Of a stretch of DNA of 29,872 nt, positions 1-29,872 are shown piece by piece. A model generated the notes under the pieces. It saw nothing but the letters and a program-made list of their open reading frames with translations, was not told the DNA's origin and did not search any database. The DNA is from a virus, in the IMG/VR virus record IMGVR_UViG_3300017752_000097, positions 1 through 29,872 of that record. The stretch is one strand, 5' to 3'. The position numbers were made by a program, and so were the translations under genes. Within the stretch, counting starts at the first letter, position 1, and every line of letters begins with the position of its first letter.

Positions 1-1
1 A

Positions 2-58
2 TTGAAATACGGTAACCCTAACGCACACGGTAAAATCGTTAATATTGCTGCTATCTAA
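2..58 (+). CDS. C-terminal end of an upstream gene, probably major capsid protein (partial)
   Basis: Only the last 18 codons are in the window, read in frame 2 and ending at TAA 56-58; the tail reads GNPNAHGKIVNIAAI. The identity is inferred from position only: it lies directly before neck and connector genes and is followed by a strong terminator, which is the usual place for the major capsid protein. The 5' part is missing, so no domain evidence exists here. Confidence 0.55.
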   Translation: MKYGNPNAHGKIVNIAAI

Positions 59-78
59 GTAGTAATAGTTTCATAGTT

Positions 79-111
79 AAGACCCACTTAATCGGTGGGT
101 CTTTTCTTTTT
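79..111 (+). terminator. Rho-independent terminator after the capsid gene
   Basis: A perfect 9-bp stem AAGACCCAC (79-87) / GTGGGTCTT (95-103) with a 7-base loop is followed by a T-rich tract to 111. It starts 20 bases after the stop at 56-58. It probably limits read-through from the highly expressed capsid gene into the neck genes. Confidence 0.85.
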
Positions 112-129
112 GTATGCTAAAGTAACAGC

Positions 130-267
130 ATGGATTATAAAGATAAAGACGGCGTTGTTTATAAAGGCTTATCAGATGAGCAGGCTGAAAAATGGGGATA
201 CGTTCCAGTAAAAGAGTCTGTCAAAGTAAAAGCAACACCAAAAAAAGTAGAAGAAGAACAAGAATAA
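130..267 (+). CDS. Small hypothetical protein of the head region (45 aa)
   Basis: ATG at 130 to TAA 265-267 gives 45 residues starting MDYKDKDGVVYKGLSDEQAE and ending in a Lys/Glu-rich tail. Highly charged, no membrane segment, no recognised domain. It sits 19 bases after the terminator and one base before the next ATG at 269, so it reads as the first gene of the neck operon. Small acidic or charged proteins between capsid and connector genes are common in siphoviruses, but no function can be assigned. The resemblance of the first residues to a FLAG epitope is coincidental. Confidence 0.6.
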   Translation: MDYKDKDGVVYKGLSDEQAEKWGYVPVKESVKVKATPKKVEEEQE

Positions 268-268
268 A

Positions 269-451
269 ATGGGTTGGTATATGCTTAACGGCGATGCTAT
301 CTTTTTTGAAGACGATACACGCATACCTAAAGCTATGCGCAAAAAGATAGAAGCCATTGAAGCGCCCGATTCAAAAGGCGGAGCGTGGAAAACTAAAACT
401 GGAGACAGGAGAGTTAAGCCACAAAAGCTTAAGACACTAGAGGAAGAGTAA
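269..451 (+). CDS. Small basic hypothetical protein of the head region (60 aa)
   Basis: ATG at 269 is one base after the previous stop, and the TAA is followed immediately by ATG 452, so it is embedded in a tight operon. The C-terminal half is Lys-rich. No recognised domain. Its position between capsid and connector genes suggests a head-associated or assembly role, which is inference. Confidence 0.65.
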   Translation: MGWYMLNGDAIFFEDDTRIPKAMRKKIEAIEAPDSKGGAWKTKTGDRRVKPQKLKTLEEE

Positions 452-898
452 ATGGTTAACAAAGTTTATTTAAGACCAAGTTACTGCACAACTGCGGAAT
501 ATGAAACTGCCACTGGTAGGACTGCTTCCACAGATTCGGTAACCTTAGCAAAGCTGCAATTAGCGTCAGATATAATTGATTATCACGTAAACGTTGCATT
601 TAAAATTGATTCAAGCGGTAATCCAACAAATTCTGATGTACATGACATACTAAGAGATGCCACAGCATATCAAATGGAATACATGGTTGAACTTGGATTA
701 GAAGATTTTGACAAACTAGAGTTAACTGGTTCTGTCCAATTAGGCGGATTAAGTTTAGATAAATACCCCGACATATTAGCGCCAAGAGCTAAAAGACTTA
801 TGGTCAACTACGGCTTCTTTGGTTACAGGAGTGCAGTCTTTTATAATTATGACGATAGCTTACCTAAAGCTATCTCTGATGACCAAGTTCACGAATAA
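452..898 (+). CDS. Head-tail connector (adaptor) protein
   Basis: 148 residues. The N-terminal half is helical and the middle has DAxAYQMEYMVELG, typical in style of the gp6/gp15-type phage connector adaptors that dock on the portal ring. It is the first gene of average size after the capsid and is followed by stopper, gp10-like and tail terminator genes in the canonical order. The start ATG abuts the previous stop and is preceded by GAGGAAGAG. Assignment rests on length, order and general sequence style, not on a diagnostic motif. Confidence 0.65.
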   Translation: MVNKVYLRPSYCTTAEYETATGRTASTDSVTLAKLQLASDIIDYHVNVAFKIDSSGNPTNSDVHDILRDATAYQMEYMVELGLEDFDKLELTGSVQLGGLSLDKYPDILAPRAKRLMVNYGFFGYRSAVFYNYDDSLPKAISDDQVHE

Positions 899-1218
899 TG
901 GGTATCATCAGTCCGCTGCTGCAACAAACAGCAACGAGAAGTTCTCTACAAGGCATGTCTGCATACGGCGAAGTCTTTGATACAAGTGAATCAATACGAT
1001 GCAGAATAGAACCATCTAAATCAAGAGTGTCAACAGATGAAGGAAATGAAACAATTGCTAATGCAAAACTATTTTGTGAGAAAGACCAAACAATACAAAT
1101 AGGAGACAAGATAATCTTTGACACAGTAACTTACTTTGTATTGACTGTTAATAAAATATACGGTCTTAGTGCTGTAAGCCACATAGAAGCCGACTTAGGA
1201 GTTGATTCAAATGGCTAA
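898..1218 (+). CDS. Head closure (stopper) protein
   Basis: 106 residues, start ATG sharing one base with the previous TAA. The C-terminal part is beta-rich, with the pattern QIGDKIIFDTVTYFVLTVN, as in head-tail joining/stopper proteins of the SPP1 gp16 type, which have a small beta-barrel. The position after the adaptor and before the gp10-like protein matches. It would seal the capsid and provide the surface for tail joining. Confidence 0.65.
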   Translation: MGIISPLLQQTATRSSLQGMSAYGEVFDTSESIRCRIEPSKSRVSTDEGNETIANAKLFCEKDQTIQIGDKIIFDTVTYFVLTVNKIYGLSAVSHIEADLGVDSNG

Positions 1219-1558
1219 ATACTATAACGTAAATTGGTTCGGAGATGATGTTAAGAAAAAAGTAATGACTGCTAATGAAAAAGCAATTACTTTAGGATTA
1301 GAATTTATAAAACAAGAATCAGTAAAAGTTGCGCCTAAAGATACTGGACTAATGGAGAAGTCCGCACAAGTAACAATTGCAGCTGACGGTAAAACAGGTT
1401 ACGTGTCCTATGACACACCTTATGCAATTAGGCAACACGAAGAATTAGACTATCGTCATGCTGAAGGTCGTATAGCAAAATATTTAGAATTACCCTTACA
1501 ACAAAACTCAAAAAAAGCATTAGAGATTATGGGTCGTGTACTTAAAGGAACTTTATAA
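1211..1558 (+). CDS. HK97 gp10-like neck / minor capsid protein
   Basis: 115 residues from ATG 1211. An in-frame TTG at 1202 exists, but ATG 1211 is better placed behind TTAGGAG (about 1195-1201). The segment VAPKDTGLMEKSA, followed by YVSYDTPYAIRQHEE, is the signature style of HK97 gp10 / minor capsid proteins, in which 'P.DTG.L..S' and 'YA..QHE' recur. It overlaps the stopper gene by 8 bases and lies directly before the tail terminator, as expected for a neck or tail-completion factor. Confidence 0.75.
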   Translation: MAKYYNVNWFGDDVKKKVMTANEKAITLGLEFIKQESVKVAPKDTGLMEKSAQVTIAADGKTGYVSYDTPYAIRQHEELDYRHAEGRIAKYLELPLQQNSKKALEIMGRVLKGTL

Positions 1559-1974
1559 TGTTAGCTGCTGAAGTAGCCGAATGGATAGGCACGAATGTTA
1601 CTAACTGTAGTTTTGATACAAGTGGTGTTAGCGGTAATGTTTTTATAAGCACTATGCCAAGCAGCCCCGACACAGTAGTTATGGTTTCAGAGTATGGCGG
1701 CGTTGCAGATGACAAGCACGCATACAATGACATAAACGTACAGTGCAGAGTAAGAGGAACAAGAGACCCTAGAGTTAGTTATAATATTGCAAAAGAAATA
1801 TTTGATGAGTTGTTAGGACTTACAAATACTACGCTAATATCTAGTGGTAGTCGTGTTATAAAAGTTATTGCACAAAACACACCAATTGACATTGGACGTG
1901 ATGACAATGGCAGACACGAATGGACAGTCAATTTTCAAATTGAAGTCTATGATACAAGTACTAACAGAAGTTAG
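1558..1974 (+). CDS. Tail terminator protein (minor capsid 3 / gp17-like)
   Basis: 138 residues, ATG overlapping the previous TAA by one base. It has the mixed alpha/beta pattern of tail terminators: a short N-terminal helix (AAEVAEWIG), a strand VVMVSEYGG, a central helix YNIAKEIFDELLG and the C-terminal strand EWTVNFQIEVYD. It lies just before the tail tube gene. It would cap the tail tube and dictate joining to the head. The family is assigned by pattern and gene order. Confidence 0.7.
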   Translation: MLAAEVAEWIGTNVTNCSFDTSGVSGNVFISTMPSSPDTVVMVSEYGGVADDKHAYNDINVQCRVRGTRDPRVSYNIAKEIFDELLGLTNTTLISSGSRVIKVIAQNTPIDIGRDDNGRHEWTVNFQIEVYDTSTNRS

Positions 1975-1991
1975 AAAAAAAGGAGAATGAA

Positions 1992-2420
1992 ATGGCACAA
2001 GCTAAAGTAGCAGCAAAAACTGCTTCATGGATGGCTTCTATAGACGGTGGTTCAACATTTACCGCTGTTTTAGGAATAACCGACTTTTCAATGTCGAACA
2101 GTCCAACTGATGCTGATGTAACGGATTTCGCTAGTGGTACAGCCACCGAACATAAGGTAATAAGAAGAGCAATTGAGTTTACACTTAATGGTTTTTGGTT
2201 AGAGGATGACGCTACAGGTGCTGTCTCTGACGGATTAGAAATGCTTTATGATAACGGTAAAGGCGATACAGCAATTGATTATAAATTAACTACTAATGGT
2301 GGTTCAATTATATCTTTTAAAGGTACTACAGTGTTTACTCTATCGGGCGATGTCAACAACGTAATGACATGGAGCGCGACAATTAGAGCAACAGGCGCAG
2401 TCACATATACTGACGCGTAA
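1992..2420 (+). CDS. Major tail (tube) protein
   Basis: 142 residues behind a strong ribosome site (AAAAAAGGAGAATGAA), fitting an abundant structural protein. The sequence is Gly/Thr/Ser-rich and beta-structured, with a TDADVTDFASG segment and the C-terminal pattern SATIRATGAVTYTDA typical of TP901-1/lambda-type tube proteins. It sits between the tail terminator and the chaperone pair, the canonical position. It should polymerise around the tape measure to form the non-contractile tail. Confidence 0.8.
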   Translation: MAQAKVAAKTASWMASIDGGSTFTAVLGITDFSMSNSPTDADVTDFASGTATEHKVIRRAIEFTLNGFWLEDDATGAVSDGLEMLYDNGKGDTAIDYKLTTNGGSIISFKGTTVFTLSGDVNNVMTWSATIRATGAVTYTDA

Positions 2421-2432
2421 GAGAGGTAACGT

Positions 2433-2804
2433 ATGAGCGGACAATTTAAAGATTTTGATGCAGCGTGGGCTGAACAACAAGATGAGCCTATAAAGGTCAA
2501 AATCCGAAATAAAGAATACGATTTACCAGCTTCAGTCTCCGCTGCTTTTATGTTAGAGGTCACTAAGATTTCAAGTCGTAAGGGCAGCGAGGATAATTTA
2601 ACAACAGCCGATATGGGTGTTTTATTAAACGCTTTATTTGGCAAAGTTGTTATTGAAGACTGGTTAGAACAGGGTATATCATTACCACAGTTAAACGATA
2701 TTTTAAGTTATGTATTAGAGATATACGGACTAACTGGCGGTGGTGCTGACCCAAAAGCGATTCAGAAAGTCGATTCGACAGAGAAGCCCGTAAAGGACAA
2801 ATAA
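2433..2804 (+). CDS. Tail assembly chaperone, short form (gpG-like)
   Basis: 123 residues behind GAGAGG. It is acidic and helical (KVKIRNKEYDLPASVSAAFMLEV), like the first of the two overlapping tail chaperone frames that precede the tape measure in siphoviruses. Codons 107-108 are CCA AAA, forming the slippery heptamer C CCA AAA at 2750-2756. Non-shifting ribosomes produce this form, and a fraction shift -1 into the second frame (see the 2433-3055 entry). The chaperone would coat the tape measure and recruit tube subunits. Confidence 0.8.
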   Translation: MSGQFKDFDAAWAEQQDEPIKVKIRNKEYDLPASVSAAFMLEVTKISSRKGSEDNLTTADMGVLLNALFGKVVIEDWLEQGISLPQLNDILSYVLEIYGLTGGGADPKAIQKVDSTEKPVKDK

Positions 2805-3055
2805 ACAAGTTCTTTAATAACTGGAACTTACTCGAAGCAGACTTTCAAAGAGAATATCAAATTGATTTAATGGCAAACATTAAAGATGGCTTGTCATGGC
2901 GCAGGTTCATTTTGTTGTACAATTGTTTAAGCAGTGCAAGTGTTACTGTAGAATTGATTAGAAATGAACAACTTAAATTACAAAGTGGCGAGAGTCAAAT
3001 TGACACTGATAAACAACTGGATTTGTTTTTACGACAACAGTTTAAAGAGGAATAA
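2433..3055 (+). CDS. Tail assembly chaperone, -1 frameshift fusion (gpGT-like)
   Basis: The -1 frame is open from 2750, directly after a TGA at 2747-2749, to TAA 3053-3055. Slippage on C CCA AAA (2750-2756) joins codon 108 of the short form to AGC GAT TCA and on, giving a product of about 207 residues (108 + 99). The appended part has the aromatic/helical style of T-domains (FFNNWNLLEADFQREY; WRRFILLYNCL), consistent with tape-measure binding. An ATG at 2870 lies inside this frame, but independent initiation there is less likely because the open frame begins exactly at the slip site. Confidence 0.8.
2750..2756 (+). other. Programmed -1 ribosomal frameshift site (C CCA AAA)
   Basis: The heptamer CCCAAAA fits X XXY YYZ in the zero frame (GAC CCA AAA GCG); after slippage it reads CCC AAA AGC. 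A weak hairpin GTCG-ATT-CGAC (2769-2779) begins 12 bases downstream and could stimulate pausing. A stop in the -1 frame at 2747-2749 immediately upstream means the second frame has no other use. Confidence 0.8.
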
Positions 3056-3058
3056 ATA

Positions 3059-5935
3059 ATGGCATTAACAGTAGGAGAGTTAAACGCAATTCTTACGGTT
3101 GATGACAAAAACTTTTCGTCTGCATTAAAGGAAGCTAAAAAAACATTAGAAAGAGCTGCCGACTCCGCAGATGAATTTGGAGACGAAACCAAAAAATCAT
3201 TCGATAAAGGTACTAAAGCTGCTGATAGATTTGAAAAAGAAGTTGGTAAAGGTCGTAAACAAATACAAAAAGCCCAAACACCTATGGAGAACTTCGGTAA
3301 AAAAATAGGAACAGCTTTCAAAGTCGGTGCAGTAATTGCAGTAGGTAAAGCTTTAGCAGACTTAACAATGGAGATGGCTAACTTAGCCCTTGAAGCTGAA
3401 GAGTCCGCAGCTGCGTTCGAGATTACATTCGGCGGAGCAACGCAAGAAGTAACAAGATTCGTAAATCAGATGGCACATGCTTTTGGTATGACAAGAGCAG
3501 AGATGCAACAGCAAATGGCTGTAACTGGTTCGATAATACAAGGTATGGGCTTCACTTCAGATGCAGCAGCAGAGATGTCTGTAAACATAATGGAACTTTC
3601 GGGAGACCTTGCAGCCTTTATGAACATACAAGAAGGTGCAGTAATTCCCGCCCAAGCTATAACTAAGGCTTTAACAGGCGAGCGAGAAATGCTTAAATCT
3701 ATGGGTATCGTTTTAAGACAAGTAGAAATTGAACAAAAAGCGATGAACATGACAGGTAAAGAAGCTGTCAAAGAATTGACTGACCAAGAAAAAGCTGCCG
3801 CCAGCCTTATGCTTGTTGAAGAAAAGATGGGTCACATTAAGGGGCAGTTATCAAGAGAAATGAATGGCGCAGCAAACCAAATGAGAAGTTTAAAGGCAGA
3901 GTTTAAAGAAGCCAAAACAGAAGTTGGTCAAGCGTTACTACCAGCTTTCGCAGAACTAATTCCAGTTGTTAGAAGTATGATGCCAGCTTTTAAAGAAGTT
4001 GCCAGTACTGTAGCTAATTTAGTTGAGACTTTTATTAAATCTTTGCAGCCAGTTTTATCAATACTTGCACAACAAATTTCTGCACTCATGCCAATAATTG
4101 ATGTATTAATATCACTTTTAGGTAGTACATTAAGCGTTGTTGTTACAACACTTGGGGCGATATTAGAAAATACTTTAATACCAATACTTGAAGCTTTAGC
4201 TTTTGTAATTACTGTTGTCGCTAATAACTTTGGCATAATGACTACTGCACAAGAAGCGGAACTACGTTCTGCCGAAACATTAGAAGGCGTAATCTATAGA
4301 TTAAACGAAGCAATAGCAGCTGGTGTACCAAAACAAGATGCAATGAATGCAGCGCTAGCTGAAGCAGCAGAACTTGGTATAGAGGAAGCTGAAGCTTTTG
4401 ACGCAGCAACAGATGCTGCTTATGGATTTAGTGATGCTAAAAAAATTGAAGTCGAAGCACTTATAGCTTCTAAGCGTGCATTAAAAGAAAATTTACAAGC
4501 TGGTAACTCTGCCGCTTATAACTCTTATATTCAAGCAGATGCAGTAAAAGACCTAGATGATGAGATTAAACAATTAGAACAAGACCTTATTGCTAACAGT
4601 TACGCACAATATGCTTATGCGAGGTCACAAGATGAGTTTATAACTGGTACTGAAGGCGGGGCAGATGCAGTAGAAGAAGAATCAGATGAGATACGTAAAA
4701 ATACTATAGAAGTACAAAAAAACACACAAGCTAAATTAGATGCACTAAGTATACAAAACGAATCAATAACAGCGTTAATGAACTTAGTTACAGCAGTCAC
4801 TAACGCTAATGAAATAGTTAAAAGACAACAAGTCGAAGAAGACAAGCTAAATGAACTGTACAGAGAGCGTGCAAAGATAATGGAAATTGTAAATGCTGAA
4901 CGTGGCGTAGGAGAGCAACAAACAGAAGTAGAACTTGCACAGATAGCAGCATTACGTAAACAAGAAGAAATGCTTTTAACACAACAACAAAAAGGTTTAG
5001 ATTTAAAACTAGAAATAGCTGTAGCAGAATTAGATGTTGCTGACGCAATACATACTAAAAATGAGATGGGCGATGAAGCAACTGCAAGGGAAGACTTAGC
5101 AATTAAACAAGCGGAGCTAAGATTAAGAACATTAAAAAATGAACAGGCTACATCAAAAGATGTAACACTCGAATTAGCAAACGTACAAAAGAATTTAGCT
5201 AGTGCTGTTAATACATCAACACAAGCTACGCAAGCCTACATATCTGCTGAACAAGCAAGACAAAAAATTGATACTGCAATAGGTAAACAACGAACTGCAT
5301 TTAACGAAGCTGAAATTGATACAACTGAAGAACAATTAGAACTAGCAAGCGCAAGATTAGCAGTACAGTCTGCAATGGCTTTTGCTAGCGATAGAGGAGT
5401 TACAGATGAAGCAAGAGAAGCTTTAGCACAAACACTTGGCATATCACAAAGTGGTGTATCTGATATATTTAGAGATTTAGGTATAACTGATGCTTTTATG
5501 CAGGTTCAAATGTTTAAAGATTTTGAAAGAAACAATACTGGCAGCAGAAATAACAATGGCAATGATGACAACAGCAGTAGTGGAGCAGGAGATAGAGCAA
5601 ATGAAACAGGTATCGGCGATGACAGTACCTTAATTGGCGGCGGTGGTGGCAATTCTCTATTTAACAGTCCAACAATACAAACTGCTAGTGGTATTAATTT
5701 ATCATCAACAGAAAACTTAGCATTGAGTAGTGTAGCCAAAAATGTGTTACCAATGTTAGATTCTTTTGACCAATCTGCTTTACGTTCATCCTCTGTAAAT
5801 CAATTCTTAGGCGGAACAACTCCAAATGTTGTAGTCAACATAGACCCTTCATTAGATGCTGAAGCACGCATAGATAAACAAATGGCTGACATAAATAACA
5901 GATTACAAACTGGAAATAGATTTAGGGTTCTGTAA
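3059..5935 (+). CDS. Tape measure protein
   Basis: 958 residues, the longest gene of the window, directly after the chaperone pair. It has a helical, charged N-terminus (about 1-90), a hydrophobic stretch around 88-115, and a long hydrophobic segment around 320-400 (LSILAQQISALMPIIDVLISL and on) of the kind thought to insert in the host membrane. A long Gln/Glu/Ala-rich coiled-coil region follows (about 540-780), then a Gly/Asn/Ser-rich linker near 855-895. At about 0.15 nm per residue this predicts a tail near 140 nm. ATG 3059 lies behind AAAGAGG. No lysozyme or peptidase domain is obvious. Confidence 0.92.
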   Translation: MALTVGELNAILTVDDKNFSSALKEAKKTLERAADSADEFGDETKKSFDKGTKAADRFEKEVGKGRKQIQKAQTPMENFGKKIGTAFKVGAVIAVGKALADLTMEMANLALEAEESAAAFEITFGGATQEVTRFVNQMAHAFGMTRAEMQQQMAVTGSIIQGMGFTSDAAAEMSVNIMELSGDLAAFMNIQEGAVIPAQAITKALTGEREMLKSMGIVLRQVEIEQKAMNMTGKEAVKELTDQEKAAASLMLVEEKMGHIKGQLSREMNGAANQMRSLKAEFKEAKTEVGQALLPAFAELIPVVRSMMPAFKEVASTVANLVETFIKSLQPVLSILAQQISALMPIIDVLISLLGSTLSVVVTTLGAILENTLIPILEALAFVITVVANNFGIMTTAQEAELRSAETLEGVIYRLNEAIAAGVPKQDAMNAALAEAAELGIEEAEAFDAATDAAYGFSDAKKIEVEALIASKRALKENLQAGNSAAYNSYIQADAVKDLDDEIKQLEQDLIANSYAQYAYARSQDEFITGTEGGADAVEEESDEIRKNTIEVQKNTQAKLDALSIQNESITALMNLVTAVTNANEIVKRQQVEEDKLNELYRERAKIMEIVNAERGVGEQQTEVELAQIAALRKQEEMLLTQQQKGLDLKLEIAVAELDVADAIHTKNEMGDEATAREDLAIKQAELRLRTLKNEQATSKDVTLELANVQKNLASAVNTSTQATQAYISAEQARQKIDTAIGKQRTAFNEAEIDTTEEQLELASARLAVQSAMAFASDRGVTDEAREALAQTLGISQSGVSDIFRDLGITDAFMQVQMFKDFERNNTGSRNNNGNDDNSSSGAGDRANETGIGDDSTLIGGGGGNSLFNSPTIQTASGINLSSTENLALSSVAKNVLPMLDSFDQSALRSSSVNQFLGGTTPNVVVNIDPSLDAEARIDKQMADINNRLQTGNRFRVL

Positions 5936-7401
5936 TGAGTATCACTGTAAATATTGGTGGTGCCAACTATGATGCTTTAGAAAATAAAGTAACTATAACA
6001 GACAATGCTGAAAGAAGGTCAGATGCAATCATACATATATTTGATGACAAAGCAGGTGGAAACTTTTTTAGTTTTGAACCGTATCAATCAGTATCTATTA
6101 CAGACACTAACGGTCATGTAGCCTTTAAAGGCGTAATAATTAAACCAGTCGCGCAGCTGCTAAGTCCAACGACTCGTATATGGAAACTGCAATGTACAGA
6201 CAATCACTTCTTTGTTGATAAAAGAATTATTGCTAGGGGTTACACAACAATGACAGCTGGTGCGATAGTAAGAGATTTAATAACTAATGTATTTAGTGCT
6301 GAAGGTATAACTGCTGGAACTATAGATGACTTAGCTACAGTCGATAAAATGATATTTAACTATGTAAATGGGGATAGAGCATTACGAACATTATCTGAAT
6401 ATACAAATGCCGTTTGGTATGTTGATGAAAATAAAGCGTTACATTTTTATGAACGTACTTCTAATAACGCAAGTTTTAATGTCAGAAGCGCAGACGTTCT
6501 AACTAAACCTATGCCGTTTTTTGATAAGGCAAACTTCAAATATAGAAATAGCCAGTTTGTTACAAATATTAAAAACATTACAGATTCACAACAAGAGTTT
6601 TTTATCGGGGATGGAACAAGACAGACCTTTAGTGTAGGTTATCCGTTTCACGAAATACCAACAGTAAGAGTTAACACTGGTAGCGGTTATGTTGCAGTTA
6701 CAGTTGGTATAAGAGGATTAGACACAAATAAAGATTATTATATGGCTTTAGGTTCTACAGAGTTAGTACAAGAATTTACAGATACTGCTTTAGGTACTGG
6801 TCATTCTTTAGAGGTTACGTATAAAGGTCAATATCAGTTAGTAGCATTAGCTAGAGATGATGCAGAGGTAGATAGAATACAAGCACTTGAGGGTGGCAGC
6901 ACTACAGGTTTTGTTGACGCTGCAACTACACAATCGGGTATAGCTGGTACAGATGCAGGTATAGACGTGGCTGCAAGTTACTTAGACAGATTTGCACAAA
7001 CAAGTACATTGTTAAGTTTTACCACAACAAAAAATACACCTTCAAGGTTAAGAGCAGGTCAAGTATTAGATTTTGAAATGACTGACCAAGATATATCGGG
7101 TATATTTCTTATTGATTCTATTCGTATACGATTTAGAAATGGCGTTACTTACTATGATGTAAAGTGCGTTGCATCTCCACCCGAATATACTTTTGAATCA
7201 TTTATAAGAGATATAGACGACAAAATATCAGATGCGTTTATTGAAATATCAGAAAACATTGACACAGAAGAAGTTTTAGTTGTAAGAGCTGACGGTGGTA
7301 CAGAATCTAGTACAATAACAGAAGTAGATACCGAAACAGTATTAGCATGTCCATTACCAAGTGGTACAACATTAGTTAGCGGAAGTTTAGTAGTATGTTA
7401 A
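5935..7401 (+). CDS. Minor tail protein, baseplate hub-like
   Basis: 488 residues, ATG sharing one base with the tape measure stop. The N-terminal ~100 residues are beta-rich (DAIIHIFDDKAGG, QSVSITDTNGHVAFKGVI), as in hub proteins of the gp27/Tal fold. The middle has a helical SYLDRFAQTSTLLSFTT segment followed by RLRAGQVLDFEMTD, the pattern of hub domain IV, which opens the membrane-proximal tail tip. The C-terminus is acidic and Thr/Glu-rich. The first gene after the tape measure is normally Dit or the hub; hub fits the length and motifs better. No separate distal tail protein is recognised. Confidence 0.6.
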   Translation: MSITVNIGGANYDALENKVTITDNAERRSDAIIHIFDDKAGGNFFSFEPYQSVSITDTNGHVAFKGVIIKPVAQLLSPTTRIWKLQCTDNHFFVDKRIIARGYTTMTAGAIVRDLITNVFSAEGITAGTIDDLATVDKMIFNYVNGDRALRTLSEYTNAVWYVDENKALHFYERTSNNASFNVRSADVLTKPMPFFDKANFKYRNSQFVTNIKNITDSQQEFFIGDGTRQTFSVGYPFHEIPTVRVNTGSGYVAVTVGIRGLDTNKDYYMALGSTELVQEFTDTALGTGHSLEVTYKGQYQLVALARDDAEVDRIQALEGGSTTGFVDAATTQSGIAGTDAGIDVAASYLDRFAQTSTLLSFTTTKNTPSRLRAGQVLDFEMTDQDISGIFLIDSIRIRFRNGVTYYDVKCVASPPEYTFESFIRDIDDKISDAFIEISENIDTEEVLVVRADGGTESSTITEVDTETVLACPLPSGTTLVSGSLVVC

Positions 7402-7841
7402 ATTGGCAAGGAAGTATAAAAATTAAAGCACTTGATGCTGACGGTAATGTCGTGCAAGAAAATACTATAAAAAATACTATTACAACAGCTGGTAAAAACT
7501 TGTTAGCAAAAGCTTTAAGGGAATCAACAGACTGCGAAATTAAGTTTATTGCTTTGGGTTCTGATAGTACAGCTACATCAACTTCAGATACAGCACTAGG
7601 TACAGAGACTTTTAGAAAAGCAGTTACTTCACAAGTAGCTGGTAGTAGTGGAGTTACTGTAACAAATCTTTACGTAGCGCCCGAAGAAGCAGTAGGAACA
7701 ATTGCAGAAATAGGCTTTTTTAGTGGTAGTACTGCAAGTGCAACAACAGACAGTGGCACACTTTATGCAAGAGTTTTGTACTCAAGAACCAAAACTGCGG
7801 TAGAATCTATACAGATAGAAAGGACAGATACTATTGGCTAA
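7395..7841 (+). CDS. Minor tail protein (148 aa)
   Basis: Overlaps the previous gene by 7 bases; GCGGAAG lies upstream. It is a beta-rich, Thr/Ser-rich protein with the patterns NTIKNTITTAGKNLLAKAL, KFIALGSDST and IAEIGFFSG, which recur in tail fibre or base proteins ('ALG..TT....T.L..E' type). It is likely a structural part of the tail tip or fibre attachment. No enzymatic motif. Confidence 0.6.
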   Translation: MLNWQGSIKIKALDADGNVVQENTIKNTITTAGKNLLAKALRESTDCEIKFIALGSDSTATSTSDTALGTETFRKAVTSQVAGSSGVTVTNLYVAPEEAVGTIAEIGFFSGSTASATTDSGTLYARVLYSRTKTAVESIQIERTDTIG

Positions 7842-8082
7842 TGTAGGCGGATATTATTCTCAAACAACTTGGCAAGCTGGTGTAACACCTCTTAGCGAAG
7901 CAGCATTAAATAACATCGATGCAGGAATAGAAGGTGTACAAAAACAAGGAGTTCTCAAAAATGGTACTAACATAGCAGAGAACAAAACGTTGCCTACTGG
8001 CGAGAATTATTTATTAATATCTCCAATAACAGTAGATAACACAAAGACTTTAAACGTACAAGGAAAGCTTAAATTATTATGA
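7834..8082 (+). CDS. Small tail fibre-associated protein, TTG start (82 aa)
   Basis: No in-frame ATG exists near the 5' end. TTG at 7834 (TTG GCT AAT GTA) lies about 10 bases after GAAAGGA and overlaps the previous gene by 8 bases, so it is the likely start. It overlaps the next ATG (8079) by four bases. The C-terminal NYLLISPITVDNTKTLNVQG resembles trimeric fibre shaft segments ('G.N.....P.TI..G.TLTV...'). Probably a fibre subunit or attachment piece. Confidence 0.6.
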   Translation: MANVGGYYSQTTWQAGVTPLSEAALNNIDAGIEGVQKQGVLKNGTNIAENKTLPTGENYLLISPITVDNTKTLNVQGKLKLL

Positions 8083-9440
8083 GTGAATTAAATGTAGATA
8101 CTATAGCGGGTTCAACAGGTACTACGGTAACTGTAAAAACTGGACATACGCTAACACTTGTTGCAAATATGAATGCAGCAACAGCAAAGATTACAAACTT
8201 AGGAGACCCTTCATCCGCACAAGATGCAGCTACTAAAAATTATGTAGACACACAACTATTAACTTTAGATACATTAGGAGAATTGACTAATGTAACTATT
8301 ACATCAGTAGCAGATAATGAAGTGTTAGCTTATGACAATGGCACATCACTATGGATTAATCAAACTGCGTCAGAAGCTGGACTAGCAACAAGTGGAGATT
8401 TGTCAACACACACATCATCAAGTTCTAATCCGCACAGTGTTACAGCTTCACAAGTAGGAGCGACAACAACAGCTAATAAAATACATGATTTTGCCGCGCC
8501 AACAAGTGCTTTAGCAATGAACGCACAAAAAATAACTGGTGTAGCAGACCCAACAGCTGCGCAAGACGCATCTACAAAAGCTTATGTTGATTCACAGGTA
8601 CAAAGCAAAGATGCTTTATCAGAACTAAGCGGTAACACTGATGACGTATCAGAAGGTTCATCAAATCTTTACTATACAAATGAGAGAGTAGATGACAGAT
8701 TTAATGACTTATTTTCTGCTGGCACAGGTATAACAGGCACTTATGATGATGGTAACAACACTTATACTATTAACATTGACAGCACAGTAGCAACTTTAAC
8801 TGGTACACAAGTCTTAACAAATAAAAGTATTGATAGTGACAATAACACAATAACAAATATTGTTGACGCAGACATAAAGGCTGCTGCTGCTATTGACGCT
8901 ACTAAAATTGCAGACGGTTCAGTTACAAGCGCAGAGTTTCAACACATAAGTACATTAAGTTCTAATGCACAGACACAGTTAGATGCAAAAGCTACAACAT
9001 CTAATACATTAGATGAATTTGCAAATCCAGCTGCTGAAGTAGACATAAATGACCAAGATTTGTCAAAAGCAGTACTAAAAGATTATGCAGAAAAAGATGT
9101 TGCTGTAACATCGGGAACAACATTAGCTATTGATTTATCAAACGGTAACACAGGTTCTGTAACACTTGCACACAGTGTTACAGATATAGATTTTACAAAC
9201 GTACCAGCAGACGGTACTTCTACATTTACATTAAAAGTTACGCAAGATGGTACTGGTTCAAGGACATTAGCAATTAATGCAATAACTGTCAACGGTGGTT
9301 CAACTGTAACAGGACATACGAGCGGCAACGCTGGATTAACTTTAAGTACAGCAGCTGCTTCAGTTGACTTAGTAACATTTCTATTCTTTGATGCAGATAC
9401 ACCATTAATAAATGGATTATTAGACTTTAAGAACAGTTAG
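8079..9440 (+). CDS. Tail fibre protein with repeated shaft motifs
   Basis: 453 residues. Two copies of a fibre repeat are visible: residues 31-57 (MNAATAKITNLGDPSSAQDA...YVD) and 147-171 (MNAQKITGVADPTAAQDA...YVD). A LYYTNERVDDRF segment near 197-208 is another motif common in phage fibre shafts. The C-terminal ~100 residues are a beta-rich domain ending FFDADTPLINGLL. Such repeats form trimeric beta-structured fibres that position receptor-binding tips. The ATGA overlap with the previous gene indicates translational coupling. Confidence 0.8.
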   Translation: MSELNVDTIAGSTGTTVTVKTGHTLTLVANMNAATAKITNLGDPSSAQDAATKNYVDTQLLTLDTLGELTNVTITSVADNEVLAYDNGTSLWINQTASEAGLATSGDLSTHTSSSSNPHSVTASQVGATTTANKIHDFAAPTSALAMNAQKITGVADPTAAQDASTKAYVDSQVQSKDALSELSGNTDDVSEGSSNLYYTNERVDDRFNDLFSAGTGITGTYDDGNNTYTINIDSTVATLTGTQVLTNKSIDSDNNTITNIVDADIKAAAAIDATKIADGSVTSAEFQHISTLSSNAQTQLDAKATTSNTLDEFANPAAEVDINDQDLSKAVLKDYAEKDVAVTSGTTLAIDLSNGNTGSVTLAHSVTDIDFTNVPADGTSTFTLKVTQDGTGSRTLAINAITVNGGSTVTGHTSGNAGLTLSTAAASVDLVTFLFFDADTPLINGLLDFKNS

Positions 9441-9448
9441 GAGTAATT

Positions 9449-10264
9449 ATGCCGTTAGGAGCAGCAAGATTTGCTTTAAGTGGTGGTGCTAAACCCGATT
9501 TACTTGTTGATGTTTTAGTAGTTGCAGGTGGCGCTAGAGGTGGTACTGGTAACGATGCAGCTGGCGGTGGTGGCGCTGGTGGATATAGAACATTTAGTTC
9601 ACAACTATTAGATGGCGCAACAAACTACACAACTTATGTTGGCGCAGGTGGTACTTACAATGGAAACCCATCACATTTTAATGGAAATCAATCATCTTAT
9701 GGTGGCGCAGGTCGAAATAACTCTAATGGTAATTCAGGTGGTTCGGGTGGCGGCGCGGGATGGCAAGGGCAAACTGGTGGCGCAGGTAACGTTGGGGGTT
9801 ATTCTCCAGCAGAAGGTAAAGCTGGTGGAAATGTTTATTACGCAGGTAGCGGCGGCGGTGGTGCATCGCAAACAGGTGGATTTAGTGGAACATCGGGTGG
9901 CAATGGTGGCAATGGTTCACAATGGCTAGATGGTAATTATTATGCAGGCGGCGGTGGTGGCGGCGCAGACTACTATCGTTCGGGCAATAATGTGCAATCT
10001 TCGGGTGGCACAGGCGGCGGTGGGCTAGGGCAAGGCAGCGGTCAAGGGCAAGCAGGTGGAACAAACACAGGCGGTGGCGGTGGCGGGTCACGTTCGCATG
10101 TAAGCATTTCTGCGTTTAACGGTGGTTCGGGAGTAATAGGATTACGTTATCCTAAAGAATGGACTTTAAATGCTAATACAGTAAGCATATCTTCTGAAAC
10201 TACAAGCGGAGATTACAAATTTGCTTATGTACAATCGGGCAGCGGTTCTGTGTATTGGACATAA
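9449..10264 (+). CDS. Glycine-rich tail adhesin
   Basis: 271 residues behind TTAGGAGTAATT. After DVLVVAGGARGG the protein is dominated by Gly-rich runs (GGGGAGG, GSGGGG, GGGGGG) between about residues 30 and 215, ending in the hydrophobic GVIGLRYP and a polar tail. This matches the glycine-rich phage tail domain style (polyglycine sandwiches known from the S16 gp38 adhesin). It probably determines host receptor recognition at the fibre tip. The GGT/GGC runs make this stretch locally richer in GC than its neighbours; a 105-codon open frame in another phase (9612-9929) is a by-product. Confidence 0.75.
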   Translation: MPLGAARFALSGGAKPDLLVDVLVVAGGARGGTGNDAAGGGGAGGYRTFSSQLLDGATNYTTYVGAGGTYNGNPSHFNGNQSSYGGAGRNNSNGNSGGSGGGAGWQGQTGGAGNVGGYSPAEGKAGGNVYYAGSGGGGASQTGGFSGTSGGNGGNGSQWLDGNYYAGGGGGGADYYRSGNNVQSSGGTGGGGLGQGSGQGQAGGTNTGGGGGGSRSHVSISAFNGGSGVIGLRYPKEWTLNANTVSISSETTSGDYKFAYVQSGSGSVYWT

Positions 10265-10267
10265 GAT

Positions 10268-10687
10268 ATGGCACATTACGCATTTATAGATGAAAACAAC
10301 ATAGTCACACAGGTAATTGTTGGAGCAAATGAAGAAGAAACACCACCTACAGGATTTGAAACATGGGAAAGTTATTATCAAAATTTAGACTGGCATAGTG
10401 GTACGTGTTTAAGAACTTCATACAATACATTTCAAGGACAACATCTTACTGATGGCACACCATTTAGGGGTAACTATGCAGGAGAAGGTATGATATATGA
10501 TTCAGTCAATGATGTATTTTATGAACAACAGCCATACGCTAGCTGGACATTAGATAACAGTACATGGACATGGAAACCACCAATTGAAATGCCCGAACTG
10601 ACAGAAGAACAAAAAAATGCAGTAGAAGTAACTTCATATTTATGGAGTGAAGAAACTGCAAACTGGGTACAAAGAACACCAGAATAA
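10268..10687 (+). CDS. Tail fibre-associated hypothetical protein (139 aa)
   Basis: 139 residues starting MAHYAFIDENNIVTQVIVGA, rich in Trp and Tyr. Proteins with the opening 'MAH.A.ID.NNIV..VIV' are recurrent near fibre genes of marine phages, though their role is not established. It starts three bases after the adhesin stop and closes the structural tail operon; the next gene has its own promoter-like box. It may be an accessory adhesin or a chaperone for it. Confidence 0.6.
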   Translation: MAHYAFIDENNIVTQVIVGANEEETPPTGFETWESYYQNLDWHSGTCLRTSYNTFQGQHLTDGTPFRGNYAGEGMIYDSVNDVFYEQQPYASWTLDNSTWTWKPPIEMPELTEEQKNAVEVTSYLWSEETANWVQRTPE

Positions 10688-10688
10688 C

Positions 10689-10694
10689 TATAAT
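10689..10694 (+). promoter_or_regulatory. Candidate promoter -10 box of the halogenase cassette (leaderless)
   Basis: TATAAT at 10689-10694 is seven bases before ATG 10702, so a transcript would begin at about the A of the start codon. There is no convincing -35 box and no Shine-Dalgarno sequence. The box overlaps the end of the preceding gene, so the cassette can be expressed apart from the tail operon. Confidence 0.45.
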
Positions 10695-10701
10695 AAGTTG
10701 T

Positions 10702-11391
10702 ATGAGCAGCAACTTGTATTGGTTTTTATTACAAAAAGAAGATTTACCACCGCATCAACTTTATAAAGACCCGCAATTAAAAAAAACAGTAATCAATATT
10801 TGTCCGCAAACAATAGCTTTAGATAAAAGAACAATAGAAATTACTATGCCATACGATTTAATAATTAACAGACAAGAAGATGGTTCTTATTATGCACAAT
10901 CTAAACAAGTAGTTGGAGATAATTTATGGAATACAAGAGCAGTTTTAGCTATAGATACTGATACTAAAATAAAGGGATATGAAGACTTTTCTATATGTCA
11001 TATTAAAGTACCCTATGTTTTTATGTCAGAAAATAAAGATTTAACTTATTATTGGACTGCACCTAAAAGCAATACTAAACATAAAATTAAAGATGTAGTA
11101 TTTGCAGAAGGCTTAATGTATGTTGGCAGGTATGCAAGAAGTTTAGATATGGCTTTTATAATACCAAACAACAATGAAGTTATATTTAAAAAAGATGAAC
11201 CGTTGGGCTATCTATATTTTAATGATGAAATAAAGTTAAAAGAAATAATACCTAATCAAATCATTTTAAATTATATAAACTCAATATACGGAGTTACAAG
11301 TTATGTAAAAGGTGTATCTAAAATTTTTAAAAATGCTAAAAAAAGATACCCACATAAAGAATTAGCAAAGTGCGAGATAACAAATGAATAA
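10702..11391 (+). CDS. Accessory protein, DUF6065-like, first partner of the halogenase
   Basis: 229 residues, not firmly recognised. Its architecture parallels that of the protein at 12522: an early CP motif (INICPQTI) before a strand ending IINRQEDGSYY, a middle FSICHIKVPYVFMSENK, and a C-terminal EVIFKKDEPLGYLYFNDEIKLKEI. The corresponding segments of the other protein are LCPSFIDIF, IYLRWEDDGEYEW, VFKIVSPFRMQTPKG and LLIKQGEPLCYYVPFKREEF. The two therefore look like distant paralogues, probably a beta-rich cupin-like fold. It overlaps the halogenase gene by 8 bases. Substrate and function unknown. Confidence 0.6.
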   Translation: MSSNLYWFLLQKEDLPPHQLYKDPQLKKTVINICPQTIALDKRTIEITMPYDLIINRQEDGSYYAQSKQVVGDNLWNTRAVLAIDTDTKIKGYEDFSICHIKVPYVFMSENKDLTYYWTAPKSNTKHKIKDVVFAEGLMYVGRYARSLDMAFIIPNNNEVIFKKDEPLGYLYFNDEIKLKEIIPNQIILNYINSIYGVTSYVKGVSKIFKNAKKRYPHKELAKCEITNE

Positions 11392-12529
11392 AATTGCAGT
11401 TATTGGTAAAGGTACTGCTGGTTCTTTAGCATATAATCATTTTGGTTATTATACAGATTATGAAATAGATGTATATTTTGATAGTAGTAAAAAAGAACAA
11501 TCAGTTGGAGAAGGTACAACTATAGCCGTACCTAGAACACTACATTACACTACTGGATTTGAATTTCACAATTTAGATTTAATAGATGGTAATTATAAAA
11601 ATGCAATAAAATACATTAACTGGGTAGAGGATGACTTTTACCATACTTTTGAAGCACCAGCTATGTCAATGCACTTTAATGCAGTAAAATTACAAGAATA
11701 CATAGAAAGTAAAAATTTAGACAGAGTTAACTTTATAGACACGAACATTTCTAATCTTAAAGATGTAGATGCAGATTTTGTTATTGACTGTTCGGGTACT
11801 CCACAAAATTTTGACGAATATGAATATGCAGAATATATACCAGTAAACGCAGCCTTAGTAAAACAATGTTATTGGGAACATCCAAAATTCGACACAACAC
11901 ATTGTATAGCTAGTGAGTGGGGATGGATATTTGTAATACCTTTAAAAAACAGAGTATCTTTTGGATATTTATATAATGACAAAATTACAGATGTAAAAAT
12001 AATTAGAGAACAATTAAACGAAGTTATTGATAATTATAAATACACACCTAAAGATAAAGAATTAACTTTAAATTTTAATAACTACTACAGGAAGAACAAT
12101 TTTTATAAAAATAAAGCTTACAATGGCAACGCTTCTTTCTTTTTAGAACCAATGGAAGCTACAAGTCTTACAACAGTAGACAACATAAATAGAAAAATTT
12201 ATGATTTAATAAAGCAGCCCGAAAGTGTATATGATGCTAATAATTGGTATTCAAGGTCGTTTAAAGAATTACAAGATATTATTGTTATGCACTATTTAGG
12301 GGCTACAAAATATGATAATGAATTTTGGACACACGCAAAACAACTTGCTGAAGAGTGTTTATCTGATACATCTAAAACAAGCAGAGTTTATAAAGAAGTT
12401 TTAAGAAATATAAATAATAAGAAGTTCGACTTAAACATTGATTATGGAGTTTGGCGCATGCACAGTTTTAATCAAAATATAAACAATATGAAATTATTAA
12501 ATAAATTAAGGAAGTTAGCAGATGTTTAA
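11384..12529 (+). CDS. Flavin-dependent (tryptophan-type) halogenase
   Basis: 381 residues, shorter than the 500-540 of classical tryptophan halogenases. A dinucleotide-binding loop IGKGTAGSLA lies at 7-16. SVGEGTT (40-46) is followed by DGNYKNAIKYINW, in which K72 aligns with the catalytic lysine that activates HOX. EWGWIFVIPLKNRVSFG (178-194) is a variant of GWxWxIP with Phe for the second Trp and fits the Fx.Px.Sx.G halogenase motif (F183, P186, S192, G194). LEPMEATSL contains E258 at the position of the active-site glutamate. It needs reduced flavin from a reductase not encoded here. Halogenases are known in marine phages (VirX1 of cyanophage Syn10). Substrate unknown. Confidence 0.85.
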   Translation: MNKIAVIGKGTAGSLAYNHFGYYTDYEIDVYFDSSKKEQSVGEGTTIAVPRTLHYTTGFEFHNLDLIDGNYKNAIKYINWVEDDFYHTFEAPAMSMHFNAVKLQEYIESKNLDRVNFIDTNISNLKDVDADFVIDCSGTPQNFDEYEYAEYIPVNAALVKQCYWEHPKFDTTHCIASEWGWIFVIPLKNRVSFGYLYNDKITDVKIIREQLNEVIDNYKYTPKDKELTLNFNNYYRKNNFYKNKAYNGNASFFLEPMEATSLTTVDNINRKIYDLIKQPESVYDANNWYSRSFKELQDIIVMHYLGATKYDNEFWTHAKQLAEECLSDTSKTSRVYKEVLRNINNKKFDLNIDYGVWRMHSFNQNINNMKLLNKLRKLADV

Positions 12530-13229
12530 AAAAGAAAAACCCTATTTAAAATTTAGTACACCATTTAAAGGACTTGAAAATATAGAACAAGTTTTACCAC
12601 AGCCAGCAAAAAACTTTATACCAAAATGGTTTAAAGATATGCCACCAACACCTAAAGATGATTTTCACACAAAATTAGTACCACAAAGTAAAACTGCAAA
12701 GTTATGTCCAAGTTTTATAGATATATTTCACAACGGATTTGTTTTACCAGCACATTGTGATATTTATTTAAGATGGGAAGATGACGGGGAATATGAATGG
12801 CAAACATCTTTTGAAGAATACGAAATGCAAATACATCACGATATACAAATGAAAGATTATGCACCTAAAGAAGCAAAAATACAAAAGGTGTTTAAAATTG
12901 TTTCTCCATTTAGAATGCAAACACCTAAAGGTTATAGTGTTTATCAAGTTCCAATGTTATATCATTACAATACTGACTGGCATGTACCTTATGGAGTTAT
13001 ACATACAGACAAACACCATATAATTAATCAACAAATTGTTGTAACTGCTGAAAATAAAAATCAGCTATTAATTAAACAAGGCGAACCATTATGTTATTAC
13101 GTTCCATTTAAACGAGAAGAATTTGATTTAAAGATAGAATCATGGAGTGATAAGTGGGAAACTCTAACAAGAGAAAATTTATATAAAGTACACTCAAAGT
13201 TTAAAGGCGGGTACTTAAAAAATATATGA
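12522..13229 (+). CDS. Accessory protein, DUF6065-like, second partner of the halogenase
   Basis: 235 residues, overlapping the halogenase by 8 bases. The C-terminal pattern LLIKQGEPLCYYVPFKRE and the middle SPFRMQTPKGYSVYQVPMLY are typical of DUF6065-type proteins, which occur in phages and bacteria without an established function. It is His-, Trp- and Tyr-rich (IHHDIQ; DKHHIINQQ), so metal binding is possible. It matches the 10702 protein segment by segment at low identity. The shared operon and overlaps imply joint action with the halogenase, for example as substrate carrier or as another tailoring enzyme; that is inference. Confidence 0.65.
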   Translation: MFKKEKPYLKFSTPFKGLENIEQVLPQPAKNFIPKWFKDMPPTPKDDFHTKLVPQSKTAKLCPSFIDIFHNGFVLPAHCDIYLRWEDDGEYEWQTSFEEYEMQIHHDIQMKDYAPKEAKIQKVFKIVSPFRMQTPKGYSVYQVPMLYHYNTDWHVPYGVIHTDKHHIINQQIVVTAENKNQLLIKQGEPLCYYVPFKREEFDLKIESWSDKWETLTRENLYKVHSKFKGGYLKNI

Positions 13230-13235
13230 TATAAT
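13230..13235 (+). promoter_or_regulatory. Candidate promoter -10 box before the membrane/secreted block (leaderless)
   Basis: TATAAT lies directly after the stop at 13229 and eight bases before ATG 13244. There is no Shine-Dalgarno sequence between box and start. A -35 element is not evident. It matches the spacing seen before 10702, 21053 and 24298. Confidence 0.45.
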
Positions 13236-13243
13236 CTTCTATC

Positions 13244-13375
13244 ATGGAATACATCACAGGCTTTTTATTTGGTTATTTTTTAAAAGAAATTAGTAATACT
13301 CTTAAAAGAATGAGTAAATACGACAATGACAACAGAGAGACGTGGGATTTTTTAACCTACGATGACCTACCATAA
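13244..13375 (+). CDS. Small membrane-associated protein (43 aa)
   Basis: ATG 13244 to TAA 13373-13375 encodes 43 residues beginning MEYITGFLFGYFLKEISN. The aromatic hydrophobic N-terminus could be a short membrane anchor; the rest is polar and acidic (DNDNRETWDFLTYDDLP). Its stop overlaps the ATG of the next gene by one base, supporting real translation. It could belong to the lysis or envelope block; no family recognised. Confidence 0.6.
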   Translation: MEYITGFLFGYFLKEISNTLKRMSKYDNDNRETWDFLTYDDLP

Positions 13376-13584
13376 TGGATTACACTAACAAATCAACGCA
13401 GCCCCAGCCAAATGGCTTTACTACGAAAGAAATGTTAATAATGATATTAGAAGGTCAAAAACAAATTAATAAACGCATCGATGAACTACACGAAAAAGTA
13501 AATACAAAAATTAGCAGACAAGAATTGAGCGGTTGGTTAGTTGCAGTATCTGCACTAATAGTCATTATCAATTCTGTAATGTGA
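13375..13584 (+). CDS. Small C-terminally anchored membrane protein (69 aa)
   Basis: 69 residues: a polar N-terminus, a charged amphipathic helix (MILEGQKQINKRIDELHEKV, about 22-41) that could form a coiled coil, and a single C-terminal transmembrane segment GWLVAVSALIVIINSVM (53-69). This resembles hemolysin XhlA-like or other phage lysis accessory proteins. It overlaps the preceding stop by one base and the following GTG start by four bases. A role at the host membrane is likely; holin-like or spanin-like function is conjecture. Confidence 0.65.
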   Translation: MDYTNKSTQPQPNGFTTKEMLIMILEGQKQINKRIDELHEKVNTKISRQELSGWLVAVSALIVIINSVM

Positions 13585-15419
13585 AGATATTTAAAAGTTT
13601 ATTAGTTTTACTCTTATTGCTACCAACAACTGTTTTAGCACAAGAAGTACCTAACGAAGTTACAATTAATGAAGATTTTAGTGACAGCAGTTATCAAAAT
13701 GGATTAACTATAAGTGGTGGTAATCAAGCTGCATATATCTATACAGGAGAAAACGATAGCTACAATACCACAGGTAACTCATTAGCAATAATGAGCGGTA
13801 CTTATCTGTTTGAATTTACTGAAGATGTATATGAAGTAGGTTTCATGGTAGCTGCCGTAAATAATGCTTACTCTGTTACTTGGAATTATGCAGACAACAC
13901 AAGCGAAACAGAAAATAAATCGGGTCAAAGTACTTCTAATTTTGACAATATGTACGATGACTTTTATAAATCGTTTACTGATTACAACAACGATGAAGCT
14001 AATACAGACAAATTTATAACTTCATTTTCTGTAACGCTGTCTGATATATCTTTACTTGATACGTTGTATTGGCAATATGTAGATATTACTGTTACTACAA
14101 CATCTAGTACTACTACAAGTAGTACAACTACAAGTACTACGACTACAAGTACTACAACGACCACTACTACCCTACCGCCAAAACCTATAGTTTATGAGCC
14201 GCCACCACCGCCACCACCACCCGAACCAACAACTGTTATTGTGATTTTAGACAATGGAGAAGAAGCAGAGTATGAAGAATATGAAGTAGAAGATGGTACA
14301 GTTGACAGAGATAACGAACGCAAAAAGAATTACGATTTATATGGTGTTGAATTAACAGATGCACAAATTGAAAGAGGAGATTTAGAACTATATGACACAC
14401 AAAAAGAAGATTTGGAACAAGTCACAGAAGAGCTTCCTAATGATGATTTTATATATGACGATTTGGAAGATGAATATGTTGAGGAAGAATACATTGAACT
14501 TACTAAAGAAGAAATACTTGAGCTTGAGAAACAAGTTGAGATTGAACTTAAAGAACTTGAAGAAGAATCTATTATTTTGGTGGACTCTGCGGAAATAATA
14601 GAAGACTTAAAACTTGAGGGCGAAGACTTACAAGATTTTATAGACACTATACAGAAGTTAGAAGAAATAGATTTTGAAGAAGAATTTGCAATAGAAGATG
14701 AAGAGTTTGTATTAGAAGAAATAATAACAGAAGATATAATAATTATTGATGATAAAGAAATCAAAGAAGAAGATATTTTTATTGAAGCAGAAGAAGAAAG
14801 CCAAGTTGTTGAGCTTGCAGATGAAGATATATCTACTGAAGAACAAATTAAAGAAGAGATAGCTGTAGAAGTTGCCGAAGTTGAAGAAATTATTCAAGAC
14901 ATTATTATTGAAGAAGTTACTACTGAAGAGGTTATAGAAGTTATTCAAGAAGTCAATGACATTGGTGTACAAAACTTAGAATTTGCAACAGAAGAAGTAC
15001 AAGAAATAGTACAAGCAGTTGTTGTAGAAGCTATTCAAACAGTAGAAGAACTGACAGAAGAACAGGTAGAAGTAGTAGCTGAAATATTACAAGTAGAATC
15101 AACAGAAGATGTTCAAGTATATGCCGCAGCTGCGGAATCTGAAAAAAGCGTTGAAGTTGCAATAGAAGAATATGTAGAACGAAGTATTGCAAATGCTGAT
15201 GTAGAAAACTACAACATTGCTGACGTTGTATCTGAAGTGAATGTAGAGTTGTTTTTGGAATCGCCAATAGATGCTATTATTAATGTAGATTTAAGCGGCA
15301 TAGAGTTATCTAACATCGGTGCGGATATGGCAGATACTCAAAAAGAAAAAGCACAAGAAGTATTTGCGCCAGTTGTTTTGACACAAATAGTAGCAATTAC
15401 TAGAAGAAGGTTATTTTGA
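13581..15419 (+). CDS. Large secreted protein with Thr-rich, Pro-rich and acidic regions
   Basis: The best start is GTG 13581 in a GTGA overlap with the previous stop; it gives 612 residues beginning with a clean signal peptide (MKIFKSLLVLLLLLPTTVLA, likely cut before QE at 20/21). An ORF start at 13533 would bury the signal. After a beta-rich domain (about 21-168) come a Thr/Ser linker (170-197), a run of eight prolines (207-214) and about 330 residues that are extremely Glu/Asp/Ile-rich (EEIIQDIIIEEVTTEEV style). A milder Ala/Val region ends in RRRLF. No C-terminal membrane helix or sorting motif. Possible roles are envelope modification, superinfection exclusion or lysis support. No family recognised. 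Confidence 0.7.
   Translation: MKIFKSLLVLLLLLPTTVLAQEVPNEVTINEDFSDSSYQNGLTISGGNQAAYIYTGENDSYNTTGNSLAIMSGTYLFEFTEDVYEVGFMVAAVNNAYSVTWNYADNTSETENKSGQSTSNFDNMYDDFYKSFTDYNNDEANTDKFITSFSVTLSDISLLDTLYWQYVDITVTTTSSTTTSSTTTSTTTTSTTTTTTTLPPKPIVYEPPPPPPPPEPTTVIVILDNGEEAEYEEYEVEDGTVDRDNERKKNYDLYGVELTDAQIERGDLELYDTQKEDLEQVTEELPNDDFIYDDLEDEYVEEEYIELTKEEILELEKQVEIELKELEEESIILVDSAEIIEDLKLEGEDLQDFIDTIQKLEEIDFEEEFAIEDEEFVLEEIITEDIIIIDDKEIKEEDIFIEAEEESQVVELADEDISTEEQIKEEIAVEVAEVEEIIQDIIIEEVTTEEVIEVIQEVNDIGVQNLEFATEEVQEIVQAVVVEAIQTVEELTEEQVEVVAEILQVESTEDVQVYAAAAESEKSVEVAIEEYVERSIANADVENYNIADVVSEVNVELFLESPIDAIINVDLSGIELSNIGADMADTQKEKAQEVFAPVVLTQIVAITRRRLF
14088..14171 (+). repeat. Low-complexity ACT/ACA/AGT triplet repeat encoding a Thr/Ser linker
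   Basis: A run of Thr and Ser codons, mostly ACT, ACA and AGT with a recurring ACAAGTAC unit, encodes residues 170-197 of the secreted protein. Linkers of this kind, followed by polyproline, typically span cell-wall layers. Codon-level repetition suggests slippage or unequal recombination as a source of length variation. Confidence 0.75.
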
Positions 15420-15598
15420 TTAAAAAATTTATTGATTATCTTATAGACGCAATTAAAGAAACTATTGCATTGAGCTGGACTTTAGCGGGCATGCTTATCG
15501 GCTATTTTACGTTAAGTGGTAGCGCAAAAAGCATAACTGGAATAGGTATTGTGATAACATTATCTATATGGCTAGCGACAATAAGATTAAGAGCATAA
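15416..15598 (+). CDS. Small protein with two membrane segments, holin-like candidate (60 aa, TTG start)
   Basis: TTG 15416 overlaps the TGA of the secreted protein by four bases and follows AGAAGG by about six bases, so it is a credible start; no ATG is available upstream. The product has a basic N-terminus and two hydrophobic segments, about 20-35 (SWTLAGMLIGYFTL) and 41-57 (ITGIGIVITLSIWLATI). Size and topology fit a class II holin or antiholin. A stronger r1t-type holin is encoded at 17811, so this could be a partner, antiholin or unrelated membrane protein. Confidence 0.6.
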   Translation: MIKKFIDYLIDAIKETIALSWTLAGMLIGYFTLSGSAKSITGIGIVITLSIWLATIRLRA

Positions 15599-15614
15599 TA
15601 AGAGAGGATTTGTA

Positions 15615-15659
15615 ATGTCAGACAAATGTTGCGGCGGCGGATGCTGCGGAACTAAATAA
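15615..15659 (+). CDS. 14-residue cysteine-rich microprotein with CCGGGCC motif
   Basis: ATG 15615 follows GAGAGGATTTGTA, a good ribosome site, and encodes MSDKCCGGGCCGTK before TAA 15657-15659. The next ATG shares its last A, indicating translational coupling. The CC-GGG-CC arrangement could bind a metal ion or form disulfides. It might also act only as a coupling leader for the next gene, but the ordered sequence and own ribosome site favour a product. No family can be assigned. Confidence 0.55.
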   Translation: MSDKCCGGGCCGTK

Positions 15660-15931
15660 TGGCGATAGAGTACAGAGGACAAAAGTTTAGCGGCTATAAC
15701 AAGCCTAAACGTACTCCAAGTCATAAAACTAAATCACACGCTGTCTTAGCTAAAAGCGGAGACAAAGTTAAACTAATTAGATTTGGTCAACAAGGTGTAA
15801 AAGGTGCAGGCAAGAACCCTTCTAGCAAATCACAAAAGGCACGTAAAGCATCTTTTAAAGCAAGGCATGCTAAAAATATAGCTAAAGGTAAAATGTCTGC
15901 TGCTTATTGGGCAAATAAAACTAAATGGTAA
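15659..15931 (+). CDS. Small basic phage protein, DUF6321-like (90 aa)
   Basis: 90 residues, strongly basic, with the segments FSGYNKPKRTPSHKTKSHAV, KLIRFGQQGVKGAG and FKARHAKNIAKGKMSAAYW. These closely match a small protein recurrent in marine T7-like and other phages (I recall it as DUF6321; the number is from memory). Its function is not established; the high Lys/Arg content suggests nucleic acid or virion binding. ATG overlaps the microprotein stop by one base. It is the last gene before a promoter-bearing gap. Confidence 0.7.
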   Translation: MAIEYRGQKFSGYNKPKRTPSHKTKSHAVLAKSGDKVKLIRFGQQGVKGAGKNPSSKSQKARKASFKARHAKNIAKGKMSAAYWANKTKW

Positions 15932-15932
15932 C

Positions 15933-15982
15933 ACACAACATATTGTGTAATTGATAACAACGACCACTCGATATGGTATCAT
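15933..15982 (+). promoter_or_regulatory. Promoter/operator region before the amidase-like gene
   Basis: An inverted repeat ACACAA-CATA-TTGTGT (15933-15948) is followed by TTGATA (15951-15956) and TATCAT (15977-15982). The last element is eight bases before ATG 15991. The 20-base spacer is long, so the -35 call is weak, but the -10 position again implies a leaderless message. The inverted repeat could be an operator or a weak terminator. Confidence 0.35.
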
Positions 15983-15990
15983 ATTGATTA

Positions 15991-16536
15991 ATGTATGAAG
16001 TAATAAGCCGTGAAACAGCTGGTCTTTTCGACACGCGTGGTAATACTGCTATTAATCAAACCTATATAAAAGGTTTATCCGTACATTACACAGGAGCTGC
16101 GATTATGCCATCTATGAAATCCATAGATGATGTATTTAACTATCTAACTAACTTACAGAATGTTTATGTAAACATGAATGGTTTTGTCGACATACCTTAT
16201 TCTTTTGCAATAAGTAATGTTACAGACGAAATAATTGAGTTAAGAGGATTTGGAATACAGTCAGAACATCATCATAATAACCAATTAAACGATACATTTA
16301 TGTCTGTTTTATGGTTGGGCGGAGTAAGAGATGTTCCAAACAATAATGCTAAGGATGCCTTAGAACGGTTAGTTGATATTATATCTGAACGTTACGACAG
16401 AAAAATCTTAGTCTTAGCAGATGATTGCGGTAAACCTATGTACGAATTTATAACAAGTACAGAACCTAAATGGATGACACCAAAAAGGAAGGTAAGACAG
16501 TGGTCAAAAAAGAAAACAATTACAAAGAAGATATAG
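15991..16536 (+). CDS. Divergent PGRP/amidase-like protein, candidate endolysin
   Basis: 181 residues. The stretch GLSVHYTGA (H32), the helix DDVFNYLTNLQNVYVNMNG and FVDIPYSFAIS, then EIIELRGFGIQSEHHHN and FMSVLWLGG follow the order of N-acetylmuramoyl-L-alanine amidase / PGRP domains ('VHHTG ... GW.DI.YNF.V ... I.EGRG...QG.H..N ... SIGI.F.G'). The usual late zinc ligands (second His, then Cys/Asp) are not clear; C146 in LADDCGKP is a possible remnant. The C-terminus is Lys-rich, perhaps a wall-binding tail. It may be an active but divergent endolysin or a non-catalytic relative. No Shine-Dalgarno; see the promoter upstream. Confidence 0.6.
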   Translation: MYEVISRETAGLFDTRGNTAINQTYIKGLSVHYTGAAIMPSMKSIDDVFNYLTNLQNVYVNMNGFVDIPYSFAISNVTDEIIELRGFGIQSEHHHNNQLNDTFMSVLWLGGVRDVPNNNAKDALERLVDIISERYDRKILVLADDCGKPMYEFITSTEPKWMTPKRKVRQWSKKKTITKKI

Positions 16537-16751
16537 ACGCTTTTGCAGCAGAGAAGGTCAGAGCTGTTGTTTGGAAAACACCCGAAGGTATAGAGCAATT
16601 AAATAGCGTCATTGCTTATAAAAAAGATAATCCAAGCATACCAACTAATACATTAGTTGCCTTCTTAAAAGATAAATGCGGTTGGGATTATACAAACAGA
16701 TATATATTTGACATTATTGTGACAGAAATGGAAAAACAAAATGACAAGTAG
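16500..16751 (+). CDS. Hypothetical protein upstream of the metallophosphoesterase
   Basis: 83 residues from GTG 16500, which lies seven bases after AAAGGAAGG. An in-frame ATG at 16470 would add ten residues but has no ribosome site and lies deeper in the amidase-like gene; the choice is uncertain. The product is helical and charged, with a segment NPSIPTNTLVAFLKDKCGW (from about 45) that could be part of a helix-turn-helix. It overlaps the next gene by 11 bases, suggesting a functional link with the phosphoesterase. Confidence 0.55.
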   Translation: MVKKENNYKEDIDAFAAEKVRAVVWKTPEGIEQLNSVIAYKKDNPSIPTNTLVAFLKDKCGWDYTNRYIFDIIVTEMEKQNDK

Positions 16752-17808
16752 CCTTGATAAGTTTGTTGAAGAACACGAAGACGACCGTAAGTTAGAAGAC
16801 TTAAAAAAAACTATAACGCGTTTACATAAGCAATTAGATAAAGAACGTGACAAAACAGTCATACTACAAGAGACAGTAACAAGTGCAGTCAAAGACAGTA
16901 TTGCTGATATAGATATACCAAAAGTTAAAGCGCCTAAGAAAGATACTAGAAAAAAAGGCGAAGAGGTAGCTGTAGCTGTATTAAGTGACTGGCAGTTAGG
17001 TAAAATAACAAAGACCTACAACTCTGAAATTGCTGCTGAACGAGTTAAAGTATATGCAGATAAAGTTGTTGAGCTAACAAACATACAACGTGCTAGTCAT
17101 CCAGTAAAAAAAGTTCACGTATGGGCTTTAGGAGATTTAATAGAAGGTACTGATATATTTGCTGGTCAGCAATGGTTAGTAGATTCGGGATTGTATAGAC
17201 AAATATTTAAGAACGGAGCAACAATGCTTGCAGAGTTTTTAAGACACATGTTAGCAAACTTTGACGAAGTACACTTTGCTGGTGTTATTGGTAATCACGG
17301 TAGACTTGGTAGATTTGGGCAACATCATTACGAAGATAACGGAGATAGATTTCTTTATGAAACTGTACGCCTAATCCTTGCTGATGAAAAAAGAATTACT
17401 TGGGATATACCCGAAGGTTCTGATGGAGATAGAGCATGGTACACTATTGACCGAATAGGTAATTACAGCTGCATGCTTATACATGGAGACCAAATTAGAG
17501 GGTCACTTGGTATACCGTTCTATGGAGTTCGCAAAAAGGTATTAGGATGGAAAGCAGCGGCAATGGACGGGCAGATGCCCGACTTCAAAGACTTAGCCTT
17601 TGGACATTGGCATCAGCTTTACCAACAAGAGTTTAACGGTATAACAGTTAGGTGTTCGGGTTCAACTGAATCATCTAATCATTATGCGTTAGAAGCACTA
17701 GCGGCACAAGGTAGACCAACACAAAGATTAATGTTTGTCCACCCCGAAAAAGGATGTACTACGGTAGAATATCCAGCGGTCAGATTAGACGATAACGAAA
17801 AGGAGTAA
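16741..17808 (+). CDS. Calcineurin-like metallophosphoesterase
   Basis: 355 residues. N-terminal coiled coil (about 5-50), then the metallophosphoesterase motifs in order: LSDWQLGK (D83), GDLIEG (D132), GNHGR (N185, H186), IHGD (H248) and FGHWH (H289, H291). The first motif has Gln where DxH is usual, a variant to note. It could cleave phosphodiesters or nucleotides in two-metal fashion, in the style of SbcD/Mre11 or YfcE relatives. It lies among lysis-region genes rather than with replication, so the substrate is uncertain. The ATG overlaps the preceding gene. Confidence 0.82.
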   Translation: MTSSLDKFVEEHEDDRKLEDLKKTITRLHKQLDKERDKTVILQETVTSAVKDSIADIDIPKVKAPKKDTRKKGEEVAVAVLSDWQLGKITKTYNSEIAAERVKVYADKVVELTNIQRASHPVKKVHVWALGDLIEGTDIFAGQQWLVDSGLYRQIFKNGATMLAEFLRHMLANFDEVHFAGVIGNHGRLGRFGQHHYEDNGDRFLYETVRLILADEKRITWDIPEGSDGDRAWYTIDRIGNYSCMLIHGDQIRGSLGIPFYGVRKKVLGWKAAAMDGQMPDFKDLAFGHWHQLYQQEFNGITVRCSGSTESSNHYALEALAAQGRPTQRLMFVHPEKGCTTVEYPAVRLDDNEKE

Positions 17809-17810
17809 TT

Positions 17811-18029
17811 ATGACAGCATCAATTTATTGGAAGAATGCCTTAATTAGAGCTGCGAGAACTTTTATACAAGGTTTTCTCGGTGGATTATCAGCAAACTTG
17901 TTAATAGGTAATGAAGCAGAAATGCTATACGCAGCCTTTATGGGTGGCGCAGCTTCTGCTATTTCTCTATTGCAAAACGCTATAGAAGATAGTCCAAACA
18001 AATGGGGTAACACTATACCAAAAGGATAG
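17811..18029 (+). CDS. Holin, r1t-like
   Basis: 72 residues behind AAAAGGAGTAATT. The pattern YWKNALIRAARTFIQGFLGG, a second hydrophobic segment MLYAAFMGGAASAISLLQN and a polar tail are characteristic of the phage r1t holin family, with two membrane-spanning helices. It would form the membrane lesion releasing the endolysin; the amidase-like gene lies 1.3 kb upstream in the same direction. Confidence 0.82.
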   Translation: MTASIYWKNALIRAARTFIQGFLGGLSANLLIGNEAEMLYAAFMGGAASAISLLQNAIEDSPNKWGNTIPKG

Positions 18030-18032
18030 TGC

Positions 18033-18197
18033 ATGTCTTTATACGCAAGAAAGAAAGGCATAAAAGGTCGTAAGCCTAAAAAGAATTACGATGAACGTAT
18101 ATGTCAAAAAGAAACTTGCGATATAAAGTTATCAATATACAATAAAAAGAAATTTTGTTATACTCATACTAAGCCAGTAAAGCGCTGGTCTAAATAA
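18033..18197 (+). CDS. Small zinc-ribbon protein (54 aa)
   Basis: ATG 18033 to TAA 18195-18197. The first 22 residues are very basic (RKKGIKGRKPKKNYD), followed by C24-x4-C29 ... C42-x2-H45 with IYNKKKFCYTH between. The C..C...LS.YN...FC..H pattern is that of small zinc ribbons found in actinophage and other phage genomes. It may bind nucleic acid. It starts three bases after the holin gene and ends the plus-strand late operon. AAAGGATAG overlapping the holin stop is its ribosome site. Confidence 0.65.
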   Translation: MSLYARKKGIKGRKPKKNYDERICQKETCDIKLSIYNKKKFCYTHTKPVKRWSK

Positions 18198-18201
18198 TAA
18201 A

Positions 18202-18228
18202 AGAAAGTAAAACTTTCTATCTTTATTT
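18202..18228 (+). terminator. Weak hairpin with T-rich tail after the zinc-ribbon gene
   Basis: AGAAAGT (18202-18208) / ACTTTCT (18212-18218) with an AAA loop, followed by ATCTTTATTTT. The stem is AT-rich and short, so termination would be inefficient; the stronger terminator is at 18313-18338. Confidence 0.35.
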
Positions 18229-18312
18229 TGGTACTTAACAAGTGTTATGAAAGTAATGGATTGTGAAGGACATGCGTACGTAAATCGTATAGTAGGGGTA
18301 CTATACAAAACA

Positions 18313-18338
18313 AAAACCACCTTTGCAGGTGGTTTTTT
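18313..18338. terminator. Strong bidirectional terminator between convergent operons
   Basis: A 9-bp stem AAAACCACC (18313-18321) / GGTGGTTTT (18328-18336) with loop TTTGCA, T-rich on the right and A-rich on the left (ACAAAAACC), so it can stop transcripts from both sides. It lies between the end of the plus-strand late operon (18197) and the end of the minus-strand operon (18421). Confidence 0.88.
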
Positions 18339-18420
18339 GTTTATCGGTTGCCCGATGTTTAAGCAAAGGATGGTTTAGGTTCTTTACTCAAAATATTAAA
18401 ATACACCATAGTATTTTATT

Positions 18421-19041
18421 TTAATTTAGTATATCAGCTTTACGTTTTAATGTATCAGTAAGTTCTGCTACGTCAGCTTCGCCTAGTTTATATAAATGGT
18501 CTTTAGCTTCATCTAATGTTTTGACTAATACTAATTCACATTCTTCTAGTGAAGTGTTAAGTAGTTGTAGTAAGTCTTTACCCTTTACAGTCTGTTGTAT
18601 TGTCTGTAATGCAGCAACTGCATCATTGGTACGTTCTGTTACAACATGGGCATGAGATTTTTGAACGTCAGCTTTTGCAACAGACTGTTTAGGTTTCGAA
18701 GTAGCGTTGGGAACTACGCTAATTACATCTTCCATTTCTTCGCTAGTAACACCAGCACTAAGTAAAACGCGTAAGCAACGACCACGTGCTACAGTCTCTG
18801 CTTTTTCTAGTTTTTTATCTTTTGTTATTTTTTCTGCACCATGACCAGTACATATAGCACTAGAATCTCCATCGTAAAAAGTTGCTTTAAATATAATTGT
18901 GCCATCTACTATATCAACAATTTCTGTAAGAAGTTTACCGTTAGGATATTCTTTATTCATTTGTTCAATGAGTTCGTCTACATTTACGTAATCATCGTAG
19001 TAACTTGGTTTATTATATTTTAAGTTTGTTCCTTGCGTCAT
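18421..19041 (-). CDS. Putative ssDNA-binding/annealing protein (Rad52-like phage family)
   Basis: 206 residues from the ATG at 19041 (MTQGTN...), chosen because AAAAGGATGG lies just upstream; other in-frame ATGs (19050, 19059) lack a spaced ribosome site. The N-terminal domain reads YVNVDELIEQMNKEYPNGKL, then ATFYDGDSSAICTGHGAEK and KAETVARGRCLRVLL (80-94). This 'NG.I.T ... A.GHG ... KAET.A.GR.L' pattern is common in a phage protein family proposed to bind or anneal single-stranded DNA. The C-terminal half is a polar linker and helices. It would act in recombination or genome replication. Family role is not proven. Confidence 0.65.
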   Translation of the reverse strand: MTQGTNLKYNKPSYYDDYVNVDELIEQMNKEYPNGKLLTEIVDIVDGTIIFKATFYDGDSSAICTGHGAEKITKDKKLEKAETVARGRCLRVLLSAGVTSEEMEDVISVVPNATSKPKQSVAKADVQKSHAHVVTERTNDAVAALQTIQQTVKGKDLLQLLNTSLEECELVLVKTLDEAKDHLYKLGEADVAELTDTLKRKADILN

Positions 19042-19195
19042 CCGTTCCATCCTTTTCATTTTGTAGTAACTTAATAATAACAACTAATGATTGCGCCATT
19101 GAGAGCAACATTATTGAGTTAGTATCGACATTACCAGCTTGTGTTAGCGAGCCAGCTACAGCTGCTAAGTTATCTTCTATTTCTTTTATATTCAT
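19013..19195 (-). CDS. Small hypothetical protein, first gene of the minus operon (60 aa)
   Basis: 60 residues from ATG at 19195 down to 19013, overlapping the annealing protein gene by 29 bases. Helical, with MLLSMAQSLVVIIKLLQNEK and a charged C-terminus. It has no Shine-Dalgarno sequence, but TTGCAT-N16-TACAAT lies just upstream on the minus strand, ten bases from the ATG. Function unknown; could be a regulator or partner of the next gene. Confidence 0.6.
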   Translation of the reverse strand: MNIKEIEDNLAAVAGSLTQAGNVDTNSIMLLSMAQSLVVIIKLLQNEKDGTDDARNKLKI

Positions 19196-19205
19196 ATTAA
19201 TAAAT

Positions 19206-19233
19206 ATTGTAGTACATGTAGCATTATATGCAA
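19206..19233 (-). promoter_or_regulatory. Early promoter of the minus operon
   Basis: On the minus strand TTGCAT (19233-19228), 16 bases, TACAAT (19211-19206), then ten bases to ATG 19195. The same -35 and spacer occur at 22534 on the plus strand. A TTGTAGTACAT element at 19207-19217 overlaps the -10 box and may be an operator. Confidence 0.55.
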
Positions 19234-19243
19234 CAACTGCTAC

Positions 19244-19249
19244 TATAAA
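19244..19249 (+). promoter_or_regulatory. Early promoter -10 box of the rightward operon
   Basis: TATAAA at 19244-19249 in the context GCTACTATAAATTTTACG, followed by GAAAGGAGCGGAA and ATG 19269. The -35 is poor (GCATTA, 17-base spacer). It diverges from the minus-strand promoter within about 35 bases, so one bound repressor could affect both. Confidence 0.4.
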
Positions 19250-19268
19250 TTTTACGAAAGGAGCGGAA

Positions 19269-19451
19269 ATGGATAATTACTTAACATGTCAAGACATTGC
19301 AAAAATGTTTAATGTTAAATTAAGAACAGTTTACGTATGGATTCAAAGGTCAAAGAATGGTAATCACTTTTTGCCCGAACCCGATATGCGTATAGATAAT
19401 AAACCGTTATGGAAAACAAGTACCATAGCAGCAGTAAAAGAAAGAGTATAG
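19269..19451 (+). CDS. Small HTH DNA-binding protein (excisionase/AlpA-like fold)
   Basis: 60 residues from ATG 19269 behind AAAGGAGCGG; the open frame extends upstream to 19005, but only this ATG has a ribosome site. LTCQDIAKMFNVKLRTVYVWIQRSKNG is a helix-turn-helix of the MerR/excisionase type, followed by PDMRIDNKPLWKTSTIAAV. The first gene rightward of the divergent promoters is the expected place for a regulator. No integrase was found, so regulation is more likely than excision. Confidence 0.75.
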   Translation: MDNYLTCQDIAKMFNVKLRTVYVWIQRSKNGNHFLPEPDMRIDNKPLWKTSTIAAVKERV

Positions 19452-19465
19452 ATAAAGGATGGTAA

Positions 19466-19753
19466 ATGGAATTATTACGAGGACAAATAGTACCTACTAG
19501 CACAGCATATAAAAAAGTTAGTCAAAAAGATAAGGTCGAGTGGGCTTTAAAAACTTTTAAAGAAGTTACAGGCGATGAGTTTACTTATGACTTGAGAATC
19601 AAAAGATACGGCGCTATCATTTATGACCTAAGAGATGACGGTTGGGATATTAAAACACTCGAACCTAAGAATCAGAAAGATAAGAAGTGGGCATTTAAAC
19701 TTATAAGTGAACCTTCTAATAAAGAGGATGGTCAAAGAATGTTAGCATTATGA
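19466..19753 (+). CDS. Winged-helix-like DNA-binding protein (95 aa)
   Basis: 95 residues behind AAAGGATGGTAA. The segment YDLRIKRYGAIIYDLRDDGW resembles the winged-helix recognition region seen in small phage proteins ('RI..RI..LR..GW.I'). It probably binds DNA near the replication initiator, whose ATG overlaps its stop by four bases. It could be an operator-binding regulator or a replication cofactor. Confidence 0.6.
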   Translation: MELLRGQIVPTSTAYKKVSQKDKVEWALKTFKEVTGDEFTYDLRIKRYGAIIYDLRDDGWDIKTLEPKNQKDKKWAFKLISEPSNKEDGQRMLAL

Positions 19754-20511
19754 AAGAGCGTATAAGTGCTTCCGAGTACTTCGCAATATTACCCGAATCA
19801 GTATTGTTTGCAGCAATAAGCAGTAACGCTGTAAGACTTTATTGTATCTTAAGAAGACGAGCAGACGAGAAATCTAACGCTTGTTACCCTTCGCAAAAGT
19901 ATTTAGCAGACTCAATGTATTGCAGCACAAGAACAGTACAAAGAGCATTAGAAGAGTTAATAAAGATAGGAGCAGTAACAGTAGAACATAGAATGATTGA
20001 AGGCACAGATGCCTATACGTCAAACATGTACTACCTACATGCCACTATTGCGCAAGGTAGCGCACCCGTGCGTAAGGGTATCGCATCTAAGTCGCAAGGG
20101 TCACGCGCAGGTGGCGTACAAAACATAGCCACTAAACAAAGCCAACAAACAGATAGTAAAAAGAGAACTAGAAAAAGAGATTTACTTTTTGAAGAAATGT
20201 GCGCTGGTTTAGGTATTGACTGGAAGAACGCACCAGCTGGAGAATTAGGTAGAGTCAATGCAGCATGTAAAGAGCTGCGTGAGATTAAAGCTAAACCCGA
20301 AGAAGTTGCAGCTGCTATAAAGCACTATAAAAAAAACTGGGCAGACATGACACTATCTGCACAAGCAATAACAAATAACTGGACAACATTAAAGAATGAG
20401 ATGACAACGTCTACACCTAAAAAAAGAGATTGTGCAAAACTCGGATGTGTGAATGTAGACCTAGATGTTATTTTACAATGCAGATTCTGCAAGAAGGAGA
20501 CAATAAAATGA
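19750..20511 (+). CDS. Replication initiator-like protein with N-terminal winged helix
   Basis: 253 residues, ATGA overlap with the previous gene. Residues 25-80 (SSNAVRLYCILRRRADE ... PSQKYLADSMYCSTRTVQRAL) form a winged helix-turn-helix of the HTH_36/RepA type. Residues 80-150 are a polar linker; 155-220 a helical domain (GELGRVNAACKELREIK ... ITNNW) as in phage replisome organisers. The C-terminus has C228, C233, C244 and C247, probably a zinc ribbon. It would recognise the phage origin and recruit host helicase; no helicase loader, primase or polymerase is present in the window. Confidence 0.72.
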   Translation: MKERISASEYFAILPESVLFAAISSNAVRLYCILRRRADEKSNACYPSQKYLADSMYCSTRTVQRALEELIKIGAVTVEHRMIEGTDAYTSNMYYLHATIAQGSAPVRKGIASKSQGSRAGGVQNIATKQSQQTDSKKRTRKRDLLFEEMCAGLGIDWKNAPAGELGRVNAACKELREIKAKPEEVAAAIKHYKKNWADMTLSAQAITNNWTTLKNEMTTSTPKKRDCAKLGCVNVDLDVILQCRFCKKETIK

Positions 20512-20693
20512 AGAAATTTGACGTATATTTAACTGGTAGAATTGGTGTACAAGCACCTAATCAAGAAGATGCTGAAGCAATGGTAAAGCAAAAACTAAAT
20601 GTTATACATCCAATGTTTAACATACAAATCATGATTACTAAAGAAGACTACTTAGATGGTGGAGAGGAATACAAACCCGAAGGTACAGAATGA
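20508..20693 (+). CDS. Small hypothetical early protein (61 aa)
   Basis: ATG 20508 follows GAAGGAGACAATAAA and overlaps the initiator stop by four bases; the frame is open from 20430 but without a better start. MKKFDVYLTGRIGVQAPNQE, followed by a helix DAEAMVKQKLN and an acidic tail, is the style of small alpha/beta phage proteins. No recognised function. Confidence 0.62.
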   Translation: MKKFDVYLTGRIGVQAPNQEDAEAMVKQKLNVIHPMFNIQIMITKEDYLDGGEEYKPEGTE

Positions 20694-21010
20694 ACGAGAC
20701 AACATATCCTTATGGTGGCATACCGCCAAAGGATAGAGCGACTAGACGTAAGTTATTAAGAGAAGCTGTTGTGTTAGAATCTAAAGGCGTTTGTGAGTGG
20801 GCAGAGTGCAGCAGCAGAGGTACTGACATGGCACACATCAAAGCTGCGGGCATGGGTGGCGCTATTTCTAATGACACCTTAGATAACGTTGCATTCTTAT
20901 GTCACTTTCATCACGATGTACTTGATTTTCGTATGTCTATGAAACAAAGAAGTTTTGCACTACAACAATTAGTAAGAAGTTATGTTTTAGGTAATAGAAA
21001 AAAAATCTAA
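20690..21010 (+). CDS. HNH endonuclease family protein
   Basis: 106 residues, ATGA overlap with the previous gene. C35-x4-C40, DMAHI (H49), N61/N66 and LCHFHHDVLDF (C71, H74, H75) give the HNH beta-beta-alpha-metal fold with zinc-binding cysteines. It lies among replication genes rather than beside terminase, so it might nick DNA in recombination or replication, or be a selfish nuclease. It is fully embedded in the operon by overlap. Confidence 0.82.
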   Translation: MNETTYPYGGIPPKDRATRRKLLREAVVLESKGVCEWAECSSRGTDMAHIKAAGMGGAISNDTLDNVAFLCHFHHDVLDFRMSMKQRSFALQQLVRSYVLGNRKKI

Positions 21011-21014
21011 AAAC

Positions 21015-21044
21015 TTTACACATTGTATTACAAAGTGCTACAAT
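21015..21044 (+). promoter_or_regulatory. Early promoter with two operator-like elements
   Basis: TTTACA (21015-21020), 18 bases, TACAAT (21039-21044), then eight bases to ATG 21053, again leaderless. TTGTATTACAA (21023-21033) and AAGTGCTACAA (21033-21043) lie one helical turn apart, the second covering the -10 box. Confidence 0.55.
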
Positions 21045-21052
21045 AATATTGT

Positions 21053-21928
21053 ATGAATAAAGAAAAATCAGCTTTCAGAAAACATGAGGTTTTAGAAAAC
21101 TACGAGCTAACAAAGTTCGAGTACAACGAGTTAATGACACATAAGCACATGTTTGACACAGAGTATCAAGGTACTAACTGTTTTTTCTGCGGTAGTTTTG
21201 TTATGTACCCAGTAGTTTTTAACTACCCAAATGCAAAGCGTAAATTTAACGCAGGTACAGATTGTGCAGAAATGGTACATCAAGGTTCTAACTACGAAGC
21301 ACTAAGATTACAAGCTGCTAAAGCAAGAGAACGTGCGAGAATACAACAGCAATATTTAGATACTTCTGCTAAGTTTGTTAAAAGTAATCCACAATTGGCA
21401 CAAGCTGCTAATTACTTCCAAGATGTAAACCCGTTGATTGCAGATATATTTGATAAAACTAAATTTGGTCTTACAGAAAAACAAATAGCATTCTTAGAAA
21501 AATTATGTTTAGAACAATGGCAAAAAGAAGTTGACGCGTTCGCAAAACTTATTAACAAAGCAAATGTACCAGCTTTAACAATTGGCGAGATAACAACAGA
21601 AGTTACAATAAGCAAATACTATTACAAAGAGCAAGCATTTTACGGTCAAGAAAAAGCAATTATAGAAACTAATGAAGGTCAGACATTGTTTACTGGTAAG
21701 ACCAAAGCGTTAGTTCAATGGTTAAACACTGACGAGTACACAGAAGATGTTGCAGAGTTTTGGGAACAAGATAAAAAAGAACGCAAGGGTGTTCTTACTT
21801 GGAACAAAGAATACTACAAAGAAAATACAAAAGGTATTGCAACACTAGAAGTTACTTTTGTTGTTGAAGAAGATAATACAAAAGGTACTGCAAAAATCAA
21901 AAACTTTTACCCTATAGGTACAGTATGA
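21053..21928 (+). CDS. Hypothetical early protein with N-terminal zinc-finger-like CxxC
   Basis: 291 residues, not recognised. Near residues 43-71, CFFCG ... CAEM could form a metal site. Residues 85-110 are Ala/Arg/Gln-rich helix, and the C-terminal half has repeated charged strands (ATLEVTFVVEEDNTKG). It is the first gene behind a leaderless promoter and overlaps the next gene by four bases. Soluble and highly charged; could take part in host takeover or DNA metabolism. Confidence 0.6.
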   Translation: MNKEKSAFRKHEVLENYELTKFEYNELMTHKHMFDTEYQGTNCFFCGSFVMYPVVFNYPNAKRKFNAGTDCAEMVHQGSNYEALRLQAAKARERARIQQQYLDTSAKFVKSNPQLAQAANYFQDVNPLIADIFDKTKFGLTEKQIAFLEKLCLEQWQKEVDAFAKLINKANVPALTIGEITTEVTISKYYYKEQAFYGQEKAIIETNEGQTLFTGKTKALVQWLNTDEYTEDVAEFWEQDKKERKGVLTWNKEYYKENTKGIATLEVTFVVEEDNTKGTAKIKNFYPIGTV

Positions 21929-22320
21929 GATACGATTTACAAGGTATATACGCAGAAGACCTAGACGGTCATCCGCTAGAACTTAACACTGACATGTATT
22001 TATCAAAAGAATGTAAGCACATGGGTTTAGCTGCATTAGCAGAAGCAAGACATGATTTATTAAACTTAGGTATTGGTTCAGAACCTACAGAAGGTTTACA
22101 TGTATTTGACCTTGAAGCCTACGAAGAAGAACTCAAAAAAGACGCAATAGCTAGTTTTGCATTAGCAGGAGTATACAAAATAGAAGCTACACATCAATAC
22201 AAAGATAACTGCGAATGTAGAGACTGCGTCACTGATAGACTTATAGATTATGGTTTACCAGTTGGAGAAGCTTTTCAACTTAGTTATTTACAAGAAACTT
22301 ATAATAAAAAGGCTGCCTAA
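21925..22320 (+). CDS. Hypothetical acidic early protein (131 aa)
   Basis: 131 residues, ATGA overlap with the previous gene. Acidic, with a central LHVFDLEAYEEELKKDAIA and a CECRDC cluster around residue 93-98 that could bind metal. No recognised family. Co-translated with the 21053 product. Confidence 0.6.
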   Translation: MRYDLQGIYAEDLDGHPLELNTDMYLSKECKHMGLAALAEARHDLLNLGIGSEPTEGLHVFDLEAYEEELKKDAIASFALAGVYKIEATHQYKDNCECRDCVTDRLIDYGLPVGEAFQLSYLQETYNKKAA

Positions 22321-22323
22321 TCA

Positions 22324-22340
22324 TATATTGTGATACAATA
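22324..22340 (+). promoter_or_regulatory. Promoter/operator: perfect inverted repeat over a -10 box
   Basis: ATATTGT-GAT-ACAATAT (22324-22340) is a perfect 7-bp inverted repeat, and its right arm contains TACAAT (22334-22339), nine bases before ATG 22349. No -35 box is evident. A repressor bound here would block RNA polymerase directly. Confidence 0.5.
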
Positions 22341-22348
22341 TTAATATT

Positions 22349-22519
22349 ATGAACGCACCAATAGTGTATGTTGTAAGAGCTGTTGCTTTAACAGGTCGTG
22401 TATGGTTTCATGAATTTGATTCTAAATCCGATGCGTTAAACAAGGTTCGTGAATACAAAGATACTGGTGGCTACATAGTCACACAAAGCTTTTACAGCAA
22501 ATCTCTTATCAATCAATAA
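22349..22519 (+). CDS. Small hypothetical early protein (56 aa)
   Basis: ATG 22349 to TAA 22517-22519, 56 residues beginning MNAPIVYVVRAVALTGRVWF and containing FDSKSDALNKVREYKDTGGY, a plausible beta-alpha-beta unit. No Shine-Dalgarno; a -10 box nine bases upstream implies a near-leaderless message. Its own promoter and position support a real gene. Function unknown. Confidence 0.58.
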   Translation: MNAPIVYVVRAVALTGRVWFHEFDSKSDALNKVREYKDTGGYIVTQSFYSKSLINQ

Positions 22520-22533
22520 ATCTTTAAATCGTG

Positions 22534-22561
22534 TTGCATAACGTGATACAGTTACTATAAT
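22534..22561 (+). promoter_or_regulatory. Early promoter TTGCAT-N16-TATAAT
   Basis: TTGCAT (22534-22539) and TATAAT (22556-22561), the best -10 consensus of the early region, with ACGTGATACAG (22541-22551) between. The transcript should begin near 22567, at an ATG that is followed at once by TAA, and then AAAAAAGGATGG leads to ATG 22594. Confidence 0.65.
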
Positions 22562-22593
22562 CTATTATGTAAGTTAAAAAAGGATGGTTAAAA

Positions 22594-22887
22594 ATGGCGT
22601 TTCAAGAATGGTTAAAAACCTTTGTTGATGAAACAGACAAAATTGACGAAGAATATAAATTCTATGTCAATTACAAAGCCAAAGGCGAAATTGGACAGAT
22701 GACAATTAAAATGAAAGAAGTCATATTGTTCTTAAATAATGCTGATGAGATAATACAAGAAAAAGTCAAAAACGATGTTGTATTTATGGATTTAACAAAT
22801 AAAAACAGCGATTTCTTTAAAATGTATTTTACTCAAGTTGCAACAGGCATGGCAAATGTCTACACGAAAGATTACGAAAAATGTTAG
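22594..22887 (+). CDS. Small hypothetical early protein (97 aa)
   Basis: 97 residues behind AAAAAAGGATGGTTAAAA. Helical and charged (MAFQEWLKTFVDETDKIDEE; MKEVILFLNNADEIIQEK). No family recognised. It heads a short operon with the two genes that follow; its stop lies inside the next gene (7-base overlap). Confidence 0.62.
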   Translation: MAFQEWLKTFVDETDKIDEEYKFYVNYKAKGEIGQMTIKMKEVILFLNNADEIIQEKVKNDVVFMDLTNKNSDFFKMYFTQVATGMANVYTKDYEKC

Positions 22888-23048
22888 ATGGCATTAATCT
22901 TAATAAATTAAAGTGGATATGCCCCGATTGTAACAAACAATTAATTACAAACGCATGGATGCCCAATTGGAAAATCTGCGAAACAGTATATTGTAATTAC
23001 ACTATTGATTTATTAAAAGTAGATATTATACAAAAAGAAGGGAAGTAA
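22881..23048 (+). CDS. Small zinc-ribbon-like protein (55 aa)
   Basis: ATG 22881 to TAA 23046-23048. C14-P-D-C17 and C33 ... C38 (WICPDCNKQ; KICETVYCNY) make a four-cysteine zinc-ribbon pattern. Similar minimal ribbons are frequent in early regions of phages and often act on transcription or DNA, but no specific role can be given. It overlaps its neighbour upstream and lies two bases before the next ATG. Confidence 0.6.
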   Translation: MLDGINLNKLKWICPDCNKQLITNAWMPNWKICETVYCNYTIDLLKVDIIQKEGK

Positions 23049-23050
23049 TA

Positions 23051-23335
23051 ATGGCTAAAACCACAAGAACGGAATGGTTAACTGACGATGAATGTAAAGA
23101 TATATTAATAGAGGCAATGGAATGGTCAAAAAATACTAGCGTTACAGTATTTAATGATTTTGTAAACATTGCACATAATTCTTTTAGTGAAGATATAAAC
23201 TACAGCAAAGTTGATTTTTTTAAGTATGGATATAAAGAGCTTGTTATGTTTGGAGAATGTCTAAGTTTATTTAACGATAGAGGATATGACCAAGTAACAA
23301 AGTTAATAGATTATGTCTTAGATTATGTTGAATAA
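23051..23335 (+). CDS. Small hypothetical early protein (94 aa)
   Basis: 94 residues behind GAAGGGAAGTAATA. Acidic, helical, aromatic-rich (FFKYGYKELVMFGECLSLF). No recognised domain. Last gene of the operon starting at 22594; a new promoter begins inside its 3' end. Confidence 0.6.
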   Translation: MAKTTRTEWLTDDECKDILIEAMEWSKNTSVTVFNDFVNIAHNSFSEDINYSKVDFFKYGYKELVMFGECLSLFNDRGYDQVTKLIDYVLDYVE

Positions 23336-23355
23336 ATATCACAACGTGATACAAT
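23328..23355 (+). promoter_or_regulatory. Early promoter TTGAAT-N16-TACAAT with operator-like palindrome
   Basis: TTGAAT (23328-23333), 16 bases, TACAAT (23350-23355). TATCAC-AAC-GTGATA (23337-23351) is a perfect 6-bp inverted repeat in the spacer, reaching the -10 box. The transcript would start near 23362, giving a leader of about 20 bases with AAAGGATGG before ATG 23382. Confidence 0.6.
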
Positions 23356-23381
23356 AGATTGTGAAAGAAAGGATGGAAAAA

Positions 23382-23948
23382 ATGGTTGAGATAATTAATC
23401 ATGCTGCCCAGCAGAAATTGTTAAAAGCTACTGGTCTTAAGAAATTTACTAAGTTTCTAAAGACTGTTGGCTATACATACGAATTTGTTGGCAGTCTCCA
23501 GCCCGTAGAAGACAAAGAAAGAAGTTCGGGAGAAGGTGGCTTGCTGCCTAGAACATTGCCGTTTACAATGTACCCAGCAGATTTCGAAGTCTTTAACGCA
23601 GAAGGTAAGCCAGTTGCTTACGTTAAAGCTGCGTTCAGAGCTGGTTATGACTACAAAAAAGGTAAAGACGAAGGAACACTTGCGTATTACCAATTTACTG
23701 AATTGCAACAAGCTGCAAAGCTTAGTGCGGAAAGCATAAACAATACCAAACTAGAACTAGAGTTTGTCTATTTCTATGATGGTAGTTACGGAGAGAGCAT
23801 AGAAGAGATTGATTACGTAACAGAGCAATACGGTTATTACAAGTATGCAAGAGGTAAAACTAAAATACTAGCGCCAAGAGGTTATGAACTAACGTTTGCA
23901 GGAGCGCAAACAAAAATAGTTAATGACCCAACAAGAGTGTTTGTGTAA
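23382..23948 (+). CDS. Hypothetical early protein (188 aa)
   Basis: 188 residues from ATG 23382, chosen because GAAAGGATGGAAAAA precedes it and the promoter is too close to an in-frame GTG at 23361. Lys-rich helical N-terminus, then alternating aromatic strands (LELEFVYFYDGSYGESIEE; YGYYKYARGKTKIL). Not recognised; the Tyr content is high. Shares one base with the next ATG. Confidence 0.6.
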   Translation: MVEIINHAAQQKLLKATGLKKFTKFLKTVGYTYEFVGSLQPVEDKERSSGEGGLLPRTLPFTMYPADFEVFNAEGKPVAYVKAAFRAGYDYKKGKDEGTLAYYQFTELQQAAKLSAESINNTKLELEFVYFYDGSYGESIEEIDYVTEQYGYYKYARGKTKILAPRGYELTFAGAQTKIVNDPTRVFV

Positions 23949-24187
23949 TGATGGTATTCATAGAACTGTTTATTAATCAATGGCAAGGTCAGTCGTGGGA
24001 TTGGAAAGTGTTTTACGGATTAGCATTATTCTTTTTTGTTAACTTGTTTTACATGATTAGCAAACTTATGTTTGTATCATTAAGACTTTACATAGCAGAA
24101 AAAAATGCGCCTAAGTCTACGCCTAAGTCAGACTTTATACAAAGAATGATTGATGGAGAAGAATTAGACGCAAAGAATATGTTTTAA
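23948..24187 (+). CDS. Small membrane protein (79 aa)
   Basis: 79 residues with one long hydrophobic segment about 20-50 (VFYGLALFFFVNLFYMISKL and on), then a basic/acidic cytoplasm-like tail. TAATG overlap with the previous gene. Could be a superinfection or host-takeover membrane protein; no family recognised. Confidence 0.62.
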   Translation: MMVFIELFINQWQGQSWDWKVFYGLALFFFVNLFYMISKLMFVSLRLYIAEKNAPKSTPKSDFIQRMIDGEELDAKNMF

Positions 24188-24297
24188 AGCTAGCAGCGCT
24201 ACGACCGAAGCATTATACAAATAACACTTGAGCGGCACAGTCATAGCGCTTATCTAATGTTAGCCATGCTTTTGAAAACCTACGCTATAATGTACGA
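24188..24297 (+). promoter_or_regulatory. Promoter region before the ParB-like gene
   Basis: 110 bases without a gene. AGCGCTA (24195-24201) and TAGCGCT (24244-24250) form an inverted repeat, each arm itself almost palindromic. TATAAT (24286-24291) is six bases before ATG 24298, another leaderless start without Shine-Dalgarno or clear -35. This gap separates the early genes from the packaging genes. Confidence 0.5.
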
Positions 24298-24891
24298 ATG
24301 GAAACAAAAGTAACTTATGACCGATTACACCTCTTTACATTCGAGGAACAAAATCCTAAAGACCACAATTTAGGAGAAATAGAATTATCAATTAAGCGAT
24401 TTGGCTTTATAGAATTGCCCGTAGTTAATGACACTACGGGTATTTTAGTTGCAGGACACGGAAGAATATCTGCGCTGCAAGGTATGTATCAAAGACAAGA
24501 AGACTTACCAAGATATATAGACTTAGAAAAAGAAACTAATGAATGGCTAGTGCCAACGTTACATGTAGAGTTTGAAACAGATGCTGAAGCAAAAGCATAT
24601 CTTATTGCATCTAACACATTAACAATGGACGGCGGCTGGAATGAAGCAATGTTAATGGAAATGTTATCTGAAATAGATGCGTCTACAGGTTCACTACTAG
24701 GTACAGGTTTTGACCAACAAGCAGTCATGGACATGCTGCATGCAAATGATAAACCAATGTTCGAAGAAGACTTTGGTCAACAAACACATAAAGTAGTTGT
24801 ACCAGCTGCGGATATAGCACAAGCAGAAGAAATAAAATATGCTTTAGAAGAATTAGGGTACGAATGTCAAGTGAAGACGACCACGAAATAG
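24298..24891 (+). CDS. ParB-like nuclease domain protein
   Basis: 197 residues. The N-terminal domain NPKDHNLGEIELSIKRFGF, then PVVNDTTGILVAGHGRISAL with GHGR at 53-56, is the ParB/Srx fold found in phage proteins near terminases and methyltransferases. The second half has ASNTLTMDGGWNEAMLMEML typical of the same proteins, and a C-terminal VVVPAADIAQAEEIKYAL domain. It may bind or nick DNA at packaging sites or modify regulation; no methyltransferase is adjacent. Leaderless start. Confidence 0.82.
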   Translation: METKVTYDRLHLFTFEEQNPKDHNLGEIELSIKRFGFIELPVVNDTTGILVAGHGRISALQGMYQRQEDLPRYIDLEKETNEWLVPTLHVEFETDAEAKAYLIASNTLTMDGGWNEAMLMEMLSEIDASTGSLLGTGFDQQAVMDMLHANDKPMFEEDFGQQTHKVVVPAADIAQAEEIKYALEELGYECQVKTTTK

Positions 24892-25193
24892 AAATACCAC
24901 CACCGCTTAAAGAAGCGATGCAAACATATATATCTTTTTTAACTGCAAATTTTGCATACGATGAACTTGAAGAAATAGAATTTAGAACTTTAAGGGAGTC
25001 AATATTAGATGGTTTCTTTATAACAGGAGATGAACCAGTTATGGCAAGAAACAATATACCTATAACAGGCAACGATTTATTTAATGCAGCGTGCATACTC
25101 ATGACAGATTTGCTATATAATGCAACAAGCGGTAATAATAAAGATGTGCAGGAAGTTCTGCGCACAGTAGGACTAGCGGTAGTTAACAGCTAA
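24864..25193 (+). CDS. Hypothetical acidic protein upstream of terminase (109 aa)
   Basis: 109 residues, overlapping the ParB-like gene by 28 bases; TTAGGGTACGA precedes the ATG. Acidic, helical (LKEAMQTYISFLTANFAYDE). No recognised family. Overlap suggests translation coupled with the ParB-like gene. Confidence 0.6.
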   Translation: MSSEDDHEIEIPPPLKEAMQTYISFLTANFAYDELEEIEFRTLRESILDGFFITGDEPVMARNNIPITGNDLFNAACILMTDLLYNATSGNNKDVQEVLRTVGLAVVNS

Positions 25194-25211
25194 AACTAAA
25201 CAGGCTTTAGT

Positions 25212-25239
25212 TTGTTGACCTAACAGGATTAGGTAACAA
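25212..25239 (+). promoter_or_regulatory. Hairpin carrying the ribosome site of the small terminase gene
   Basis: TTGTT-G-ACCTAA (25212-25223) pairs with TTAGGT-AACAA (25229-25239), one bulged G, around the loop CAGGA. The loop holds AGGA, ten bases from the ATG, and the stem takes in the A of the ATG. It could control translation, or be a DNA site for the small terminase. Confidence 0.5.
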
Positions 25240-25682
25240 TGGCAGGAAGACCAACGAAACTTACAATTGAATTAATGAATGAGATAGCACAATATCTTCG
25301 TGCTGGAAATTACATAGAAACAACAGCTGCCCTAGTAGGCATTAATCGAGATAGTATTTATGAATGGATTAAGCGCGGTAACAAAGAACAAGAGCGTTTA
25401 AGTAAGAACCCAAGAGCTAAAATCCGTAAAAAAGAAGCTATTTTTGTCGAATTTACCGACACAGTAAAAAAGAGTCAAGCACAGTCAGAAGCAATGTTAG
25501 TTGGTTTAATAGGACAGGCTGCACAAAAGAATTGGACAGCAGCTGCATGGAGATTAGAACGCAAATTCCCCGATAAGTGGGGTAGAACAGAACGTAATGT
25601 TGCAACAGCACAAGATGACCCAGTCAAAGAATTAGCTAAACAAATAGAGGACTTACGCAATGATAAATCTACAGAAGGGTAA
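25239..25682 (+). CDS. Terminase small subunit
   Basis: 147 residues. MAGRPTKLTIELMNEIAQYL, then AALVGINRDSIYEWIKRG is the homeodomain-like helix-turn-helix of small terminases, followed by KKSQAQSEAMLVGLIGQAAQ and WRLERKFPDKWGRTERN, a hallmark of the family. It recognises the packaging site and delivers DNA to the large subunit, whose gene overlaps its 3' end by 23 bases. Confidence 0.9.
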   Translation: MAGRPTKLTIELMNEIAQYLRAGNYIETTAALVGINRDSIYEWIKRGNKEQERLSKNPRAKIRKKEAIFVEFTDTVKKSQAQSEAMLVGLIGQAAQKNWTAAAWRLERKFPDKWGRTERNVATAQDDPVKELAKQIEDLRNDKSTEG

Positions 25683-26877
25683 GCAACTCGATTCTATATT
25701 AGATTCAACAGCACGTATTAATATATGGCAAGGTTCTGTATCTAGTGGCAAGACAATATCATCATTAATAAGATGGATAGAATTTTGTCAGACTGGGGCA
25801 AAAGGTAACTTACTGATGGTAGGTAAGACCGAAAGAACACTTAAAAGAAACGTTATTGACGTTTTAGGCGAGTTAATGGACGGTTCGGGCAGTTTAATTA
25901 CACGAACTGGTAGTGGAGAGATACAAATAGGCAACAGAACTATCTATATAGTAGGTGCTAATGATGAGAGAGCTGAAGCAAAGATACGAGGGCTTACACT
26001 TGCTGGAGCTTATGGAGACGAAGTAACGCTATGGGCTGAATCATTTTTTAATATGCTTTTATCTCGATTACGTGTACAGAACGCACAGATGTTCTTAACA
26101 ACTAACCCCGATAGTCCAAACCACTGGTTAAAGAAGAAGTTTTTAGATAGAGAAGATGAACTTGACATAAAGAACTTTGCTTTTGAATTAGACGATAATC
26201 ATACACTTGACCCTAAGTATGTAACGTCACTTAAGGCAGAGTACAGTCCAGCATCTAGTTTATGGTATAGAAGATTTATTAATGGCGAATGGGTAATGGC
26301 AGAAGGTGCTGTTTATGATTGTTTTGATAGATTACATAATGTTGTTAATGAGCTGCCAAAGATGAGAGAGTACTGGGTAGGCATTGACTATGGCACAACT
26401 AATCCGTTTACCGCTATTCTTATAGGCGAAGGGGAAGACGATAAGTTATATGCAGTCAAAGAATATTATTATGATTCTAAAAAAGGTCAAAGACAACTAT
26501 CAGATGCAGAATACTCAAGGGAACTTACTAAGTTTTTAGATGGTTATGACGTAAGACGTATTTTTGTTGACCCTTCTGCTGCTAGTTTTATTACGCAGCT
26601 ATGGAGAGATAATCATTTAGGTGTATCAAAAGCGAACAACAATGTACAAGATGGTATTAGAATAGTATACAACTTATTAGGAAGTCGTAAGCTGCAAGTT
26701 CATAACAGCTGTACTAACTTAATCGAAGAGATTGAGTCGTATGTTTGGGATGTCAAGCAACAGGAAAAAGGCGAAGATAAACCTTTAAAACGTAATGACC
26801 ATGCAGTAGATGCGCTAAGATATGCAATGATAAGTTTAGGCGCTATATGGCGACATTGGATTACAAGGAGTGAGTGA
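25660..26877 (+). CDS. Terminase large subunit
   Basis: 405 residues, a compact two-domain packaging motor. ATPase: GSVSSGKT (25-32, Walker A) and LAGAYGDEVT (D120, E121, Walker B/catalytic Glu), followed by FLTTNPD as coupling motif. Nuclease: WVGIDYGTTNP (D243), IFVDPSA (D304) and NDHAVDALRYA (D380, D384), RNase H-like metal ligands. ATG 25660 lies nine bases after GAGG. It pumps and cuts DNA at the portal. The best marker for placing this phage in a phylogeny. Confidence 0.96.
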   Translation: MINLQKGKQLDSILDSTARINIWQGSVSSGKTISSLIRWIEFCQTGAKGNLLMVGKTERTLKRNVIDVLGELMDGSGSLITRTGSGEIQIGNRTIYIVGANDERAEAKIRGLTLAGAYGDEVTLWAESFFNMLLSRLRVQNAQMFLTTNPDSPNHWLKKKFLDREDELDIKNFAFELDDNHTLDPKYVTSLKAEYSPASSLWYRRFINGEWVMAEGAVYDCFDRLHNVVNELPKMREYWVGIDYGTTNPFTAILIGEGEDDKLYAVKEYYYDSKKGQRQLSDAEYSRELTKFLDGYDVRRIFVDPSAASFITQLWRDNHLGVSKANNNVQDGIRIVYNLLGSRKLQVHNSCTNLIEEIESYVWDVKQQEKGEDKPLKRNDHAVDALRYAMISLGAIWRHWITRSE

Positions 26878-26881
26878 ACAG

Positions 26882-26959
26882 ATGCCAAAGAAAAAAGGTT
26901 ATCCTAAAGCACAGAAGGCAAAGAAAAAAGGAATGCCTAAAAAAAAGAAAAAATATTAA
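26882..26959 (+). CDS. 25-residue Lys-rich peptide between terminase and portal
   Basis: ATG 26882 to TAA 26957-26959; the next ATG follows at 26960. It begins MPKKKGYPKAQKAKKKG and ends in a run of lysines and Tyr, more than half Lys. The exact fit between terminase and portal supports translation. Such a polycation could neutralise DNA or bind the capsid interior, but no function is known; it may also couple portal translation. Confidence 0.55.
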   Translation: MPKKKGYPKAQKAKKKGMPKKKKKY

Positions 26960-28447
26960 ATGTTAAATCTACCCGCAAACGGGTCGGCTTATCCGCCCGA
27001 AAACCACAAACAAATATTTAGGGTTTATCAAGAACATTCTGCATGGCATGCGGGAGACCCAGCAATACTTAGAAAGACGTATGCTGACGTGCCACAAGAT
27101 TACAGACCAAGACGTTATATGTTTTGGACACGCAAAGGCGCAACAGAGCTACAAACAGACAGACATCAGATACACGTTCCTTTAGCTGGAGACATAGCAC
27201 AAACAAGTGCTGATTTATTATTTTCTGAACCACCTAACTTTGTTATACAAGATGAAGAAGCATCAGACCAAGACACAATAAACACACAAGATGCACTAAA
27301 CGATTTAATAGATTACTGCGGGCTTAAAAATAAACTACTAGAAGCTGGCGAGACATCATCAGCAATGGGTGGTGTATTTTTAAGATTAGTTTGGGATAGT
27401 AGATTTATGGATTCTCCAAAGATACAAGTAGTTAACCCCGACAGGGCAATTGCAACGTTTATGTATGGAGAGTTAGTAGCCGTTGGTTACGTCAGTGAGT
27501 ATGAACCAGTTGATGGACAAGGTGTATATCGTCATATAGAACATCACGAAGACGGATTAATACATCATGCACTTTATCATGGCACTAAGACAAATATCGG
27601 TACAAGAGTTGAACTTAGTAAATTAGCAGAGACTTCTGACTTAGAAGAAGAAGTAGTTTTACCATTTAACGGGCTTGCTTCTGTTTATGTACCTAATCAA
27701 AGACCACTAAGAAGATTAAAAGGTTACGAATATGGTCGTTCTGACTATGACGGTATAGAAGGTTTATTTGACGCTATTGATGAATCGTACACATCATGGA
27801 TGAGAGACATCAGACTTGGTAAATCAAGAATAGTTGTACCTACAGAATATTTAGAGAGAAGAGGTCGTGGAAGAGGTACTACTTTTGACATTGATGCAGA
27901 AGTATTTACTGGACTAGAAATAGACCCTAACGGAGAATCTAAAGGAATACAGCCCGTCCAATTCGATATAAGGGATGCAGCACACAAGAACACCGTGATG
28001 GAACTTATAGATAGAGCAGTCACAGCTGCTGGTTACAGTCCACAGTCATTCGGCATAAATATAGAAGGTAGAGCAGAGAGCGGTACAGCACTTAAACTAC
28101 GTGAAAGAAAATCATTTACAACACAAGGTAAAAAACAAAGATACTACACACCACCATTACAAGATATACTTTATAAATTACAACTTATTGATGTAGAGAT
28201 ATTTAGTAAACAATACAAACCATTAAAATTACGTATTGAATGGCAAGATGCAGTACAACAAGATGTTAGAGAATCTGCAACAGTAATTGAATCACTACAT
28301 AGAGCGCAAGCTGCATCATTAGATACAAAAGTTAGATTGCTTAACCCCGAACTATCTGAAGAAGAAGTAGAACAAGAAGTACTTAAGATTGCAACTAATT
28401 TTAACTTGTCTGACCAAAACGTATCTGATGTTCTAGACTTACCATGA
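26960..28447 (+). CDS. Portal protein (SPP1 gp6-like)
   Basis: 495 residues. N-terminal WTRKGATELQTDRHQIHVPLA with the later GDIAQTSADLLFSEPP; the middle has YEYGRSDYDGIEGLFDAIDE and RDIRLGKSRIVVP; then RAVTAAGYSPQSFGIN and SGTALKLRERKS, all features of the gp6 portal family. Directly after terminase and before the minor capsid gene. It forms the dodecameric DNA gate at one capsid vertex. Confidence 0.92.
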   Translation: MLNLPANGSAYPPENHKQIFRVYQEHSAWHAGDPAILRKTYADVPQDYRPRRYMFWTRKGATELQTDRHQIHVPLAGDIAQTSADLLFSEPPNFVIQDEEASDQDTINTQDALNDLIDYCGLKNKLLEAGETSSAMGGVFLRLVWDSRFMDSPKIQVVNPDRAIATFMYGELVAVGYVSEYEPVDGQGVYRHIEHHEDGLIHHALYHGTKTNIGTRVELSKLAETSDLEEEVVLPFNGLASVYVPNQRPLRRLKGYEYGRSDYDGIEGLFDAIDESYTSWMRDIRLGKSRIVVPTEYLERRGRGRGTTFDIDAEVFTGLEIDPNGESKGIQPVQFDIRDAAHKNTVMELIDRAVTAAGYSPQSFGINIEGRAESGTALKLRERKSFTTQGKKQRYYTPPLQDILYKLQLIDVEIFSKQYKPLKLRIEWQDAVQQDVRESATVIESLHRAQAASLDTKVRLLNPELSEEEVEQEVLKIATNFNLSDQNVSDVLDLP

Positions 28448-28448
28448 T

Positions 28449-29872
28449 ATGGCTTATGACCCAGTTAATAATGAACAGCTAGTCGAATCTCAAGCTGAAG
28501 TATTCAGAGACATCTCTGATTTTTTAACAGAGCTTACAGCCAATGAAGTACTAGATGGCAATACAAATGCAGAATATTTATCTTCTGTAGAGTCATGGCT
28601 ACAATTTAAACAAAAGTCATATAAAAAACTATTTGAAGAAGCAACAAAACAAGCTGACAAAGCTATTGCTGCAATACCAACATCGATAACTAATGCAGTA
28701 GAGATAGCTTACTCTATTGGAGAACAGACAGCATCAGCCGAATTACTTGCAGCAGGTATTACGCCCGATGTAAGTGGTGGATTCCAAACATTATCACAAT
28801 ATGCACTAGATGGTTTAATGGATGCTGCAATTAATCGTATGGGTAACCGAGTTAACAAGCTAAATATAGTTAACGGCGTACAAGATGCTTTTAGAGAAGC
28901 TACAGAGTCCGCAGCGGCGCTAGTTTTGAGCGGTGGGGCAACATTAGAGGATGCTACAGAAATAGCTGTTAACAGCTTATTAGATAAAGGTTTAAAGACT
29001 ATAAATGTCGGCAATAGGAAGATGGCGATAGATGCTTACGCTGAAACGTCAATCAGAACTATTGCTGGTAATGCACAAGTACAAGGTTCTATAGATAGAT
29101 ATGAAGATGCAGACCAATATCTTAGTTTTGTAACTGACAGTCCGATGGAATGTGATTTATGCAGACCATACGAAGGCAAAGTAATACGAACTACTAATGA
29201 CTTAGAAAAGTTACCACCTAAATTTCACGAAGTGCCTAGTTTAGATACTGCAAAAGCTGATGGTTTATTTCATCCTAACTGCACACATTCATTGCAGGTA
29301 TATATTGATGGCTACTCCGAACCACCGACAGATACAGATGACAGTGTTAATGGAGATAGGCGCAGTAAGATACGTAGATTACAAAAGCTAGAAAAAACTA
29401 ACAGATTAAAAGAAAAGATATACAGAGAGAATGGCAGCAAGAATCGTGCAGCTGGCGCAAAGAAAAGAGCTGCAAAATATAAAGCAGAACGTAGAAGATT
29501 AGAAAACTTGCTTGAACGTAACTCATTAGGCTGGTTTACTGGAGAACAGAGACTAAGACGTTTAGCTGAATCTGTTAATATACCAGTAGAAGTACTTGAC
29601 CAAGCAAAAGGTAACTTACCGCAGCTAAACAAGTTAGTTAATCAAGCTGGCGGCTTTACAGGAATAGACCCTAGACTTATTAGCCCACAAGTTAGAGCAG
29701 ATGTAGCAGCAGTACTTGAACCACCAAATATAAAAGATTACGGTGTAGATAGTTTTGACAAGTTAACAGTACAGCAGCAAAAAGATTTACGATATGCTTT
29801 TTATAAATTCTATGAAGCTGATGTTGGTGTAATGAACTATTTAGAAGATAATGCTAATTTTCATGCACCGCC
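28449..29872 (+). CDS. Minor capsid / head morphogenesis protein (partial, cut by window end)
   Basis: ATG 28449 begins one base after the portal stop; the frame is open through 29872 (about 474 codons) and the 3' end is missing. Residues 230-240 read DSPMECDLCRPYEGK (C235, C238), followed by GLFHPNCTHSLQVYIDGY (H275, C278, H280), the Cys/His signature of phage minor capsid protein 2 / gp7-type head proteins. A Lys/Arg-rich coiled coil follows (about 310-360). It probably binds portal and scaffold and helps eject DNA. Confidence 0.85.
   Translation, partial: MAYDPVNNEQLVESQAEVFRDISDFLTELTANEVLDGNTNAEYLSSVESWLQFKQKSYKKLFEEATKQADKAIAAIPTSITNAVEIAYSIGEQTASAELLAAGITPDVSGGFQTLSQYALDGLMDAAINRMGNRVNKLNIVNGVQDAFREATESAAALVLSGGATLEDATEIAVNSLLDKGLKTINVGNRKMAIDAYAETSIRTIAGNAQVQGSIDRYEDADQYLSFVTDSPMECDLCRPYEGKVIRTTNDLEKLPPKFHEVPSLDTAKADGLFHPNCTHSLQVYIDGYSEPPTDTDDSVNGDRRSKIRRLQKLEKTNRLKEKIYRENGSKNRAAGAKKRAAKYKAERRRLENLLERNSLGWFTGEQRLRRLAESVNIPVEVLDQAKGNLPQLNKLVNQAGGFTGIDPRLISPQVRADVAAVLEPPNIKDYGVDSFDKLTVQQQKDLRYAFYKFYEADVGVMNYLEDNANFHAP

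Follow-up and report, generated by a model that had tools for sequence, protein, structure and literature searches.

A short flavin-dependent halogenase (FDH) of a marine bacterial virus is encoded between, and overlaps with, genes for two homologous proteins, A and C, for which the trimeric-dUTPase fold is predicted. Proteins of the A/C type also adjoin halogenases in other phages, and this linkage supports a functional pairing of halogenases with dUTPase-fold proteins. On balance, we lean towards a halogenase that works with catalytically dead A and C as scaffold or substrate-presenting partners.

Organization of the cassette

The window, i.e., the whole stretch of DNA that was analyzed, is a viral record of 29,872 bases without close relatives in our phage collection; its tape measure, portal, and terminase genes are of siphovirus type. 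The features in and around the cassette are given in Table 1. Re-reading of the sequence reproduced the open reading frames of a first-pass annotation as well as the 8-base overlaps that it had reported at both junctions: A and the halogenase share ATGAATAA (11384-11391), and the halogenase and C share ATGTTTAA (12522-12529). Two related contigs, L005 and L014, have this gene order as well; their proteins are 64-77% identical to those of the window (76-77% for gene A), and dN/dS was 0.07-0.23 across the three genes. Given this recurrence and these ratios, A, the halogenase, and C are taken to be real, selected genes, and all three are under purifying selection. Further downstream, the 628-residue p628 has a Thr-rich stretch followed by a highly acidic one and no significant Pfam match.

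Table 1. Genes of the halogenase cassette and its surroundings in the window
Feature	Position	Strand	Basis
Tail-fibre-like protein	8079..9440	+	Profile match
Adhesin-like glycine-rich protein with a Gly_rich_2 domain, conserved upstream	9449..10264	+	Domain match, slot comparison
p139, PHROG_7759, conserved, borders the variable slot upstream	10268..10687	+	PHROG match, slot comparison
Gene A, 229 aa, divergent protein of predicted dUTPase fold, homologous to C	10702..11391	+	AF2 fold prediction, hhalign against C, conserved in L005 and L014
Halogenase, 381 aa, flavin-dependent, short viral clade	11384..12529	+	GxGxxG 8-13, K72, GWxF 180-183, FLEPMEATS 253-261 with E258
Gene C, 235 aa, predicted dUTPase fold, PHROG_7084, DUF6065-related family	12522..13229	+	AF2 pLDDT 92; His161 at the position of the motif III catalytic Asp
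o69, small protein, C-terminal hydrophobic segment, putatively holin-like, downstream slot border	13375..13584	+	Slot comparison and sequence
p628, Thr-rich and acidic, secreted-looking, conserved downstream of the slot	13533..15419	+	Slot comparison

The cassette had also been proposed to be expressed apart from the tail operon, behind a TATAAT of its own. The hexamer does exist at 10689, but TATAAT occurs 31 times in the window against 47 expected (shuffled mean), i.e., at or below chance, no promoter-like pair was scored at 10689, and only 14 nt separate A from the upstream gene. A separate promoter at this position is therefore unsupported, and we rejected it.

The halogenase belongs to a large viral clade

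The assignment of the middle gene as an FDH is confirmed by its matches to Pfam Trp_halogenase (PF04820; 116 bits, cut-off 21) and PHROG_2928 (1.6e-63). Its flavin-binding loop was found as annotated, with G8, G10, and G13 invariant among 14 sequences. The Lys and Glu previously placed at catalytic positions were compared with a known active site by sequence alignment, in which the columns of K72 and E258 are invariant and pair these residues with K75 and E354 (gene numbering) of VirX1, the halogenase of cyanophage Syn10. They are kept in 104 and 101, respectively, of 106 short viral halogenases.

Two further readings of the first-pass annotation had to be revised. The strict FxxPxSxG motif that it described is absent; the sequence reads FLEPMEATS (Ser to Ala, Gly to Ser), and across the short clade Ala (103/106) and Ser (94/106) likewise stand at the classical Ser and Gly positions after the Glu. 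Since these correspond to Ser347 and Gly349 of classical FDHs, halogenase activity is not guaranteed. The strict GWxWxIP motif is also replaced, here by GWIFVIP, and the GWxF noted earlier is the clade consensus (103/106). Because this motif is relaxed clade-wide, membership in PF04820 is retained on the profile score and the catalytic residues. The Phe and the short length had been read as signs of an unusual substrate of this particular enzyme; that argument fails, since both traits mark the whole viral clade.

Most members of this clade have ~360-420 residues, and the clade is large and almost purely viral, with relatives on at least 525 IMG/VR contigs as against just 9 among the genome contigs that were scanned. 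Viral halogenases are thus widespread. Compared with VirX1, 62 residues are missing after the Fx/HxF strand, and 28 and 13 are missing near the C-terminus. The missing block and the C-terminal shortening, as aligned, argue against a plain free-tryptophan halogenase.

Some phage contigs (L148, L152, L153, L085, L114, L159, and L165) carry two or three FDH genes in tandem. In addition, two loci (L119:8965-10143 and L120:6572-7750) hold, next to an intact FDH gene, a second and degenerate paralogue that has lost both the catalytic Lys (replaced by Arg) and the Glu.

A and C are homologous proteins of predicted dUTPase fold

BLAST gave nothing significant for A against C or against phages, so profiles were needed to detect homology. 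Comparison of the two family profiles (hhalign) yielded 95.6% probability with an E-value of 1e-8. Among 7,180 ORFs, the nearest outsiders of the A family were mostly C-family proteins, and vice versa, though one or two unrelated ORFs had E-values similar to those of the cross-matches. Together with the shared predicted fold, the profile comparison bears out the initial description of the flanking proteins as related.

Both structures are AF2 monomer predictions (pLDDT 92 for C and 85.7 for A). The structure matches listed for C were all dUTPases (best Z 11.8), as were the VIA-align matches listed for A (Z 8.1, rmsd 3.0 over 108 residues); A's Z of about 8 is weaker than that of C and near the tool's caution level, and it is backed by the homology to C. 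We infer the trimeric-dUTPase fold for both. Neither protein matches Pfam dUTPase (PF00692) or, with C searched at E ≤1, DUF6065 (PF19541). Of 57 C relatives, 18 do match DUF6065 (best 2e-8), and C is a member of a large phage family near DUF6065. Around canonical DUF6065 genes, no halogenase was found in the ~1.5-kb flanks of 30 alphaproteobacterial loci, and the part of the literature covered yielded no paper on DUF6065 by name.

Residue equivalence in A and C rests on profile alignments. His161 of C is placed at the position of the dUTPase motif III catalytic Asp (HMMER E about 0.1, in agreement with the fold). In C proteins linked to halogenases or to A/C arrays, position 161 is mixed (E/K/H/R/D), as against Asp in 27 of 32 C proteins elsewhere, and position 192 (motif IV Gln) is mixed, as against Gln in all 32. 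Halogenase-linked C proteins thus mostly lack both of the aligned dUTPase residues, a loss that suggests a binding role; A and C are probably no longer enzymes. Some C relatives without a halogenase adjoin genes for thymidylate synthase, dCMP deaminase, and PhoH; such genes occur in viruses of haloarchaea as well as in other phages (L021; some of L037-L101), and, with Asp and Gln kept, they possibly form a family of divergent dUTPase-like enzymes.

A/C genes recur beside halogenases of two clades

Within the subclade of the window's enzyme, A/C genes lie directly beside the halogenase in 14 of the 14 scorable members, some of which are near-copies. The gene order varies (A-H-C, A-H-C-C, C-H-A, C-H-C, and H-A, where H is the halogenase), and the ends mostly overlap. 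On a tree of 122 halogenases, built by a quick tree search and with neighbours taken from a simple ORF caller, A/C adjacency requires 3 changes against a shuffled mean of 17.7, and at least 2 are forced by well-supported branches. It is seen in the window's subclade, among the VirX1 relatives of a second clade, and in L035, a row of uncertain status. As far as this tree can tell, the linkage was gained at least twice.

VirX1, a trimeric FDH with a preference for iodide that has been crystallized, is reportedly the only viral halogenase studied in the laboratory so far. In Syn10, a C gene, CPUG_00130, overlaps the 3' end of the VirX1 gene, whose product matches PDB 6QGM over its full length. 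C adjoins all VirX1 orthologues of at least 43% identity in the phage collection (syn9, S-CREM1, Sf-FP1, Sf-CH3, Sf-FR1, P-TIM40, and S-RIM44). These loci were first found via C, and a later search from VirX1 removes that bias. In S-CREM1, nine 2OG-Fe(II) oxygenase/JmjC genes lie directly behind the halogenase and C (L022:6837-12327).

The flanking genes thus do co-occur with halogenases in related phages. The three-gene module of the first-pass annotation is supported by the conservation of overlapping neighbours in divergent phages, by two or more gains on the tree, and by purifying selection, which was seen for each of the three genes. In the flanks that were fetched, the majority of short viral halogenases lack an A/C neighbour; A and C are therefore not needed for halogenase function generally. 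Likewise, the majority of C genes lie away from any halogenase. The neighbours of short halogenases include many tail-fibre and 2OG-Fe(II) oxygenase families; in T4-like phages, short halogenases are also found next to head genes or within metabolic islands. In the literature covered, which was partial, no link between halogenase and dUTPase-fold genes was found.

In the siphoviruses, the cassette occupies a variable slot that separates the tail adhesin from the lysis genes; its borders are the Gly-rich adhesin and p139 upstream and o69 and p628 downstream. Accessory genes of unrelated kinds commonly insert at this tail-to-lysis boundary. The adjacent adhesin had been suggested as a possible substrate, and the cassette does sit behind tail adhesin genes; however, this link is positional only, since the same slot in other phages (L025-L032) holds C-C-C-A tandem arrays without a halogenase. 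The aromatic content of the adhesin was compared as a candidate trace of protein halogenation; Trp was slightly higher in adhesins accompanied by a halogenase (p 0.03, one of ten comparisons, kinship ignored), and this trace was not adopted. The position points to host recognition, though the locus is a hotspot for accessory genes.

A possible role for A and C, and its alternatives

FDHs convert FADH2, O2, and halide to hypohalous acid. As no flavin reductase was recognized in the window, FADH2 presumably comes from a host reductase. An electrophilic FDH of the virus-specific short clade would be co-translated with its homologous partners A and C; by what is known of FDHs, hypohalous acid would reach Lys72, and Glu258 would assist halogenation of an aromatic ring. 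A and C may form dUTPase-like trimers, bind the halogenase, and deliver the aromatic substrate to its shortened active site. We know of no natural substrate of a viral halogenase. The most likely class is a large molecule located where phage and host surface meet (the tail adhesin or a host surface molecule), and a small host metabolite is nearly as likely.

The enzyme might instead add Cl or Br to a free, tryptophan-like or phenolic host metabolite, with A and C either being unrelated accessory genes of the slot or binding a nucleotide-like cofactor. This reading is possible though doubtful. FDH relatives of known structure act on small aromatics, and VirX1 takes many small substrates (PMC8407142). 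For the halogenases of jumbo cyanophages, a part in the chemistry of secondary metabolites or of the capsule, together with 2OG oxygenases, has been proposed (PMC7824862), and chlorotryptophan was proposed by the authors of the S-CREM1 study (PMC9964418). However, the segments absent relative to VirX1 speak against it, no biosynthetic genes were recognized in the 30-kb record, and the repeated overlap of A/C with halogenases would be left unexplained. Nucleotide chemistry, in which A and C bind a pyrimidine nucleotide and the halogenase modifies the nucleobase or nucleotide, would suit the predicted fold and the nucleotide-metabolism neighbours of halogenase-free C relatives, yet we consider it highly improbable: the aligned Asp and Gln are mostly lost precisely in halogenase-linked C, the cassette lies in the tail/lysis region away from replication genes, and to our knowledge no halogenated phage base has been described.

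It is also unlikely that A and C are independent host-range or superinfection proteins of the variable slot and the halogenase an unrelated passenger. The halogenase-free arrays in the same slot and the many short halogenases with other neighbours fit such a reading, but the constant, mostly overlapping adjacency in the subclade persists despite changed gene order, and C is again found next to VirX1 in the cyanomyoviruses, which are another group of phages with halogenases of another clade. We accordingly prefer A and C as partners of the halogenase. A bolder proposal, to which we assign little probability, is that inactivated dUTPase-fold proteins became FDH partners in phages on at least two occasions, that the complex halogenates a macromolecule (the tail adhesin or a host surface polymer) and so alters host recognition, and that the broad substrate range of VirX1 in vitro reflects the missing partner.

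The C protein beside VirX1 and the A and C proteins beside short halogenases may be unrecognized partners, which can be tested. The overlapping partner gene recurs, at VirX1 too, and offers a direct experimental handle on the substrates of viral halogenases; the pairing also hints at a novel function of the dUTPase fold.

Comparison with known systems

VirX1 is a homologous phage-encoded FDH with aligned catalytic Lys and Glu, and in both loci a C-family gene overlaps the 3' end of the halogenase. It differs in length (530 aa against 381 aa), in belonging to a separate clade that excludes the window enzyme, in having S355, G357, and GWxW where the latter has Ala, Ser, and GWxF, and in that no A gene was found beside it. 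With PrnA, RebH, and PyrH (PF04820), the window enzyme shares the Pfam family, GxGxxG, and the Lys and Glu, whereas it is shorter by at least about 130 residues, has GWxF for GWxW and ATS for STG, and lies in a phage tail locus. Cyanophage "tryptophan halogenases" of PHROG_2928 (S-RIM4, S-ShM2, and S-SSM5) belong to the same short clade, with 42% identity to the S-RIM4 copy, but have no A/C neighbours. Finally, A and C resemble trimeric dUTPases in predicted fold, and C is tied to DUF6065 through its matching relatives; in contrast to members of either Pfam model, A and C carry about 100 extra residues, and C has His161 in place of the dUTPase motif III Asp.
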